Assembly (NCBI GenBank): GCA_025041175.1
Contig: JAKCFJ010000001.1
Span: 620,001-684,000 of the forward strand
Source: Halobacteriales archaeon YIM A00010
GTDB lineage: Archaea; Halobacteriota; Halobacteria; Halobacteriales; Haloarculaceae
DNA length: 64,000 nucleotides
Reading direction: 5' to 3'
The position numbers and the translations under genes were made by a program. The notes beneath the pieces are model-generated. The model did not search any database, was not told where the DNA came from, and worked only from the letters and a program-made list of their open reading frames with translations. Below are positions 1 to 64,000 of this stretch, piece by piece. The stretch's first letter is position 1. Each line of letters starts with the position of its first letter.

Positions 1-24
1 TACTCGAATGGTGCTGGGTACATG

Positions 25-2466
25 TTATGATCCCTCCTCGGATCCGTTCACGGCTCGCCACACTTTCTCCTCGGTGAGTGGCATGTCGATGTGATCGATG
101 TCGAACGGTTGGAGCGCGTCCGTCACGGCGTTCACGACGGCCTGTGGCGAGGCGATCGTGCCCGCTTCACCCACGCCTTTCACTCCGAGTGGGTTGTGCG
201 GCGCGGGCGTCACGGTGGCGTCGGTCTCCATGTTCGGGACGTGCTCGGCCTTTGGCACCGCGTAATCCTGCATCGACCCCGTGAGCAGCGTGCCGTTGTC
301 GTCGTACACCGCGCCTTCGTACAGCGCTTGGCCGATCCCTTGGGCGATCCCGCCGTGGATCTGTCCCTCCACGATCTTCGGGTTGATCTGGTTGCCCACG
401 TCGTCGACAGCGGCGTACTGGTGGAACTCGATCTCGCCGCTTTCGGGATCGACCTCCACGACCGCCACGTGGGTGCCAAAGGGAAAGGTGAAGTTCTCTG
501 GATCATAGAAGGAGGTTTCTTCTAACCCCGGCTCGACGCCCTCGGGAATGTTGTGCGCGAGATAGGCCTGTTGGGCGACCTCCTGGATCGTCATCGAGCG
601 TTCGGGCGCACCGGCGACGTTGAACTCCCCGTTTTCGAACTCGAGGTCTTCCTCGCCGGTTTCGAGCAGGTGGGCGGCGATCGTTCGTGCCTTATCGACC
701 ACTTTCTGTGAGCTCGTCGCCAGCGCGCTGCCCCCGACGGCCGCGCTTCTGCTGCCGTAGGTACCCATTCCTTGGGGAATCTCGTCGGTGTCGCCCTCCA
801 CGATCTCGATGTCCTCGTACGGAACGCCGAGTTCGTCGGAGACGATCTGGGCGTAGGTGGTTTCGTGGCCTTGGCCGTGGCCAGAGGTGCCACAGAAGGC
901 GGTGACCGTCCCCGACGGATGGACGCGGACGAGCCCGCTCTCCCACAGCCCGGCTTGTGCGCCGAGCTGTCCCGCCAGTTCCGATGGGGCAAGTCCGCAC
1001 GCCTCGATGTAGCTCGAAAATCCGATGCCTAGATATCGATCCTCCTCGCGCAGCTCGGCTTGGCGCTCCCTGAGCTCCTCGTACTCAACCATCTCCAGGG
1101 CCGCATCGAGCGCCGGTTCGTAGTCGCCGCTGTCGTAGACGACTGCGACGGGCGTCTCGTGGGGGAAGTCGTCCTCGGGAATGAAGTTCTGTCGTCTGAA
1201 CGCCGCCGGATCCATCCCCATCTCCCGCGCGCCGAGGGTGACGAGTCGCTCGACCACGTACAGCGCCTCCGGACGGCCCGCACCGCGGTAGGCGTCAACC
1301 GGTGCGCCGTTCGTGAAGCTCCCGATCACGTTGCAGTGGATCGCCGGGATGTCGTACTGTCCCGAAAGCAGCGTTCCGTACAGGTACGTCGGGATCGACG
1401 GCGCGAACGTCGAGAGATACGCGCCCATCCCCGCGTAGGTCGTGACGCGCATTCCGGTGATCGTTCCCGCGTCGTCCATCGCAAGCTCGGCGTGGGTGAC
1501 GTGATCGCGCCCGTGAGCGTCCGTGAGATACGTCTCCGAGCGGGTGGCCTGCCACTTCACCGGGCGCTCGAGCTGCATCGCACACCAACACGTGAGCGCC
1601 TCGTCGGGGTAGTGGTGGATCTTGCTGCCGAAGCCACCGCCGACTTCCGGCGCAACGATGTGGAGTTTGTGCTCGGGAACGTCGAGCACCGCCGACATGA
1701 GCTGTCGGTGGAGGTGGGGGTTCTGGGAGGTCATCTGCACCTCTACCTCCCCGGTTCCCGGCTTGTACTCCGCGACCGTCGCGCGTGGCTCCATCGCGTT
1801 CGGGATCAGCCGCTGGTTTTCGAGATCGACTTCGACCGTGTGGGCCGCGTTCTCGAACGCCTCGTCGGTCGCCTCGCTGTCGCCGATCTCCCAGTCGAAC
1901 GCCTGATTCGGCGGCACCCGTTCTATGTCCTCGTCATCCCGCACGTCCGTGTCTGTGGGATCCTCGCTCCAGTCGTGGAGCTGGGGCGCATCCGCTTCGA
2001 CTGCGGCTTTCGGATCCACGACCGCGTCGAGTCGCTCATAATCCACGTCGATCCGATCGAGCGCGTCGTGTGCGAGATAGCGCTCCTCCGCGACGACGAC
2101 CGCGACGCCGTCGCCCTGATAGCGCGCCCGATCCCCCGCGAGGATCGGATGGGATGGCGTCTTCAGATCCGGGAGCAACCACCCGACCGGAAGGTCGCCC
2201 GGCGTGCCCGCCTCATCGATGTCCTCGGCGGTGTACACGCCGATCACGCCGTCCATCGCCTCCGCCTCGCTCGTGTCGATCCCGTCGATCTCCGCGTGGC
2301 CGTACTGGCTCCGGAGCACGGCCATGTGCGCCAGCTCCGGATCCTGAACGTCGTCCGTGTAGACGCCTTCGCCGGTGACGAGTTCGGGATCCTCGCGGCG
2401 CTCGATGGCCGATCCGAGAACCTCCTCCACGTCGATCTCCTCGGCTTCTATAGTTTCTATTGACAT
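25..2466 (-). CDS. molybdopterin-binding large subunit, xanthine dehydrogenase/form-II CoxL family
   Basis: This 813-residue protein is the catalytic subunit of a molybdenum hydroxylase. It has the usual two-part large-subunit layout: an aldehyde-oxidase a/b hammerhead domain over about residues 25-150, then the molybdopterin-binding region. The active-site loop near residues 392-398 reads AYRGAGR, which is the form-II type, not the AYRCSFR of true aerobic CO dehydrogenase, so the substrate may be an aldehyde, a purine or another compound. GVGEAGT near residue 770 carries the catalytic glutamate. Its ATG shares one base with the stop codon of the iron-sulfur subunit gene upstream. No FAD subunit gene lies in the window; it may lie beyond the left edge. 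Confidence 0.9.
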   Translation of the reverse strand: MSIETIEAEEIDVEEVLGSAIERREDPELVTGEGVYTDDVQDPELAHMAVLRSQYGHAEIDGIDTSEAEAMDGVIGVYTAEDIDEAGTPGDLPVGWLLPDLKTPSHPILAGDRARYQGDGVAVVVAEERYLAHDALDRIDVDYERLDAVVDPKAAVEADAPQLHDWSEDPTDTDVRDDEDIERVPPNQAFDWEIGDSEATDEAFENAAHTVEVDLENQRLIPNAMEPRATVAEYKPGTGEVEVQMTSQNPHLHRQLMSAVLDVPEHKLHIVAPEVGGGFGSKIHHYPDEALTCWCAMQLERPVKWQATRSETYLTDAHGRDHVTHAELAMDDAGTITGMRVTTYAGMGAYLSTFAPSIPTYLYGTLLSGQYDIPAIHCNVIGSFTNGAPVDAYRGAGRPEALYVVERLVTLGAREMGMDPAAFRRQNFIPEDDFPHETPVAVVYDSGDYEPALDAALEMVEYEELRERQAELREEDRYLGIGFSSYIEACGLAPSELAGQLGAQAGLWESGLVRVHPSGTVTAFCGTSGHGQGHETTYAQIVSDELGVPYEDIEIVEGDTDEIPQGMGTYGSRSAAVGGSALATSSQKVVDKARTIAAHLLETGEEDLEFENGEFNVAGAPERSMTIQEVAQQAYLAHNIPEGVEPGLEETSFYDPENFTFPFGTHVAVVEVDPESGEIEFHQYAAVDDVGNQINPKIVEGQIHGGIAQGIGQALYEGAVYDDNGTLLTGSMQDYAVPKAEHVPNMETDATVTPAPHNPLGVKGVGEAGTIASPQAVVNAVTDALQPFDIDHIDMPLTEEKVWRAVNGSEEGS

Positions 2467-3008
2467 TATTCGTCCTCCACAGTGTCGGTCGTTCGGTCTG
2501 TTCCGCCGTCAGCGGCGATATCCCTGTTCGCCGCGTCCGTTTCCATCCGGTCGGCGGCGAACTCGACCGCGTTGACGATGTTCTGATAGCCGGTACACCG
2601 ACAGAGGTTGCCTTCTATGGCTTCCCTGATCTCTGCCTCGTCGGGGTCGGGATTGTCCTCGAGCAGTTCCCGCGCTGTCATCATCATCCCGGGCGTGCAG
2701 TAGCCACACTGCAGCCCGTGTTCTTTGCGAAAGCCCTCCTGAATCGGGTGAAAATCGCCGTCCTCTGCGAGTCCTTCGACCGTTTCGATCTCCGTTCCGT
2801 CCGCCTGTACGGCGAGCACCGTGCAGGATTTCACCGCGTCACCGTCCATCGTTACCGTACACGCGCCACAGAGACTGCTCTCACAGCCGACGTTCGCGCC
2901 GGTGTATCCGAGCGCGTCACGCAGCGTGTGGACCAACAGCGTTCGTGGCTCGACGGCGATCTCGTGTTCCGTGTCGTTGACCGTCAGCGTAATGTCGTGT
3001 TCCATCAT
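2466..3008 (-). CDS. [2Fe-2S] small subunit of the molybdenum hydroxylase
   Basis: This is the electron-transfer subunit, which carries two [2Fe-2S] clusters. The N-terminal ferredoxin-like part has the cysteine set CESSLCGAC followed by a later SC. The C-terminal helical part has CGYCTPG and CRCTGY, the standard second cluster. I chose the start MMEHD because the open frame extends further upstream only by running through the coxG-like gene, and this ATG sits 8 bases after that gene's stop. The C-terminus has an acidic extension of about 30 residues beyond the usual family end. The gene is co-transcribed with its neighbours on both sides. Confidence 0.92.
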   Translation of the reverse strand: MMEHDITLTVNDTEHEIAVEPRTLLVHTLRDALGYTGANVGCESSLCGACTVTMDGDAVKSCTVLAVQADGTEIETVEGLAEDGDFHPIQEGFRKEHGLQCGYCTPGMMMTARELLEDNPDPDEAEIREAIEGNLCRCTGYQNIVNAVEFAADRMETDAANRDIAADGGTDRTTDTVEDE

Positions 3009-3016
3009 GTGTCGTA

Positions 3017-3676
3017 TTATATTCCGATTTTGTCCCTGATGCGTTGAGAGAGCCCTTGAGAATCGCTTTCTTCGTCCACCATCGATTCGGCGCCGTCCGT
3101 CTGTAGGGTGAGCTCTTCGAGTCGTTCTTGGATCCGCTCGAAGAACCGCTTGACAACCCTGTTTGCAACGGGGTTGATCATTCGTTGGCCCATCTGGGCG
3201 ATCCGTCCAAACACCTCGGTACTGGCCCACCACTCGACGGTCACACCGTTCTCGGTTTCCTCCAGCTCCATTCCCGACGACAGTTCGAAGGAGCTGCCGC
3301 TCGCCTCGCCTTCTCCCGATGCCGACATCTCGGGAAACTCGCGGCTATCGATCGTCACCGTCGTCTGGAACTGCGGGTTGACGCTTCCCACACTCACCTC
3401 GATGAGCGCCGCGTACCGCTTTCCCTCCTCGAACGCGCGCTGTGCGATCACCTCCGGATCGCCGGTCGGCTCCGCGTCTCGCTCGGCTGCCGCCGCTTTT
3501 TGCTCCTCAAAGTCTACGTCCCCGTCGTCGACCTCGATCAGAAACTCACATCCTGGAAGCGAGTCCCTGATCAAAACCGGATCAGAGAGCGCGAGCCACA
3601 CCTCCTCGACCGTCGTGTTCTCGAGTTCGAACGCGCCATCAAATTCCATTCTGTCACAGGCGTTGATATTGCCCAC
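3017..3676 (-). CDS. CoxG-like SRPBCC family protein
   Basis: This 219-residue protein resembles carbon monoxide dehydrogenase subunit G, a START/SRPBCC-fold protein associated with molybdenum hydroxylase operons and thought to help membrane attachment or maturation. The N-terminus (MEFDGAFELENTTVEEVW, with DPVLIRDSLPGCE shortly after) is typical of the family. The C-terminus has an amphipathic stretch around the RVVKRFFERIQERLEEL region. The true start may be the internal methionine at 3649, which begins exactly where the family begins. It is the first gene of the three-gene leftward operon. Confidence 0.85.
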   Translation of the reverse strand: MGNINACDRMEFDGAFELENTTVEEVWLALSDPVLIRDSLPGCEFLIEVDDGDVDFEEQKAAAAERDAEPTGDPEVIAQRAFEEGKRYAALIEVSVGSVNPQFQTTVTIDSREFPEMSASGEGEASGSSFELSSGMELEETENGVTVEWWASTEVFGRIAQMGQRMINPVANRVVKRFFERIQERLEELTLQTDGAESMVDEESDSQGLSQRIRDKIGI

Positions 3677-3810
3677 TAGGGATGACTACCGAACGTTTCA
3701 TAAAGATTGGTACCACCAACCACGGTGATTGGAGACATCCCGGCTCGCGCGGTGGAGAGTGACGGCGATCCAGGCGGTGCTTTTTCGTTGCCGAGGCGTC
3801 TGTACCACGT

Positions 3811-4050
3811 ATGGTTGTCGTAGCAGCGGCCGCAGTGGCAAAAGCGGTTAGTTCGGTGACCGGGATGAGCCGCGAGGACGTGGACGCGATCCTCGACCAG
3901 CAAGCGATCGAGTCGGCGGTGGACGATCGCGGGATCGAGGCCGTGACCGATCCCGAGGTGTTGGAGTCGGCCATCGACCACGAGCAACTCGATTCGTCCC
4001 TCGACACCGCCGATCTGGAGGGAGCGGTCGAGGATCAGATCGGCCAGTAA
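3811..4050 (+). CDS. small acidic protein of unknown function
   Basis: This 79-residue protein is strongly acidic and mostly helical. After an alanine/valine-rich N-terminus it has repeated short segments of the type AIESAVDD, VLESAIDH and LEGAVEDQ, spaced like helical hairpin repeats. I recognise no family. It stands alone between the leftward cox-like and bio operons, and its stop is 7 bases from the convergent end of bioD. The composition fits a halophilic protein, so I take it as real. Confidence 0.6.
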   Translation: MVVVAAAAVAKAVSSVTGMSREDVDAILDQQAIESAVDDRGIEAVTDPEVLESAIDHEQLDSSLDTADLEGAVEDQIGQ

Positions 4051-4057
4051 CTGCTTT

Positions 4058-4732
4058 CTACGCGGTCGTCCTCGAACGCCGACCGAGTCGGTCGGTGATG
4101 GGCAGCAACCGTTCGCGCGCCGTGGCGACGAGATCGGATCGATCGACCGACGGCATCGTCAACACGGGGGCGTCGATCATCGATTTCAATGTTTCAGGAT
4201 TCGATCGTTCGGCAACGGTGTCGCCGCCGTACTGGTTCAACACGACCGCGAGCACCGGTACATTGCGCCGTTGGAGGGCCTCAATCGTGAGTGCAGTGTG
4301 GTTGAGCGTTCCGAGCCCCGAGCGGGCGACGACGACCGCCGAACAGTCGAGAGCAGCCACGAGGTCAACCACCTCGTGGCCGTCGGCGAGGGGGACGTGC
4401 AGGCCCCCGATCCCTTCGAGGACGCCCACCGAAGCGTCGTCGAGCACGGCGGCCGTCTCCTCGCGGATCGATCGGTAGGAGAGATCCACGCCCTCGCGCC
4501 GAGCAGCGACGGCGGGCGCGAGTGGTTCGGATAGATACCGGAGACAGACCGCGGCGTCAGGATCGTCACAGACGGTCGTTATGACGCCCGCGTCGTCGTC
4601 CGGCGGAAAACCCGTTTGAGCGGGTTTGACCGCCCGGGCGTCCACGCCCTGTTCCCGGAGCACACCGATCAGACCCGCGGTAACGACGGTCTTTCCGACG
4701 CCCGTATCAGTGCCGACAATGGCGACCCTCAT
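4058..4732 (-). CDS. bioD: dethiobiotin synthetase
   Basis: This ATP-dependent ligase closes the ureido ring of dethiobiotin from 7,8-diaminopelargonate and CO2, the step before BioB. The N-terminus MRVAIVGTDTGVGKT is the family P-loop (GTDTGVGKT at residues 7-15). KPAQTGFP and GIGGLHVPLA follow at the substrate and Mg sites. The length of 224 residues is normal. It is the last gene of the biotin operon, and its ATG overlaps the bioF stop by four bases. I see no bioA-type aminotransferase in the window. Confidence 0.93.
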   Translation of the reverse strand: MRVAIVGTDTGVGKTVVTAGLIGVLREQGVDARAVKPAQTGFPPDDDAGVITTVCDDPDAAVCLRYLSEPLAPAVAARREGVDLSYRSIREETAAVLDDASVGVLEGIGGLHVPLADGHEVVDLVAALDCSAVVVARSGLGTLNHTALTIEALQRRNVPVLAVVLNQYGGDTVAERSNPETLKSMIDAPVLTMPSVDRSDLVATARERLLPITDRLGRRSRTTA

Positions 4733-5937
4733 CGAACCGCCTCCGCCCGTTCGAACGCCGCCAAACAGCGTTCGACGTCGCGCTCGGTGTGGGTTGCCAT
4801 CGGTGCGATCCGGATCCGGCTCGTTCCATCCGGTATCGTCGGCGGACGGATGGCGGGCGCGATGATTCCCGCTTCCTCGAGCTGAGCGGCAAGCTCCACC
4901 GCCGCCGAGCGATCCCCGACCAGCACTGGAAGGATGTGTGTGTTCCCCAGCACGTCGAACCCGAGCGATTCGAGACCGTCTCTAAGCTGTTCGACGTTCG
5001 CCCACAGCTGTTCCCGCCGGGTGCCGTTGCGGGCGATCGACAGCGCCGTTCGCGCCGCGGCCGCGGCGGGTGGCGCGAGTCCGGTCGAAAAGACGAACGA
5101 GCGCGCCGCGTTCGAGAGGAGTTCGATCACCGGCTCGCGGGCGGCGACGAACCCCCCTTGTGCCGCCAGCGCCTTCGAGAGCGTCCCGAGCTGTATCTGA
5201 ACCCTGTCGGTGAGTCCGTCGCGCTGGACGATCCCGCCGTCCTCGAACACGCCGGTCGCGTGGGCTTCGTCGACCATCACCCACGCGCCGTAACGCTCGG
5301 CAGTGTCACACAACCCAGCGAGCGGCGCAACGTCGCCGTCCATGCTGAACACCGAGTCGGTGACGACGAGCCACGATTCGTCGGCAGTATCGTGCGCGCG
5401 TTCGGCCATCGCGTCGGCCAGTGACTGCACATTGCAGTGGTCGTAGACGACGATCTCCGCGTCCGATAAGCGACAGCCGTCGACGATGCTCGCGTGGTTG
5501 TACGCGTCGGAAAACACGACGTCCGGCGCGAGCGCGGTGATGGTGCCGACGTTCGCCGCGTACCCCGAGGAGAAGACCAGCGCCCGCTCGGTTCCCTTCG
5601 CGTCGGCTAGATCCCGCTCGAGCGCGCGGTGAGCGGGCGTATCGCCGGTGAGGAGCCGGCTCGCGCCTGCTCCCGCTCCGACAGAAGCGGTCGCACGACC
5701 GGCGGCGCGGTGAACGCGCTCGTCGCCGGCCAGCCCGAGGTAGTTGTTCGAGGCGAACACCAGCTTCTCCGGGCGCTTTCCGAAGACGGGCTGTTGGGCG
5801 CCGGGATCGCCGGCGATCCGGCTGCGCGCGCTCACCGACTCGACCGGTGAGAGATCCCGTCGAAGCCCCCGCGTCTCGCGGTCGTCGATCCGCGCACGGA
5901 GATCGAATCCCCGATCGACGTTCGTGTTGGTAGCCAT
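4729..5937 (-). CDS. bioF: 8-amino-7-oxononanoate synthase
   Basis: This PLP enzyme condenses a pimeloyl thioester with L-alanine to give KAPA, the first committed step of biotin synthesis. Visible motifs are FASNNYLGL near the N-terminus, the VDEAHATGVF aspartate/histidine segment, and GTLSKALAAQGGF with the PLP lysine. The start MATNTNVD is chosen because it overlaps the preceding gene's stop by one base and gives the normal length of 402 residues. It is translationally coupled on both sides. Confidence 0.93.
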   Translation of the reverse strand: MATNTNVDRGFDLRARIDDRETRGLRRDLSPVESVSARSRIAGDPGAQQPVFGKRPEKLVFASNNYLGLAGDERVHRAAGRATASVGAGAGASRLLTGDTPAHRALERDLADAKGTERALVFSSGYAANVGTITALAPDVVFSDAYNHASIVDGCRLSDAEIVVYDHCNVQSLADAMAERAHDTADESWLVVTDSVFSMDGDVAPLAGLCDTAERYGAWVMVDEAHATGVFEDGGIVQRDGLTDRVQIQLGTLSKALAAQGGFVAAREPVIELLSNAARSFVFSTGLAPPAAAAARTALSIARNGTRREQLWANVEQLRDGLESLGFDVLGNTHILPVLVGDRSAAVELAAQLEEAGIIAPAIRPPTIPDGTSRIRIAPMATHTERDVERCLAAFERAEAVR

Positions 5938-6989
5938 CAGAACCCCGGCAGCAGTTCTGCTGGGCCGAACACGCCGTAGACGCCGTTTCGATTCGACCGA
6001 ACGCCCGTTTTCAGGTAGCCGATCGCTGGGCCGTTCACGTTCGCCGCCATGCTCGTTTCGTCCCCGAGCTGGAACGTGTTTGTCGCGCGCTCGCCGTCGA
6101 ACGTCGACCCCGTCACCGTTACGGTCGTTGTCGTGGGTTTCTCGTCGTTGCGAACGTCGAGGATCCCCCCGACAGAAACGTCGTCCGCGTCGCAGATCCC
6201 TGCCCGTTCGAGTAACACGTCGTCGGCGTGCTCCATGTCGGTGAACTCGATCACTCCGTCGTGCTCGTCGATCACGTCCTCTATCTCCGCGTCGGTCATC
6301 TCCCGCGCCGTCTCGATGTCGTACCCATCGAGGTGGGCGATGTCCTCCCTGACCGTCCCGCGGTTGTCCTCGTAGCCGGATCTGAGACCGACGCCCCACC
6401 GGATGTCGACCGATTCCACGTCCACGAACGACTGGGCGGCGAGCGCCGCCGCGCCGGTGAGGAATCCGGGCGTCGCGCCCGCGCCACAGACGAACGTGAT
6501 CCCCGAATCGACCAACCGATCCTCCCGTTCGTCGAGCATCCCGATCACACGCGACCGTTTTAACACGTCGATCAGCACGCCCTCGTAGTCCGCATCGACG
6601 AATCGGTCAGTGACCCGCGGGATGAAATCGTGTTCGAGGTTCGGGAGCGCCACGAGCACCGCGTCGATGGTGTCGCTCTTTTCGATCACGTCGTCGATCG
6701 GCGTCTCCGTGCTGTCCGCCTGAGTCGAGGCGGCGACGCCCTTGCCCGCGCCGCTCCGTTTGACCGCAGCGCCACCGTCCGTTTCAACGTCACCCGGCTC
6801 GTCTCCGCTCGCTATGTTTCCCTCCGTCGCGGCCAGCAGCTCCGCCACGTCGAGCCCCTCGTGATCGACCGCGATCCCGTGGCGGTCACACGCCGCAACC
6901 GGCGTGAGCCACTCCTTGTGGGTCGACAGTTCGAGCGCCCGTCGTCCGATACCACCCGTACCGAGTACTGCAACTGTAACGTCGTTCAT
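5937..6989 (-). CDS. saccharopine/homoserine dehydrogenase-like NAD(P)-binding protein in the biotin operon
   Basis: This 350-residue protein starts with a Rossmann signature, VAVLGTGGIGRRALEL, and contains VCGAGATPGFLTGAAALAAQ, a segment reminiscent of saccharopine-dehydrogenase and DapB-type oxidoreductases. Residues of about 60-105 form a low-complexity acidic/glycine insert. The gene sits between bioB and bioF: its stop overlaps the bioF start by one base, and the bioB stop is 13 bases upstream. That position suggests a role in biotin synthesis, for example in supplying the pimeloyl precursor, but this is inference. The reaction is unknown to me. Confidence 0.75.
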   Translation of the reverse strand: MNDVTVAVLGTGGIGRRALELSTHKEWLTPVAACDRHGIAVDHEGLDVAELLAATEGNIASGDEPGDVETDGGAAVKRSGAGKGVAASTQADSTETPIDDVIEKSDTIDAVLVALPNLEHDFIPRVTDRFVDADYEGVLIDVLKRSRVIGMLDEREDRLVDSGITFVCGAGATPGFLTGAAALAAQSFVDVESVDIRWGVGLRSGYEDNRGTVREDIAHLDGYDIETAREMTDAEIEDVIDEHDGVIEFTDMEHADDVLLERAGICDADDVSVGGILDVRNDEKPTTTTVTVTGSTFDGERATNTFQLGDETSMAANVNGPAIGYLKTGVRSNRNGVYGVFGPAELLPGF

Positions 6990-7002
6990 GGTTTGGTTAC
7001 CG

Positions 7003-8109
7003 TTAGTCGTCCTGCGCGGTGCTGGTCGCCGTTCCGGCAGCGGTTTCGACGGCGGACGAATCCTCGTCCCGGGTTTTCACCGCCGACGGTTCGAAGTCGT
7101 TGACGGCCCGGTTCGGTTCCAGCCCCGCCCGCTCGATGATCCGGATGTCCTCACCCGGTGATTGACCCTCGGTCGTGAGGTAATCCCCGGTGAGAACGCC
7201 GTCCGCGCCCGCTTCGAACGGGAGGTGTTGCTCGTCCGGTGCCAGATTCACCTCCCGCCCGCCGGTGAGCCGCACCCGGGCGTGGGGATGCAAAAACCGG
7301 TACACTGCGATCGCCTTGATCAGCTCGGTGGTTGAGATCCGTGCTGACTCGCGCTCACCGAGCGGCGTGCCGGCCACCGGGTTCAGCACGTTCACCGGAA
7401 GCGAGGACACCCCCACGTCCTGGAGCGCGATGGCGGCCTCGACGCGATCGGTCGGCGTCTCCCCCATCCCGAGAATGACGCCGGCACACAGATCCATCCC
7501 CGCGTCTTTCGCGACCCGGAGCGTCGCCACCCGATCCTCGAAGGAGTGGCTGGTGACGATCTCCGGGAAATACCGGGGAGAGGTCTCGATGTTGTGGTTG
7601 TAGTGATTGATCCCCTCCTCGGCGAGGATGGCAGCCTCCTCGCGGGTGAGGATGCCCAGACTCGCGTCGGCTTCCACGCTCGTCTCCTCGCGAACCAGCC
7701 GGATCGCCCGGATCACCTGCTCCCACTCCTCGGGGCGGCGCTCCTTGCTCACGCCCTTCTCCGCGACGACGATGCCAAAGCGCTGGGCACCGTCGCGCTC
7801 TGCGCGTTTGGCCGCCGAAAGGATCTCTTCGGGATCGAGAAATCCGTACGTGTCGATCCCCGTGTCGAAATGCACTGATTGGGCACAGAACCCACAGTCC
7901 TCCGCGCAGTTGCCCGCCTTGGCGTTCACGATGCTACACGCGTCGACTGTCCCGTCGCTGAACCGCGATCGGATGAGATCGGCCCCCGCTGCCAACGCCT
8001 CTACCGGCTGGGCGAGCAACGCGAGTCCGACTGTCCGTCCGAGCGTCTCACCGTCGAGCACGCGCGCCACGGCGTCGTCCACCGTCCGGTTTCCTGTCTC
8101 GTAAACCAC
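7003..8109 (-). CDS. bioB: biotin synthase (radical SAM)
   Basis: BioB inserts sulfur into dethiobiotin using a radical-SAM [4Fe-4S] cluster and an auxiliary [2Fe-2S] cluster. The cluster-binding cysteines lie in CAEDCGFC (C68, C72 and C75 from the start used here), followed by AQSVHFDTG. INHYNHNIETSPRYFP and ILGMGET are also typical. I place the start at the GTG at 8109 (protein beginning MVYETGNRT) because an ATG further upstream would add a non-family leader through the operator, and because a TATA-like box lies about 27 bases before the GTG. A C-terminal tail of about 30 residues is poorly conserved. Confidence 0.93.
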   Translation of the reverse strand: MVYETGNRTVDDAVARVLDGETLGRTVGLALLAQPVEALAAGADLIRSRFSDGTVDACSIVNAKAGNCAEDCGFCAQSVHFDTGIDTYGFLDPEEILSAAKRAERDGAQRFGIVVAEKGVSKERRPEEWEQVIRAIRLVREETSVEADASLGILTREEAAILAEEGINHYNHNIETSPRYFPEIVTSHSFEDRVATLRVAKDAGMDLCAGVILGMGETPTDRVEAAIALQDVGVSSLPVNVLNPVAGTPLGERESARISTTELIKAIAVYRFLHPHARVRLTGGREVNLAPDEQHLPFEAGADGVLTGDYLTTEGQSPGEDIRIIERAGLEPNRAVNDFEPSAVKTRDEDSSAVETAAGTATSTAQDD

Positions 8110-8128
8110 ACAGCTACAACTGGTTAAC
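8101..8128. promoter_or_regulatory. BirA-type biotin operator
   Basis: On the plus strand GTAAACC (8101-8107) and GGTTAAC (8122-8128) are separated by exactly 14 bases. This matches the biotin-repressor consensus of a GTAAACC arm and a GGTTWAC arm with a 14-15 base spacer described for bacteria and archaea. The site overlaps the bioB start codon (8107-8109) and reaches toward the TATA-like box. BirA with biotinyl-AMP bound here would block initiation of a leaderless transcript. The birA gene is not in this window. Confidence 0.75.
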
Positions 8129-8130
8129 AC

Positions 8131-8140
8131 ACCATAAAAG
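8131..8140 (-). promoter_or_regulatory. TATA-like box of the biotin operon
   Basis: Read on the minus strand the segment is CTTTTATGGT, centred about 27 bases before the bioB GTG. That is the normal spacing for a leaderless haloarchaeal gene. Confidence 0.55.
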
Positions 8141-8253
8141 TTCACGATCTCGGAGCGAAAGTGGCACTGAAGAACAAATCAATACCAATCATCACATTCA
8201 TTATTGTAATAAGACCTTAAAGTATAAGTTGGGATCTTCCGTTGTATTGGAAG

Positions 8254-9609
8254 ATGTCGGAACACAGCCGACGGACGTTTTTGAAGGCCAGCGGAGTGGT
8301 TATCGGGGGGTTAGCCACCGGGACGACAGTAACGGCGGCGACGAGCACCGAACGGTTCATCGTTACGAACGGATCCGGGAGTGTTCCCCGCGGTGTGGAA
8401 GTGCTTCACCGACTCGATCCGATCGACGCGGTGGTCGTTCGGGGATCGGAGCGGGCGGTCGAGCGAATGGGTGGACGGTACGCGCCGGACATCGAATACG
8501 AAATCGAACAGCCGGTGGCGTCCCACGCGCACGACGGTGCTGGTGATGAACCGCTGTACCCCCTCCAGTGGGACAAACAGGACCTGCGGGTTCCGGAGGC
8601 CCACGACGTTACCCGTGGCGAGGGGACTCGCGTCGCAGTGATCGACAGCGGTGTCGCGGCGGACCATCCGGATCTCCAGCACGCTGTGAACGTCGATCTA
8701 TCGCGGAATTTCACCGACGATGGGTACGGTGCTGGCGCGCCGTACGGTGGATACCACGGAACGCACGTTGCGGGAATCATTGCGGCCAACGACCAGAACG
8801 AGGCTGGTGTCACCGGAACCGCCCCGGCCACGGAGATCGTCGATTGTCGGGTGTTCTCACGGGACGACACCGCGTCGTTTGCGACCGTGGTCGCAGCGAT
8901 GGTGTACAGCGCCGAGATCGGCTGTGACGCGGCGAATCTGAGTTTGGGCGCGTACCCGATCCCGCGAAACAATCCCGGCTCGGGCAACGACGACGATCGC
9001 TCGTTCGGACAGCTGTACGGCAAGCTCCTCAACCGCGCGACGTCGTACGCCCGTCGGCAGGGAACCCTGTTGGTCGTCGCGGCCGGAAACGACAGTGCGG
9101 ATCTCCAACACGACGGTCAGAACATCAGCCTGCCGAACGAAGCGGCCAACGTGATGAGCATCAGCGCAACGGGACCGATCGGATTCCAGTGGGGCGAGTC
9201 CGGTGTCGAGTCGCCCGCCGAGACGTCCGCTTACTACACCAACTACGGAACGAACGCGCTGGATCTCGGTGCCCCCGGTGGCAACGCCGATGGAGACGTG
9301 GTTGCGCTTCCACCCGACGAACGACCCACTGGCTGGTTCCACGATCTCGTGCTCAACTGCACCGCAACGCCCATCTACGACGACGAAACGTACCGCGGCG
9401 CGGATCACAGCTACGGCTGGGCTGCGGGCACCTCTATGGCCGCGCCGCAGGTCGCTGGGGCAGCCGCGCTCGTGACGAGCGAGCACCCCACAGACAACCC
9501 TAACCGGATCAAATCGAGGCTCAAACGCGCTGGGGCTGTCCCCGAGGAATTCGATAAAACGCACTACGGCGCCGGCTACCTCGACCTACTAGATGCGTTG
9601 ACTGAGTAA
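8254..9609 (+). CDS. Tat-exported subtilisin-like serine protease (S8)
   Basis: This is a secreted halolysin-like peptidase of 451 residues. The N-terminus MSEHSRRTFLKASG is a twin-arginine signal, followed by a hydrophobic glycine-rich stretch that ends near AAT. An inhibitor-like propeptide covers about residues 35-100. The catalytic triad is visible: Asp131 in VIDSGVA, His171 in HGTHVAG and Ser394 in GTSMAAPQ. I chose the ATG at 8254 because it places the twin arginines correctly. It is divergent from the biotin operon. The natural substrate is unknown. Confidence 0.92.
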   Translation: MSEHSRRTFLKASGVVIGGLATGTTVTAATSTERFIVTNGSGSVPRGVEVLHRLDPIDAVVVRGSERAVERMGGRYAPDIEYEIEQPVASHAHDGAGDEPLYPLQWDKQDLRVPEAHDVTRGEGTRVAVIDSGVAADHPDLQHAVNVDLSRNFTDDGYGAGAPYGGYHGTHVAGIIAANDQNEAGVTGTAPATEIVDCRVFSRDDTASFATVVAAMVYSAEIGCDAANLSLGAYPIPRNNPGSGNDDDRSFGQLYGKLLNRATSYARRQGTLLVVAAGNDSADLQHDGQNISLPNEAANVMSISATGPIGFQWGESGVESPAETSAYYTNYGTNALDLGAPGGNADGDVVALPPDERPTGWFHDLVLNCTATPIYDDETYRGADHSYGWAAGTSMAAPQVAGAAALVTSEHPTDNPNRIKSRLKRAGAVPEEFDKTHYGAGYLDLLDALTE

Positions 9610-9711
9610 TTTTTCGTCAATTACAGTCACTATATATTCACAGAATTATTTTATATCGAATATAAACCTAGCCGATACAGCTATATTGGAGAGTATGCTA
9701 TGTTGTCTCAG

Positions 9712-10029
9712 ATGGGGAGTATTAGCACGACCTTGCTGGACGAAGCACAGTCGATCTTCAGCGATCTGGGGTACACTGTGTCGGCTGCCGGGGCCGAGCT
9801 TCGGGCAGAGCGGAAATGGCGTGTGGTGTACGTAACGACGTCCGATCCGGGCGAAACTCCCGACCGGGGCGATCTCCGGTGTTTCGTGACGCGCGAGGAC
9901 CGGGCAGCGTCGCTGTGTGAGGAGCTGCTCACCCGAGCTCCGGAATACGATTGGGCGGTAATGGGTCTCACCGATTCGGGCGCGTACCAGGTCCATCACC
10001 CGAGTATGAGCGAAGGATTTCCAACCTGA
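9712..10029 (+). CDS. conserved small haloarchaeal protein of unknown function
   Basis: This is a 105-residue cytoplasmic protein with an N-terminal helical segment (TTLLDEAQSIFSDLGYTVS) and a b-rich middle with ERKWRVVYVTTSD. The type is familiar from other haloarchaea (DUF7116-like from memory), but no function is known to me. A TATA-like element at about 9681-9688 lies about 28 bases before the ATG at 9712, so I prefer this start over the one at 9700. It stands alone behind the protease gene. Confidence 0.65.
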   Translation: MGSISTTLLDEAQSIFSDLGYTVSAAGAELRAERKWRVVYVTTSDPGETPDRGDLRCFVTREDRAASLCEELLTRAPEYDWAVMGLTDSGAYQVHHPSMSEGFPT

Positions 10030-10085
10030 CCGTTTGGTAGAGTGGACGCACACGCGTGTTTTGGCTGTTGGTGTAGTGAAGCGCG

Positions 10086-10095
10086 CATATTTATT
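10086..10095 (+). promoter_or_regulatory. TATA-like box for the membrane-protein pair at 10118
   Basis: CATATTTATT is centred about 27 bases before the ATG at 10118. This supports a leaderless start there and argues against the longer open frame that begins at 10034. Confidence 0.5.
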
Positions 10096-10117
10096 CCGTA
10101 GCAAGGGTAGTTGGGGT

Positions 10118-10705
10118 ATGGAGAGGTCTATTCTGAGTCGGACAGTTCGGAGCCGGCGCGTCAACGCGGTGCTTGCGTGGGCGTTGGTCGGATTCGTCGG
10201 AGTGGTCGCCGTGGTGAACGCCGGCCGCGATCCGCTGTGGGCGGGGTTTGCGACGGTCGTCGCCGTGCTCAGTGTGATTCCGGCGCTCCGATCCGGTTCG
10301 GTGTGGGCAATGCTCCCGTGGGAGGTGCTCGTGCTCGCGTCGCTTCCGTTGTTGGCGCTGACGTTCGGGGTTTCCGGTCCTGGTCGGGTAGCGACGTATC
10401 TCTCGGTTGCGGCCGTTGCCCTGATTATCGCCGTCGAACTCCACGCGTTTACCGCCGTGTCGATGAACGTCTCGTTTGCCGTCCTCTTTGTCGTCGTCAC
10501 AACGATGGCCGCGGCGGGCGTCTGGGCGGTCGTTCGGTGGAGCGGGGATCTGTATCTCGGCATCACGTTTCCGCTCACCGAGCGGGAGTTGATGTTCGAG
10601 TTCGTCGCGTCCACGATCGCGGGGGCGTTTGCCGGCGTCGTTTTCGAACTCTACTTCCGCCGGCTCCGACGAGCGGACGATCCAAGGGAGATATCCGAGC
10701 CATGA
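10118..10705 (+). CDS. multi-pass membrane protein
   Basis: This 195-residue protein has about five or six hydrophobic segments between short arginine-rich loops, for example AVLAWALVGFVGVVAVVNAG near residue 20. Its C-terminal tail is basic and then acidic. I recognise no catalytic motif. The last codons overlap the start of the next membrane protein by four bases, so the two are translationally coupled and probably form one complex or pathway. The function is unknown. Confidence 0.7.
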   Translation: MERSILSRTVRSRRVNAVLAWALVGFVGVVAVVNAGRDPLWAGFATVVAVLSVIPALRSGSVWAMLPWEVLVLASLPLLALTFGVSGPGRVATYLSVAAVALIIAVELHAFTAVSMNVSFAVLFVVVTTMAAAGVWAVVRWSGDLYLGITFPLTERELMFEFVASTIAGAFAGVVFELYFRRLRRADDPREISEP

Positions 10706-11358
10706 AACGGCCCACGCTCCGGATCGGCGAGCGACTCAAACGTCGGCTCGTCTGGTTCATGCACGTCGGTCTCATCGGGATGTTCTTCATCGGTCTCGAG
10801 CGCCGCAACACCGGGATCATCGTCAACAGCCTCCTCGGACTGGCTGTCGTACAGCTGCCGTCGCTCATGGAGCGCGATTATGACATTCCGATGGATCCCG
10901 CGCTCACGCTGTGGATCACGGGCGCGGTGTTCTTTCACGCGCTCGGGACGGTCGGCATCCCCGGAGCGGAGCTGTCCTTTTACCGATCAGTGTGGTGGTG
11001 GGATCACATCACTCACGCCCTTTCGGCGTCGGTCGTCGCTGCGGCCGGGTACGCTACTGTTCGTGCGATCGATCTCCACAACGATGAGGTCGAACTCCCG
11101 CCAAAATTCATGTTCGTGTTCCTGCTCATGTTCGTGCTCGCGTTCGGCGTGCTGTGGGAGGTTCTCGAATTCGCAATCGGCGAAGTGTCTCGGGTCGTCG
11201 GTGGCGAGCCTGTCCTCACGCAGTACGGCATCGAGGACACCATGTTCGATCTCGTGTTCAATGCCATTGGTGCGGTCGTTGTCGCCGTCTGGGGCACGGC
11301 GTATCTCAGCGGCGTCGTCAGCGCGCTCGTCGAACGGTTCGACGCTCGCAGTGGATAA
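10702..11358 (+). CDS. multi-pass membrane protein, YjdF/DUF2238-like
   Basis: This 218-residue protein has several transmembrane helices and a conserved-looking WWWDHITHALSA segment with histidines near the membrane face, plus GVLWEVLEFAIGE further on. These features recall the YjdF/DUF2238 membrane family, but the match is from memory. Its ATG overlaps the upstream gene's stop (ATGA). Its stop codon at 11356-11358 abuts the leuB stop on the opposite strand with no spacer. Confidence 0.7.
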   Translation: MKRPTLRIGERLKRRLVWFMHVGLIGMFFIGLERRNTGIIVNSLLGLAVVQLPSLMERDYDIPMDPALTLWITGAVFFHALGTVGIPGAELSFYRSVWWWDHITHALSASVVAAAGYATVRAIDLHNDEVELPPKFMFVFLLMFVLAFGVLWEVLEFAIGEVSRVVGGEPVLTQYGIEDTMFDLVFNAIGAVVVAVWGTAYLSGVVSALVERFDARSG

Positions 11359-12336
11359 TCAAAGGCGTTCGATAACCGCGCTGGTCACGTCTTCGGTGGT
11401 GGCGCTGCCCCCGAGATCGGGGGTGTGTGGTCCCTCTTCGAGCGTTTTCTCGACGGCGGCCCTGACCCGCGATCCGGCGTTCTCATACTCCAGGTGTTCG
11501 AGCATCATCGCCGTGCTGAGGATGGTCGCGGCCGGGTTTGCGACCCCCTCGCCGGCGATGTCAGGCGCGCTGCCGTGCACCGGCTCGAACAGCGCGTTCT
11601 CCGGGCCGATGTTCGCGCTCGGGAGCAGCCCCAGCCCGCCGACGAGTCCGGCGGCGAGATCCGACAGCACGTCACCAGCGAGGTTCGGGCAGACGATCAC
11701 GCCGTACTCTTCTGGTTGGGTGATGAGCTGCATGGCGAGCGCGTCCATCAGCGCCGCGTCGTACTCGACGCCGCGCTCCTCGGCCACATCGGCGACGCTC
11801 TCGACGAACTGCCCGTCGGTGGTGCGCATGACGTTGGCCTTGTGCGCGACCGTCACCGGCTCGTCGCGTTCCTCGGCGTAGTCGAAGCCGAACTCGGTGA
11901 TCCGGCGGGACGCCTCCTCGGTAACGACGCGCGTGAGCGTCGTGACGCCCGGCGCGACCTCGCTTTCGATTCCCGAGTAGACGCCTTCGGTGTTCTCGCG
12001 GACGAACACGAGGTCCGTCTCGGGTTTCACGGCGTCGACGCCGGGGTACGCCCGGGCCGGCCGGACGTTGGCGAACGAGCCGACCGCCGCGCGCAGCGGG
12101 AGGATCACGTCCGCGGCCGTCTCGCCCGCCGCGCCGAACAGCGTCGCATCGCTGTTTTCGACCAGCTCCACGGTGCGATCGGGCAGCGCCTCGCCGGTGT
12201 CAGCGAGCGTGTCGTCGCCGGCCTCGCCCATCGCAAAGGAGAAGCCCATATCCAGTGCATCGAGCACGCGCACCGCTGCCGGCACCACCTCGCGTCCGAT
12301 ACCGTCGCCCGGAATCACCGCGATCGTTTCACTCAT
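11359..12336 (-). CDS. leuB: 3-isopropylmalate dehydrogenase
   Basis: This NAD-dependent b-decarboxylating dehydrogenase carries out the third step of leucine synthesis. [17 protein letters not shown] opens the protein, [12 protein letters not shown] carries substrate-binding residues, and [14 protein letters not shown] and [16 protein letters not shown] are the metal-site region. At 325 residues it is the normal archaeal length. It is the last gene of the ilv-leu operon, and its ATG overlaps the leuD stop by four bases. Specificity within the isocitrate/isopropylmalate/homoisocitrate family is assigned mainly from the operon. Confidence 0.92.
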
Positions 12337-12968
12337 TGGACGTATGGAAGATCGGCCGCTGTCGCTTCGGTGGCCTGTGCGTTCGATTTCATCAGTGCCG
12401 TCGTGTCCCAGATCCCATCGACCAGGGCGGTCCGCTGGGCCGGATCAACCGCCACATCGACGGTCCGGTCGTCCGCTTCGTTCTCGTACGCGACTGTCTC
12501 CGCCTCGACGTTCACGGTGATCTCGGTGTCGGGGTGGTCCCCGATGACCGTCTGCAGTTCCGTGACGGTCTCCTCGTCGGCAGTAACGGTCGGGATGCCC
12601 AGCGCGAGGCAGTTCCCCGCGAAGATCTCCGCGAAGCTCTCCCCGACGATGGCGTCGATTCCCCACCGCATGAGCGCTTGGGGCGCGTGCTCGCGCGAGG
12701 AGCCACAGCCGAAGTTGGCGTTGACGACCAACACCGACGCGTCCTGAAACCGCCGCTCGTTGAACGGATGCTCTTTCTGGTTGTCCTGATCATCAAACCG
12801 TTTGTCGAAAAACGCGAACTCGCCCAGTCCGTCGAAGGTGACGACCTTCATGAACCGCGCGGGGATGATCTGGTCGGTGTCGATGTCGTTTCCCCGGACC
12901 GGAATGCCGGCTCCGGAAACGCGATCGATCGACGGAACCGACGCCGCGTCGGCGTCGTTATCGCTCAC
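12333..12968 (-). CDS. leuD: 3-isopropylmalate dehydratase small subunit
   Basis: This is the swivel subunit of isopropylmalate isomerase. The motifs [15 protein letters not shown] and [15 protein letters not shown] are characteristic. The start is a GTG at 12968 (protein beginning [10 protein letters not shown]), which overlaps the leuC stop as GTGA, giving 211 residues. A longer frame upstream would run into leuC in another phase. It pairs with the LeuC subunit encoded immediately upstream. Confidence 0.92.
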
Positions 12969-14404
12969 GCGACGGTCACCTCCGAGAGGGTTCGCACGTC
13001 GGTTACCTCGCCAGTGACGGCGGCGGCCACCACCATCACGGGGCTCATCAACACGGTGCGGCCGTCTTTGCTCCCCTGTCTCCCGACGAAGTTCCGGTTC
13101 GAGGAGCTGGCGCTGGCCTCGTCGCCTTCGAGCTGGTCCTCGTTCATGCCGAGACACATCGAACAGCCAGCACTACGCCAGTCGAAGCCGGCGTCGGTGA
13201 ACACCTGATCCAGTCCCTCGGCTTCGGCGGCTGCTTTGACGCGTTGGCTGCCGGGGACGACCATCGCCCGCACGTCCGGGTGCACCGTCCGTCCCTCGAC
13301 GAAGCTGGCCGCAGCCCGGAGATCGCTCAGCCGGGCGTTCGTGCACGAACCGAGGAAGGCAACATCGATCTCGTAGCCGTTCATGGTCTCGCCCGGCTCG
13401 ACCCGCATGTGCTCCTGTGCGCGCCGGGCCGTCTCCCGTTTGGCCTCGGGAAGCTCGGCGGGGTCGGGGATCGGTTCGGTGACGCCCACGACCTGCCCGG
13501 GCGTGGTTCCCCACGTGACCGACGGCTCGATCGCGGAGCCGTCGATCTCGACCACGTCGTCGTACTCGGCGTCGTCGTCGCTTTTGATGGACTCCCAGTA
13601 CGGCTTCAGCTCCTCGAAACGTTCCGGATCGTCCTCGTGGTCGGATGTATCTGCAAACGCTTCGGTGTCCCGGAGCCACTCGTAGGTGGTCTCGTCGGGG
13701 TTGACGTACCCCGCTCGGGCACCACCCTCGATCGACATGTTGCAGATGCTCATCCGGCCCTCCATATCGAGGGCTTCGATGGCCTCACCGGCGTATTCGT
13801 ACACGTGGCCGACGCCGCCGTCGGTGCCCAGCTCACGGATGATCGTCAGGATGATGTCTTTTGCCCCGACGTGCTCCTCGAGCTCGCCGGTGACGCGGAT
13901 CTGTCTGACCCGCTGTTTCTCCATTGCGATGGTCTGTGTGGCGAGCACGTCCCGGATCTGGCTCGTGCCGATACCAAAAGCCAGCGCCCCGAACGCGCCG
14001 TGCGTCGAGGTGTGGCTGTCGCCACAGACGATCGTCATGCCCGGCTGGGTCAGCCCCTGTTCGGGACCGATGACGTGAACGATGCCCTGGTTGCCGGTCG
14101 TCGGGTCGTCGAACTCGATGCCCGCTTCCCGCACGTTCCGTTCCAGCTCGCTCATCATCTCTTCGGCCGCGTCGTCGCCCAGCGGTCGGGACTGGTCGGC
14201 CGTCGGAACGATGTGGTCGACGGTCGCGTGGGTGAGATCGGGCCGGGCGACCTCGATGTCGCGCTCGCGCAACATTCCGAACGCCTGTGGACTGGTCACC
14301 TCGTGGATCAGGTGCAGTCCGACAAACAGCTGATTCTGCCCGTTGGGCAGCGTCGTGACGGTGTGGCGGTCCCACACCTTGTCGTACAGCGTTCCGCGGC
14401 TCAT
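12965..14404 (-). CDS. leuC: 3-isopropylmalate dehydratase large subunit
   Basis: This [4Fe-4S] aconitase-family hydrolyase isomerises 2- to 3-isopropylmalate together with LeuD. It begins [13 protein letters not shown]. It shows [37 protein letters not shown] with a cluster cysteine, and [11 protein letters not shown] with the other two. The length of 479 residues is normal. Its ATG overlaps the stop of the small upstream gene by four bases. Confidence 0.94.
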
Positions 14405-14706
14405 GCGTTGGTACTCCGTTCGGCTCCGCGCTCGTAGATCCGGTTGCGGGCGACGCCCTTCCCGTGAGGAGGCGTGTGATCGATGTCTGCGAGCCGCGTG
14501 CCGGATCCGTCGCTAGCGGTGGACTGATGGTCACGCTCGCTCGTCTTCGCCTCCGTCGTGTCCGCGGTCGGTTCCTCTCCCTCGGCCGCGCCGCCGTCAG
14601 CGACGACGACCGGGCCGCGCCGGTACACCATCGCCGCCCCGAACGATTCCTCGGTGTACGGGTTCGTGTGATCGGTCTCCTTCAGCGGTGGTCGTGTCAT
14701 TTTCAT
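14401..14706 (-). CDS. small conserved protein embedded in the ilv-leu operon
   Basis: This 101-residue protein is hydrophilic, with a low-complexity acidic/threonine middle and a conserved-looking C-terminus ([16 protein letters not shown]). It has no domain I know. It is directly coupled on both sides: its ATG follows the ilvC stop without a gap, and its own stop overlaps the leuC ATG. A small gene at this position is, from memory, a recurring feature of haloarchaeal ilv-leu operons. A role in that pathway, or a structural role for the message, is inference. Confidence 0.65.
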
Positions 14707-15756
14707 TCAATCGTCAGCAGCCATCCGTTCCTGTTCGCTGTCTTCGGATTCGTTCGACTCTTCACTCCACGCGAACAGCTGGCGGAGTTCTTCACCGACA
14801 GCCTCGATGTCGTGGTTCTGCTCGGCCTGGCGGTGGAGGGTGTAACTCGGTCGTCCCGCGTGGTTTTCCGTGATCCATTCGCGCGCGAACTCTCCGTTTT
14901 GGACGGCTTCGAGCGTCTCCTCCATGTTGTCCCGGACGTGGTCGTCGACGATCCGGTCGCCCCGCGTTAGCCCGCCGTATTCGGCCGTGTCCGAGACCGA
15001 GTTCCACATCTCGGCCAATCCACCCTCGTACAGCAGATCCACGATGAGCTTCAGCTCGTTCATGCACTCGAAGTACGCCATCTCGGGGCTGTAGCCCGCA
15101 TCGACGAGCGTTTCGTAGCTGTGTTTGACGAGACTCGTTACGCCGCCACAGAGGACGGCCTGTTCACCGAACAGGTCGGTCTCGGTTTCCTCGCGGAACG
15201 TGGTTTCGACCACGCCGGCGCGCGCACAGCCGATGGCTTGGGCGTACGCGAGCGCCTCCTCTTTCGCCTCGTTGGTCGGGTTCTGGTAGACGGCGAGCAG
15301 CCCCGGCGTCCCTTCGCCGTTCTCGTAGTTGCGCCGAACGAGGTGGCCCGGGCTTTTCGGGGCGATCATCGTCACGTCAACGTCTGCTGGCGGCTCGATC
15401 TGTCCGTAGTGGATGTTGAACCCGTGAGCGAACTGGAGCGTATCGCCCGCGTCGAGTCCGTCCTCGATCGCTTCGTACACCGCCGGCTGGACGGTGTCAG
15501 GAACGAGCATCGAAACGATGTCGGCCGCTTCGGCGGCGACTGCGGGCGTCGCTACCTCCAGTCCCGTGTCTTCGGCGGCCGCCCGCGAGGACGAGCCCTT
15601 TCGAAGCCCGACGACGACATCGATGCCGCTGTCGTCTAAGTTCTGGGCGTGGGCATGACCCTGACTCCCAAAGCCAAGCACTGCGACGGTCTTGTTCTCG
15701 ATGGCTGTTCTGTCTGCGTCTTCCGTGTAGTAGATCGTTGCGCGTGTGTCACTCAT
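14707..15756 (-). CDS. ilvC: ketol-acid reductoisomerase
   Basis: This NADPH-dependent enzyme converts acetolactate or acetohydroxybutyrate to dihydroxy acids in valine and isoleucine synthesis. The Rossmann motif is [33 protein letters not shown] follows, and [10 protein letters not shown] with [13 protein letters not shown] marks the C-terminal knotted domain with its metal-binding acidic residues. At 349 residues it is a class I enzyme, with a short acidic haloarchaeal tail. Confidence 0.95.
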
Positions 15757-15762
15757 GATGAT

Positions 15763-16401
15763 TCACTCGTTTGGTACTGTCGTGGTTCGTTCGTAGCGCT
15801 CTTCTTCTGCGTGCGTGGTCCACTCTTCGCCGCGCGCGAGCGCCGTCTGTCCGGTTCGTGCGATCTCCCGGATGTCGAACTGCGCGAACGCGTCGATGGC
15901 GTCGTCGATCTTCTGCTCGTCGCCGGTGATCTCGACGGAGATGGTCCGCGGTCCGGCGTCGAGGATCGTCCCTCCGTACATCTCGGTGATGGCGTGCACC
16001 TCGTCCGGCTTCTCGCCGTGGACTTTCAACACGACCAGCTCGCGTCGAACGGCGTCGTTGTTGAGTTCACGCACCGAGATGACCGGCAGGAGCTTTTCGA
16101 GTTGGGTCTCGACCTGCCGGATCCCCGGCGTCGACTCCTCAATGACGAGCGTGATGCGCGCGGTCTCGGGGTTCGTCGTGGAGCCGACAGTGAGACTCTC
16201 GATGTTGAATTGGCGCCGGCTCACCAGCCCCGACACTTTCGACAACACCCCCGGCTCGTGTTGGACGAGCGCGGAGATGACGGTTCGGCGCGGCTCGTGT
16301 TCGGCCCCGTTCTTGGGATCAAGCCGGATCCCCTGCGGTGAGCGTCGCCCCTCGGGTGTCTCGCGTGCTTCGGGGCGTGGGCCGTCGAGTCCCTGGCTCA
16401 T
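15763..16401 (-). CDS. ilvN: acetolactate synthase regulatory small subunit
   Basis: This is the ACT-domain subunit that confers valine feedback on IlvB. The ACT segment begins near residue 45 (LVQHEPGVLSKVSGLVSRRQF), followed by NIESLTVGSTTNP. A second ALS-type C-terminal domain covers about residues 120-195. The N-terminal 35 residues are charged and not part of the family core. Its ATG overlaps the ilvB stop by four bases. Confidence 0.93.
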   Translation of the reverse strand: MSQGLDGPRPEARETPEGRRSPQGIRLDPKNGAEHEPRRTVISALVQHEPGVLSKVSGLVSRRQFNIESLTVGSTTNPETARITLVIEESTPGIRQVETQLEKLLPVISVRELNNDAVRRELVVLKVHGEKPDEVHAITEMYGGTILDAGPRTISVEITGDEQKIDDAIDAFAQFDIREIARTGQTALARGEEWTTHAEEERYERTTTVPNE

Positions 16402-18197
16402 AGCTGGTCCTCCGAGAGAGCGAATTCGGCGTTGTTGCCGCCGCTCGAAACCATCGGGTAGACGTTCTCTTCGGGGTCGATGAACGCGTCCACGACGCTC
16501 GGCCCGTCGTACTCCCGGGCCGCTTCGAGCGTGTCCGGGACGTTCTCGTACTCACGAACCGTAAAGCCCTTCGCGCCGAACGCCTCGGCCAGCGTGGCGA
16601 AGTCAGGCCCCCACGGATACTCGGACGCCATCCGGCGCTGGCCGAAAAACGCGTCCTGCCACTGGCGGACCATTCCGATCGCCTCGTTGTTCAACACGAT
16701 CACGGTGATGTCGAGTCCCTCGCGGACCGCGACGCTCAGCTCCTCGATCGTCATCAACAACGAGCCATCGCCATCGAAACAGACGACATCCCGATCGGGC
16801 GCGGCGACCTTCGCGCCGATGGCCGCGGGCAGTCCGTACCCCATCGTTCCCAGCCCGTGCGAGGAGATCCACGCGTTCGGTCGGGTGTACGTCCAGTACT
16901 GGGCCGCCCACATCTGGTGTTGGCCGACGCCGGTGGTGACGATGGCGTCGTCCGGCGTCAGCTCGTCCATCGCCTCCACGACGAACTGGGGTTTCAGCGG
17001 CTCGTCCTCGGGCGTGGCGTACGTCATCGGATACGCCTCCTTCCACGTCTGACACTGCTCGCGCCACTGGTGGGCCGATGGCTCCTCCCCCATCGCGGCC
17101 TGGAGCTGCTCGATAACGCGCGCTGCGTCCCCGACCAGCGGGTAGTCGGCGTGGACGTTTTTCGAGATTTCCGAGGGATCGATGTCGACGTGGATGATCT
17201 CGGCCTCGGGCGCAAACGTTTCGATCCCGCCGGTCAGCCGGTCATCGAACCGGGTGCCGATGGCGAGCAGGCAATCACAGTGGGAGATCGCCATGTTCGC
17301 GTAGCCGGTCCCGTGCATTCCGGCCCACTCCAACGCCAGCTCGTGGTCCTCGGGGAAGCTCCCGATTCCAGGCATCGTCGTGACCACCGGAATCCGGTGT
17401 TCGAGGGCGAATTCCCGAAGCTCCTCGCTCGCGTTCCCTTTGACGACGCCGCCACCCGAGAGGATCAACGGTCGTGTCGCGCCCGAAAGCGCTCGTGCCG
17501 CCTCCTCGACAGCGCTGCCCTCGGCCGTCTGGGGGATATCGTGGTACTCCGGCAGCGTGGGATCGCCGGGAACGCTGTCTGTCTCGCCGTTGGTCACGTC
17601 TTTCGGGAGGTCAACGAGCGTCGGACCGGGCCTGCCCTCCCGCGCGAGGGCATACGCCTCACCGACCACGTCGCCGACCGTCTCCGAGTCGTCGGCGAAG
17701 TAGTTCGATTTCGTGACGGGACGGGTGACACCGACCGTGTCCGTCTCCTGGAACGCGTCGTGGCCGACGAGTCCCGTAGGGACCTGTCCGGTCAGCGCGA
17801 TCACCGGATCGGAGTCCATGTCTGCGTCGGCCAGCCCCGTCGTGAGGTTCGTCGCTCCCGGTCCCGAGGTCGCCATACAGACGCCCGGCTCACCGGTGAG
17901 CTGTCCGTACGCGTCGGCGGCGTGGGCCGCGCCCTGCTCGTGGGCCATCGTGACGTGGGTCAGCCCCCGCTCGGCGTACAGCGCGTCGTAAACGGGCATG
18001 ATCGCGCCTCCCTGTACGCCGAACAGGTGCTCGACACCGGCGTTTCGGAGGGCAGCAACGACGGCCTCCGCGCCGTTCGTCACTGTCGGCGCGTCGCTAT
18101 CACCCTCCGATTCTGCGTCTGCCGGGGCTGTGCTGCTCGTCGTGGTCGTGGTCGTGGTCTGTTCGTCCGTGTGAACGGTCGAGACGTGATCACTCAT
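16398..18197 (-). CDS. ilvB: acetolactate synthase catalytic large subunit
   Basis: This ThDP- and FAD-dependent enzyme forms acetolactate from two pyruvates, the entry to valine and leucine synthesis. After an acidic threonine-rich N-terminal extension of about 45 residues the ThDP-family core begins. VEHLFGVQGGAIMPVYDAL and AHEQGAAHAADAYG contain the catalytic glutamate. The C-terminal ThDP/Mg motif is GDGSLLMTIEELSV through NNEAIGM. At 599 residues it is normal. It heads the seven-gene operon, 273 bases downstream of leuA. Confidence 0.95.
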   Translation of the reverse strand: MSDHVSTVHTDEQTTTTTTTSSTAPADAESEGDSDAPTVTNGAEAVVAALRNAGVEHLFGVQGGAIMPVYDALYAERGLTHVTMAHEQGAAHAADAYGQLTGEPGVCMATSGPGATNLTTGLADADMDSDPVIALTGQVPTGLVGHDAFQETDTVGVTRPVTKSNYFADDSETVGDVVGEAYALAREGRPGPTLVDLPKDVTNGETDSVPGDPTLPEYHDIPQTAEGSAVEEAARALSGATRPLILSGGGVVKGNASEELREFALEHRIPVVTTMPGIGSFPEDHELALEWAGMHGTGYANMAISHCDCLLAIGTRFDDRLTGGIETFAPEAEIIHVDIDPSEISKNVHADYPLVGDAARVIEQLQAAMGEEPSAHQWREQCQTWKEAYPMTYATPEDEPLKPQFVVEAMDELTPDDAIVTTGVGQHQMWAAQYWTYTRPNAWISSHGLGTMGYGLPAAIGAKVAAPDRDVVCFDGDGSLLMTIEELSVAVREGLDITVIVLNNEAIGMVRQWQDAFFGQRRMASEYPWGPDFATLAEAFGAKGFTVREYENVPDTLEAAREYDGPSVVDAFIDPEENVYPMVSSGGNNAEFALSEDQL

Positions 18198-18306
18198 CGG
18201 TCGGAGTCACCCCTCTCGCGTCGCTCGTCATACATGTCTGTGTGGTTGTCTGCGGTTGGTGTTGGATAGCTCCAAAACGGTGCAACGAACGTCGGAAGTG
18301 AGGTGG

Positions 18307-18327
18307 TGTAGGGGCTAGGCCCCTACA
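18307..18327. repeat. perfect 9-bp stem-loop between leuA and ilvB
   Basis: TGTAGGGGC and GCCCCTACA flank a three-base TAG loop. The hairpin lies in the 273-base gap between leuA and ilvB, 110 bases before the ilvB start. It is not followed by a T tract on the minus strand, so it is not an obvious intrinsic terminator. An operator for the ilv operon or an RNA structure in a leader is possible. The rest of the gap (18198-18470) holds no convincing gene. Confidence 0.6.
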
Positions 18328-18470
18328 ATAATGAGAGACGCAACGCTCCGGTCGGCCGTACACTGGGCGACTGAGAGCGTCATTACCGGACGATATCACG
18401 GATGGTGCATAAACCTTCCGCGACCGGCAATTGTGCCGTCGCTGTCGACGCTGGCAAGCAGGGAGAATCA

Positions 18471-19698
18471 TCAGTTCACTCTCACCTGCTCCCTGGAAAC
18501 ACCCATCTCACGGGCGAACTCCCGGAGCGTCTCTGCAGTGATCCGTTCCTTGGTGGCTCCCGTGTCCTTGATGCGCCGCGTGATCTCGCTGACTTCTCGG
18601 TCGGTGGGTTGGAACCCCTCGGTTTCGAGGCGTTCGCGGACCGAATGCTGCCCGGTGTGCTTTCCGAGTACTAGTTCGCGTTCTGCACCCACCATCTCCG
18701 GCGTCATCACGCCCGGTTCGAACGTGTCGGAATTCTCAATGATGCCCGCGGCGTGAATGCCGGATTCGTGGGCGAACGCGTTCTGCCCGACCACGGGTTT
18801 GTTTGCCGGAACGTCGATGTCGCTTTTCTCTTCGATGATTCGGGACAGTTCGGCGAGCTGCGTGGTGTCGATGCCGGTCTCGACGTCGTACAGGCAGTGC
18901 AACGAGGTGAGAACCTCCTCGTACGCGGCGTTGCCCGCGCGCTCACCGATGCCGTTCACGCTGACCTGCGCCTGGGCCGCGCCCGCCTCGTAGCCGGCAA
19001 CGGCGTTCGCTGCGGCCAGCCCGAAATCGTCGTGGGTGTGCACGTCGACGCGCGCGTCGGTGTGTGCACAGACGGTGTCGATCAACTCGGAAAATCGGCC
19101 GGGTGTCGCTACCCCGCACGTGTCCGGGATGTTGATCCAGTCGACGCCCGCCTCGCTGACTCCCTCGATGATTTCGGTCAGGAACGCCTCGTCGGTTCGC
19201 GTGGCGTCCATCGGAGAGTACATCACGTCGACGCCCGCCTCACACGCCCGCTCGACGGCCTCGACCGACCGCTCGCGAACCTCCTCGCGCGTCGAGTGCA
19301 TCGAATCCTGGATCTGTACGTCGCTCGTGCTCGCGAACACGTGCACCAGTTCGACGCCCGAGTCGAGTGCAGCCTCGACGTCCGCGTCCACGACGCGCGC
19401 TAATCCGCACACCGTCGTCTCTGTACCATCGGCGATGTCACGCACGGCCTCGAACTCCGCCTCGGAGTTCACCGGGAACCCCGCCTCGATGACGTGGGTC
19501 CCCATCTCGTCGAGCAGCGCCGCTATCTCCCGTTTGTCTTCGTAGGAGAACGACGTTCGCGGTGACTGCTCCCCATCACGGAGCGTCGTGTCGAAAATCC
19601 GTGCGTGGCTGATCTCAGAAGTGGAATCTAACGTGCCCTGGAAGAACTCGACCCGCCGGCGACGCCGACGTGTCCTCCATACTTTCGCTCATGTGCAT
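18471..19698 (-). pseudogene. leuA: 2-isopropylmalate/citramalate synthase, frameshifted near the N-terminus
   Basis: The DRE-TIM protein is encoded in two phases. From an ATG at 19698 or 19692 the frame reads MSESMEDTSASPAGR and then soon stops. The family sequence resumes in another phase with RRVEFFQGTLDSTSEIS and the catalytic FDTTLRDGEQSPRTSF motif, and continues to a normal end. The phase change falls in a GC-rich stretch at about 19640-19662 and needs one base lost or two gained. No ATG, GTG or TTG precedes the motif in the second phase. The next start, at 19505, would remove the catalytic segment. Either the gene is dead or the sequence has an indel error. Confidence 0.85.
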
Positions 19699-19716
19699 TC
19701 GTCCAATATCGCACAC

Positions 19717-19728
19717 TGAATATAAAGG
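19717..19728 (-). promoter_or_regulatory. TATA-like box of leuA
   Basis: On the minus strand the segment reads CCTTTATATTCA, centred about 26 bases before the ATG at 19698. It supports the original start of leuA upstream of the frameshift. Confidence 0.5.
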
Positions 19729-20104
19729 TGGCCCTCTCGGTGATTTCTGCGTGTGAATCTCGATCGGCGATCCAGAAATCGCCCGACGTAATCGCCATTA
19801 AGGACTTCTGATACCTATATGTCTGATGACTGCCACGATTATTGGCCGCCGATGGATGGATTCAAAATGAAAGGATCAACGATAATCACGCGGAATAAAT
19901 ATCATTCTTCCATCGGGAGCCCGAGTTGACGCGAGGAAGCCAACCGTTTCCCGTGTGATTTCACGTTTTGTCCGACGAGCAGCGCCAGCGGACGGAGACG
20001 AACGCCCATCAGGAGCAGATACGACCCGAGTCACTCGAACGGCTCCGGTTCACAGCCTCTCCGGGGATCGCACTGACGCGGACGAGCGGGTACCGAGGGG
20101 GTGC
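19729..20104. other. intergenic region without a recognisable gene
   Basis: This stretch separates leuA from the gene at 20137. It is noticeably richer in A and T over 19790-19910 than its surroundings. I see no coding frame with family-like sequence and no clear repeat. Confidence 0.4.
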
Positions 20105-20114
20105 GTTTTTTATC
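20105..20114 (+). promoter_or_regulatory. TATA-like box for the gene at 20137
   Basis: TTTTTTATCC is centred about 27 bases before the ATG at 20137. It decides that start over the ATG at 20131. Confidence 0.5.
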
Positions 20115-20136
20115 CCCGGGATTGCGAGCGATGGGT

Positions 20137-20424
20137 ATGGACACCTTCGATCTGGATCTGTTGGCGGTCGAGGATCAGTTAGACGAAGAGGACATCGAGA
20201 GCCGGGTCGTTCTCGGGGTGCTCGACGGGACGACACCACCGAACGAGTGGGTCGGTTCCGTTCGGGAGGGAAACGTGCTCGTGCTCGCCATCGAAGGGGA
20301 TCTGAACGAGCTTGCCGCTGATTTCGCTCGCACGATCAAGGATATGGGCGGGCATCTCGTTCACTTTCGGGGGTTTCTCATCGTCACCCCGCCCGGGATC
20401 CACGTGGACACCGACCGTCTGTGA
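20137..20424 (+). CDS. conserved small haloarchaeal protein (DUF5779-like)
   Basis: This 95-residue acidic protein has a distinctive core: VVLGVLDGTTPPNEWV, then VLVLAIEGDLNELAADFAR, then FLIVTPPGIHVDTDRL at the end. From memory this is the DUF5779 type, widespread in haloarchaea with no known function. The start is set by the TATA-like box 27 bases upstream. It appears monocistronic. Confidence 0.75.
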   Translation: MDTFDLDLLAVEDQLDEEDIESRVVLGVLDGTTPPNEWVGSVREGNVLVLAIEGDLNELAADFARTIKDMGGHLVHFRGFLIVTPPGIHVDTDRL

Positions 20425-20523
20425 CCGGCAGTTATCGCAGAGGAGAACGGTACAGACAATAATTTTTTGCTAAGAACTTGGTGCCTCGATCGTCTCTTCG
20501 TCAATAACAACACGAGGGATAAA

Positions 20524-20922
20524 ATGACGACACTCGAAATCCGCATTGGAGAACGCGACCGAACGCGACAGGAAACGCTCGAACGTATCGAAGCAGCAGA
20601 GCGCGGGGAATCAGTCGGAGAGCGGCATATCCTCAATATCGAACGCGAGCGCGACGTGGCGCGCGTTCTGAGTGAGGTCAATCTCGAACTGCTCCGCGTC
20701 ATCTCCGAACACGAACCGGAGAGTATGCGCGAAACAGCCGACATCGTCGATCGGGATTTCAAAGACGTGCATGGCAACCTGACCGAGCTGGAAGCGCTCA
20801 ACCTCATCGAATTCGAGCAAGACGGCCGCTCGAAACGGCCAGTCGTCCCCTACGACGACATCCAGCTCGACATCGATCTCTCCGGAGATCATGAGAACAA
20901 TCGCAACCATGCGGTTGCATAG
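20524..20922 (+). CDS. winged-helix DNA-binding protein (HVO_A0114-like)
   Basis: This 132-residue protein starts MTTLEIRIGERDRTRQETLE, with a basic first part, then a winged helix-turn-helix over about residues 55-115 (LRVISEHEPESMRETADIVD, later LTELEALNLIEFEQDGR). This layout is that of the HVO_A0114-type putative DNA-binding proteins, often found as the regulator of two-gene, toxin-antitoxin-like loci. The following open frame at 20925 starts two bases later and is broken. The target is unknown. Confidence 0.7.
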   Translation: MTTLEIRIGERDRTRQETLERIEAAERGESVGERHILNIERERDVARVLSEVNLELLRVISEHEPESMRETADIVDRDFKDVHGNLTELEALNLIEFEQDGRSKRPVVPYDDIQLDIDLSGDHENNRNHAVA

Positions 20923-20924
20923 AC

Positions 20925-21073
20925 ATGGACGACGATCTCGAAGAACACCGCGAGACGTTCGACGCACTCGCGTAGCATCTGTCCTCTTTTCTGTTGAGTC
21001 CGCTACTGCTATTCGTCGTCGGCGTCGAAGACGGGCGTCCAGTTGCAGCCGTAGTATGGGTGGCCAGTCTCTG
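20925..21073 (+). pseudogene. small membrane-protein gene with an in-frame amber codon, ending at a MITE
   Basis: ATG at 20925 opens MDDDLEEHRETFDALA and then meets TAG at 20973-20975. In the same phase the sequence continues HLSSFLLSPLLLFVVGVEDG and VAAVVWVASL, a plausible membrane hairpin, until it reaches the MITE at 21074. The amber probably replaces a sense codon such as GAG. The gene starts two bases after the winged-helix gene and was probably co-transcribed with it. It seems to have been hit both by a nonsense change and by the insertion. Confidence 0.5.
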
Positions 21074-21183
21074 ATAGGGACTGTTGTGATTCCGTACCGC
21101 TGTGGCGACACAGAACGGTTCGTGAACCCCCAAAGCAGTTGTCAGTCAACGTCCGTGCCGAAAATACTCACAACAGTCCCTAT
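21074..21183. mobile_element. 110-bp MITE with 16-bp terminal inverted repeats
   Basis: ATAGGGACTGTTGTGA at 21074-21089 is the exact reverse complement of 21168-21183. If the element proper starts at GGGAC, it is flanked by TA on both sides, the target duplication typical of IS630/Tc1-mariner elements. The interior has no gene. No full-length parent element is in the window. Confidence 0.7.
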
Positions 21184-21234
21184 GAATGGATGAAGATCGG
21201 CGAATCTTGTCGGATAATCCGTGCCTGTGATCCG

Positions 21235-21416
21235 TCAGCTATAGTAGCGTACTTCTTTAATCTCACCTTCCTCCCGGAAGGATTCAGCAATCTCACAAAG
21301 CCTCTTCTTGTCGTCTTCGTCCACTCTCTCCGCAATCTCTTCAAGAGTCTCAGCCTGGTCGTGCTTGATCTCTGCCGGCCGGATGGCCCACGGATTATAC
21401 GATAACAGGAGAGAAA
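21235..21416 (-). pseudogene. C-terminal gene fragment of unknown family
   Basis: On the minus strand one frame reads NPWAIRPAEIKHDQAETL, then EEIAERVDEDDKKRLCEIAE, ending EIKEVRYYS and a TGA at 21235. The composition is clearly protein-like and acidic, but no start codon is present: a stop precedes it near the transposon end at 21408-21447. It is the tail of a gene whose front has been lost. I do not recognise the family. Confidence 0.45.
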
Positions 21417-21447
21417 ACCCACAATGTTAGTCGTGGGGGGATGTCAC
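21408..21447 (+). mobile_element. solitary right end of an IS200/IS605-type (tnpB) element
   Basis: The segment has a hairpin with arms CCCAC (21418-21422) and GTGGG (21433-21437) and ends in GGATGTCAC. The intact tnpB element in this window has the same architecture and the same last nine bases at its right end (44735-44743). No tnpB reading frame precedes it, so it is a remnant. Its last bases supply the stop codon of the convergent glyoxalase-family gene. Confidence 0.5.
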
Positions 21448-22130
21448 ATGAGCGTCAGGCGGTGGCCGTCCGGATCGATCACGCGCAATCCCTCATCCAG
21501 ACGCTCGATGGGGTCCGCGTCGATCGGGTCGAGCACGCTCTCGGGCGAGCGATCGCCGGTATCGATCCCGAAATCGACGTGGACCCCACCGCGTGCGTCG
21601 GCAATCCCGAGGTGTGGCTCCCAGAGCTCGATGTCGAACTCGCCCGTGGTGAGCCGGGTGCGTCGTCGCTCGGATCCTCGGTCGACGACCGTAACGTCCA
21701 ACGAGCTGTAAAACGACTCGGCGCGGTCCAGATCCTCGACCTCCAACACGATCTCGAACACACCGGTGATCCCCCGTTCGGATCCCTCGTCGTTCGATTG
21801 GCCGATCTCGACGCAGTTTCCGTCCGGGTCGTAGAAATACAGCGACTTCCCGGTGGCGAACTCGGATTCGGTGAGTTCGAACTGCTCGGAGAGTCGATCC
21901 CACCAGCCGTCGTACTCGGCGGCGGGCGTCGAAAAGGCGAAATGCGTGTGCACCCCGCCCCGTGGCACCTCCGTCGGCCGGCGAAGCACGAGATCGGTCG
22001 TTCCCGCACCGAGGACCGTCTCCGTTTCGTGCTCGCTGCGAACGGGCAGACCCAGATGCTGCCGGTAGAACGACACCGCCCGGTCGAGATACTTGACTTC
22101 GAGCGCGAGCCACTGTAATGACCACGACAT
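21444..22130 (-). CDS. two-domain glyoxalase/VOC family protein
   Basis: This 228-residue protein consists of two vicinal-oxygen-chelate modules. The first starts LQWLALEVKYLDRAVSFYRQ and ends with SLYFYDPDGNCVEIGQ; the second starts FEIVLEVEDLDRAESFYSS and ends RVIDPDGHRLTLM. Such proteins are metal-dependent dioxygenases, lyases or resistance proteins, and the substrate cannot be read from the sequence. The start at 22130 is set by a TATA-like box about 26 bases upstream. The stop codon lies within the right end of a transposon remnant. Confidence 0.85.
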   Translation of the reverse strand: MSWSLQWLALEVKYLDRAVSFYRQHLGLPVRSEHETETVLGAGTTDLVLRRPTEVPRGGVHTHFAFSTPAAEYDGWWDRLSEQFELTESEFATGKSLYFYDPDGNCVEIGQSNDEGSERGITGVFEIVLEVEDLDRAESFYSSLDVTVVDRGSERRRTRLTTGEFDIELWEPHLGIADARGGVHVDFGIDTGDRSPESVLDPIDADPIERLDEGLRVIDPDGHRLTLM

Positions 22131-22149
22131 AGTTGGTGTATGGACCGCA

Positions 22150-22161
22150 CCAATATATACC
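22150..22161 (-). promoter_or_regulatory. TATA-like box of the VOC-family gene
   Basis: The minus strand reads GGTATATATTGG, centred about 26 bases before the ATG at 22130. Confidence 0.5.
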
Positions 22162-22248
22162 AATGGAACACAACCATGGGTAAATACGAGTAACTGGAAC
22201 GATCGTGTAAACGTTAAGCCTCGTGGTGTTTTCTCATTGACCAATACG

Positions 22249-23022
22249 ATGTTGGGTGATGCACTCGTGTTTCCGACAAATCGTTCGGGGTGGCAGAAAA
22301 CGGTTGGTGCTGGTGGGTTGTTGCTCGCCGTGGTGTATCTCGGATCGGTGGGTGTGTATCGGTTCGTTTCGTGGGGGCGTTCGATAGCAGTGGATTCGGT
22401 GACGATCGCCGTCGTCCTCGCAGGAGGTGGGCTAGTCCTTTCGGTGGTCGCTCTCGCCGGCTATCACGTTCGCGTGCTCCGGTCGGGTATCGCTGACTCC
22501 GTGCTTCCGTCGTTCAGACCGGTCGGGGGGCTGTTCTCCACCGGGGTAGGGTTGTGTGTCATCGTGTTCGTCTACGTGGTTGTGCCGGCGGTCGTGCTCG
22601 GTTGGCTAGTGGGAGCGCTGGTCAGTGGGACGCTGGGGTTTCCAGTCGAGGAGGCGTCTAGAGCGTCCGCCACAGCGTTCTCGCCGGCCGGACAGGCTGG
22701 GGTGCTCACGGCCGCCCTGGTTGCGGTCGTGCTCGCCTACGTGTCCATGGCGGCGACAGCGCGGTTCGCCCACGACGGTCGGGTTCGATCGGCCTTTGCG
22801 GTCCGACCGGTCGTGGGAAGCGCGTTCACGAGCGAGTTTTTCGTGGGCTGTGTGCTCTGGTCCGGGATCGTACTGGTCCTCGGCGTGGTCGGCACCGCGC
22901 TCGTGTCGGTAGTTGTCGGGCTGTTTCTCGTGTTTCACGCCACTGTCGCCGGTACGTACGCGGTCGGTCGTGGGTACGGGAAGTGCGACGATGCGACCGC
23001 TAGGCCGTCGGCCGGCCGGTGA
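22249..23022 (+). CDS. multi-pass membrane protein, DUF4013-like
   Basis: This 257-residue protein has about six hydrophobic segments arranged in pairs, with an internal similarity between LSVVALAGYHVRVLRSGI and AYVSMAATARFAHDGRVRSA. This resembles haloarchaeal DUF4013-type membrane proteins. The ATG at 22249 follows a plausible leaderless promoter, and a longer frame upstream has no membrane character. It is divergent from the VOC gene and lies before pelota. The function is unknown. Confidence 0.65.
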   Translation: MLGDALVFPTNRSGWQKTVGAGGLLLAVVYLGSVGVYRFVSWGRSIAVDSVTIAVVLAGGGLVLSVVALAGYHVRVLRSGIADSVLPSFRPVGGLFSTGVGLCVIVFVYVVVPAVVLGWLVGALVSGTLGFPVEEASRASATAFSPAGQAGVLTAALVAVVLAYVSMAATARFAHDGRVRSAFAVRPVVGSAFTSEFFVGCVLWSGIVLVLGVVGTALVSVVVGLFLVFHATVAGTYAVGRGYGKCDDATARPSAGR

Positions 23023-23080
23023 TCGCTCGCCCGATCGGGCAAAACAGTAAGCACTTCCCGGCTACTCCGGTAGATCCGGT

Positions 23081-24148
23081 ATGCGAATCACCGACCGACA
23101 GCACGTCGAGAGCGGGGACGAGCGGATCACGGTCGTACCCGAGAGTACGGACGATCTGTGGCACCTTTCGAACGTGCTCGAGTCCGGCGACGCTGTCGGG
23201 GGGGATACACACCGGCGCGTCAGGCGCAACGACGAACAGCTCCGGGACACGGGCGGCGAGCGCGAGCACATGTACGCCACCATCGAGGTGGAGTCGGTCG
23301 AATTCGCGCGGTTTGCCAACCGACTGCGCGTCTCGGGCGTCATCGTCGACTGTTCGCGCGAGGATCAGCTGGATTTCCACCACACGCTGAACGTCGAGGA
23401 GACCGACGAGATCGAGATCACGAAAGCCTGGAAGCCCGACCAGCTCGATCGCCTCTCCGAGGCCGTCGAGGCGAGCGAGAATCCCGACGTGGCCATTGCG
23501 ACCGTCGAGGAAGGGGCCGCCCACGTCCACACCGTCGCCCAGTACGGCGCCGAGGAACGAGCCACCCTCACCGGTCCGACGGGAAAGGGCGAGTACGCCC
23601 GCTCCCGAACGGAGCTGTTCGCGGAGCTGACGGCGGTGCTCTCCCGGATGGACGCCGACGCGATCATTCTTGCCGGGCCGGGCTTTACGAAACAGGACGC
23701 GTACGCGTACATCGAGGAGAACGAGCGCGACCTCGCGGAGCTGATCACGGTGGTCGACACCAGCGCTGTCGGCGATCGGGGCGTTCACGAGGTGTTGAAA
23801 CGGGGTGCGGTCGAGGACGTTCAGGCCGAAACCCGCATCGCCCGCGAAGCCGAGCTGATCGATCGATTGATGGCGGAGATCGCAGAGGGGGCAAAAGCGA
23901 CATACGGGATCGACGGCGTCGCAAAAGCCACCGACTACGGCGCCATCGAGACGCTGCTCGTCGTCGACGACCGGCTGCGCGAAGAACGCGGCGACGAAGG
24001 AGAATGGGAGCACAACGCCAACGAGCTCCTCGAAACGGTCGATCAGAAGGGCGGCGATATCGTGGTGTTCTCGGGGGAGTTCGATCCCGGCGAGCGGCTC
24101 CGCAATCTCGGCGGGATCGCTGCCATCCTCCGGTACCGGCTGGACTGA
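23081..24148 (+). CDS. pelA: mRNA surveillance protein pelota
   Basis: Archaeal pelota (Dom34) binds stalled ribosomes with aEF1a/ABCE1 and triggers subunit splitting. The N-terminal Sm-like domain has [12 protein letters not shown] and [16 protein letters not shown]. The central domain includes [15 protein letters not shown], and the C-terminal eL30-like domain has [20 protein letters not shown]. The GGQ motif of true release factors is absent, as expected. The length of 355 residues is standard. Its stop abuts that of the convergent hydrolase gene. Confidence 0.95.
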
Positions 24149-24925
24149 TCACAGCTCGATACGCAGCCCGTCGTGTGCGAACGCGACGTCGCCGTCGTAC
24201 TGCTCGTGGATCGAATCGATCATCTCCTCGTGGTGGCCGTTGGTGTGGGGGTACAGGTGGGTGAGCAACAGTTGGTCGACGTTCCGGCCGGCCAGGGCGG
24301 TCCCGAGCTGGGTGGGCGTCGGGTGGTTCGACACGTCGATCTCGTCGGGGAACGAGCAGTCGTGTGCCACCACGTCCGAGCCGTCGGCAAACGCACCGAG
24401 CGCGTCGAACGCCTCCGAGTCCGCGCTGAACGTGAACGACGCATCCCCGTCTTCGAGCCGGTAGGCCAGACAGTACATCGAGTGGCGCGTCTCGATCGCC
24501 TCCACGTCGAACCCGCTGCAGGCGAACGATCCGGGTTCGACCTCTCGAACGGTGAGGTCGATTCGATCCTGCATATACTCGTGAACCGAAAGGAGTTCGT
24601 CGATCAGATCGTCGGTTCCCCGCGGACCGACGACAGCCAGTTCCTCTTCGCCTGCGAGCCACCGCGCTTTGAACAGCGGGAGCAGATCCGAGACGTGATC
24701 GAGGTGGTGGTGGGTGAGCAACACGGTCGAAATCCCTTCGTACCCGACGTCGGTCCGGGCGAGGGCGTGGAGCACGCCGCTGCCACAGTCGACCAACAGC
24801 GGCCCGGAGCGGTTATTTTCTGAATCGGCTGTCGCTCGACGCGGCTCGTGTTCGAGCAACAGGCCGGTTTGGAAGCGTTCGCCGTCGGGCAGAGCGCTAC
24901 CGGTGCCCAGAAACGTAACGCGCAT
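24149..24925 (-). CDS. RNase Z-like metallo-b-lactamase-fold hydrolase
   Basis: This 258-residue protein has the zinc-ligand set of the family: THHHLDHVSDLLPL near residue 70, ADSEAFDAL, AHDCSF and the late TGHL-like TNGHHEEM segment. The N-terminus VTFLGTGSALPDGERFQTG is also typical. It lacks the long exosite arm of canonical tRNase Z, so a phosphodiesterase or arylsulfatase-like activity is equally possible. It is divergent from the helicase gene, 66 bases away. Confidence 0.8.
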   Translation of the reverse strand: MRVTFLGTGSALPDGERFQTGLLLEHEPRRATADSENNRSGPLLVDCGSGVLHALARTDVGYEGISTVLLTHHHLDHVSDLLPLFKARWLAGEEELAVVGPRGTDDLIDELLSVHEYMQDRIDLTVREVEPGSFACSGFDVEAIETRHSMYCLAYRLEDGDASFTFSADSEAFDALGAFADGSDVVAHDCSFPDEIDVSNHPTPTQLGTALAGRNVDQLLLTHLYPHTNGHHEEMIDSIHEQYDGDVAFAHDGLRIEL

Positions 24926-24991
24926 GGATGGGTTTCAGTTTCAGTGGGAGGCGAATCAACTTACCGCTGGCGAGGAAAGGGGGAGCCGTCG

Positions 24992-27685
24992 ATGGGGGAC
25001 CGACAGCCACGCGCCGCCGCCCAGCGCCCGTTCGACAGTGCTATCGACGACCGCCCGGTTCTCGAGCGGCTCGAACCGGCCGTTCAGGAGTGGTGGATCG
25101 ATCGGTTCGGGGCGTTCGTCCCCGAGAACGGCGGGTTTTTCACCCCACCGCAAAAGGAAGCCATCCCGCTAGTCCACGAGCGGACGAACGCGCTGATCTG
25201 CGCACCGACGGGCAGCGGGAAGACGCTCGCAGCCCACACCGCCATCATCAACGAGTTGTACCGGCGCGCGCGCAACCAACAGGGGTTGGACAACAGCGTT
25301 TACTGTCTGTACGTCTCCCCGATGCGGTCGCTGGCAAACGACGTTCACCGAAACCTCGCGGTGCCACTCCGAGAGATCGCCGACCGGAGTGACCACGACG
25401 TGGAGCTCCGCCACGCCATCCGTCATGGCGACACCGAAGAGGCAGAGCGCCGCCGGATGCTCGAACAAACGCCCCACATCCTCAACACCACGCCCGAGAC
25501 GCTGGCCATTCTGCTCAACGCTCCCCGGTTCAGACAGAAGCTCTCGACCGTCGAGTACGTCATCGTCGATGAGATCCACAGCCTCGCGGACGGAAAGCGC
25601 GGCACCCACCTCACGGTGAGCCTCGAACGGTTACAAGCGCTGTGTGAGACCACACCGACCCGAATCGGCTGTTCGGCGACCGTCGAGGGGCTGTCCGAAA
25701 TGGCGGAGTTTCTGGTCGGCCACGAGGACGGTGCTCCACGCGAGTGTGAGATCGTCGACGCGCGATCCGTTCGGGAGTTCGATCTCCGGCTCACGTGCCC
25801 CGTCGCGGATCCGATCGCCACGCCGACCGAGACCGTGACGGACCGGTTGTACGCCCACCTCCACGAACTCGTCCAGTCCCACACGACCACGCTCGTCTTT
25901 ACGAACACGCGTTCGGGAGCAGAACGCGCGCTGTACAACCTTCGTGAGCGATACGGCTACACCGAGGAGACCGCCCGTTGCCACCACGGATCGCTTTCTG
26001 CGTCCGAACGCCAGCACGTCGAAGCCTGGCTGAAAGCGGGCGATCTCGCGGTGGTGACAACGTCGACGAGCCTCGAACTCGGCATCGACATGCCCGACGT
26101 GGATCTCGTCGTACAGATCGGCTCGCCCAAATCGGTCGCAACGCTGCTCCAACGGGTCGGGCGCGCGGGACACCGCCCTGGCGAGACGGTGACGGGGCGG
26201 GTGATCGCGCTCGACCGGGAGACGGTACTCGAATGCGCAGCCATCTGCTGGAAAGCGAGCGAGGGGTTCATCGACGGCGTTTCGATCCCCGAAAACGCCC
26301 ACGACGTGGCCGCACAGCACGTTTACGGCATGGCCATCAACCACATTCGGACCGAATCATCGGTTCGAGAGATCCTGACGCGCGCCCACCCCTACCGGAA
26401 CTACACTGACGAGCAGTGGGAATCACTCGTTCGTTATCTCACCGCCGACTACGACGGATTGGAGGACCGACACGTGTACCCGAAGATCTGGCGCGACAGC
26501 AACGATCCCCCTGGCGGCGACCACCACCACGAGGCGTTTCCCGTCGGGGAGATCCTCATCGGCAAGCGGGGACGGCGCGCACGAGCCATCTACATGACCA
26601 ACGTCGGAACTATCCCGGATTCGTTTTCCTGTTCCGTACACACCAGAGACGACGAATGGGTCGGAGAGCTGGACGGGGCGTATCTCGATACGTTGGACGC
26701 GGGCGACGTGTTCGTGCTCGGTGGCTCCCGGTACGCCTACCGGTACCGGCGTGGCTCGAAGGTGTACGTCGATCCGACCGAGGACCGACCAACCGTTCCG
26801 ACGTGGTACGCACAACGACGTTCGCTTCCGTCCGAACTCGGTCGGGAGATCCTTTCGTTCCAGCGCGAGCTTCTCGATGCGCTGGATTCGGGCGGCCCGC
26901 CCGCCGTCCGCCGGTGGCTCCGGTCGTTCGAGCTGTTCGATGAGAGCTGTGTCCGGCTCCTGTCCCGGCTGTTCGACCAACAGGTCCGGTACGCCGGCTC
27001 CGAAAGCGTGAGCACGCCGACGCGGCTCTCGATCGAGGTCGAACTCGACCGCGACCGGTACCGGCGGTACTACCACGTCCACTCGCGCTACGGTCGCCGG
27101 TTCAACGACGGTCTCGCACGCCTGCTCGCACACCGGTGTTCCCAGCACGCCATCGACGACGTGACGACCGCTGTCGACGACCACGGGTTCACGCTTTCGA
27201 CGGCGCTGAACCGGAAAGTGGATCTCGTCGGTCTCATCGAAGGGATCGATCCCGGGTCGGTGCGCGAGGAACTCCGGGCGGCACTCGGGGGAACGGACCT
27301 GCTCAAGCGGCAGTTCCGCATCGACGCCACCCGCGCGCTGATGATTCTGAAACGGTACAAAGGCCGAGAGAAATCCGCGAGCCAACAACAGGTGACGAGC
27401 GAAACCCTGCTCGGATTCGCCGGGGAGCTGCCGGCGTTCGCCGTCATCGAGGAGACCTACCGCGAACTCCTGGAGGACAAACTCGACGTGGCGACCATCG
27501 AGGACGTGCTCGGGCGGATAGATCGCGAGGAGCTGTCGGTCCACAGCCACCGCGTCGACTCGCCCACGCCACAGGCGTTCGAGCTGGCGACGCTCGCTGA
27601 TGGTGGCTTCACTGCCGACGAAACTGTCCGATCGTTCCACCAGCGGGTGCTGGATGCGATCGAAACCGAATCGTCGTCTGGGTAG
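24992..27685 (+). CDS. Lhr-type superfamily 2 ATP-dependent helicase
   Basis: This is an 897-residue DEAD/DEAH helicase of the Lhr branch. Motif I is APTGSGKT at residues 71-78, motif II is VDEIHSLAD, and the C-terminal RecA domain shows HHGSLSASERQHVE and VGRAGHRPGETV with the arginine finger. Residues from about 470 onward form the winged-helix and Lhr-specific domains. Lhr enzymes unwind DNA and DNA-RNA hybrids in replication-linked repair. I chose the ATG at 24992, since the region upstream overlaps the divergent gene and lacks family sequence. Confidence 0.9.
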   Translation: MGDRQPRAAAQRPFDSAIDDRPVLERLEPAVQEWWIDRFGAFVPENGGFFTPPQKEAIPLVHERTNALICAPTGSGKTLAAHTAIINELYRRARNQQGLDNSVYCLYVSPMRSLANDVHRNLAVPLREIADRSDHDVELRHAIRHGDTEEAERRRMLEQTPHILNTTPETLAILLNAPRFRQKLSTVEYVIVDEIHSLADGKRGTHLTVSLERLQALCETTPTRIGCSATVEGLSEMAEFLVGHEDGAPRECEIVDARSVREFDLRLTCPVADPIATPTETVTDRLYAHLHELVQSHTTTLVFTNTRSGAERALYNLRERYGYTEETARCHHGSLSASERQHVEAWLKAGDLAVVTTSTSLELGIDMPDVDLVVQIGSPKSVATLLQRVGRAGHRPGETVTGRVIALDRETVLECAAICWKASEGFIDGVSIPENAHDVAAQHVYGMAINHIRTESSVREILTRAHPYRNYTDEQWESLVRYLTADYDGLEDRHVYPKIWRDSNDPPGGDHHHEAFPVGEILIGKRGRRARAIYMTNVGTIPDSFSCSVHTRDDEWVGELDGAYLDTLDAGDVFVLGGSRYAYRYRRGSKVYVDPTEDRPTVPTWYAQRRSLPSELGREILSFQRELLDALDSGGPPAVRRWLRSFELFDESCVRLLSRLFDQQVRYAGSESVSTPTRLSIEVELDRDRYRRYYHVHSRYGRRFNDGLARLLAHRCSQHAIDDVTTAVDDHGFTLSTALNRKVDLVGLIEGIDPGSVREELRAALGGTDLLKRQFRIDATRALMILKRYKGREKSASQQQVTSETLLGFAGELPAFAVIEETYRELLEDKLDVATIEDVLGRIDREELSVHSHRVDSPTPQAFELATLADGGFTADETVRSFHQRVLDAIETESSSG

Positions 27686-27713
27686 GTGTCGAGAGACGCC
27701 GCAAGGATCGATG

Positions 27714-27938
27714 TCACCCCAGAATGTTCTTTCGTTCGGCTTCGGAGAGATCGCCAGTGAGAGCATTCATCGAGCAGTGCTCACACTCCATTGCCGGGTT
27801 CATGCTCTTGCCGAACACCTTGATCGGGTAGCCAAAGAGAAACCACGCGTCGAGCTGGTGGCGTTCGATGATCGCGTCGGCCTCGGTCCCGCAGTGTTGA
27901 CACCACTGTTCGTCGGCGGCAGGAACCTGATACGTCAC
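27714..27938 (-). CDS. small zinc-ribbon protein
   Basis: This 74-residue protein contains two CxxC pairs, WCQHCGT near residue 13 and CEHCSM near residue 52, suited to bind one zinc. Between them, HQLDAWFLFGYPIKVFGKSMNP is conserved-looking. Small zinc-ribbon proteins of this kind are common and uncharacterised in haloarchaea. It is convergent with the helicase gene, 28 bases from its stop, and stands alone. Confidence 0.75.
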   Translation of the reverse strand: MTYQVPAADEQWCQHCGTEADAIIERHQLDAWFLFGYPIKVFGKSMNPAMECEHCSMNALTGDLSEAERKNILG

Positions 27939-27949
27939 TTTCGATCGTC

Positions 27950-28136
27950 TGATCGAACACGAGATCGCGACCGGATCGTCGATCGTTGTCGAACCCCGTT
28001 ACGGTCCGGTCATCGATCGACAGCCGCTGTCCCACTCGGATCGTGTTTTCGTACCCGAGTACGTATCGTCACCGTGGTGTCCGATCGTCGGTCGTGCGAC
28101 CGTGTGGTACGTGTTCCTGTCGACGCGCGTCGCGTC
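27950..28136 (-). pseudogene. decayed coding sequence downstream of the broken DUF2617-like gene
   Basis: The minus strand reads GYENTIRVGQRLSIDDRTVT, then GFDNDRRSGRDLVFDQTIES, without a start codon; stops or phase changes lie just upstream. The RVGQRLSIDDR part recalls small DUF4178-like b-barrel segments, but this is weak. It follows in the same direction as the broken gene at 28137-28882 and may once have been its continuation or the next gene in the cluster. Confidence 0.35.
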
Positions 28137-28882
28137 CTACGCGGGACGGATCGATCGTGTCGTCCCGACGCGGCTCGCGCCGGCCGGAACGAACACATCC
28201 TCGGCGTCAGCGACGGTGAGATCGCCCGCAACCGCGCCATCTTGCACGTATCCGTCTTCGAGATCGCCGCGCACCGTCGTTTCGGCGTCGGTCGGGGCGT
28301 CGGCGTTTCCGATGGGCTGGTGGGTGAACACGTTTTCGGGGTTGCTCACTGCCAGATTCCCCTCGACGCCGTTCATACGGAGGAACACGTCGTCGGAATC
28401 TTCGATTTCGATCGGCGCGTCCAACGACCCGGTGAGCATCACGTCACCGACCGTGGCGTCGATGCGTCAGTTTCTCGTCGGTGTCGGATCGAGATGCGCG
28501 AGTGTGCACGTGACCGTATTCGGTCGACGTGTCGTCGGCTGCGACGGTGATCATCGTCCACGCGTCGGGACCGAACCGGTGGGCAACGTCAGCGAGCTGC
28601 TCGTCCGGTCGATCCGAGAGCGGGCGCGTTTCGACCGTCGTCGATGCCGACAGCTCGTCGTTCTCGCACGATCCGAGAGAGTTCGTGAAACCCGAGCTGC
28701 CGGCTACCGATGTAGTGTGAGGCACCGATGATCGTGAGCGCGGCCGGGCGGCCGAGGAGATCGGCCGAGACCACTCGCTTCACGTCGAATTCATCGATCG
28801 GTGGGGGAGTCTGCGTGTACGCGAAATACAGCCGTTCTGGCGGTGGACTGTCGCCTGCCTGGTGTAAAACCTCATACGTCAT
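28137..28882 (-). pseudogene. DUF2617-like protein gene with two frameshifts
   Basis: The product can be followed through three phases. The first segment, from ATG at 28882, reads MTYEVLHQAGDSPPPERLYF through LTIIGASHYIGSRQLGFHEL. After a phase change near 28665 it continues NDELSASTTVETRPLSD to WTMITVAADDTSTEYGHVHT. After another near 28470 it runs IDATVGDVMLTGSLDAPIEI to RVGTTRSIRPA. The first two parts recall the DUF2617 family, which is associated with spermidine-synthase-like genes in bacteria. The ATG overlaps the stop of the aminopropyltransferase-like gene (ATGA), so it was translationally coupled. Either decay or two sequencing indels explain it. Confidence 0.6.
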
Positions 28883-30621
28883 GTGTCGATAATGATGTCG
28901 TAGTTCGGGTGGAAGATCGAGTTGAGCCGCACGCCGGCGTACCGGGGGACCGGCTCCCACTGCGTCGCCTCGTATCGATTTGCGTACTGGCGGGTGTACG
29001 CCGTTCGGTCGGTGTCGATCGGCGCGCGCGGTTCGGGGGCAAGCAGGTAGAACCGTTCGACGCGCTCGGTTCGGCCGTCGCTGTCGGTGTCTTCCCACGC
29101 CGAGTAGGGAAGCTGGTGGGTGAACCCCGCCGCACGGACCGTGTTGACGTACGCCTTGTGATGCTGTGGATGGGCGTTCGGGGAGTAGGCCCACGTGCCG
29201 ACCACCCCGTCGTCTTCGAGGTGGGATCGAAGAAGCTGGTAGAACTCCGTGGAGTACAGCTTGAGAAGATCGTTGTCGCTCGCCCCGGGGAGATCGAGCA
29301 GGATTAGATCGTAGCGCCGGTCCGTGCCCTGGAGATACGCATACCCGTCCTCGGCGGTGGTGTTCAGCCTGGCGTACGTCTCCGAATCGTTGTGCCACCG
29401 CCGGAAGAACTGCGTTCGTTTGGCGTACTCCATGAACTGGGAATCGAGATCGACGTGGTCGACGCTGACGTTGTACGCCCGGAGCTGGTCGATGGCGATC
29501 CAGTCGCCACCGCCGATCACGAGCACCTCGGTGTCGGGTGAGTGTTCGTACATCGACATGGGCACGTCCACGAGACCGTCGTGGTAGGAATCAGCCCAGC
29601 TCTCACACAGCTGTACGTCCATCCCGAGGCGGAGACACTCCTCGGTCGTGCCGGTAAAGTGGGGGTTCTGACCGGGGCCGGTCCACGTCCGCCGGTAGCG
29701 GACGATGTGTTGGTATTTCGTCGTCTGCTGCTCGACGATGTCGATCTCCATGGCCCCCGGGGGATACTCAGATTCCATCTTGTGTTCGAGATACAGTCCC
29801 GACACCTGCTCGTCGAGCTGTTCGTGGTGGGTGAGCGCCCCGGCGTGGCCGGCGGTGAGGAGCACACACACCACCAACAACACGCCCGGTTCGTTCGTGA
29901 ACGAAAGCGAGGTCGCTCCGCCGAACCCCCACCGATCGCTGAACCGGGCGAGAAACACGAGCGCCCCGACCGCGTTGATCAGCGCCAACAGAACGATCGT
30001 CGAGACGAGACCCAGTCGGGGGTAGAGGATGCGCGCGTACACGACCGCACCGACTAGCCCGCCGATGTAATCCAGCGCGAGGACGACCGAGAGACCGCTT
30101 CGTCTCCCCTCCGGGGTGTGCGTGTGCCAGAACAAACCCAGTCCGCGACGGCTGAGTGCCGACACCCGCTCACTCCAGCGACCGGTCCACGAGGCGGTTT
30201 CGACACCGGTCTGTTGGACCATCCTCGTCAACAGCGGGAGCTCGAACCCCGACAGCCAACCGACAGCGACCACCGGAAGCCGCGCGAGCACCCACACGGC
30301 GGCGGCGGGCACCCACGACGGGATCGTGACGCTGTTGAGCCCGACGATGAGCAAAAATCCCGCAGGAGCGACCGCCGCGAGGTACACCTCGGTCCGAAAG
30401 AAGTTCGCGGAACGATCGGCTCCGAGATCGTCCGACAGCCCGGCACCGACGCCGAGGCTGAAAAAGTACAGCCCGACAGTAATGACGTACTGGGTGACGG
30501 TCCCGCCGTACATCACTGTGAGCAGCTCCGAGTAGACGAACTCGTACGCAAAGCTACAGAACGAAACGACGAACGTCACCGAGAGCAACACGATCAGTCG
30601 AGAGCGCATCGAATGTGTCAT
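28879..30621 (-). CDS. membrane-anchored spermidine-synthase-like protein
   Basis: This 580-residue protein has an N-terminal half with about seven transmembrane helices (residues 1-270) and a C-terminal aminopropyltransferase-like Rossmann domain. The latter shows VLVIGGGDWIAIDQL near residue 368, VDHVDLDSQFMEYAK with the acidic ribose-binding residue, and DLILLDLPGASDNDLLKLYS at the active-site position. GGGDG of true spermidine synthases is GGGDW here. It is coupled to the broken DUF2617-like gene, with a lipoprotein and a membrane protein gene upstream. Polyamine synthesis is not proven. Confidence 0.8.
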   Translation of the reverse strand: MTHSMRSRLIVLLSVTFVVSFCSFAYEFVYSELLTVMYGGTVTQYVITVGLYFFSLGVGAGLSDDLGADRSANFFRTEVYLAAVAPAGFLLIVGLNSVTIPSWVPAAAVWVLARLPVVAVGWLSGFELPLLTRMVQQTGVETASWTGRWSERVSALSRRGLGLFWHTHTPEGRRSGLSVVLALDYIGGLVGAVVYARILYPRLGLVSTIVLLALINAVGALVFLARFSDRWGFGGATSLSFTNEPGVLLVVCVLLTAGHAGALTHHEQLDEQVSGLYLEHKMESEYPPGAMEIDIVEQQTTKYQHIVRYRRTWTGPGQNPHFTGTTEECLRLGMDVQLCESWADSYHDGLVDVPMSMYEHSPDTEVLVIGGGDWIAIDQLRAYNVSVDHVDLDSQFMEYAKRTQFFRRWHNDSETYARLNTTAEDGYAYLQGTDRRYDLILLDLPGASDNDLLKLYSTEFYQLLRSHLEDDGVVGTWAYSPNAHPQHHKAYVNTVRAAGFTHQLPYSAWEDTDSDGRTERVERFYLLAPEPRAPIDTDRTAYTRQYANRYEATQWEPVPRYAGVRLNSIFHPNYDIIIDT

Positions 30622-30670
30622 GTATGTGTATCGAGTTTGAGCACCGGCTGTTGTGCAGCGTGTGGTCGGG

Positions 30671-31348
30671 TCAGATCCGGGGGGAGACTTTCCACTCGTT
30701 TTCTATGGTGTAGGAGTTGCCCGCAGAATCGAGCTCGAAGTCGATGCACTCCCATTGGAAGTCGTGATCGACGTCTTTCCCGACAATGTGGGCTCCGACG
30801 CGGTACCACCCTGCTTGTCGGATCGGGTGGTCGGTCCGGTGTTTGGGATGCCGGTACGTCCAGTCCCAATCTACCGGGCCCGCACCAGGTCGATCGTCTC
30901 GAAAAACCGTGTCAGAACCGAAATGGCGCACCCCGATCTCCTGGATCCGAACCTGATACTCGCTCGTTTCGTCGTCGTGTTCCTCATACCAGTCGTCGGC
31001 GTATCCGCCACCGTGCCACCACGCCCAGCCGTGGGTGGTTCTTGGGGCGTCTCTGTATCCCCCCGCTGCCCGACCCGTCGCGCCGCGGGCACTGCCTGCG
31101 CCGCCTCCTTTGGCGGCCACAACGCCGACCGGATCGATCCGAGCGCCCGCCAGCCGGGACGAACTGGGGGTGTAGCGCGAGAGAACCCACGGCTCATTCG
31201 CGAGAGCGATGCGGATCGTGTCGTCTCCCGTTTCGATCCTTTCGACAACGCTAGATTTGCGCGGAGGAGGGGTTTCGTCGGACGAACAGCCAGCGAACAC
31301 CGTCAGGGCCGTAGCACCGACAGCTGCGAGAAAGCGACGGCGATCCAT
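30671..31348 (-). CDS. lipoprotein with Tat-type signal, unknown function
   Basis: This 225-residue exported protein begins MDRRRFLAAVGATALTVFAG and then the lipobox cysteine, a classic haloarchaeal Tat lipoprotein signal. The middle (about residues 80-115) is glycine-rich (KGGGAGSARGATGRAAGGY). The C-terminal part is rich in tryptophan, histidine and aspartate. A TATA-like box at about 31372-31380 supports this start. The glycine-rich lipoprotein next to a spermidine-synthase-like gene resembles the DUF4247-type partners in bacterial clusters, as an inference. Confidence 0.7.
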   Translation of the reverse strand: MDRRRFLAAVGATALTVFAGCSSDETPPPRKSSVVERIETGDDTIRIALANEPWVLSRYTPSSSRLAGARIDPVGVVAAKGGGAGSARGATGRAAGGYRDAPRTTHGWAWWHGGGYADDWYEEHDDETSEYQVRIQEIGVRHFGSDTVFRDDRPGAGPVDWDWTYRHPKHRTDHPIRQAGWYRVGAHIVGKDVDHDFQWECIDFELDSAGNSYTIENEWKVSPRI

Positions 31349-31428
31349 GTTATGCCGATTATGACACCCAAACAAAGATAAATATTGTTAGTTGAGGAAA
31401 GCCGGTTCGTCCGGTGGTTCGTTCCGGA

Positions 31429-31983
31429 TCAAACGAGCGTTTCGGGCCTGTTGCCGAGGTAGTCGAACACGGAGCCGAGACCGAAGCCGTACACCCAGTG
31501 GGCCACCAGCGTGGTGACGAGATACACGTACAGCCCCGTTCCGGTGTACCCACCGTAAAACGCGATCACGAACCCCGTCCAGAGCACTGTTCCGAACGGG
31601 ATCCCCCGTTGACGGATCGTTTTCCCCGGGAGATACTGCTCGACGGAGGCGAACAGCAACGGCCACGTCGTCATCCCGCCACCGAGAAAGATGAGGTAGC
31701 CGGTCGGAACGGCGGGCGCGATCGCGTCGAGATTGATGAGCTCGGCCAATACCGCGAAGCTCACCCAGTCGAACCCGCCGAGCGTGTTCCCGACGAGCAG
31801 AACGACCGTCATGAGCGCCGTTCCCACTAACCCTCCGATGGCGCCCACCATCCCATCCCGGACGATCGCCGCAAGCTCCTCGGACGGCGTTCCGAGCTCC
31901 GTTATCGATGTCTTTTCAACGTCCGCAACCGTCGTTGTTCCCCCTTCGGACGTCGTCGTCTGCTCGTTCTCATCAACGACCAT
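31429..31983 (-). CDS. four-helix membrane protein (DUF6789-like)
   Basis: This 184-residue protein has an acidic, threonine-rich N-terminal tail of about 40 residues, then about four transmembrane helices (VGAIGGLVGTALMTVVLLVG first; YTGTGLYVYLVTTLVAHWVY last). It resembles haloarchaeal DUF6789-type proteins. The ATG at 31983 follows a TATA-like element at about 32002-32013. It lies in the same direction as the lipoprotein gene, 80 bases apart. The function is unknown. Confidence 0.6.
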   Translation of the reverse strand: MVVDENEQTTTSEGGTTTVADVEKTSITELGTPSEELAAIVRDGMVGAIGGLVGTALMTVVLLVGNTLGGFDWVSFAVLAELINLDAIAPAVPTGYLIFLGGGMTTWPLLFASVEQYLPGKTIRQRGIPFGTVLWTGFVIAFYGGYTGTGLYVYLVTTLVAHWVYGFGLGSVFDYLGNRPETLV

Positions 31984-32113
31984 ACATACGATAACACCAC
32001 CCACAAATAAAAACTTGAATATAATAATAAATATATTTGAATTCGAGGCAGTCGTTACCCCGTTTACCAAATCGGCCAGAAGCCTATTTAGGTAGGGGTC
32101 CGAGCGTAGAAAT

Positions 32114-32497
32114 ATGAGCCAGTACGGCTCTCGGGATCGGACTCGGTCACCAATCACCCGAATCGTTCCGGATCTTCGGATCACTAACTACGATCTGATG
32201 GAGCGCGAGGTGAGCGTGGAGATCACCGACGAGACGGACGAGACCGTGGTAACAGCCGAGCGAAACATCGTCCGTGGCGGGGATCTGACGTGGCGCGGCG
32301 TGTTTCAGCGGCCTGGGACGTACAACGTGGCGGTTTCGTTGCACTACGGCGAGTCGGTCACCGCGACCTACGCTCTCCGACCGGGGCGGGCGGGGATCGG
32401 TCTGGACATCCACCCCGACAGCATCGAGATCTACAGGGAAAGCAGACCGAACGCCTCGGGGGTTCCTCCCGAAGGCGAGGACCACAAGCGGGAGTAG
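32114..32497 (+). CDS. small b-rich protein of unknown function
   Basis: This 127-residue protein is predicted to be mostly b-strand, with a pattern like an immunoglobulin fold (VSVEITDETDETVVTAERNI, then GTYNVAVSLHYGESVTATYA). It has no signal peptide. A TATA-like box CTATTTAGG at about 32083-32091 lies 28 bases before the ATG. I recognise no named family. It precedes a lactonase-like hydrolase gene by 103 bases and has its own promoter. Confidence 0.6.
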   Translation: MSQYGSRDRTRSPITRIVPDLRITNYDLMEREVSVEITDETDETVVTAERNIVRGGDLTWRGVFQRPGTYNVAVSLHYGESVTATYALRPGRAGIGLDIHPDSIEIYRESRPNASGVPPEGEDHKRE

Positions 32498-32600
32498 ACA
32501 CCTCTATTTGTCGACACACCTTCGATCGTCCTAATCGATACTGCCCCGCGTCACGGGTGAGTGGGAGATACTTTATAACCGGCCCTGAAACAGGACGAGT

Positions 32601-33434
32601 ATGACGCAAAGCGATTGGGGCGACTGGTTGATCCGCGAGATCGAGGGGACGGTTCCCGAATCCTTGTCGGTGTGGTATCTGGGGTGTAACGGGTTCGTCG
32701 TGAAAGCCAGCGACGGGACGACGATATTCATCGATCCGTACCTCGGGACGGGCGATCCCCCGCGGACGGTTCGGATGATCCCGATCCCGTTCGATCCGAC
32801 GGACGTTCAGGCCGCCGACGCCGTGCTGGCAACTCACGAACACGTCGATCACGTTCACGGACCGAGTCAGGGACCGATCCTCTCAGCCACGGACGCGCAC
32901 TTTTACGGACCCGACGACAGCCTCGCGGTTGCTGAGAACGAGGGCTGGCAGGAGACGTACGATCTCACCGGTGAGAAATTCGAGGAAGTGGGCGAAGGCG
33001 ACGCGGTCGAGATCGGCTCCGTGACCGTTCACGTCGAACCGGCGAACGATCCCGACGCGACCCATCCCGTGTCGTACGTTCTCGAACACGACGGCAAGAC
33101 CTTCTTCCACGGGGGGGACGCAAGACCGGGGAGTGTGTTCGAATCGGTCGGCTCGGAGTACGACATCGATCTCGGTGCGCTCGCGTTCGGAACCGTCGGG
33201 ATGATCCCCGATAAGGGAACCGGCGAACCGGTCCGGACCCGGTGGTACAACGACGAAAACGAGATCATCGAGGCAGCAGGACAGCTCGAACTCGACCGGC
33301 TCGTTCCCACTCATTGGGACATGTGGCGCGGACTCACCGCTGATCCGACGGCGCTCGAACACCACCAATACACGATGGCGTACCCACGCCGGCTCGAAAT
33401 CAGCCGTATCGGCGATCGAATCCAGGTCAACTGA
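32601..33434 (+). CDS. UlaG-like metallo-b-lactamase-fold hydrolase
   Basis: This 277-residue protein is of the UlaG branch (the family of the ascorbate-6-phosphate lactonase). WYLGCNGFVVKASDGTTIFI is followed by DPYLG, then ATHEHVDHVHGP, the zinc-binding HxHxDH set. FHGGDARPGSVFE is the next metal-ligand strand, and PTHWDMWRG closes the site. A TATA-like box CTTTATAACC at 32571-32580 supports the start. The substrate is unknown. Confidence 0.82.
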   Translation: MTQSDWGDWLIREIEGTVPESLSVWYLGCNGFVVKASDGTTIFIDPYLGTGDPPRTVRMIPIPFDPTDVQAADAVLATHEHVDHVHGPSQGPILSATDAHFYGPDDSLAVAENEGWQETYDLTGEKFEEVGEGDAVEIGSVTVHVEPANDPDATHPVSYVLEHDGKTFFHGGDARPGSVFESVGSEYDIDLGALAFGTVGMIPDKGTGEPVRTRWYNDENEIIEAAGQLELDRLVPTHWDMWRGLTADPTALEHHQYTMAYPRRLEISRIGDRIQVN

Positions 33435-33513
33435 TCACTGTCTTTATCTGCAATATTCGCATGATCGTCAACGGACTAGATTTATGCGCCGTGAGCTGTA
33501 GCGTTAGAGTAAC

Positions 33514-34668
33514 ATGCGTACAGCAGAGTCAGAGGCTGTTATCGCCGAGATGGCCGGCGTGACAGTAGAAAAACGCTTCGAACCAGACGAGTTTCCGGTA
33601 CCGGCTATCGCTTTTACCATCAGCTCGAAGCGTGACGACCCCATCACGCTCCGCATGCACGATACGCTCCCTGACGAGGTAAACTCCGATCACATCGGGC
33701 TGCACCCGGAGTACGGCGGCGAATACTGGTCCGTCGAGGAGAACAGTGCCGTCTTCAAACGACCGTTCGACCCGAACGAGGAGTACGTGACCGTGTACGG
33801 CCTCCGACACATCTACGTGGACACCGCGGACCAGTTCCTCGTCGAGCCGGAGATCGAAATCCTCGATCCCGCAACGGATATCCTCGGGGAGAACAGCGGA
33901 CAACACGTCCGTGAGGTCATTGCGGGCGAGAGCGACGACGTTCGGGAACCCGAACCAGGGGGGGCCACGGGATCCCGCGGCAGTAGCGTCCGACCTGGTG
34001 GACGGGGAGAGCAGCCCCAGCCGGGGGCAACCGCCGCAGACAACGTTGCACAAGCGTTGGCTGAGGAGATCAGAAGCGGCACGGTCGACGAGCAGACGCT
34101 CGAAACGCTGCGCGAGAGCCTCGCGATCGAACGGAGACAGACGGAACGATCACAACGGGGGGGGAACGCGAAAAGCGATAGTAGTACGGACGCGCGCATC
34201 CGCCGTCTACAGGCGGATGTCGGCGATCTCCGCGCCTACACGGACGCCCTCGAAGGATTCCTCGATGAGAATGGGGAAGCACAGGTGATATTGTCTGACT
34301 TCAGACAAGAACTCGACGATCTCAGTCCGCGCGTCAATTCGCTCGAAACGCAGACGAACGAGATGTCGGAGGAGCTGTCGAACGCCATCGACGATTTCTC
34401 CGGGGACATCGGGGCGCTCTCCTCGGACGTGGACTCACTCACCGGCGAAATCGACTCGCTCAGCGACTACGTCGATTCTCTGTCCGACGATCTCGGCACG
34501 CTCGAATCGGATCTCGAGTCGGTTTCGTCGGACGTTTCCCGGCTGCAGTCGCGGGTCAGACGGCTCGACAACGACGCAGCGACCGAGGAGGATCTCGAAC
34601 GGATCCGGTCGGAGCTCGACAGCCTTGCGACATTCCGTCAACGTATGCAGTCGGTGTTCGATGGGTGA
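33514..34668 (+). CDS. b-domain plus coiled-coil protein, unknown function
   Basis: This 384-residue protein has two parts. Residues 1-120 form a b-rich domain (VTVEKRFEPDEFPVPAIAFT onwards) of a type common in haloarchaea. After a low-complexity glycine/proline linker comes a long heptad-rich region from about 185 to 384, with repeated DDLSPRVNSLE, VDSLTGEIDSL and LESDLESVSSDVSRLQ elements, clearly a coiled coil. It probably assembles into filaments or a scaffold. A TATA-like element at about 33479-33487 fits the start. Confidence 0.65.
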   Translation: MRTAESEAVIAEMAGVTVEKRFEPDEFPVPAIAFTISSKRDDPITLRMHDTLPDEVNSDHIGLHPEYGGEYWSVEENSAVFKRPFDPNEEYVTVYGLRHIYVDTADQFLVEPEIEILDPATDILGENSGQHVREVIAGESDDVREPEPGGATGSRGSSVRPGGRGEQPQPGATAADNVAQALAEEIRSGTVDEQTLETLRESLAIERRQTERSQRGGNAKSDSSTDARIRRLQADVGDLRAYTDALEGFLDENGEAQVILSDFRQELDDLSPRVNSLETQTNEMSEELSNAIDDFSGDIGALSSDVDSLTGEIDSLSDYVDSLSDDLGTLESDLESVSSDVSRLQSRVRRLDNDAATEEDLERIRSELDSLATFRQRMQSVFDG

Positions 34669-34862
34669 CCGTGCGCGCGACACACCATTTCTGATTCATT
34701 TCTAGGCCGATTCGTGCTCTCGCGGGGTCGATCGCGTTCGGAGAGAATCATCTCCGCGGATTCAGCGTGCGTGCACAGCTGGGAGCCGCCGGGCATCAAG
34801 CCCATACAGATACGTTGTGCGAGCGGTGGCGGGGGCTGTGCGGTCGCGGAGACGGAAGCGGT

Positions 34863-34884
34863 CGCGGAGAGTACACTCTCCGCG
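34863..34884. repeat. perfect 10-bp inverted repeat next to repeat copy A
   Basis: CGCGGAGAGT and ACTCTCCGCG are separated by two bases. The structure lies immediately upstream of repeat copy A (34890-34962). The gap 34669-34998 otherwise has no gene I can support, although 34730-34860 has weak coding character. Confidence 0.6.
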
Positions 34885-34889
34885 AGCAT

Positions 34890-34962
34890 AGCGAGCGGCT
34901 TTTTTTTGGTCCAGATTTTTTGCGCGAGGGGTGAGCTCTGCTCACCCGAGCGGAAAAAAGTG
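34890..34962 (+). repeat. modular hairpin repeat, copy A
   Basis: The order of parts is GCGAGCGGC, a T tract, GGTCCAG, a T6 tract, GCGCGAG, a stem-loop GGGTGAGC-TCT-GCTCACCC (34929-34947), then CGAGCGGAAAAAAG. The same order appears at 63194-63274 and, inverted, at 62406-62541. The T tracts in both directions could make it a bidirectional terminator between the coiled-coil gene and the PQQ-repeat gene. Confidence 0.8.
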
Positions 34963-34998
34963 GGAGTTAAACCGTTCCTACAGCAAAGGGGACGGTAG

Positions 34999-36204
34999 AT
35001 GCCCACCATCGATCAGCACACTCGACGTCGGGTTCTGGCAGTAGTTGGGAGCTGTGTTGGCGGCGCGCTTGCGGGGTGTGTGGGAGCCTCCGATCCGACC
35101 GCCAGTGACGCGGATCAGCCCACAGGCGACGAGTGGCCCACAGTCGGTTACGATCCCGCGAACACGCGGTACTCCTCGTCCGGAACGGTGCGGTCGACGC
35201 CCGGGGAGGCGTGGCGGGTCCAGATCGGCTCACCGATCGATCAACCCGTCGTCGCGGACGGGCAGGTGTACATCCCCGACAGCACCGCCCTTCGCGCCTA
35301 CGACGCGGTGACGGGCAATCCACAGTGGACGCACGCGAACGACACGGAGGACACCCAACTCCACACGGCACCGACAGTCCGTGACGGCGTCGTCTACGCC
35401 GGCATCACGGGGGGAGCGAAAAGCGTCATCGCGCTGGATGCGACCAGCGGCGAGCGGCTGTGGACGTTCGGCGGAACCGATGACGTGGCGGGGACGCCGG
35501 CGCTCAACGAAGCCGGCGACACGCTGTACGTCGGAACGAACGCGGAGCGCGTCATCGCGCTAGATGCGACCAGCGGTGAACCACGGTGGCAACAGGAGGT
35601 GTTCGGACCGATCACCACCAGTCTGGCCGTCCAGTCGCCGCTCGTCGTTGCCACCACCCGCCCCGGGGAAGTGTACGCGTTCAACGAGAGCGGCTCCAGT
35701 CTGTGGCGCCGGCGGCTACAGGAGGGCAGCGAGTCCCCGCCGGTGATTTCGGACCGAACGGTGTTCGTCGGAAGCACTGGCAACAACGTCTACAGCCTCG
35801 ATCCCGTCACTGGCCGCCGCCGCTGGAACACCTACGTCAACACGCTGTATCAGGACGGATTCGCCGTGCAAAACTCCTCGGTGTACGCCGTGACCGGCCG
35901 GAGTGTCTCCGTGCTCGGCGGATCCGAAGGCGAGATCCAGACGTCGATCGGTCTTGGAGAGCTGATCAGGTGTGCACCGATACTTCTCGACGACACGCTG
36001 TACGTCGGCGGGCGACAACTGTTTGCGCTCAAACCGTCGGGCGGTGTCGGGATCGGATCCCTCAAATTCGGCGCCACGCGCTGGTCGATCGATCCGGGAC
36101 GACACGTCGGCCCGGGAATCGCGGCGACCACCGAACGTCTGTTCGCCCCCACACAACTCGACGACGGCTCCCACAAACTGCTCGCACTCGAAGCCGACGC
36201 GTGA
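34999..36204 (+). CDS. PQQ-repeat b-propeller lipoprotein
   Basis: This 401-residue exported protein starts with a twin-arginine lipoprotein signal (HTRRRVLAVVGSCVGGALAG followed by the lipobox cysteine). The rest is a b-propeller built of PQQ/BamB-like blades, for example LYVGTNAERVIALDATSGEP and VYSLDPVTGRRRWNTYVNTL. There are about seven blades. Such haloarchaeal proteins are usually anchored on the outer face and may be scaffolds or enzymes; the PQQ-binding residues are not certain. It follows repeat copy A by 36 bases. Confidence 0.8.
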   Translation: MPTIDQHTRRRVLAVVGSCVGGALAGCVGASDPTASDADQPTGDEWPTVGYDPANTRYSSSGTVRSTPGEAWRVQIGSPIDQPVVADGQVYIPDSTALRAYDAVTGNPQWTHANDTEDTQLHTAPTVRDGVVYAGITGGAKSVIALDATSGERLWTFGGTDDVAGTPALNEAGDTLYVGTNAERVIALDATSGEPRWQQEVFGPITTSLAVQSPLVVATTRPGEVYAFNESGSSLWRRRLQEGSESPPVISDRTVFVGSTGNNVYSLDPVTGRRRWNTYVNTLYQDGFAVQNSSVYAVTGRSVSVLGGSEGEIQTSIGLGELIRCAPILLDDTLYVGGRQLFALKPSGGVGIGSLKFGATRWSIDPGRHVGPGIAATTERLFAPTQLDDGSHKLLALEADA

Positions 36205-36437
36205 TCGGAAATCGTGGCGGGCTGGTACACCACTGAGACGACGAGCGTCTGTGACTGCTCGGTCGTCCCACTGGGCTATACATCCAGACACGATTCGTGT
36301 AACGATACGTCGCCTGATTGGCCGGGAACACCCCTGTTGTCATGGATGCGGTCACCTGCATGTTGATCTATTCGTGTCCGGGTGTATATCGCGCCGAGAC
36401 CGGTCGGGTTTTACTGCTCGGTGAGTTCGATTCGGTA

Positions 36438-37325
36438 ATGACGACTGTTCGGGTGGCCGTCCCACGGAAAGGACGGCCGTTGTACGCCGTTCTCGAGCGG
36501 CTGGCGACCCAAAACGGGACGACGGAGCTGGCCGACCGGATCATCTCCACCCTCAGACACGAAAAATCCATCACCAAGGGTGTGAGCGAACCGACGCGAC
36601 CGGTGTACGAACGGCTCGCGGAGTACAGCGATCCCAGCGACGCGACCGCGCCGGAGTACACGCTGGTTCGGGATGCCCGCTCGGAGCTACCGAGGCGGAT
36701 CGTGTTCGATTCCGTGACGTTCCCGGTCGGGGACGACGAGATACAGCTCATCGGCCGCGAAGAGCCGTTTCGCGCGCTCCGGAAGCACGAGTTCGCGCTC
36801 GGGTTCGACAGCGCAGATCTCGTCCTCGAAGAGGTCGTCGCGCTCGAACCGGATCCGCTCACCGACATCAACGCAGTGAACGCGCGCATCGATCCCCACG
36901 ACACCGACGTACGGGTCGTCAACGGACTTGGTGACACTGTCTACCACACTCTGCTCGGGACCCCCGACGTCGTCGGCAACGACCCGACACGGGCGTTCGT
37001 GGAATCTTACACCGGTCCGCTCTGCATCTCCCCCCGCTATGAGCGCCTCGTCGAGGCCGTGCTCGGGACCCACGCCGTCGAGACCGTCGAATTCTGTTAC
37101 CCCGATGGCGACGCCGAAGAGGAAGCCGCGATCGCCAACACCGGGCTGGGCGTCTATCTCACCGTCTCGGGATCGACTGCCCGGGGATACGGTCTTCGCA
37201 TCGGCGAACGCCTCTTCCCGAGCGAAACAGTGCTGTTGGAAAACCAAGCGGAGCTAACCACCGCTCACGAACGGGCGAAAGAACCGTTCGCCACGAACGA
37301 AACGATCGTTTCACCGACGCTGTGA
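36438..37325 (+). CDS. HisG-like protein of unknown function
   Basis: This 295-residue protein begins MTTVRVAVPRKGRPLYAVLE, similar to the start of ATP phosphoribosyltransferase. FALGFDSADLVLEEVVAL and later GVYLTVSGSTARGYGLRIGE match the region where HisG binds PRPP. The middle is divergent, and the protein is not in a histidine cluster, so I do not call it hisG. It may be a paralogue with another nucleotide substrate. The ATG at 36438 is chosen since the family sequence begins there. Confidence 0.5.
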   Translation: MTTVRVAVPRKGRPLYAVLERLATQNGTTELADRIISTLRHEKSITKGVSEPTRPVYERLAEYSDPSDATAPEYTLVRDARSELPRRIVFDSVTFPVGDDEIQLIGREEPFRALRKHEFALGFDSADLVLEEVVALEPDPLTDINAVNARIDPHDTDVRVVNGLGDTVYHTLLGTPDVVGNDPTRAFVESYTGPLCISPRYERLVEAVLGTHAVETVEFCYPDGDAEEEAAIANTGLGVYLTVSGSTARGYGLRIGERLFPSETVLLENQAELTTAHERAKEPFATNETIVSPTL

Positions 37326-37559
37326 ACAGCGTTTCTCGGAGCGCAGTTTCGTGTGTTTGGACTCGTGTTTTCACTGCGCACTCAGAAACTTGATTGTCAG
37401 GACGGACGTAGGTGGTCGTACTGAATGTTTCGAGATCGTTTCCGTTCGATCGTCGGACCTCCAGTGTTTCTCGTGGAGGGAACGATCGACCGGTGGACCG
37501 GCCGCCAGCCCGTTCGGGAACGGCGGACCGGTCGTCTTCCCTATGGGGTGGGCGCGTAG

Positions 37560-38840
37560 ATGGAAACGTTCGACGTCAACCGCGCGGTGGTGTCGCTGGC
37601 GCTCGCGCGGATGGTCGATTCGTTCGGCAACTCGTTTCTGATCGTCGTCCTCCCGCTGTACATCGCACACGGCATCAGCGGCGGGTTTTTCGGACTACAG
37701 GAGTCGCTCATTACCGGCATCGTTCTCTCGATGTTCGGCTTTCTCAACAGCTTCGGACAGCCGTTTACTGGTCGGTTTTCCGACCGGCTCGGCAGGCGAA
37801 AGGTGTTCGTTCTGGCGGGGTTGGCCGTTCTGTGCGCTGCGAGCTTCACGTACTCGTTTGCCACGAGTTACGCGTCGTTGCTCGTCGTTCGGGCGGCCCA
37901 GGGCGTTGGGGCAGCGTTGACGATTCCGGCCACGGTCGCGCTCATCGACGAGTACGCCACGACCACGAGCCGTGGCAGCAACATGGGCGTTTACAACACG
38001 TTTCGACTCATCGGATTCGGTCTCGGTCCGGTCGTGGCCGGCTCAGTCGTGCATTTTGGTCCGTATCGCGTCTCGGTGCTGGAACAGGCCCATTCGGTCA
38101 GCGGATTTCACGCAGCGTTTTACATCGCCGCGGGGGCGATTCTCACCAGCTTCCTGGTCGTCGCCGTGTTCGTCGAAGACAGTCCCCGGACCGAACCGAC
38201 CGCGGAGGAGCTTTCTGTGTCCGTGTTTTCCGACGGACGAACGACGTTGGATCCGGTGTTCACGCTCGCGCTCGCGTCGTTGTTCATGGCGATCAGCATC
38301 GCGTTGCTCTCGACGATCGAACCACACGTCAACCGCCGGCTTCACCAGACACCGGCGATGTTCGGGATCCAGTTCGGGGCGTTCGTCGTCGCTCAGGTGC
38401 TCCTCCAAACGCCGATCGGCCACGCCAGCGACCAGTACGGCCGCCGCCCGTTCATCGTGATCGGGATGGTGCTGTTGGTGCCTGCGACGCTCGTCCAGGG
38501 CTTTATCTACACGTCCTGGGGGATGGTGTTCGCGCGGTTTGCCCAAGGGGTTGCCGGGGCGATGGTGTTCGCGCCCGCGCTCGCGCTGGCTGGCGACTTC
38601 GCGCTGGAAGGCCATTCCGGAACGCAGCTCTCGCTGTTGACGATGACGTTCGGTCTCGGGACCGCCATCGGACCGCTCACTTCCGGCTTTCTCATCCGAT
38701 TCGGGTATCCGGTTCCGTTCGTCTTTGGGGCGGCGCTTGCGGCGGTCGGGACCGTGCTCGTCCTCACGCAGGTGTACGATCCAACCGGGATTGACGGCGC
38801 TGGGACGGCGGTCGGTGGACCGTCGACGCCCGACGACTGA
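37560..38840 (+). CDS. MFS transporter
   Basis: This 426-residue inner-membrane carrier has twelve predicted helices in two bundles. The signature between helices 2 and 3 is GRFSDRLGRRKVFVLAG, repeated in the second half as GHASDQYGRRPFIVIGM, the duplicated major-facilitator motif. The protein resembles drug/metabolite exporters, but the substrate is not predictable. An acidic/glycine tail follows the last helix. It appears monocistronic. Confidence 0.88.
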   Translation: METFDVNRAVVSLALARMVDSFGNSFLIVVLPLYIAHGISGGFFGLQESLITGIVLSMFGFLNSFGQPFTGRFSDRLGRRKVFVLAGLAVLCAASFTYSFATSYASLLVVRAAQGVGAALTIPATVALIDEYATTTSRGSNMGVYNTFRLIGFGLGPVVAGSVVHFGPYRVSVLEQAHSVSGFHAAFYIAAGAILTSFLVVAVFVEDSPRTEPTAEELSVSVFSDGRTTLDPVFTLALASLFMAISIALLSTIEPHVNRRLHQTPAMFGIQFGAFVVAQVLLQTPIGHASDQYGRRPFIVIGMVLLVPATLVQGFIYTSWGMVFARFAQGVAGAMVFAPALALAGDFALEGHSGTQLSLLTMTFGLGTAIGPLTSGFLIRFGYPVPFVFGAALAAVGTVLVLTQVYDPTGIDGAGTAVGGPSTPDD

Positions 38841-38948
38841 GCGTCAGCTCTCGTGGTCGCCGGTGGAGTCGATCTGTGCCATGGGACGTCTGTGAACACA
38901 GGACATCAGTAATTATAAGCACACATCATTGCAAAATAGGATTGGCAG

Positions 38949-39722
38949 ATGACACACACGTTACTGACGGGTGGAACGGGGATACTCGGCCAGGCGCTAC
39001 AGGTCCGCTTGCACCGGATGGACCGATCGTTCCGCGCGACGAGTCGCTCGCCACCTGCTGGTGACGGCACCGAGTGGGTGGCGGTGGATCTGACCGACGG
39101 GACGGGCATCGAGGCGGCGCTCGACAGCGTCGATGTCGTGATCCACTGCGCTACCGCCCCACGGGGCGATACGGAGGCCGTCGATGTCGACGGCACCGAG
39201 CGGTTGCTCGAGGCAGCTCGCAACAGTGGTGTCTCGAACTTCCTGTACGTTTCCATCGTCGGTATCGAGGATATTCCGTATTCGTACTACCAGAAAAAGC
39301 TCGAGGCGGAGCGTCTGGTCGAGGCGAGCGAGGTCCCCACGACGCTTCTCAGGGCAACCCAGTTTCACCAGTTCCTCGACGAGCTACTCGGTACCTTGTC
39401 GCGGCTTCCGCTGTGGCCGGTGCCCACAAAACTCCAGCTCCAGCCGATCGACGTCGGTGAGGTCGCTGACGTGGTGTGTGAGCACGCGACGGCCGAGCCG
39501 AACGGACGGGTCCCCGACGTTGGCGGGCCGGACGTGATGACGCTCGGAGAGATAGCGAACTCCTACCGGGATGCGAGGGGGCTTCGCCGGCCGATCGTTC
39601 GTCTTCCAGTTCCGGGGTCGGTCGCCAGCGCGTTCAGGGCCGGCAACGCAACCCGTCCGGACCGGGCCGTTGGAACGGTGACGTGGGACGAATGGCTGGA
39701 TGAACGGTACGGTGCAGTGTGA
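38949..39722 (+). CDS. NAD(P)-binding atypical short-chain dehydrogenase (NmrA-like)
   Basis: This 257-residue Rossmann protein starts LLTGGTGILGQALQVRL, the glycine motif of extended/atypical SDRs. VDVVIHCATAPRGDTEAVDV and VSNFLYVSIVGIEDIPYSYY-K follow, where tyrosine and lysine are at the positions of the SDR catalytic pair. The protein is like NmrA/YwnB-type reductases or redox sensors. It has a TATA-like element about 33 bases upstream. The substrate is unknown. Confidence 0.82.
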   Translation: MTHTLLTGGTGILGQALQVRLHRMDRSFRATSRSPPAGDGTEWVAVDLTDGTGIEAALDSVDVVIHCATAPRGDTEAVDVDGTERLLEAARNSGVSNFLYVSIVGIEDIPYSYYQKKLEAERLVEASEVPTTLLRATQFHQFLDELLGTLSRLPLWPVPTKLQLQPIDVGEVADVVCEHATAEPNGRVPDVGGPDVMTLGEIANSYRDARGLRRPIVRLPVPGSVASAFRAGNATRPDRAVGTVTWDEWLDERYGAV

Positions 39723-39795
39723 CGTTCGCTATTCAGCCACTATGAAGATATAAAATATACAGCTGAATTCCCTCCGCGGTTCACAGTCTGCATCG

Positions 39796-40659
39796 TCATC
39801 CGTCGAGCGGCAGATACGGCAGTGGACTAACGGGGCAGAACGATGGGAATTCGGTGAGGAGGTGCCGGAGGACGTGGACGTGGCCGGAGCCGACGACGAA
39901 CAAGACGCGCTCGGTATCCTCATCCACGGTTCGCCAAATATTGTGGATCATCCGGAGGTTTCGCTGATACCACGTAGCGAGGGCATCGGGACCAGCGTAG
40001 TTATCGCCCTTACCATACCGGAGGAACTCATCGAACATTCCATCGTTATGGTGGAGCGCAGCCTCCTCGTTCAAATGCCGATAGTACGCGGGAATGGTGG
40101 AGGCGGCGAGGCGTTCGTCGAGCGACGCTTGGAGGTCGTCGGTGTTTACCCGCGGCACGTCCGTTTTGACCGCGGGTTCGAACCCCGCTTGTTCGAGCGC
40201 CCCAAAATCGGGGCTGTCTCCGAGCATCGCCGGAACGTCGACCGGACTGACGCGCTCGTGACCGAGACGATCGGCGAGCCGGAATCCGATCTGGATGACC
40301 TCGCTTCGACACGCCACCAACTCATCGTTGCGTTCCGGATGGCGCGGTTCGAACGCGTATTCCTCGTCGTACGCGACATCACTGTCCCGATAGCGCGCGT
40401 AGATGTCGTTCACGGCGGCTGATTGCGACGCAGGACGCTCGACGGCAACATGGTCCGGCTCCGCGCGTTCGAGATTCGAGACGAGGCGTTCGAGCTCGTG
40501 TTGGCGAGTGTCTGCGAGAACGTCATCAGCACTGACGTTCACCGCGTCGAGACCCGGCTCGTCCATGTGATACGTTCCGAGAAGAACGACTTCGATCTGC
40601 TCGGCGGTCGGGGTCGGCCACGATGGCGTCTTGCGCGCGGTCGCTTTCGGTCTGAGCAT
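39796..40659 (-). CDS. DUF5694-like protein (TraB/GumN-type fold)
   Basis: This 287-residue protein has VVLLGTYHMDEPGLDAVNVS near the N-terminus and VLFVVGSGHVHVLRHLLTEF near the C-terminus. The paired GTYHM and GSGHVHVL motifs are those of DUF5694/TraB-like proteins, thought to be metal-dependent hydrolases (the EreA/ChaN/TraB fold). EEAALHHNDGMFDEFLRYG is the helical middle. A TATA-like box at about 40684-40692 supports the start. No activity is known to me. Confidence 0.7.
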   Translation of the reverse strand: MLRPKATARKTPSWPTPTAEQIEVVLLGTYHMDEPGLDAVNVSADDVLADTRQHELERLVSNLERAEPDHVAVERPASQSAAVNDIYARYRDSDVAYDEEYAFEPRHPERNDELVACRSEVIQIGFRLADRLGHERVSPVDVPAMLGDSPDFGALEQAGFEPAVKTDVPRVNTDDLQASLDERLAASTIPAYYRHLNEEAALHHNDGMFDEFLRYGKGDNYAGPDALATWYQRNLRMIHNIWRTVDEDTERVLFVVGSGHVHVLRHLLTEFPSFCPVSPLPYLPLDG

Positions 40660-40769
40660 CGTGGAGATGGGAGAACCGTCACCGGAATAAATGTTTGTAG
40701 AAAAATATTTCTATCGGCTGAATGATTGAAATCCGCGTCAACACGGGACGACGATAGTCGGGTTCGACG

Positions 40770-41675
40770 CTACTTCTGAGCCCGGTACTCGTCCACAAAC
40801 TCGAAGCTTCCATCGAAGACGAACGTCCGTCGTTCCCCGCCGAGTTCCATCGGGACGGTGACCCGTCGCGGGTTCTCGGTCACGTTCGCCGTCCCTATCT
40901 CGAGGTGGTCCAGCGTCCACCAGGGGTGCTCGCGCAGATCGATGCCGTGCTCGTGGTGGAACGCAACGACCGACGGTTCGGCGAGCGCCGCGATGGGGAC
41001 GGCTGCGTGCCACCAGCACCCACACCGTTGACACTCCGTCACGACGACTGCGTCGACGCCGTCGCCGTCGAACCAGTCGGGCGCTGTCGGGTCCGTCGGG
41101 ATAGACACGACGCGGTCGACCCGGCCGTCACAGTTCGGGCAGAATCCGTGGGCGGCATCGACCTCCCACCGACGAAGATACCGGCCAACGACGCGCGGAA
41201 TCTCCGCTCGTGGCCAGTCCATGAGGATGCCCGGCGGGAGATCGGGATCGGTCTGGACGTGCGAACACGCCGCACATTCAACAGTGACACCGCTCGCCCG
41301 GAGGCGCGCCACGAGCGATCCGTCGCACTCCGAGCACGATCCCGCAGCAGACACCGTTTCCGGCGAAAGCGAGGCCGTAAGGCCACCAGAGACGACAGCA
41401 CCGACGAGCTGCCAGCCTGCTGGTGACAGCCGATATCCCTCGTTGGACTTCCGAACGAACCGGTTGGTGAGACGATCGACGTGGTAGTGGCAGTGTCCCG
41501 GATCGTCGACCTCCACCGTCTCGCGGATTTCGCCGAACGACAGCGGCCCACCGTCTGCTGCGCGTAACGCCTCGAGAATTTCCACTCGCGTCTCGTGGGC
41601 CACCAGCGAAAACGCCGTGGCCGGTGACACCTGCTCCGCAACCACGGTGGATTCCTGGTCGGCAGTTTCAGTCAT
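40770..41675 (-). CDS. ArsR-type winged-helix protein with zinc-ribbon domains
   Basis: This 301-residue regulator starts MTETADQ. The winged helix covers residues of about 15-95 (FSLVAHETRVEILEALRAAD and GHCHYHVDRLTNRFVRK). Two zinc-ribbon regions follow: CSECDG with CAACSH, and CPNCDG with CQRCGCWWH. This layout (HTH plus DUF7351-like zinc part, from memory) is common in haloarchaea. A TATA-like box lies about 27 bases upstream of the start. It is divergent from the Lrp-TRASH gene, so metal sensing for both is plausible but inferred. Confidence 0.78.
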   Translation of the reverse strand: MTETADQESTVVAEQVSPATAFSLVAHETRVEILEALRAADGGPLSFGEIRETVEVDDPGHCHYHVDRLTNRFVRKSNEGYRLSPAGWQLVGAVVSGGLTASLSPETVSAAGSCSECDGSLVARLRASGVTVECAACSHVQTDPDLPPGILMDWPRAEIPRVVGRYLRRWEVDAAHGFCPNCDGRVDRVVSIPTDPTAPDWFDGDGVDAVVVTECQRCGCWWHAAVPIAALAEPSVVAFHHEHGIDLREHPWWTLDHLEIGTANVTENPRRVTVPMELGGERRTFVFDGSFEFVDEYRAQK

Positions 41676-41818
41676 GACTCGACGTTTCACGTCGGGGAGA
41701 AAAATAGCCGTCACACGTCTACTGGAGATGGGATTCTACCGGTTGGCGGCGCTTGTGCGACGTACTGTATGGCGGTGAGTCCCAGTCGCCTTATTGCTGT
41801 GGCGGGTCTACGCCACGT

Positions 41819-42415
41819 ATGCGGACGCTCGACGAGACCGATATCCGGATCCTTTCGCTCCTTGCGGAGGACGCCCGCCAGCCCTACAGCGACATCGCCG
41901 AGGAGGTGGAACTGTCCCCGCCGGCGGTGTCCGACCGCATCGAGCGGCTTCAAGAATCCGGCGTCATCCGGCGGTTTACGGTTGATATCGACAGATCGAA
42001 GCTGCGCACCGGTGTGTCCGTGCTCGTGGAGCTTTCGGTAGAGCCGGGCGCGCTCGAGGGCGTCCGCTCGACACTCAAGGCGGCCGAATCCGTCGAGCAC
42101 GTGTTCACGACCGCCGAGAGCGAGCTGTTGTTCACGGCGCGGTTCGAGCCGTCGTCGATCAGGGAGTCGGTGCTCGAACTCCTCGACAGCGATGAAATTG
42201 AGGAGTACGACGTGCGGCTGCTGTCCGACACCGAGTGGACCCCTACTGTCGGCGGAGCGGAGTTCGCGCTGTCCTGTGCGGAGTGTGGGAACACCGTCAC
42301 CGAGGAGGGCGAGGTGACGCGGATCGACGACACCGTCTATCACTTCTGCTGTCCGTCGTGTGAACAGCGCTTCACCGAGGCCTACGAGGAACTCCAGACC
42401 CGGGCCGCCGAATGA
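41819..42415 (+). CDS. Lrp/AsnC-type regulator with C-terminal TRASH metal-binding domain
   Basis: This 198-residue protein starts MRTLDETDIRILSLLAEDAR, an AsnC-type helix-turn-helix (residues 1-60), followed by a short ligand-sensing domain. The C-terminal 40 residues are a TRASH domain: CAECGNTVTEEG, then VYHFCCPSCEQRF. Such proteins sense copper or other metals in haloarchaea. The ATG at 41819 fits the family N-terminus. No copper ATPase gene is near. Its last 170 bases are repeated at 44858-45029. Confidence 0.85.
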   Translation: MRTLDETDIRILSLLAEDARQPYSDIAEEVELSPPAVSDRIERLQESGVIRRFTVDIDRSKLRTGVSVLVELSVEPGALEGVRSTLKAAESVEHVFTTAESELLFTARFEPSSIRESVLELLDSDEIEEYDVRLLSDTEWTPTVGGAEFALSCAECGNTVTEEGEVTRIDDTVYHFCCPSCEQRFTEAYEELQTRAAE

Positions 42416-42611
42416 GTAATGGACAGTGGAGCCCTGGTGAATGCAGTTGGGATCTTATTGTAGCAAAACGTGCTATGAAGCCACTGAATCGGCATTAAAG
42501 CGATATCAGGTACTTCGATGGAGCCCACTCATACGTCCGATCGGCCGTTACAGTACCAAGCTTGACGTTCTCACGATGATAGTTGTCAGTGTTGTTGTGT
42601 TGGAGACGCGG
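42416..42611. other. gap with weak coding remnant
   Basis: The plus strand can be read as YCSKTCYEATESALKRYQVL followed by RWSPLIRPIGRYSTKLDVL, which has protein-like composition unlike a haloarchaeal native gene (few acids). It could be the leftover of a transposase or another foreign gene. I cannot identify it. Confidence 0.25.
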
Positions 42612-42953
42612 TCACTCCTCGGCAGCATTGATCGCGCTGTTGAACGCGAACAGCTCTTTTGTTACCGCGCTCTCCCGAAGCCGGTAGCGCTGGGGATGGG
42701 TCTCGGGGATCTCTTCTATGAGACCGACACCGATGAGGATGCCAAGATGCTTGCTGACCGTCTGGCGGACGAGACCGGCGTGGGTTGCGAACTCTTGCAC
42801 GGTGAACTCCCGATCGGGCGGCCAATCGAGCAAGGCGTCGACGAGAAGCGGGACGCTGTCGTGCTGTGTGAGATATAGCCAGCCGCTCGGATTGCTCAGG
42901 CGGGCTTGTTTCGTCTGGGCGCGTCCGTCGGACGCGGAGTCGCTCTGGGCCAT
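42612..42953 (-). CDS. winged-helix transcriptional regulator
   Basis: This 113-residue protein has a helix-turn-helix in the middle: REFTVQEFATHAGLVRQTVS with KHLGILIGVGLIEEI as the wing side. The N-terminus is hydrophilic and the C-terminus short. It resembles small ArsR/PhiH1-like repressors that accompany accessory genes. It is divergent from the split gene at 43049, so it may control it. The flanks on both sides show insertion scars. Confidence 0.7.
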   Translation of the reverse strand: MAQSDSASDGRAQTKQARLSNPSGWLYLTQHDSVPLLVDALLDWPPDREFTVQEFATHAGLVRQTVSKHLGILIGVGLIEEIPETHPQRYRLRESAVTKELFAFNSAINAAEE

Positions 42954-43313
42954 GGGTCGTGGATTGACAGTACTAGCGCAGGGATGTTAAATGTTATTGC
43001 ACTATCCGTTAATGCATAGTAACATTCTTGTAACGGTCAGAGGTATGTGTGTCCGTGCCACCAACGACGCATCGTTGTACGCTCCTCCGTCCCCTCGTCA
43101 GCAAACACCGATACGGTGCCCCCATCACTAAGGATGAATTGGTACGCCAAGCCGCCTTTGAGGCGCATGAGGAAGGTACAGTTCGAACAGCGTACGATAC
43201 CCTTTCCGATCTTCCATTCGTGTTGGATTATGGCCAGCGAGGGGTAATGATCGATTCCTCCAACTTTGGAGTGCTTGCTGACTATCTTTACTATCTTTCT
43301 GCAAGGAGAGAAT

Positions 43314-43331
43314 CCCGGCGTTCACGCCGGG
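43314..43331. repeat. left-end subterminal hairpin of the tnpB element
   Basis: CCCGGCG and CGCCGGG enclose a TTCA loop, 19 bases inside the left boundary. Such imperfect terminal hairpins are what the Y1 transposase recognises in IS200/IS605 elements. Confidence 0.6.
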
Positions 43332-43430
43332 CGTGAATCCGACATGGAATTTGACAGCCACCGTCGATAGCAGGCCGGATATTCAGCACCAATCAACACC
43401 AATAAATAACTATACATACATAGACTATAT

Positions 43431-44681
43431 ATGGCGATTCAGGTCACTCGCACCTACGTTGGTTCCATTCAGAACCACCGACAGGTCTGTGATGGCCTCG
43501 ATTCGCTCGGCGATTCTGCCTCGAAAATATGGAATGTCGCGCGCTGGACGGCGGGCCGCATCTGGGATGAGACTGGCAAGATTCCCGGTGAAGGCCCGCT
43601 GAAAGCGTACATGAAAAACCAAGTGTGCTGGAAAGACCTAAATGCACAATCCAGTCAGAAAGTCATCGAAGAACTTTCTGACGCTTTCCAGTCATGGTTC
43701 GACCTGCGACACAAGTACGACAAGGCGAATCCGCCCGGCTACCGCAAGCACGGCGACACTCGACCACGTTCGACGGTCACATTCAAAGCAGACGGCTTCA
43801 AGCACGATCCCAAGAACAACCGCGTCCGACTCTCGAAAGGCTCGAACTTCAAAGAACACTTCTCAGACTTCATCCTCTGTGAGTATCAGACGCGCCCGGA
43901 CGTTTCCCTCTCGGACGCCACTACGGTGCAAAACGTTCGAGCCGTCTGGACTGGTGGAGAGTGGGAACTTCATTTCGTCTGTAAAGTCGAAATAGAACCC
44001 AACGACGCAGCAGGCGACGGAGTCGCAGGCATCGACCTCGGCATCACAAACATCGCCACAGTCGCGTTTCCCGATGAATATGTCCTATACCCCGGCAACT
44101 CGCTTAAACAGGACAAGCACTACTTCAAACGCGCAGAGTACGATACCGAAGGTGAGAACGGCCCGTCCGAGAGGTCCATGTGGGCACGTCGGAAACGTAG
44201 TGAACGTGAAACCCATTTCTACCACGTTCTCACCGACGCCATCATCACCGAGTGTGTTGAACGGAACGTTGGCACGCTCGCAGTCAGTTGGCCCGAAAAC
44301 GTTCGGGAATCTGACTGGGGCAACACTGGCAACAAGAAACTCCATACGTGGGCGTTCGACCGTATCACCCAGTACCTCAGCTACAAAGGCGAAGAACGGG
44401 GCGTCGAGGTACGCAAAGAAAACGAGTGGAATACGAGCAAGACGTGTTCACAGTGTGGTGATAATACAAAATCAAACCGCAAGCACCGTGGTTTGTACGT
44501 GTGTTCGTCGTGTGAGTTGGTCGGAAATGCGGATTGCAACGGAGCAGAGAATATGCGCCAAAAGATAACTCCGAGTCCTCACGGTGAGGATAGGAGTAAC
44601 GGCTGTGTGGCTCAGCCATCGACATACTTGTTCGACCGCGAGAGCGGGACGTTCAAATCGAGAGAACAGGTTGTGTTGTAG
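43431..44681 (+). CDS. tnpB: TnpB RNA-guided nuclease (IS605 OrfB family)
   Basis: This is a 416-residue protein. The RuvC-like site is complete: Asp202 in AGIDLGITNIATV, Glu289 in LAVSWPENVR and Asp368 in GNADCNGAENM. The zinc ribbon CSQCGDN and CSSCEL lies between the last two. The N-terminal helix-turn-helix region (VTRTYVGSIQNHRQVCDGLD) is intact and no stop interrupts it. TnpB proteins use an RNA from the element's right end to cut DNA next to a short motif, which favours retention of the element. It looks functional. Confidence 0.92.
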   Translation: MAIQVTRTYVGSIQNHRQVCDGLDSLGDSASKIWNVARWTAGRIWDETGKIPGEGPLKAYMKNQVCWKDLNAQSSQKVIEELSDAFQSWFDLRHKYDKANPPGYRKHGDTRPRSTVTFKADGFKHDPKNNRVRLSKGSNFKEHFSDFILCEYQTRPDVSLSDATTVQNVRAVWTGGEWELHFVCKVEIEPNDAAGDGVAGIDLGITNIATVAFPDEYVLYPGNSLKQDKHYFKRAEYDTEGENGPSERSMWARRKRSERETHFYHVLTDAIITECVERNVGTLAVSWPENVRESDWGNTGNKKLHTWAFDRITQYLSYKGEERGVEVRKENEWNTSKTCSQCGDNTKSNRKHRGLYVCSSCELVGNADCNGAENMRQKITPSPHGEDRSNGCVAQPSTYLFDRESGTFKSREQVVL

Positions 44682-44743
44682 ACCAGCAAATATCCCACCT
44701 GCGGTACGGGAAGCCTCGTCGTTTACGGCGAGGAGGATGTCAC
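44682..44743 (+). ncRNA. probable 3' part of the tnpB guide RNA (omega RNA) and right end
   Basis: In IS605-type elements the guide RNA covers the end of tnpB and the right end, and its guide is taken from the sequence just outside. Here the scaffold would end with the hairpin CCTCGTCG-TTTA-CGGCGAGG (44714-44733, one wobble) and ATGTCAC. The guide would begin at 44744, inside the 3' half of the split host gene. The 5' end of the RNA cannot be placed from sequence. Confidence 0.45.
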
Positions 44744-44857
44744 GAATGTGCCTGGCCTGTGTGGGAGATCACAACCAAATTGAAACACTACGAGGGCTGG
44801 GACGATCACGAGTGGGCGTAGTACAGTTCATCGGTGATACGAGGCAGAACCGCCTCC

Positions 44858-45029
44858 TACTGTCGGCGGAACGGAGTTCGCGCTGACCTGCACGGGGGGT
44901 GGGAACACCGTCACCGAGGAAGGGATCGTCACACAAATCGACGGCACCGTCTACCACTTCTGCTGTCCGTCGTGTGAACAGCGCTTCACCGAGGCCTACG
45001 AGGAACTCCAGACCCGGGCCGCCGAGTAG
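44858..45029 (+). pseudogene. duplicated 3' fragment of the Lrp-TRASH regulator
   Basis: The 172 bases repeat the end of the gene at 41819-42415 (42244-42415) with scattered differences; the last about 80 are nearly identical. Translated it gives TEFALTCTGGGNTVTEEG and VYHFCCPSCEQRFTEAYEEL to the end. The first zinc pair CAEC has become CTGG, so the copy could not bind metal normally. No start or HTH is present. It lies directly before hisC. Confidence 0.75.
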
Positions 45030-45096
45030 GCCGGACCGCTCACAGGCTCGTGTGACCACGTTTAAGACCGGTCGTCCGTAGCTTCACGTATCGATA

Positions 45097-46164
45097 ATGC
45101 AACCTCGGGACCTCTCTACCCACAGCGTCTACCGGGCCGGGCGCGGCATCGAGGAAGTCGCCCGCGAGATCGGCCTGAACCCCGACGAGATGATCAAGCT
45201 ATCCTCGAACGAAAACCCGCTCGGGCCGAGTCCGGCCGCGACCGAAGCGATCCGTGAACACGCCGGTCACAGCCACACGTATCCGAAGGCCGCCCACACG
45301 GATCTGACCGCCGCGATCGCGCGCGAGTGGGACGTGACGCCGGAACAGGTGTGGCTCGCCAACGGCGGCGACGGCGCGCTCGATTATCTCGCCCGCGCGT
45401 TTCTGGAGCCGGGCGACCGGGTGCTCGTTCCCGATCCGGGGTTTGCCTACTACCCGATGAGCGCCCGGTATCACCACGGCACGGTCGGAACGTACCAGCT
45501 GCAAAAAGCCGACGACTTCGAACAGACCGCAACGAACGTCCTCGATAGCTACGACGGCGAGCGCATCGTCTACGTCACTAGCCCGCACAACCCGACCGGC
45601 CGGGAACTGCCCCGCGAGGAACTGCTCGCGCTCGCGGATCGAACCGACGATTCGACGCTCGTTCTGATCGACGAGGCGTACGCGGAGTTCTCCGAGACCG
45701 AAAGCGCGGTCGGGCTGCTGGGAGAGCGCGAGGACATTGCCGTTCTCCGCACGTTCTCGAAGGTCTACGGATTGGCTGGCGTCCGGCTGGGCTATCTCCT
45801 TGCGCCACCGGCGTGGGCCGACGCCTACGAGCGAGTCACGACGCCGTTCGCAGCGAGTGAACTCGCGTGTCGGGCGGGGTTAGCGGCGCTCGAAGACGAA
45901 ACCCACCTCGAGAACACGGTCGAACTGGTGCGGTGGGCGCGCGAGTACATGCACGACCGGCTCCAGGCTCCCGCGTGGCCCAGCGGCGGGAACTTCGTCC
46001 TCACAGAGGTCGGTGACGCCGAGGCGGTGGCCCACGCCAGTCGACAGCGCGGTGTCATCGTTCGGGATTGCACGAGCTTCGGGCTGCCCGGCTGCGTTCG
46101 GATCAGCTGTGGAACCCGCGAGGAAACGAAACGCGCAGTCGACGTTCTCAACGAGGTAGTATGA
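45097..46164 (+). CDS. hisC: histidinol-phosphate aminotransferase
   Basis: This class I/II PLP aminotransferase carries out a late step of histidine synthesis. IKLSSNENPLGPSPAATEAI opens the fold, PHNPTGRELPREELL is the substrate/PLP segment, and RTFSKVYGLAGVRLGYLLA contains the PLP lysine. The length of 355 residues is normal. It heads a three-gene operon with ATGA overlaps to the kinase and the CDP-alcohol transferase genes. Broad aromatic aminotransferase activity is possible. Confidence 0.92.
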   Translation: MQPRDLSTHSVYRAGRGIEEVAREIGLNPDEMIKLSSNENPLGPSPAATEAIREHAGHSHTYPKAAHTDLTAAIAREWDVTPEQVWLANGGDGALDYLARAFLEPGDRVLVPDPGFAYYPMSARYHHGTVGTYQLQKADDFEQTATNVLDSYDGERIVYVTSPHNPTGRELPREELLALADRTDDSTLVLIDEAYAEFSETESAVGLLGEREDIAVLRTFSKVYGLAGVRLGYLLAPPAWADAYERVTTPFAASELACRAGLAALEDETHLENTVELVRWAREYMHDRLQAPAWPSGGNFVLTEVGDAEAVAHASRQRGVIVRDCTSFGLPGCVRISCGTREETKRAVDVLNEVV

Positions 46165-46661
46165 AACTCGCCATCACCGGCACCCCCGGAACGGGAAAAA
46201 CGACCGCCGCACAACTGCTCGAAACGGACGTCGTTCATCTCAACAACGCGATCCGGGAGCGGGAGCTGTACGCCGAGACCGACGACGCGCGCGACAGTCG
46301 CGTCGTGGATTTCGAGCAGACCGAGGCGTGGCTCGCGGAGCGCGATCCGACCATCGTCGAATCGCACCTCGCCCACCGTTTCGAGGCGGATCGCGTCGTC
46401 GTTTTGCGGTGTCACCCCGAGGAACTACACCAGCGGCTGCGCGAGCGCGGGGAGTCCCAAGCGTCGGCGGAGGAAAACGCCGAGGCCGAAGCGCTCGACG
46501 TGATCCTCGTGGAGGCACTCGATCGCCACGGCGAGGACACGGTGTACGAAATCGACGCAACCGATCGGGAACCGTCGACGGTCGCCCACGAGATCGATCG
46601 CGTGCTGTCGGGCGAGCGCGAACCGAGCGCTGGAACCGTTGATTTCACCGGCTACCTATGA
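46161..46661 (+). CDS. Fap7/AK6-like adenylate kinase
   Basis: This 166-residue P-loop NTPase starts MKLAITGTPGTGKTTAAQLL (Walker A GTPGTGKT, residues 7-14) and has VVLRCHPEELHQRLRERG. It matches the archaeal Fap7/AK6 group, which acts in small-subunit ribosome maturation and has adenylate kinase activity. The AK6 signature is slightly degenerate. The ATG overlaps the hisC stop, and its own stop overlaps the next ATG. Confidence 0.85.
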   Translation: MKLAITGTPGTGKTTAAQLLETDVVHLNNAIRERELYAETDDARDSRVVDFEQTEAWLAERDPTIVESHLAHRFEADRVVVLRCHPEELHQRLRERGESQASAEENAEAEALDVILVEALDRHGEDTVYEIDATDREPSTVAHEIDRVLSGEREPSAGTVDFTGYL

Positions 46662-47272
46662 CGCTCGATCGCTTTCGCCCGCTGGCGTCGCGCATCGTGG
46701 ACCCGTTCGTGAACGTTTCGGTCCGCGTGGGAGTAACGCCGAACGCCGTGAGCGTCGGCGCGTTCGCGCTGGCTCTCGGTGCCGGCGTCGCGTTTTCCTT
46801 CGTAGACACCGCGTCGTGGACAGCGGCGGTGGGTGCCGTGCTCGTGTTCTGTAACGGGCTGCTCGATCTGCTGGACGGAGCGCTCGCGCGCCGCCTGAAC
46901 GCCGCTTCCACCGCGGGCGATCTCATCGACCACGTCCTCGACCGGTACGCGGACATCGTCGTGCTCGTCGGACTCGCGGTCGGGATCGACCGCTACGGGT
47001 TGGGACTGGCAGCGGTCACTGGCGTGTTGATGACCTCCTACCTCGGGACGCAGGCACAGGCTGTGGGTCTCGATCGCGTGTACGGTGGGCTTCTCGGCCG
47101 CGCCGACAGACTGGCCCTCATCGGAATCGGCGGCGTGCTCGGGGCGATCGCTCCCGGGCGCTTCTACGGGCTGACCGTCATCGGCTGGTTGCTCGTCCTG
47201 TTCGCCGTCGTTGGACATTTCACGGCGGTTCAACGGTTCTACCACGCGCTCGGTGCGCTCCCCGACGACTGA
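46658..47272 (+). CDS. CDP-alcohol phosphatidyltransferase (archaetidyl lipid synthesis)
   Basis: This 204-residue membrane enzyme has the complete family signature DG-x2-AR-x8-G-x3-D-x3-D: DLLDGALARRLNAASTAGDL followed by IDHVLDRYAD. About six transmembrane helices follow. It probably makes a polar archaeal lipid head group, such as archaetidylinositol phosphate or archaetidylglycerol phosphate; which one is not readable. It is translationally coupled to the Fap7-like kinase. Confidence 0.88.
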   Translation: MTLDRFRPLASRIVDPFVNVSVRVGVTPNAVSVGAFALALGAGVAFSFVDTASWTAAVGAVLVFCNGLLDLLDGALARRLNAASTAGDLIDHVLDRYADIVVLVGLAVGIDRYGLGLAAVTGVLMTSYLGTQAQAVGLDRVYGGLLGRADRLALIGIGGVLGAIAPGRFYGLTVIGWLLVLFAVVGHFTAVQRFYHALGALPDD

Positions 47273-47337
47273 GAGCGGGACCGTCACAGATAGACATAAT
47301 ACACTCATTATGAAAATTTAATGATCAGTAGTCAGCG

Positions 47338-47346
47338 TACCATTTA
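47338..47346 (+). promoter_or_regulatory. TATA-like box of the aMBF1 gene
   Basis: TACCATTTA is centred 30 bases before the ATG at 47373. The ATG at 47346 lies within or next to this element, so it cannot be the start. Confidence 0.45.
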
Positions 47347-47372
47347 TGCCTCACGGTGGCAAAGATTCGGTT

Positions 47373-47897
47373 ATGCCTCAATGTGAGATGTGTGGCAAAG
47401 AGGTACCGTCCTTGACAGCAGTGCGCATCGAGGGGGCGGAGATCGACGTTTGTGACGATTGCGCGGACTTCGGGACCGAGGTTCGTACGGAGTCGACCTC
47501 TCAGTCCACGAAATACTCGACCGGCAGCGGGTCGGCAGACTCCTCCTCCACGTCAACGACGCCGTCTGGGGGATCAAGTGGTTCTGAATCTAGAAGTAGT
47601 GATATGTTTGACGAGATGGAGGAAGTCGCACAGGATTACGATCAGCGCATTCGCAACGCCCGCGAGTCGGCCGGTCTCTCACAGGAAGAGCTAGCGGACC
47701 AGCTCAACGAGAAAGCGAGTTTGATCCGGAAGCTCGAACACGGGGACAGTCTTCCGAGCGACTCCGTCCAGACGAAGCTCGAACGCAAGCTGGAGATTTC
47801 GCTGTCGGAGTCGGGAGAGATGGACGACAGCGAGTGGGAAAGCGGCTCGTCGGCCGGGAGCTACACGCTCGGTGACGTGGTCCGACGGAAAGAATGA
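47373..47897 (+). CDS. archaeal multiprotein bridging factor 1
   Basis: This 174-residue protein starts MPQCEMCGKEVPSLTAVRIE, a zinc ribbon completed by VCDDCADFG. A serine/threonine-rich linker of about 45 residues follows, then a Cro/C1-type helix-turn-helix (RIRNARESAGLSQEELADQL, then KASLIRKLEHGDSLPSD). This is the aMBF1 architecture, linked to transcription and 30S ribosomes. The linker is longer than in most archaea but usual for halophiles. Confidence 0.92.
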   Translation: MPQCEMCGKEVPSLTAVRIEGAEIDVCDDCADFGTEVRTESTSQSTKYSTGSGSADSSSTSTTPSGGSSGSESRSSDMFDEMEEVAQDYDQRIRNARESAGLSQEELADQLNEKASLIRKLEHGDSLPSDSVQTKLERKLEISLSESGEMDDSEWESGSSAGSYTLGDVVRRKE

Positions 47898-47925
47898 GCT
47901 GACCCGGTGGTCGACGGAAACGGAT

Positions 47926-47934
47926 GGTTATATC
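47926..47934 (+). promoter_or_regulatory. TATA-like box of tpiA
   Basis: GGTTATATC is centred about 28 bases before the ATG at 47958. It supports the leaderless start used here. Confidence 0.5.
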
Positions 47935-47957
47935 AGCCTTGGAGTGTCGTCTTCAGT

Positions 47958-48602
47958 ATGTTCATCCTCGTCAACCTCAAGGCCTACGACTGTGATCCGG
48001 TTGCGATCGCGGCCGCAGCCGCTGACGTCAGTGACGACACGGACGCACGCGTCGCCGTCGCGCCCCAGACCGCGGAGATCGCTCGCGTTGCGGAGACTGG
48101 CGCCGAAACGTGGGCACAGCACGTCGATCCCGTCGAACACGGGAGTCACACGGGGAGCGCGCTCGCGGAGTCAGTCGCTACAGCGGGCGCGCGAGGGACG
48201 CTGCTCAACCACTCCGAGCGGCGGCTACGGCTCGCGGACATCGATTCGGGGGTTCGTGCGGCCGAACGGGTCGGTCTCGACACCGTCGTGTGCGCGAACA
48301 ATCCAGCACAGGTGGGTGCTGCAACGGCGCTTTCGCCGGATATGGTGGCCGTCGAACCGCCGGAGCTCATCGGCACCGGCACGCCGGTCAGCCACGCCGA
48401 CCCCGACGTGGTCCGCGAGGCTGTGGACGCGGCCGAGGCCGTCGATAGCGAGGTTCCCGTCCTCTGTGGCGCGGGCATCTCGACGGGCGAGGACGTGGCG
48501 GCTGCCGCCGAGCTGGGGAGTGAAGGGGTGTTGCTCGCCAGCGGCGTCGCAAAGGCTGAGGACCCACGCGCCGCCCTCGCGGAGCTCGTCACCACGCTGT
48601 GA
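47958..48602 (+). CDS. tpiA: triosephosphate isomerase
   Basis: This TIM-barrel enzyme interconverts glyceraldehyde-3-phosphate and dihydroxyacetone phosphate. [11 protein letters not shown] contains the N-terminal Asn/Lys; [15 protein letters not shown] has the electrophilic histidine; [13 protein letters not shown] bears the catalytic glutamate; [20 protein letters not shown] and [14 protein letters not shown] are the phosphate loop. At 214 residues it is the short archaeal form. Confidence 0.95.
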
Positions 48603-48693
48603 CCCCGCAATCGAGATCCAGGATCAGATCCCGAGAGCGATCTCGTTTGTGATAGCCGACACGCTCATTTGGTGGTCGTTCCTATGGCAACCA

Positions 48694-49242
48694 ATGCGTA
48701 TCCGTGATTGGCAGGACGTCCTGACCGATGTCGTCGACTCGACCGCAACCCCTGACGACTGGCGCGCTGTCGCCGGTACCCGCAGCAAGGGGGTCGGAGA
48801 GGACATGTATCTCGGCCACCCCGACGCCGGTGTGTTCCAGCTCAAGACGTACGCGAAAAATCCATTCGAGGTGAAAGGCGTCGGGGGGAAGGTCGCCCGT
48901 CGGATCGACGACGAACTCGATCCACTTTTTCCCACTACCGACACTGGTCGGTTCGGGGTTCAATCACCGATCGCGGACGAAACCGAGGCCGAGCAGACGG
49001 CAACCGAGCTCGAAGAGGTGATCAAAACCCACGCCGACGCGCCCACGACGCCGGATGCGCTGTTCGAGGACGTGATGGGTGCGCTCGACAGCCCCGCCTA
49101 CGGGCCGATGGAGTACGACCAGTACGATCGTCCCGAACCGCTCGATGATCTCACCACGACCTTCGAAGAGGCCGAGCAGCTCCTCGAACGCGATTTCGAG
49201 GACGTTGTCACCGACGACGGCGTCGATCGAGGATTCCAGTGA
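48694..49242 (+). CDS. conserved haloarchaeal protein of unknown function
   Basis: This 182-residue acidic protein begins MRIRDWQDVLTDVVDSTATP and contains AVAGTRSKGVGEDMYLGHPD and GVFQLKTYAKNPFEVKGVGG. The C-terminal half is helical and rich in aspartate and glutamate. It has no motif of a known enzyme family and no signal peptide. It lies in the same direction as tpiA, 91 bases downstream. The type is found in other haloarchaea, from memory. Confidence 0.65.
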   Translation: MRIRDWQDVLTDVVDSTATPDDWRAVAGTRSKGVGEDMYLGHPDAGVFQLKTYAKNPFEVKGVGGKVARRIDDELDPLFPTTDTGRFGVQSPIADETEAEQTATELEEVIKTHADAPTTPDALFEDVMGALDSPAYGPMEYDQYDRPEPLDDLTTTFEEAEQLLERDFEDVVTDDGVDRGFQ

Positions 49243-49304
49243 TCGCGTCGTCCGTGCTCGCGCGGGCGTCGAGCACTGGGGACGGAAACCGCGGGTGATC
49301 CACG

Positions 49305-49505
49305 GTGGTCGGTCCGTCCGACGGCGATGGGGACCGTCTGCGCTGGGTGAGACCCGCGCTTGTCGTTCTCGTCGGCGCGTCGTCCGGTCTCATTACGCTC
49401 GTCGGTGATGCGACGCTCGGAGAAACCGCGCTCGTCGTCCTCGTCGGGCTGCTCGTCGGCGTGGTGCTCGTCCGGATCGTGATCCCCGACGGCCGCCGCC
49501 GGTAG
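49305..49505 (+). CDS. small two-helix membrane protein
   Basis: This 66-residue protein, from a GTG start, has two hydrophobic segments, WVRPALVVLVGASSGLITLV and ETALVVLVGLLVGVVLVRIV, joined by a short acidic turn. The ends are charged. No family is recognised. It fills the gap between two larger genes and is convergent with the lycopene-cyclase-like gene. Confidence 0.45.
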   Translation: MVGPSDGDGDRLRWVRPALVVLVGASSGLITLVGDATLGETALVVLVGLLVGVVLVRIVIPDGRRR

Positions 49506-49518
49506 CGTGTGGCGTCGG

Positions 49519-49836
49519 TCAGGCCTCATCGAGCGATCGGAGCGTTTCGTGGAGACCGACGACCAACGCCGGGACCACGAGCATGAAGATGTGCTCTTCG
49601 ATCGGAATACCGAGCAGCTCGACGCCGGTGCGAAGTGGAATGGCGAACACGCCCACTCGCAGCGTGTACCAGTCCCACACGTACGCGAACGGATACAAAA
49701 CAAGGATCGTTCGGGCCGCGCTGCGGACTGCACCGGCGTGGAGCACCAACGCGAGCGCCACGACGCCCCAGAACAGTTCGGTTGCGAGATACGTGTACGG
49801 GCCGAACACACCGATATCCGGAAGTACAGCAACCAT
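49519..49836 (-). CDS. small lycopene-cyclase-domain membrane protein
   Basis: This 105-residue protein has three or four transmembrane segments and the motif GVELLGIPIEEHIFMLVVPA, with YPFAYVWDWYTLRVGVFAIP just before it. This PIEE-type helix pair is the conserved half of the CrtYc/CrtYd lycopene b-cyclase domain. A complete cyclase needs two such halves; only one is present, so it may dimerise or have another role. I chose the ATG at 49836 at the start of the hydrophobic family region. Confidence 0.7.
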   Translation of the reverse strand: MVAVLPDIGVFGPYTYLATELFWGVVALALVLHAGAVRSAARTILVLYPFAYVWDWYTLRVGVFAIPLRTGVELLGIPIEEHIFMLVVPALVVGLHETLRSLDEA

Positions 49837-49922
49837 ACGCCACGTTTGGTTACGACAGCCATAGTCCTGCTGGCGCGCCAACTTTGATTATCGTACAAGA
49901 CAAACCAAATTGGGAGGCCACC

Positions 49923-51062
49923 ATGGACATTGTAGACATTGCGACGCGGGACGCTGTGGAAGTCGACGCATCACAGCGCCTTGCCAAGGTGCGTGGCGTT
50001 TTCGAGCACGAGAACCCAAAGGGAGTCATCGTCACCGACGACGGGTACGAGGGGATCATCACCGAACAACAACTGTTGCAATCCCACGTCGAAGACAGCA
50101 CGAAAGTTGGTGCGATGGTCGAATCAGCGCCAAAGATCGACCGGTCAAGTGACGTTCGGGACGTGGCGCGGATGCTCATCGAAGGCGGCACCAAAGTTGC
50201 TCCCGTTTTCGAGAACGACGATCACTGGGGGATGATCACCGCGGATGCGATCTTGGACGCCGTCCTCGACAATCTCGACGTGCTCTCGATCGAGCAGATC
50301 CATACCGACAGCGTCGTCACGGTCACTGAAGACACCAACGTCGGCCGGACCATCAACCTCCTGCGCGAGAACGGGATCTCGCGGCTTCCCGTGCTCAACG
50401 AGAACGGGAGGCTCACCGGCATGGTTACGACCCACGACATCATCGAGGTCGCCGTCCGGGACATGGACAAACCCACCCACGGCGATCGTGCCGGCGACCG
50501 CGAGCGGATGCTCGATATTCCCGTGTACGACGTGATGCAAAGCCCGGTCGAAACCATCGAGATCGACCGCTCCGTTCGAGACGCCGTGGAGGTGATGCTC
50601 GAACACGACTACGGCGGATTGGTAGTCACGCCGACCGACGAGGAGGACGCCGTCGCCGGTGTCCTCACGAAAACCGACGTGCTCCGGGCGCTCACGTTCA
50701 CCGAAGAGGAGTATCTCGACGTGCAGATCACGAACATCGATCTCCTCGATACACTCCAGCGCGAGGAGATCAGACGGAACGTCGAACAGGTCGTCGAGAA
50801 GTACCAACGGATGAGCGTCCAACACGCCCACGTCCGCTTCCAGAAACACAAAGAAAAGCTCCGGGGAACGCCGCTCATCCAGTGCCAGATCCGACTGCGG
50901 ACCAACCGCGGCCAGGTCGCCGGCTCCGGTGAAGGATACGGTGCTGATTCGGCCTTCCGCGTCGCCCTCGACCGTCTCGAACGCAACGTCCTCGAGCTGA
51001 AAGGCACCCGCAGCGACGAACAGTACAAAGGACAACTGCTGCGGAAACTCAACAAACTGTAG
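49923..51062 (+). CDS. four-CBS-domain protein with a C-terminal RaiA/HPF-like domain
   Basis: This 379-residue cytoplasmic protein has four CBS motifs (about residues 5-60, 65-120, 125-185 and 195-260), for example ISRLPVLNENGRLTGMVTTH. The C-terminal part, from about 275, contains SVQHAHVRFQKHKEKL and later CQIRLRTNRGQVAGSGEGYG and ADSAFRVALDRLERNVLELK, similar to ribosome-hibernation factor HPF/RaiA. It could couple adenylate energy state to ribosome silencing. This is inference from the fusion. Confidence 0.8.
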   Translation: MDIVDIATRDAVEVDASQRLAKVRGVFEHENPKGVIVTDDGYEGIITEQQLLQSHVEDSTKVGAMVESAPKIDRSSDVRDVARMLIEGGTKVAPVFENDDHWGMITADAILDAVLDNLDVLSIEQIHTDSVVTVTEDTNVGRTINLLRENGISRLPVLNENGRLTGMVTTHDIIEVAVRDMDKPTHGDRAGDRERMLDIPVYDVMQSPVETIEIDRSVRDAVEVMLEHDYGGLVVTPTDEEDAVAGVLTKTDVLRALTFTEEEYLDVQITNIDLLDTLQREEIRRNVEQVVEKYQRMSVQHAHVRFQKHKEKLRGTPLIQCQIRLRTNRGQVAGSGEGYGADSAFRVALDRLERNVLELKGTRSDEQYKGQLLRKLNKL

Positions 51063-51316
51063 CGGACAGCAACGGACCGGCGGGCGTGTGTTTGTCCGCG
51101 GGTCGCCCGCTGGCGAACGCTGTCGGCCTAACCGCACGCTGTTTGTGGTCCGACCCACGGTCGGGAATCATTGTGTATAGATGACTAGTATCATGAAAAT
51201 AGTTCTCAGTAACCATGCTTTTCTTTATCATATATTATTATATTTATGATCTAGTTAATATATTTTATTTATGTTAGTAATCAAAAATTATAAGTTATTG
51301 TGTTATAATTGTTTTC
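51063..51316. other. AT-rich promoter region of the halolysin gene
   Basis: From about 51180 to 51316 the sequence is dominated by A and T (runs such as TATATTATTATATTTATG), in strong contrast with the flanking genes. Several overlapping TATA-like elements occur, and the exact promoter cannot be chosen. No gene is visible. Confidence 0.5.
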
Positions 51317-52459
51317 ATGGGTATGCGAGAAAACACCAGAGGTATATCGAGACGAAGGCTACTCCAAACGGTCGGTGGGGCCACAGCACTGACCGGCGTT
51401 AGCGGGATTGCGTCGGCGGAGACGAGCGATGAGCTGGAAGTCAACATCGGATTCGAGCGCGACGCAGGTCGTCGCGCGGCAGTTGCTATGGCAACAGGAA
51501 CGGTTCGTGAGTTCTCGTTCGACGCCGTCACGGCCCGCGTTCCAAAACAGGCGTTGGAGGGGTTACAGCAGCATTCGGACGTTCGGTACGTGGAGGAAAA
51601 CGGTCGGATGCACGCGCTCGCACAAACGACGCCGTGGGGGATCGACCGTGTCGACGCCGATGTTGCTCACGACGCCGGTCACACCGGTTCGGGGGCCGAC
51701 ATCGCCATCATCGACACGGGGATCGACGCCGGTCACCCGGACCTCCAAGCGAATTTGGGAGAGGGGCACGCCGTCACGAGCTGTTGGTGGGGTTGTGAGT
51801 ACGACTGGGGAGACGACAACGGCCACGGCACCCACTGTGCCGGAATCGCCGACGCGGTGAACAACACCCAGGGTGTCGTCGGGGTGAGCGCCAACGCCAC
51901 GCTGCACGCAGTCAAGGTGCTCAACTCCTTTGGCAGTGGATCGTACTCGGACATCGCCGCCGGCATCGAACACGTCGCCGATCGGGGCTGGGACGTCGCA
52001 AGCCTCAGTCTCGGGGGCAGTTACTCCGCGGCAGTGGCTGACGCCGTTGACTACGCGTACAACCGGGGGGTTCTCGTCGTTGCTGCTGCCGGCAACAGCG
52101 GCCCATGCACGGACTGTGTGAGCTCTCCAGCCACCGAATCGAACGCCATCGCCGTGAGCGCGACGAACGATTCCGATGGGCTTGCGAGTTTCTCCTCGAC
52201 CGGCCCGGAGATCGAGATCGCCGCACCGGGCGCGGAGATCTACTCGACGTACACCGGCGGCGGCTACGATACGCTCAGCGGAACCTCGATGGCGTGTCCA
52301 CACGTTGCGGGAGCCGGCGGGCTGCTCATGGGTGAGGGGTACACGAACACCGAGGCGCGCCAGCAACTGCGATCGACAGCCGAGAACATCGGACTCCCGG
52401 GCAACGATCAAGGGAACGGACTACTCGACGCCGCGGCCGCGCTCGGTCTGAACTCCTGA
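51317..52459 (+). CDS. halolysin-type subtilisin-like protease, Tat-exported
   Basis: This 380-residue secreted protease has the signal GISRRRLLQTVGGATALTGV with a cut site near ASAET. An I9-type propeptide covers about residues 37-105. The catalytic residues are Asp133 in IIDTGIDAGHPD, His173 in GHGTHCAG and Ser324 in SGTSMACPHVAG. The ASN oxyanion part is VVAAAGNSGPCTD. The mature part is short (about 275 residues), without the C-terminal extension of Haloferax/Natrialba halolysins. The start may be the second methionine (51323). Confidence 0.93.
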   Translation: MGMRENTRGISRRRLLQTVGGATALTGVSGIASAETSDELEVNIGFERDAGRRAAVAMATGTVREFSFDAVTARVPKQALEGLQQHSDVRYVEENGRMHALAQTTPWGIDRVDADVAHDAGHTGSGADIAIIDTGIDAGHPDLQANLGEGHAVTSCWWGCEYDWGDDNGHGTHCAGIADAVNNTQGVVGVSANATLHAVKVLNSFGSGSYSDIAAGIEHVADRGWDVASLSLGGSYSAAVADAVDYAYNRGVLVVAAAGNSGPCTDCVSSPATESNAIAVSATNDSDGLASFSSTGPEIEIAAPGAEIYSTYTGGGYDTLSGTSMACPHVAGAGGLLMGEGYTNTEARQQLRSTAENIGLPGNDQGNGLLDAAAALGLNS

Positions 52460-52520
52460 ACTGACCCGATCGCGTTCTCTCTTTCACTTTCGTTTTCTGA
52501 AAAGCAGTCGTGGAGATACA

Positions 52521-52694
52521 TCACCGTTCGTGGAGGGATGGCCACTCGGTTCGCTCGATGGAGTACCCGCCACACTGGGGACAGACGTGCCGTTGGAGCT
52601 CGAACCGCATTTCACAGCTGCCACACTCGTACGGAGGTTTCTCGGTTGGTGACGTGTCCGTAAACTCCTGCTTAAGTGCGGATACGATGTTCAT
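52521..52694 (-). CDS. 57-residue zinc-ribbon protein
   Basis: On the minus strand ATG at 52694 opens MNIVSALKQEFTDTSPTEKP, followed by PYECGSCEMRFELQRHVCPQ and CGGYSIERTEWPSLHER, then TGA. The pairs CGSC and CPQC form one zinc ribbon. It is short but has the composition of the haloarchaeal zinc-finger microproteins, and a TATA-like CTTATACAG lies on the minus strand near 52735. It is convergent with the halolysin gene. Confidence 0.7.
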   Translation of the reverse strand: MNIVSALKQEFTDTSPTEKPPYECGSCEMRFELQRHVCPQCGGYSIERTEWPSLHER

Positions 52695-52908
52695 TCTGTT
52701 TCACCAACCTTGGTTCTGTGGTACGTAGAACGGCTGTATAAGTCTTCAGGTGGATAAAACAGCGGCTGAGAGTGGTAGAGCGTATGACACGCCGGTGTGG
52801 CGTCGTTGGCTCATACTGTCGGACCTGCGGACGGAGTGCGACGGACTATCCAGCTGCTGTCTGGCGGGTCACCACCAGCCGAGACGCAATCACCCCACTC
52901 CGATAGTA

Positions 52909-53820
52909 TCACTGGGCTTGCGCGTCGAGATATCGGAGGACGCCACGCGTGTTCATGCCTGCTTCGGCGCGCGCCTTTCGTTCGCCCCAGACATCGACCA
53001 TCGGCGTCGTCTCCGCGAAATACTCGACCACGTCCTCGTCGTTCTCGGCCTGTTGGCGTTTCGATTCGACGGCGGCCACCCAGTCGGTGAGCACGTCGGC
53101 GTACTCGGAAAGCCGGTCTCCGCTCGGGGCGGGTCCGTAGTGGGCGTACAGCAGCGTTTCGGGATCGAGGGACTCGAGCAGTTCGAGGTCCGAAAGACAC
53201 TGTTCGAGATCGAAATCCGACGGTGGTGACGTCTCGCGGACGGCGTCGAGGGTCGGAACGTAGATGCCGGCGGCGTCTGCGGTGAACACCGCGTCGTTCG
53301 CCGGATCCTCGAACACGACCTGGTGTGGTGCGTGGCCGGGCGCGTGATGGGTGCGGAGCTCGTGGTCGCCGAGATCGATGACAGCCCCGTCTGTGAGCGT
53401 CCGGATCCGATCCTCGGGAACTGGAAGCGGTTCTCCATACAACGCCCACTGGTCACCGACAGCGGCTTTCGTGCCCGCGATGAGCCGCGACGGGTCGACG
53501 AGATGTCGTGCCCCTCGCTCGTGAACCACGACCGTTGCGTTCGGACAGTCCCGGGCGAGGTGGCCAGCGCCGCCCGCGTGGTCGAGATGAACGTGCGTGG
53601 GCGCGATGACGTCGAGTTCCTCGGGAGCGATCCCGACCGATTCCAGCGCGTCGAGAATCAGGTCGTGGCGCTGTCCGATGCCCGTATCGATGACGGCTGA
53701 TCGCTCGCCAGCGAGGATGTACACGGCGCCGTACTCGGCGGTGTCGTACATCCCAGTATCTACGTAGAAGAGATCGGTACAGTCGCCAGTTTCGACCGGA
53801 TAGCGGTCGCCGATTGCCAT
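52909..53820 (-). CDS. metallo-b-lactamase-fold hydrolase
   Basis: This 303-residue protein has AVIDTGIGQRHDLILDALES, then APTHVHLDHAGGAGHLAR with the HxHxDH zinc set, HHAPGHAPHQVVFED and FTADAAGIYVPTLDAV, the usual order of metal ligands in glyoxalase II-like hydrolases. LYAHYGPAP supplies the last histidine. The C-terminal 60 residues are helical. The substrate is unknown. It is divergent from serS, 100 bases apart. Confidence 0.85.
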   Translation of the reverse strand: MAIGDRYPVETGDCTDLFYVDTGMYDTAEYGAVYILAGERSAVIDTGIGQRHDLILDALESVGIAPEELDVIAPTHVHLDHAGGAGHLARDCPNATVVVHERGARHLVDPSRLIAGTKAAVGDQWALYGEPLPVPEDRIRTLTDGAVIDLGDHELRTHHAPGHAPHQVVFEDPANDAVFTADAAGIYVPTLDAVRETSPPSDFDLEQCLSDLELLESLDPETLLYAHYGPAPSGDRLSEYADVLTDWVAAVESKRQQAENDEDVVEYFAETTPMVDVWGERKARAEAGMNTRGVLRYLDAQAQ

Positions 53821-53920
53821 ATCCCAAGGCCACGACCGGCGGACAAAAGTGTTCTGTCGTCGTGTCCCGGTGGAACACGGATGCGATACGCCTTAGTCCG
53901 GCCCGAGGAAAACGGAGTGC

Positions 53921-55282
53921 ATGTTATCGAGGCAGTTCGTCCGCGACCACCCCGATGTGGTCCGGAACACGCTCGAACGGCGGGGAATGGTCGACGAGAT
54001 CGATCTCGATCGCGTTCTGACGATCGATTCGGAGTGGCGCGAGCGCAAAGCGCGCGGCGATGAGCTCCGGCACGAACGCAACGAGGTCAGCAACCGGATC
54101 GGCACGCTCAAGCGCGAAGGAAACGACGAAGACGCCCAGCAGGCGATCGAGCGCTCGCAGGAGCTCAAAACGGAACTCGAAGAGGTCGAAGCGCGCGCCG
54201 ACGAACTAGAAGAACAGCTGGAGGCGGCGCTGCTCGAACTCCCCCAGATCCTCCACGAGAGCGTCCCACCTGGAGAGGACGAATCCGACAACGTCCAGCT
54301 CCGGCGGGAAGGGTTCGATGGGCTGCGCTCGCTGCCAGAAGCGATCGTTCCACACTACGATCTCGGGGAACGGCTGGCGATCATCGACGAAGCCCGTGGC
54401 GCGAAAACCACCGGCAGCGGCTACTATTTCCTCACCGGCGACGGCGCACGGCTCGAACACGCGCTCGTTCAGTTCATGCTCGATCTCCACCGAGAACAGG
54501 GGTACGTCGACGTGTGTCCGCCGGTTCCCATCAACAGCGATTCGATGACCGGTACCGGCCAGCTGCCGAAGTTCGCGGAGGACGCCTACAAAATCGAAGA
54601 CGAAGACCTCTGGCTCTGTCCCACCGCGGAGGTCCCCGTCACGAACATGTACGCCGACGAGATCCTCCTCCGCGACGATCTGCCGCTCAAACACCAGGCG
54701 TTCACGCCGAACTTCCGGCGGGAAGCCGGCGAACACGGCACCGAAACGCGAGGCATTGTCCGCGTTCACCAGTTCAACAAGGTCGAACTCGTCAACTTCG
54801 TGGAGCCTGACGCCAGTTACGACCGGTTCGAGGGGCTGCTCGATGAGGCCGAGGAAACGCTGCGGCGGCTCGGTCTGCCGTATCGGATTCTGGAGATCTG
54901 TGCGGGGGACATCGGTGACAAACAGTCCAAACAGGTCGACATCGAGGTGTGGGCGCCCGCCGACGACATGGACGATGGCCCGCCCGAGGGCGGCCGCTGG
55001 CTCGAAGTGTCGAGCGCGTCGAACTTCGAGGACTACCAGGCGCGCCGGGCGGGGCTGCGCTACCGTCCCGAGCGCCACGAGAGCGCCGAGTATCTCCACA
55101 CGCTCAACGCGTCGGGAGTCGCGCTTCCGCGCGTGATGGTCGCCATCCTCGAGTACTACCAGAACGAGGACGGCACTGTCGACGTGCCCGAGGCGCTCCA
55201 GCCGTACATGGGCGGACAAACGGTCATCGAGGGGCACAAACACGTGGGTGAAAGCGCGCTCGGAAGCGGCGACCGCGAATAA
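53921..55282 (+). CDS. serS: seryl-tRNA synthetase
   Basis: This is the class II synthetase of the bacterial-like type. The N-terminal coiled-coil arm (residues of about 1-110, MLSRQFVRDHPDVVRNTLER) binds the tRNA long variable arm. Motif 2 is FTPNFRREAGEHGTETRGIV followed by RVHQFNKVEL; motif 3 is NASGVALPRVMVAILE. The length of 453 residues is usual. It is not the rare methanogen SerS. Confidence 0.96.
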   Translation: MLSRQFVRDHPDVVRNTLERRGMVDEIDLDRVLTIDSEWRERKARGDELRHERNEVSNRIGTLKREGNDEDAQQAIERSQELKTELEEVEARADELEEQLEAALLELPQILHESVPPGEDESDNVQLRREGFDGLRSLPEAIVPHYDLGERLAIIDEARGAKTTGSGYYFLTGDGARLEHALVQFMLDLHREQGYVDVCPPVPINSDSMTGTGQLPKFAEDAYKIEDEDLWLCPTAEVPVTNMYADEILLRDDLPLKHQAFTPNFRREAGEHGTETRGIVRVHQFNKVELVNFVEPDASYDRFEGLLDEAEETLRRLGLPYRILEICAGDIGDKQSKQVDIEVWAPADDMDDGPPEGGRWLEVSSASNFEDYQARRAGLRYRPERHESAEYLHTLNASGVALPRVMVAILEYYQNEDGTVDVPEALQPYMGGQTVIEGHKHVGESALGSGDRE

Positions 55283-55349
55283 GACGGTTTCGGGCGTGGA
55301 GAGAGGAGGATATTTGCCTACGGCGGACGGACGGCCGGTCGAATACATC

Positions 55350-56108
55350 ATGAACCGCTCTGTTTGGTCGTCCCGTCCTGCAGCGGTGGTGATCGCCGTG
55401 GCGATCGCTGCGCTGGCGATCGGTATCACAAGTTACGTACTGGCGCCCGTTGTCGGACTCGGGTTGATGGTAGCCCCGTTTACCATTCCGGCGTGGGCCA
55501 GTCTCACGCTCAGCGTGCTGTTACAACAGGGGCTGGTTTTCGGCTCCGTTGCGGCGGGATATCTGTGGATTCGGGATCTCGATCTCGGTTGGCTCGGTGT
55601 CTCCCGTCCGGGTCTCATGGACGTACTGTGGATCGGAATCGGCTGGATCGTGGCGTTTGGCTCCGTGGTCGTCCTGCTGATCACCGTGCTCCTGTTGGGT
55701 TTAGAACCGGGGCAGAACCAGATCCAGGGGCTGGTGGCCGAGAATCCCGACTTGATTCCGTTGTTGATCCTGCTTACGTTCGTCCTCATCGGACCTGGCG
55801 AGGAACTCCTCTTTCGGGGGATCGTTCAGGGATCGCTCCGAGAACGGTTCGGTCCGGTGGCCGCAATCATCCTTGCGTCCGTCATCTTCGCATCCGTCCA
55901 CCTCGGCTCACTCACCGGATCGATCAGTGGCCGTCTGATCACAATCGGCGTCTTGATCGTTCCGAGCCTGGTTTTTGGCATCGCGTACGAACGGACGAAC
56001 AACCTCGTTGTGCCGGCACTCGTTCACGGGCTGTACAACGCGACCCTGTTCGCCATCCAGTATGTGGGGTTGAAATACGGGCAAGCGGCTCCCTCGGTAT
56101 TGTTCTGA
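55350..56108 (+). CDS. CPBP-family intramembrane glutamic protease
   Basis: This 252-residue membrane protein has about seven or eight helices and the CAAX-protease (Abi) motifs: [20 protein letters not shown] contains the EExxxR catalytic pair, and [10 protein letters not shown] and [11 protein letters not shown] provide the two histidine motifs. Such proteases process prenylated or lipid-linked peptides, but the target is unknown. The ATG at 55350 precedes the first helix directly. Confidence 0.85.
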
Positions 56109-56172
56109 GCGTTCCTGCGTTCTCAACGATCCCGTCCGAAACGTTCAAACGCCGGATCGACAACATACGACT

Positions 56173-56457
56173 ATGGAACTCCGGGTCATCGATAAGGAGC
56201 CGACGGAACTCTCCATCGAAATCGCCGGTGAGGATCACACGTTCATGAACGTGCTCAAAGGGGCACTCCTCGAGATCGACGGCGTCGCCGCCGCGACGTA
56301 CGATCTGAACCCCGAACAGTCGGGCGGGCAGACCGATCCCATCCTCACCATCAAAACAGAAGACGGAACCGATCCGCTCGATATGCTGTCTCTGGCCGCG
56401 GACAACATCAAAACCAAGGCGTCCGACTTCCGGGCCGCGTTCGAAACCGCTGCGTAA
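56173..56457 (+). CDS. rpoL: DNA-directed RNA polymerase subunit L (Rpo11)
   Basis: This 94-residue subunit, equivalent to eukaryotic RPB11, dimerises with Rpo3 in polymerase assembly. [20 protein letters not shown] and [20 protein letters not shown] are the conserved start and helix. The C-terminal helix is [20 protein letters not shown]. The length matches the family. It is apparently monocistronic. Confidence 0.95.
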
Positions 56458-56546
56458 CGATTGCAGTCGGATCACAGCGTCGGTTCGGTGAACAGCTCTA
56501 TTTCAGAATGTAAACAGTAATATAGATCGGTCGAGGAGCGTGTCGT

Positions 56547-57353
56547 ATGGGCGAACGCGGAACCATCGAGCGGGTAGCCGACCCGGTGACTGTCTCTTCG
56601 ATCGTGAGCGACGTTCGTACGCTCGGTCTCGGGAGCGGTGATACCGTCCTCGTTCACGCTTCGTTGAGCGCGCTCGGCTGGGTGTCTGGCGACGCTCAAG
56701 CAGTCGTAGAGGCGTTGCAGGAGGTTGTGACGGCGGCGGGCACGCTAGTAATGCCGGCGTTCTCCGGGCAGTACGGCGATCCGGAACGGTGGTCGAATCC
56801 CCCCGTCCCGGCGGAGTGGGTGACGACCATCCGCGAGACGCGGCCGCCGTTTCGGCCGGCCGTTACGCCGACCCGGGGCGTCGGTGCGGTTTCGGAGTGT
56901 TTCCGGTCGTGTCCGGACACTGTTCGGAGCCGGCATCCGGTGCTCTCGTTTGCGGCGTGGGGCGCGGCGGCCGAGGAGATCACCGACGACCACGGGTTCG
57001 ACGACGGACTCGGCGAGAACTCCCCGCTCGCGCGCCTCTACGAGCGCGACGCCGACGTTCTGTTTCTCGGCACCGACCACAACACCAATACGTCGTTTCA
57101 TCTGGCGGAGTATCGGGCCGATATTCCCACCGAACGGATCACGAACGCCGCGCCGGTCGTCGAGGACGGACGCCGTGTCGTGATCGAGTACGAGGACATC
57201 GAGACGAGCACCGAGGATTTCCCCGCTCTGGGAGCCGACTTCGAGCGGCGGATCGGGTGTGCGACCGGTACCGTCGGCGCAGCCGACTCACAGCTCATGA
57301 GCCAGCGCGATCTCGTCGACTTCGCCGTCGACTGGTTCGAAACAAACCGGTGA
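56547..57353 (+). CDS. aminoglycoside N3-acetyltransferase-family protein
   Basis: This 268-residue protein belongs to the AAC(3) family: VLVHASLSALGWVSGDAQAV near the N-terminus, GTLVMPAFSGQYGDP, and SRHPVLSFAAWGAAAEEITD with the catalytic histidine region, then LFLGTDHNTNTSFHLAEY. Haloarchaeal members are chromosomal and probably acetylate another substrate. A drug-resistance role cannot be inferred from sequence alone. Confidence 0.85.
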   Translation: MGERGTIERVADPVTVSSIVSDVRTLGLGSGDTVLVHASLSALGWVSGDAQAVVEALQEVVTAAGTLVMPAFSGQYGDPERWSNPPVPAEWVTTIRETRPPFRPAVTPTRGVGAVSECFRSCPDTVRSRHPVLSFAAWGAAAEEITDDHGFDDGLGENSPLARLYERDADVLFLGTDHNTNTSFHLAEYRADIPTERITNAAPVVEDGRRVVIEYEDIETSTEDFPALGADFERRIGCATGTVGAADSQLMSQRDLVDFAVDWFETNR

Positions 57354-57424
57354 CCGATCGCTCGCCTCCGGTGTGCGAAGAGGGAGAACGGGTAATTTTT
57401 GCGCCAGCGCCGTGAGGGGCGGGT

Positions 57425-58549
57425 ATGGAGCTGACCACCGAGCAGCAGGCCATCCGCGATCTCGTCCACGAGTTCGCTGTCGAGGAGATCCGGCCGCTCG
57501 CGCGCGAGGCCGACGAAGCCGAACAGTTTCCCGAATCGGTGTGGGACGGACTCGCGGAGCTGGATCTGACCGGGATGACGGTGCCCGAGGAGTACGGGGG
57601 GATCGATGCCGATCCGGTCACCTACAGCATCGTCAACGAACAGCTCGCGTACGGAACGTTGGCGGTGGCGACCGCGTTCTCGGTGCACTGTCTGGCTACC
57701 TCCTGTATTGCGTCCTTTGGCACAGAGGATCAGAAAGAGCGGTGGCTGCCCGACATGGTGGCAGGCCGTCCGGTGGGTGCGTTCGCGCTGTCGGAGACGG
57801 GTGCGGGATCGAACCCCGCCCAGATGCAGACGACCGCCGAACGGGATGGAGACAGTTATATTATCAACGGCGACAAGCAGTGGATCACCAACGGGGAGCG
57901 CGCCGGCGTGATCGTCCTCTTTGCCAAAACCGGCCCGGAGGAGATCACCCAGTTCGTCGTCCCGAAGGACGCGGACGGGCTTTCGGTCGGTCCCAAAGAG
58001 GACAAGCTCGGCCTGCGGGCGAGCGATACGACGCCGCTCACCTTTGACGATGTTCGGGTTCCCGCCGAGAACCGGCTCACACCCGAGGGCGAGGGGCTGA
58101 GCGCGGCGCTGTCGATTCTGACCGGTGGACGGGTCGCAATCGCCTCCCAGGCGGTGGGTCTCGCCCAATCGGCACTCGACGCGGCGCTCGACTACGTCAC
58201 GGAACGCGAACAGTTCGGCGGACCGATCAGCGATATACAGGCGGTTCGTCATACCCTCGCGGAGATGCACGCGAAAACCGAATCCGGGCGGTTGCTCGCG
58301 CGCGAGGCAGCCCGGAAACGCGACGCCGACGCGCCGGACAGCCCGATGGCGGCCAGCACGGCGAAATACGTCGCCAGCGAGAACGCGATGGACGTGACCA
58401 ACGACGCCGTCCAGCTCCACGGCGGCTACGGCTACACGGCCGATTTCCCGGTCGAACGGCTGTACCGCGACGCGAAGATCACCACCATCTACGAGGGTAC
58501 CACGCAGATCCAAAAGACGGTCATCGCGCGCGAACTGCTCAACCAGTGA
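57425..58549 (+). CDS. acyl-CoA dehydrogenase
   Basis: This FAD flavoenzyme of 374 residues has LSETGAGSNPAQMQTTAERD (the family substrate/FAD signature), QWITNGERAGVIVLFAKTG, and QLHGGYGYTADFPVERLYRD followed by AKITTIYEGTTQIQ, where the catalytic glutamate lies in YEGT. This is the short/medium-chain type. It acts in fatty- or branched-acid oxidation; the chain length is not predictable. Confidence 0.93.
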   Translation: MELTTEQQAIRDLVHEFAVEEIRPLAREADEAEQFPESVWDGLAELDLTGMTVPEEYGGIDADPVTYSIVNEQLAYGTLAVATAFSVHCLATSCIASFGTEDQKERWLPDMVAGRPVGAFALSETGAGSNPAQMQTTAERDGDSYIINGDKQWITNGERAGVIVLFAKTGPEEITQFVVPKDADGLSVGPKEDKLGLRASDTTPLTFDDVRVPAENRLTPEGEGLSAALSILTGGRVAIASQAVGLAQSALDAALDYVTEREQFGGPISDIQAVRHTLAEMHAKTESGRLLAREAARKRDADAPDSPMAASTAKYVASENAMDVTNDAVQLHGGYGYTADFPVERLYRDAKITTIYEGTTQIQKTVIARELLNQ

Positions 58550-58559
58550 CGTGACACAC

Positions 58560-59042
58560 TCACTCGTCCGTCTTCTGCTCCCGGTACGCTCGCACTCGCG
58601 CCATCGACTCGTTCGTGAGGTTGCGTTCCTGTAGCGGGATATCCTCTTCGTAGAGCCAGTACTGTACTAGCGCCCAGTGAACGCCAACCCGCGTTGCGGT
58701 CCACCACATCGTCAGCTTTCGGTCCCAAAACAGCTCGCGGAGCCGTTCGCCGCTGGGGCGGCGGTCGGTGATCGAGGGGATCGCTTGCTCAGGTTCTTCG
58801 AGTGTGATGGCTCCTTCCCGTTCGAGGAGGTACGCGATGATGAACGCCGCTCCTTGGTCGGGGATCGTTCGGTCGTCGCCCAGTTCGTCCTTCTACGCGT
58901 CGTAGACCGCTTTGACCGCAACGGGCGGTTTCTCATCGCTCACGTCGTCAGACAACCGCTCGACGTACTCGGTCACACCTGCGGCTGGAGAATCGATGAC
59001 CGCCTCGATCGTCCCCCACGAAACTGGGTCGAATGCTGCCAT
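58560..59042 (-). pseudogene. conserved hypothetical gene with an in-frame amber stop
   Basis: ATG at 59042 opens MAAFDPVSWGTIEAVIDSPA and stays in one phase to the TGA at 58560, except for TAG at 58893-58895 (codon 50, after AVKAVYDA). After it the frame continues KDELGDDRTIPDQGAAFIIA, later RKLTMWWTATRVGVHWALVQ. A single substitution would restore 160 residues. Other genes here end in TAG, so it is not a sense codon in this organism. I do not know the family. Confidence 0.65.
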
Positions 59043-59329
59043 CTGTAGTGTACGTGTCGTGGATCATGGTAGAGTACTATGAAAGTAACTGTGATTCCAC
59101 CGATGCGCGTGTTGGTCTCCACCTCGCGTCGCTCGTTCGCGGGAGGTGGTATGGACCGCACCGCCTCCGCTCTGGAACGCTTTCCTACTGTCAAGTGTTC
59201 GGAATGTGCATCAGCGAGCGATGAACGTCGATTAACGACAGCGGCAGATGAGGCGAAAGAGCTGGACGATCCCACTGGGATGGTCCGGAATCCAACGCCG
59301 ACCGTCGTAGCAGGCCAGCGTCGAGCGTC
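59043..59329. other. gap with no assigned gene
   Basis: A plus-strand frame from 59079 exists (MKVTVIPPMRVLVSTSRRSF), but it runs on through the ABC ATPase gene on the other strand and lacks acidic composition. I do not call it. A divergent promoter for the amber-interrupted gene probably lies near 59060-59080. Confidence 0.35.
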
Positions 59330-60139
59330 TCATGGGTTGCTCTTGTCGTCGTCGGTCGTGACCTCGAGGAAGACGTCTTCAAGCGTGCGTTCCTCGCCGG
59401 TCTCCATACGAGCGATGAGGTCATCGGGTGAGCCTTCGGCGACCAACGCTCCCTCGTAGAGGATCCCGACGTCCGTAGCGATTTCCTCGATAACGGGGAG
59501 CACGTGTGTCGAGAGGAAGACGGTGGTGCCCCCGGCCGCCAGTTCGGTAATCGTCTCTCGGACCGTGCGAGCGGCGCGCGGATCGAGTCCACTGGTTGGT
59601 TCGTCGAGGAACGCTACTGTCGGCTCGTGCATGATCGCCTGAATCAGCCCGGTCTTCTGTCGCATTCCCTTCGAGTACGTCGCAATCCGTTCGTCCGCGG
59701 CGTCAGTCAGATCGAAACGGTCGAAAAGCGTTCCGACCCGCTGCTCGATCTCGGTTGGTTCCATCCCGCGCAATCCACCGTGGTATTCGAGTTGTTCACG
59801 AGCCGTAAACTCCTCGTGGATCGGGGGCGATTCCGGCAAGTATCCGATCCGTTCGATGACCGCCTCGCGGTCGGTGATCGACGCGCCGGTGACGCTCCCG
59901 GATCCGCTGGTCGGCGCCAATAACGCCGTCAGCAGACGGATCGTGGTCGTCTTCCCTGCACCGTTCGGGCCGAGAAAGCCATAGACGGTATCGCGTTCGA
60001 CTGCGAGAGTCAGGCCGTCGACGGCCGTCGTTTCGCCGTATTCTTTCGTCAGTTCGTTCGTGATGATCGCTCGGTCGCCCAGTCCGGTATCGGCCGACCG
60101 TGCGTGCTCCATCGTTGCTTTATTCGTCTGGTTTGGCAT
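59330..60139 (-). CDS. ABC transporter ATP-binding protein
   Basis: This 269-residue ATPase has Walker A GPNGAGKTTTIRLLTALL, the Q-loop in IGYLPESPPIHEEFTAREQL, the signature YSKGMRQKTGLIQA, and Walker B VAFLDEPTSGLDPRAAR, with the H-loop in FLSTHVLPVIEEIA. The order and lack of extra domains fit an ABC-2 type exporter. It lies 10 bases downstream of the permease gene, its partner. Confidence 0.92.
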   Translation of the reverse strand: MPNQTNKATMEHARSADTGLGDRAIITNELTKEYGETTAVDGLTLAVERDTVYGFLGPNGAGKTTTIRLLTALLAPTSGSGSVTGASITDREAVIERIGYLPESPPIHEEFTAREQLEYHGGLRGMEPTEIEQRVGTLFDRFDLTDAADERIATYSKGMRQKTGLIQAIMHEPTVAFLDEPTSGLDPRAARTVRETITELAAGGTTVFLSTHVLPVIEEIATDVGILYEGALVAEGSPDDLIARMETGEERTLEDVFLEVTTDDDKSNP

Positions 60140-60149
60140 CGTTCAAAAA

Positions 60150-61766
60150 TCAATCGAACTGGTAGTTCTGGTATCGACGGACAGCGATTCTCCGCGCGCT
60201 GTTCGAGACGGCAGTGGCGAGCACGATCGTGACAAGGAGGGAGCCGACCTGCACCACGAGAGGCGGGGGCCCGACTGCTGCTATCCCTTCGTACACCAGC
60301 GGTGCGTTCCCGAGATAGGCCGGCAGGTTCGCAAGCAACACGACACCGAAGATCACCCCGAGCCGAAGGAATCCGTTCCGTCCCAACTCCGCGAACACTG
60401 GCACGTCGGTAAAGAAAGAGGGGACAGGAACGTAGTCGTAGCGCTCGACGCCCATGCCAACCGCGAGCGCAACAGACCCCGAGCAGACACACGACGCAAC
60501 ACCGGCCATGGCGATGAAGACGGTCTGTATGCCCCCGACGAGACTCACGATCCCCACTGGAATAGTGATGAGCGTCACGAGTGGCACACCGACGAGGGTT
60601 ACAGCGAGGAGTAAGCCGCCGACGAACTGAGCGCCGCTGACCGTCGTAAAGAGCATCGGCAGGGCGCGGTATTCGGTTCCGATCGGAACGGACGCGAAGG
60701 CAATGCCAACCGCCAGTCCAAGCGAAACCGCGATCAGCAACAGAAAGCCGTTGGGTCCACCGGAGAGGAGTGCTGGGAAACCGAATACGCCCACGACAAC
60801 GAACACATACCCCGTTGACAAGAGTCCCCGCGGGACGCGCCGTTCCATCAGCCAGCGCTCCCGTGCGACGGTACGGACAGGCCGCGATACGCGATCGCCA
60901 AGGAGTTGCTCCAGCCAGCCGTCGTGGACGAGGGAGTGTGAGCCATGGCTCTCCGTCGAACTGACGGGAGTGGTTTCCCAGATCCGACGGGCGAGGACGA
61001 TCGTCATGGCTGTGAGGAGCGGCACAGTGGGGACGAGGAGTCCGAGTGCACCCACTCCACGGCGAACCGAGGCGAGCGCCGGGTCGCCGCCGACGAGCGC
61101 GAGGTCCACGAACCACGCCGAGGGGAGGGCACCGAACACCGCACCCAGCGCGGCGACCGATACCGACAGCTCCTCGATGAGTAGCCAACCGGCCAGTAGC
61201 GGAAGCCAGCCGAACACGGTCAGTAGGTCCCTGTAGAACCGTGCTCGCACGAGGTGCAGTCCGACGAGGTGGGCAGCCAGCCTGCCCGTCGTCCCGAGTA
61301 CCACGGCGAGCGCCGCCAGGCCCGCGATCGAAATGAGAACTGTAACTGTGACGACTGGTGATCGGAGTCCAAGCGCGGTTCCGGCCGCAACGCCGACCGT
61401 CGGGAGTGCGATCGAGACAGCCAATCGAGCGGAGACGAAACCGAGAAGCCCCATGGCAGCCGTCCGCGCCGGAACAGTTGTCAAGAGGAAGTCGGGGTGC
61501 AGACGCTCGAAGCGAAGGTGTATCAGCTGGGAACTCCGCCACACCATCCAGACGAACGTAACGATTGTAAGTATGCTAAGATTGCTACGTGGGACTGTCT
61601 GGCCCGAAGCGAGGTTGCGTCCCAATACGTGAGCGAGCGCTCCGAGCAGGATTGTGAGAGCGAGTGACGCGATGAGCACGGTAGGACGCCCCAACCACGG
61701 ACGCCCGACGTCGCGATGGTGGCGCGTCCATTCGGCCCGTGCGATTCGAAACGCAGCCCCAACCAT
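60150..61766 (-). CDS. ABC-2 type transporter permease
   Basis: This 538-residue membrane protein has about twelve helices. A hydrophilic loop of about residues 280-330 (SSTESHGSHSLVHDGWLEQL) separates two halves. It starts MVGAAFRIARAEWTRHHRDV; a TATA-like element at about 61790-61797 fits this start. The export substrate is not predictable. The ATPase gene follows directly. Confidence 0.85.
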   Translation of the reverse strand: MVGAAFRIARAEWTRHHRDVGRPWLGRPTVLIASLALTILLGALAHVLGRNLASGQTVPRSNLSILTIVTFVWMVWRSSQLIHLRFERLHPDFLLTTVPARTAAMGLLGFVSARLAVSIALPTVGVAAGTALGLRSPVVTVTVLISIAGLAALAVVLGTTGRLAAHLVGLHLVRARFYRDLLTVFGWLPLLAGWLLIEELSVSVAALGAVFGALPSAWFVDLALVGGDPALASVRRGVGALGLLVPTVPLLTAMTIVLARRIWETTPVSSTESHGSHSLVHDGWLEQLLGDRVSRPVRTVARERWLMERRVPRGLLSTGYVFVVVGVFGFPALLSGGPNGFLLLIAVSLGLAVGIAFASVPIGTEYRALPMLFTTVSGAQFVGGLLLAVTLVGVPLVTLITIPVGIVSLVGGIQTVFIAMAGVASCVCSGSVALAVGMGVERYDYVPVPSFFTDVPVFAELGRNGFLRLGVIFGVVLLANLPAYLGNAPLVYEGIAAVGPPPLVVQVGSLLVTIVLATAVSNSARRIAVRRYQNYQFD

Positions 61767-62172
61767 ATTGTAGGAATCGAAATGTTGATTGATATAACTG
61801 CTGATACTAATCCGACATAATAATGGTAAATTGGTAGCTGTGGATTTATCACCATCGGCAGGATATGTTTTTCGTAGAGATATTGTGGGTTGTGAAATAC
61901 AATGCTGCATAAAGATATGTTCCGAACTCCTGACCGTGGTGGAGCGGGAAGCCGAGGACGATCGATTCGAACGCAGTCAACCATGACTGCCAAACTGAAT
62001 TTCCCGATGACACTATTCCAGTCACAGTACGGAACCGAACCCGGAGATCCGGTTCCGATCGGTGAATGAACGCCTGTGCAATAGTTGTTAGTGAAATGTA
62101 ACGCATCTAGTTCCATCAGTACCTTTATACGTGATGGGGTAACGAAGAACAAATGAGAACGCCAGTAGCGCC
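61767..62172. other. AT-richer gap with weak coding remnants
   Basis: The gap upstream of the ABC operon holds the permease promoter and then about 350 bases with lower GC. A minus-strand frame at 61849-62106 (beginning MRYISLTTIAQAFIHRSEPD) is basic and aromatic, unlike native genes, and may be a relic of foreign DNA. No terminal repeats were found. Confidence 0.3.
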
Positions 62173-62400
62173 ATGAGGGCGTGTGCGTTCGTATTGAACG
62201 CGCCGGGTGCAGGTACCACCCGACGCTGGGGTTCTCAAGCGACAAGAACACCCATGCTTGGGGATGAATCAGAGACATGTAACGGTGTCGCATCGTATCG
62301 AGAAAGTGATCAGAGAACGCGCTGTCCGGTGTGCGGTCGGCCGGTTCGCACGCGTCTCGACCACCGGATGGGATGTCCGTTGGGGCGGTGGTGGCGATGA
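62173..62400 (+). CDS. possible small CCHC zinc-finger protein
   Basis: The 75-residue frame ends RCPVCGRPVRTRLDHRMGCP, a C-x2-C-x9-H-x3-C pattern that could bind zinc, followed by LGRWWR and a stop. The N-terminal half (APGAGTTRRWGSQATRTPML) is unstructured and glycine/threonine-rich. The start is uncertain. It could instead be the relic tail of a larger gene or transposon. It ends just before repeat copy C. Confidence 0.3.
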   Translation: MRACAFVLNAPGAGTTRRWGSQATRTPMLGDESETCNGVASYRESDQRTRCPVCGRPVRTRLDHRMGCPLGRWWR

Positions 62401-62405
62401 CACTC

Positions 62406-62541
62406 CACCTTTTTTCCGCTCGGGTGGCCGGAGGCCACCCTCGCGCAAAAAATCTGCATTGCAAGAGCTTCGCTCTTGCAGGCTCCCAGATGGACGAAGT
62501 CCATCTGAGAGGACCAAAAAAGGCCGCTCGCTACGCTCGCG
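62406..62541 (-). repeat. modular hairpin repeat, copy C (inverted, with two extra hairpins)
   Basis: Read on the minus strand it has the same parts as copies A and B: GCGAGCG, GGCCTTTTTTGGTCC, AGATTTTTTGCGCGAG, a stem-loop (62422-62440, stem GGGTGGCC) and CGAGCGGAAAAAAGG. Between GGTCC and AGATTTTTT it carries two further perfect 9-bp stem-loops with 3-base loops, 62460-62480 and 62487-62507. The stem differs from A and B by a compensatory A-T to G-C change. Confidence 0.8.
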
Positions 62542-62552
62542 GAGGGGCAGGA

Positions 62553-63110
62553 ATGACGCTGCCGTTGTTCCAGTTCCGGAATCAGCAGGGGGAGGTCGTG
62601 AACCTCTCGGCCGCCACGGATCGGGCGGAGATCGTGACGGCGGAGCTATACCACAGCATCGATGTCGGGGAAGGATTATGGTGCAGACCCTGCCAGTCGA
62701 CGGGTTGCGCGCATGCCACCCAGATCGAGCAGATACTGGCGACGGCGGGGCTTGGCAGGACCCGAACGGGCGGCTACGACGAATTGCCCGGCATCGCGCG
62801 GTTCACGCGCTATGTCGCCACCGGCGAGATGGTGATCGAATGTTGGTTCGACAACGGCGCGTGCGTGCGCTTTCACGAACAGCGCGATGGCACGGTTGTG
62901 CAGTCGGTGTTCACACCCGACGACTCGCGCGAACCGGCCGAGATGACCGAGAAACCGGATGCAGAGAACGCGCCCGCCTGTCTGGTCGACACGTTGGTGA
63001 CCTACTGCCAGTACCGACAGCGCGGCGATCTCGCTGGCTTACGGCAGCGCTACCCCGAACTGGCGCGCGTCGTCGGTGCGGCTGCCGCTGCATCTATCGC
63101 TGACGACTGA
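62553..63110 (+). CDS. unknown protein framed by inverted repeat copies
   Basis: This 185-residue protein starts MTLPLFQFRNQQGEVVNLSA. A cysteine/histidine cluster CRPCQSTGCAH near residue 45 could bind zinc and distantly recalls SWIM-type fingers. The middle is b-rich (FTRYVATGEMVIECWFDNGA), and the C-terminus has CLVDTLVTYCQYRQRGDLAG. It starts 12 bases after repeat copy C and ends 84 bases before copy B. It is less acidic than its neighbours. I recognise no family. Confidence 0.6.
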   Translation: MTLPLFQFRNQQGEVVNLSAATDRAEIVTAELYHSIDVGEGLWCRPCQSTGCAHATQIEQILATAGLGRTRTGGYDELPGIARFTRYVATGEMVIECWFDNGACVRFHEQRDGTVVQSVFTPDDSREPAEMTEKPDAENAPACLVDTLVTYCQYRQRGDLAGLRQRYPELARVVGAAAAASIADD

Positions 63111-63193
63111 CGGGGGCGGTAGCAGTGTGGTGGCGGAGCGGTTAGCGGAGGCGGAGCAGTGCGGGGAGTACACCTACCGCGAGCGCAGCTCCT

Positions 63194-63274
63194 GCGAGCG
63201 TAGCGAGCGGCCTTTTTTGGTCCAGATTTTTTGCGCGAGGGTGAGCGAAGCTCACCCGAGCGGAAAAAAGGTGG
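63194..63274 (+). repeat. modular hairpin repeat, copy B
   Basis: The parts are GCGAGCGTAGCGAGCGGCC, a T6 tract, GGTCCAG, a second T6 tract, GCGCGAG, stem-loop GGGTGAGC-GAA-GCTCACCC (63239-63257), then CGAGCGGAAAAAAGGTGG. It is nearly identical to copy A and inverted relative to copy C. It separates the unknown gene from the HAD hydrolase gene. Confidence 0.8.
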
Positions 63275-63335
63275 CGGACCAAAAAGGTGGGGTGGCATCG
63301 AGAGGTCTATCTACCGGCGGGACCGGAGCTATGGT

Positions 63336-63851
63336 GTGACCGAGTACGACGCGATCGTCTACGATCTCGATGGGACGCTCGTCGATCTTGCGGTCGACTG
63401 GGAGATCGTCGCACAGGAAAGCGCCGCGCTCCTCGAATCGGAGGGCGTCGACGCGGGCGGAACGGACCTGTGGGAGATGTTGGACCTCGCGGCTGCCAAC
63501 GACGCGCGGGACGCCATCGAGCGCATCGTCAGCGAACACGAGTGTCGCGGCGCGGAGCGGTCGACGCGCCTGCCCGCCGCCTCGGAGCTTCCCCGATCGG
63601 TTCCTGTTGCGGTCTGCTCGCTCAACTGCGAACGGGCGTGTCGGCTCGCGCTCGACTCCCACGGCATCACGGACCACGTCGAAACCGTGGTCGGCCGTGA
63701 CACCGTTTCGACGCGCAAACCCGATCCCGAACCGCTGCTCACCGCTGTCCGGCGGCTCGATGGAACGCCGGGAGAAACGCTGTTCGTGGGCGACTCACAG
63801 CGGGACGAACTGACCGCACAACGGGCCGGAACGGCCTACAGACACGTGTAA
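63336..63851 (+). CDS. HAD-family hydrolase
   Basis: This 171-residue phosphatase, from a GTG start, opens with DAIVYDLDGTLVDLAVDWEI, the HAD motif I with the nucleophile aspartate. VAVCSLNCERACRLALDSHG is motif II and RKPDPEPLLTAVRRL the motif III lysine, with LFVGDSQRDELTAQRAGTAY as motif IV. The cap is small and helical. It is phosphoglycolate-phosphatase-like; the substrate is unknown. The protein family begins at the GTG, and the longer frame upstream runs through repeat copy B. Confidence 0.85.
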   Translation: MTEYDAIVYDLDGTLVDLAVDWEIVAQESAALLESEGVDAGGTDLWEMLDLAAANDARDAIERIVSEHECRGAERSTRLPAASELPRSVPVAVCSLNCERACRLALDSHGITDHVETVVGRDTVSTRKPDPEPLLTAVRRLDGTPGETLFVGDSQRDELTAQRAGTAYRHV

Positions 63852-64000
63852 ACAGTCCCTCCCTGCCCCCTGCGTCGCCTACGATCCGTAGAGGGTAGCG
63901 TAACAGTTACAAAAATCAGTACTATTCTGAATGAATCAGTCGTAATGAGAACCAGCGTCGGCGAAGGTTTATCTGCGATGTGGTCTCCTAGGGCGTGCTA
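63852..64000. other. right edge of the window, no gene seen
   Basis: The last 149 bases contain a T/A-rich stretch and no open frame with family-like sequence. A gene may start beyond the edge. Confidence 0.4.

Follow-up and report, generated by a model that had tools for sequence, protein, structure and literature searches.

A dispersed hairpin repeat of haloarchaea, a probable miniature mobile element and bidirectional terminator

Three element copies and a two-gene cassette in the window

The window, a stretch of 64,000 nt from a Halocatena genome (the source genome), carries three copies of a hairpin element, A, B and C, two of them beside a pair of small open reading frames, ORF1 and ORF2 (Table 1). 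The original prediction had placed these copies at 34890-34962, 63194-63274 and, inverted, 62406-62541, and all three are present with their parts in the order claimed. The window has exactly three occurrences of the string TTTTTTGCGCGAG and three of CGAGCGGAAAAAAG, all of them within the copies, and a covariance model returned exactly three strong matches, at 34907-34965 (+, 74 bits) for copy A, 63218-63275 (+, 83 bits) for copy B and 62404-62461 (-, 79 bits) for copy C. A weak match at 58037 (18 bits) has neither T nor A runs and was rejected as a real copy. The stems described earlier (GGGTGAGC/GCTCACCC in copies A and B, GGGTGGCC/GGCCACCC in copy C) and the loops TCT, GAA and TCC are correct in the sequence, and the two additional perfect 9-bp hairpins of copy C were verified.

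Table 1. Element copies and cassette genes in the window (positions are those of the window)
Feature	Position	Strand	Description
ORF1	62254..62400	+	48 aa, CPVCG zinc-ribbon-like (tblastn across copies; sequence)
ORF2	62553..63110	+	185 aa
Copy A	34880..34965	+	H1 hairpin CCGCGAGCATAGCGAGCGGC, T8, GGTCCAGA, T6, main hairpin with tandem G.A, A6, GTGGG
Copy B	63190..63296	+	H1, T6, GGTCCAGA, T6, main hairpin, A6 GGTGG, then GCGGACC-A5-GGTGG
Copy C	62405..62542	-	Inverted; two extra 9-bp hairpins between GGTCC and AGA
Extra hairpin 1 of copy C	62460..62480	.	Perfect, TGCAAGAGC-TTC-GCTCTTGCA
Extra hairpin 2 of copy C	62487..62507	.	Perfect, CAGATGGAC-GAA-GTCCATCTG

Copy A lies between the end, at 34668, of a gene for a 384-aa protein and the start, at 34999, of another gene. 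The locus is syntenic in three congeneric genomes, with no model match between the same neighbours; the spacers of these congeners do not align with those of copy A, so that the comparison gives an absence and no clean empty site. Copy B follows ORF2 and precedes a HAD-like gene. Its outer GGTCC forms a pairing with a GGACC that lies downstream, near 63279 (z = -4.8 as DNA and -4.4 as RNA), the GCGGACC-A5-GGTGG that follows its GGTGG pairs back to the linker, and the resulting fold, one long imperfect hairpin, beats 200 of 200 shuffles as DNA or as RNA. Two congeners have copies with a downstream flank similar to that of copy B. No flanking duplication above control was detected at copies A and B.

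Copy C interrupts the junction of ORF1 and ORF2, with ATGACACT (62397-62404) and ATGACGCT (62553-62560) at its two sides. Uninterrupted paralogues of the gene pair have one overlapping TGATG at this point; copy C splits it, leaving ATGACxCT on each side and both genes intact. Judged by these flanks, copy C fits, on a small scale, what a target-duplicating insertion would leave. The same junction also holds an element at C1:2726476 and in the congeneric genome G003.

The cassette consists of a promoter-like stretch, a structured leader, ORF1 and ORF2, and its approximately 31 copies in the source genome are 74-100% identical. In it, ORF1 overlaps ORF2, whose product has a SWIM-like C-x2-C-x4-C-x-H motif. 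About 20-40 copies are present in five species and a single copy in two, the hairpin-free genomes G002 and G006 having one ORF2 copy each; copies are most alike within a species. Homologue searches found ORF2 in Halocatena only. It matched no family in Pfam, NCBIfam or PADLOC, its structure model (mean pLDDT 70.8) gave no fold match at E below 0.001, and no viral relative was found. On the family and fold searches, ORF2 was rejected as a known transposase.

Approximately half of the element copies of the source genome flank the cassette. Inverted pairs 1.2-1.5 kb apart were considered as the two ends of one transposon, and this was abandoned as an account of the element in general, which is present across the order without the cassette. 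Since the range of the hairpin is wider than that of the cassette, the latter is more likely to be a passenger or partner of the hairpin than its source.

Several other features of the cassette were observed. Throughout the genus, ORF1 of the cassette copies is preceded by the leader, a structured stretch of about 95 nt (62151-62258 in the window) with a long outer stem that varies (GAGAAC/GTTCTC, GAGGAC/GTCCTC and GAGAGC/GCTCTC). It further contains an inner GCGCGTTC hairpin and another, CGGGTG-CACCCG, whose loop varies greatly. A GGGTTCTC/GAGAACCC pairing at the start codon is a possible competitor of the leader. Some ORF2 copies from two species (C1:23282, 930941, 1735261, 2058831 and 2632797, and about five in G005) have in common a break, with a short repeat and a stop, at residues ~43-53. 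Low-complexity hexamers of the GCGGTnGCGGAGGCGG type stand between ORF2 and the hairpins in many Halocatena copies, for example at 63110-63170 in the window.

Layout, structure and covariation of the element

The element measures approximately 90-110 nt and is laid out as a hairpin, a T run, GGTCCAGA or CGCCCACG, a second T run, an imperfect hairpin, an A run and GGTGG. The linker between the two T runs is 8 nt long; the second (main) hairpin is long and imperfect, often with a one-base bulge, and midway along its stem a tandem G.A mismatch is conserved. This stem is longer than first described, and comprises T6:A6, NCGN:NCGN, the tandem G.A mismatch and an inner stem closed by a loop of three bases. 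About three-quarters of 86 distinct cores have a loop that reads GNA on one strand, or TNC, which is GNA on the opposite strand.

The claim that the stem covaries and is under selection for structure had been drawn from the three window copies, which alone are weak evidence of covariation; it was upheld by tests on 59 and on 40 copies. In the first alignment (57 copies from the genus Halocatena and two from other genera), 94.9% of cells are paired in the named structure, with 87 double-changed cells against 24.5 in shuffles (0 of 500 shuffles as high) and a covariation of 0.213 against 0.084. These sequences were not selected blind to the structure; controls slid along the sequence drop to 40-65% paired. 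The 40 copies from other genera gave 95.1% paired, 89 double-changed cells against 28.7 (again 0 of 500 shuffles as high) and a covariation of 0.299 against 0.084. The neighbouring pairs covary while both G.A positions remain mismatched. Covariation between the arms of a palindrome can also be explained by template-switch correction during replication, and by itself does not prove selection on an RNA; the conserved G.A mismatches and the bulge, which have not been corrected, argue for structural selection and against template switching as the whole story.

The structure might act as RNA in the 3' untranslated regions of mRNAs, for example as a stabiliser or a protein-binding site, with termination secondary, and the strong RNA folding, the tandem G.A pairs and the covariation would suit such a role. 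The first T run, however, precedes the main hairpin, so that a transcript ending there would exclude it; the element also occurs in either orientation and shortly ahead of promoters, and it has no Rfam family. We regard an RNA role of this kind as improbable.

The element is modular, as had been proposed: its linker comes in a few types, and the two-hairpin insert of copy C is present in 9 of 102 copies. Among the 40 copies from other genera, one linker/right-end pair is altered on both sides in two copies. A few copies (L195, L231 and L184) combine a GGTGCAGA linker with a GGTGC right end where others have GGTCCAGA with GGTGG, and linker and right end may here have changed in compensation for each other. 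At another locus (L214), two elements have unrelated stems although the duplicates that flank them are about 95% identical; the hairpin core thus turns over fast, which makes kinship among copies hard to trace.

Copy number, range and insertion sites

A search with copy B gave 47 matches in the source genome, corresponding to about 40 distinct copies, and a pattern scan of regions taken from that genome gave 43; these numbers exclude chance or a repeat confined to the three window copies. Four of the six Halocatena congeners have 14-37 matches and the other two (G002 and G006) have zero. The search of haloarchaeal genomes by covariance model, which had been suggested as a check, revealed a family far larger than three copies: with the calibrated model at E up to 1e-4, matches were found in 199 of 243 sampled genomes of the order and in 66 of 77 genera. 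No more than 22 candidates were scored in any one genome, so that the counts per genome are capped, and generic T-hairpin-A sites could add to the weak end of the matches. Nearly all the strong matches examined have the full layout, with TTTTTGGTCCAGATTTTT or TTTTTCGCCCACGTTTTT before the hairpin and GGTGG after it.

Outside the genus, the 3' end of the upstream gene, 21-140 nt of it, recurs right after GGTGG in 22 of 48 copies, at loci that are partly orthologous and represent approximately 16 different genes. The duplicates begin -1 to +5 nt from the end of the model. Of 960 decoy positions placed in these loci, 7 had a repeat, and no decoy scored above 40 (Fisher p = 4e-26); of 240 cross-locus control pairs, 1 had a repeat. 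The repeated stretch is usually the C-terminal codons of the upstream gene together with its stop. More than half of the copies are without such a duplication. Four Halocatena copies also have one, and one of these repeats the 5' end of a purD-like gene (the names purD-like, recJ-like and gyrA rest on recognition by eye from protein ends).

Empty sites were identified at two genes. At the recJ-like gene, the six sister genomes checked are empty, with a single copy of the 91-99-nt stretch and no element, while three genomes have copy, element and copy with an identical right junction. At gyrA, three sister genomes are empty and four are filled. The inserted stretch in these comparisons is about 90-100 nt. 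The single gene end without an element in sister species indicates that the element was inserted with unusually long target duplications, and the empty sites at the two genes settle the direction of change as insertion. The view of a mobile or amplified element is therefore upheld by its copy number, by the duplications at its insertion points and by the empty sites of sister species. At several junctions, judged by eye, the downstream copy carries one or two additional bases at a distance of three or four bases from its start. At one locus (L216, G116:C2:2825420-2825842), gene end and element stand three times in tandem, 182 nt apart, behind one gene.

The differences between duplicates fall at codon positions 1, 2 and 3 in 14, 6 and 70 cases (70 of 90 at the third position), with one gap, where about 1:1:2 is expected if the stranded copy decays freely. 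Simple duplication followed by free decay would not predict this third-position excess, which could come from allele exchange between species, from conversion between the duplicates or from an insertion that imports a foreign gene end. In G240 the two duplicates are near-identical, which suggests conversion between them.

These sites also bear on the reading of the copies as fixed, non-mobile haloarchaeal bidirectional terminators, copied by tandem duplication of gene ends and gene conversion, with a structure under selection for termination. Placement behind stop codons, tandem arrays such as the three copies 182 nt apart in G116, the near-identical duplicates within G240, which point to conversion, and the termination at T stretches reported for Haloferax (PMC7237163) all agree with fixed terminators. 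Tandem duplication sits poorly with the majority of the duplicated sites, which have the element only between the gene-end copies and none after the second, and with the empty sites, which have one gene-end copy and no element; moreover, an inverted element interrupts the ORF1/ORF2 junction, and at the purD-like gene it is the 5' end that is duplicated. We consider fixed terminators unlikely, if the least so of the alternatives weighed here.

Placement, known systems and a proposed explanation

Copies follow stop codons immediately or precede core promoters by a short distance; the gene calls used for placement come from a simple codon-based finder, and single starts may be off. In Halocatena, the stop of a convergent downstream neighbour is mostly 0-22 nt past the right end of the element and a codirectional downstream neighbour often starts 39-48 nt past it, a gap that, by analogy with leaderless haloarchaeal genes, would leave room for one core promoter. 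Outside the genus, the upstream gene is oriented toward the element in 40 of 50 copies (p = 2e-5), and a codirectional upstream stop is often 20-60 nt before it. A T stretch just behind a stop codon is a feature of archaeal intrinsic terminators, and the T runs of the element face a polymerase coming from either side. This placement closely fits bidirectional termination or insulation. T stretches are the main intergenic terminators of Haloferax volcanii, as confirmed in vivo (PMC7237163); by that analogy the element probably terminates transcription in both directions. Likewise, the Haloferax terminators described there have T5-T7 shortly behind stops, as the element has behind a hairpin that precedes its first T run. 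Unlike them, the T stretches of the element belong to a conserved, dispersed and spreading unit that has a fixed right end and, besides the first hairpin, another that covaries.

With the bacterial REP/BIME sequences and their RAYT transposases, the element has in common intergenic, imperfect and mismatched hairpins in tens of copies, placement at gene ends, arrays and modular composites. REP/BIME flank a cognate RAYT gene; no RAYT-like partner was tied to the element, and the ORF1-ORF2 pair that it flanks matches no Pfam transposase family. To our knowledge, gene-end duplications and a T-hairpin-A layout are not hallmarks of REP. MITEs make short target duplications of one constant length and have the terminal repeats of a parent transposon; the element differs in its duplications, which range over 21-140 nt. 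In E. coli, integration of e14 replaces the end of icd and displaces the old 3' end beyond the insert, with mostly synonymous differences. Genes hit by the element similarly keep a functional 3' end, with the old one displaced and mostly synonymous differences; unlike e14, the element is about 100 nt long and non-coding, and it hits many unrelated genes.

A further comparison is with the PATEs and small mobile repeats (SMR-A) of Haloquadratum walsbyi, which are likewise short, non-coding, palindrome-based elements of high copy number that insert into other repeats and have no transposase of their own, SMR-A also being about 110 bp (PMC3119063). Like elements of the PATE/IS605 type, the element has near-terminal palindromes, its two hairpins lying within about 100 nt, a length that could not encode a transposase. 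SMRs are about 80-110 bp long, with inverted terminal repeats unrelated to known transposons; the element has one imperfect palindrome, not clean terminal repeats, in an inserted stretch of about 90-100 nt. PATEs, SMR-A and IS605-type elements are reported there to lack target duplications, and this feature is contradicted by the direct repeats at 22 of 48 copies and by the empty sites; the element further differs from PATEs and SMR-A in its 21-140-nt duplications, its GGTGG right end, its flanking T and A runs and its order-wide range.

The likeness leaves room for a relic or a non-autonomous derivative of IS200/IS605 (PATE- or REP-like), moved by a Y1 transposase that recognises mismatched, bulged hairpins. 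Subterminal imperfect hairpins, a conserved bulge and a high copy number are in keeping with such an origin, precedents in haloarchaea exist (PMC3119063), and Y1 transposases are present in four of the five element-bearing Halocatena genomes (G000, G003, G004 and G005) and in neither of the two element-free ones (G002 and G006). The fifth, G001, has the element, and no Y1 gene was detected in its assembly, which is about 94% complete; the long duplications, moreover, do not match the absence of duplications in PATEs and IS605-type elements given in the same source. Descent from IS200/IS605 is thus given a low probability. Y1 genes were listed across the Halocatena genomes, and no transposase was tied to the element.

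Several other explanations were rejected. A known RNA family was rejected on the Rfam searches: the window element has no Rfam match at gathering scores, and 17 other loci have none at E up to 0.5. Five exact-motif matches in viral contigs were rejected as a sign of viral origin, the two inspected being AT-rich chance matches without the hairpin, and a plasmid-borne origin was rejected, with only one 29-nt match. Literature searches on the literal linker and right-end strings returned no relevant paper, and the layout does not appear in the portions consulted of the REP survey, PMC3119063 and PMC7237163. The original prediction had named no family, and none was found in Rfam or in the literature searched; the element family is apparently undescribed in what could be searched. 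The defining duplication features of PATEs, SMRs and MITEs were compared and not found, so we do not class the element with any of them; in its behaviour it resembles a REP or MITE crossed with a terminator. Elsewhere in the window, an Rfam match to sot0042 (sense overlapping transcript) was observed at 44563-44734 (+, 91 bits).

Our preferred explanation, to which we give a probability of about 0.6, is a miniature mobile element of haloarchaea, of approximately 90-110 nt, that doubles as a bidirectional terminator. RNA polymerase arriving from the left would stop at the two T runs; for polymerase arriving from the right, the stop would be the complementary T run immediately internal to CCACC. 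The duplication would preserve one intact copy of the gene and the insertion would add a stop signal, and for these reasons insertions behind genes would be tolerated and kept. In Halocatena, the element has spread together with the amplified two-gene cassette that it flanks.

A more specific form of the mobile-element reading is possible, if somewhat doubtful: a portable gene-ending element, in which about 100 nt of non-coding DNA enters at or near a stop codon and duplicates 20-140 nt, which would leave the gene with an entire 3' end and a strong two-way terminator and strand its former 3' end beyond. The long, variable duplications do not match the miniature elements compared here, and make the insertion mechanism directly testable in a genetically tractable group. 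If the gene-ending reading is true, these duplications and the coding-type divergence between the copies would point to a mechanism of insertion or allele exchange that is undescribed for miniature elements. If the proposed mobile terminator is real, it would explain the origin of many bidirectional terminators and provide a compact, portable terminator for haloarchaeal genetics, and a large share of haloarchaeal gene ends would have been set by a spreading element, not by evolution site by site.
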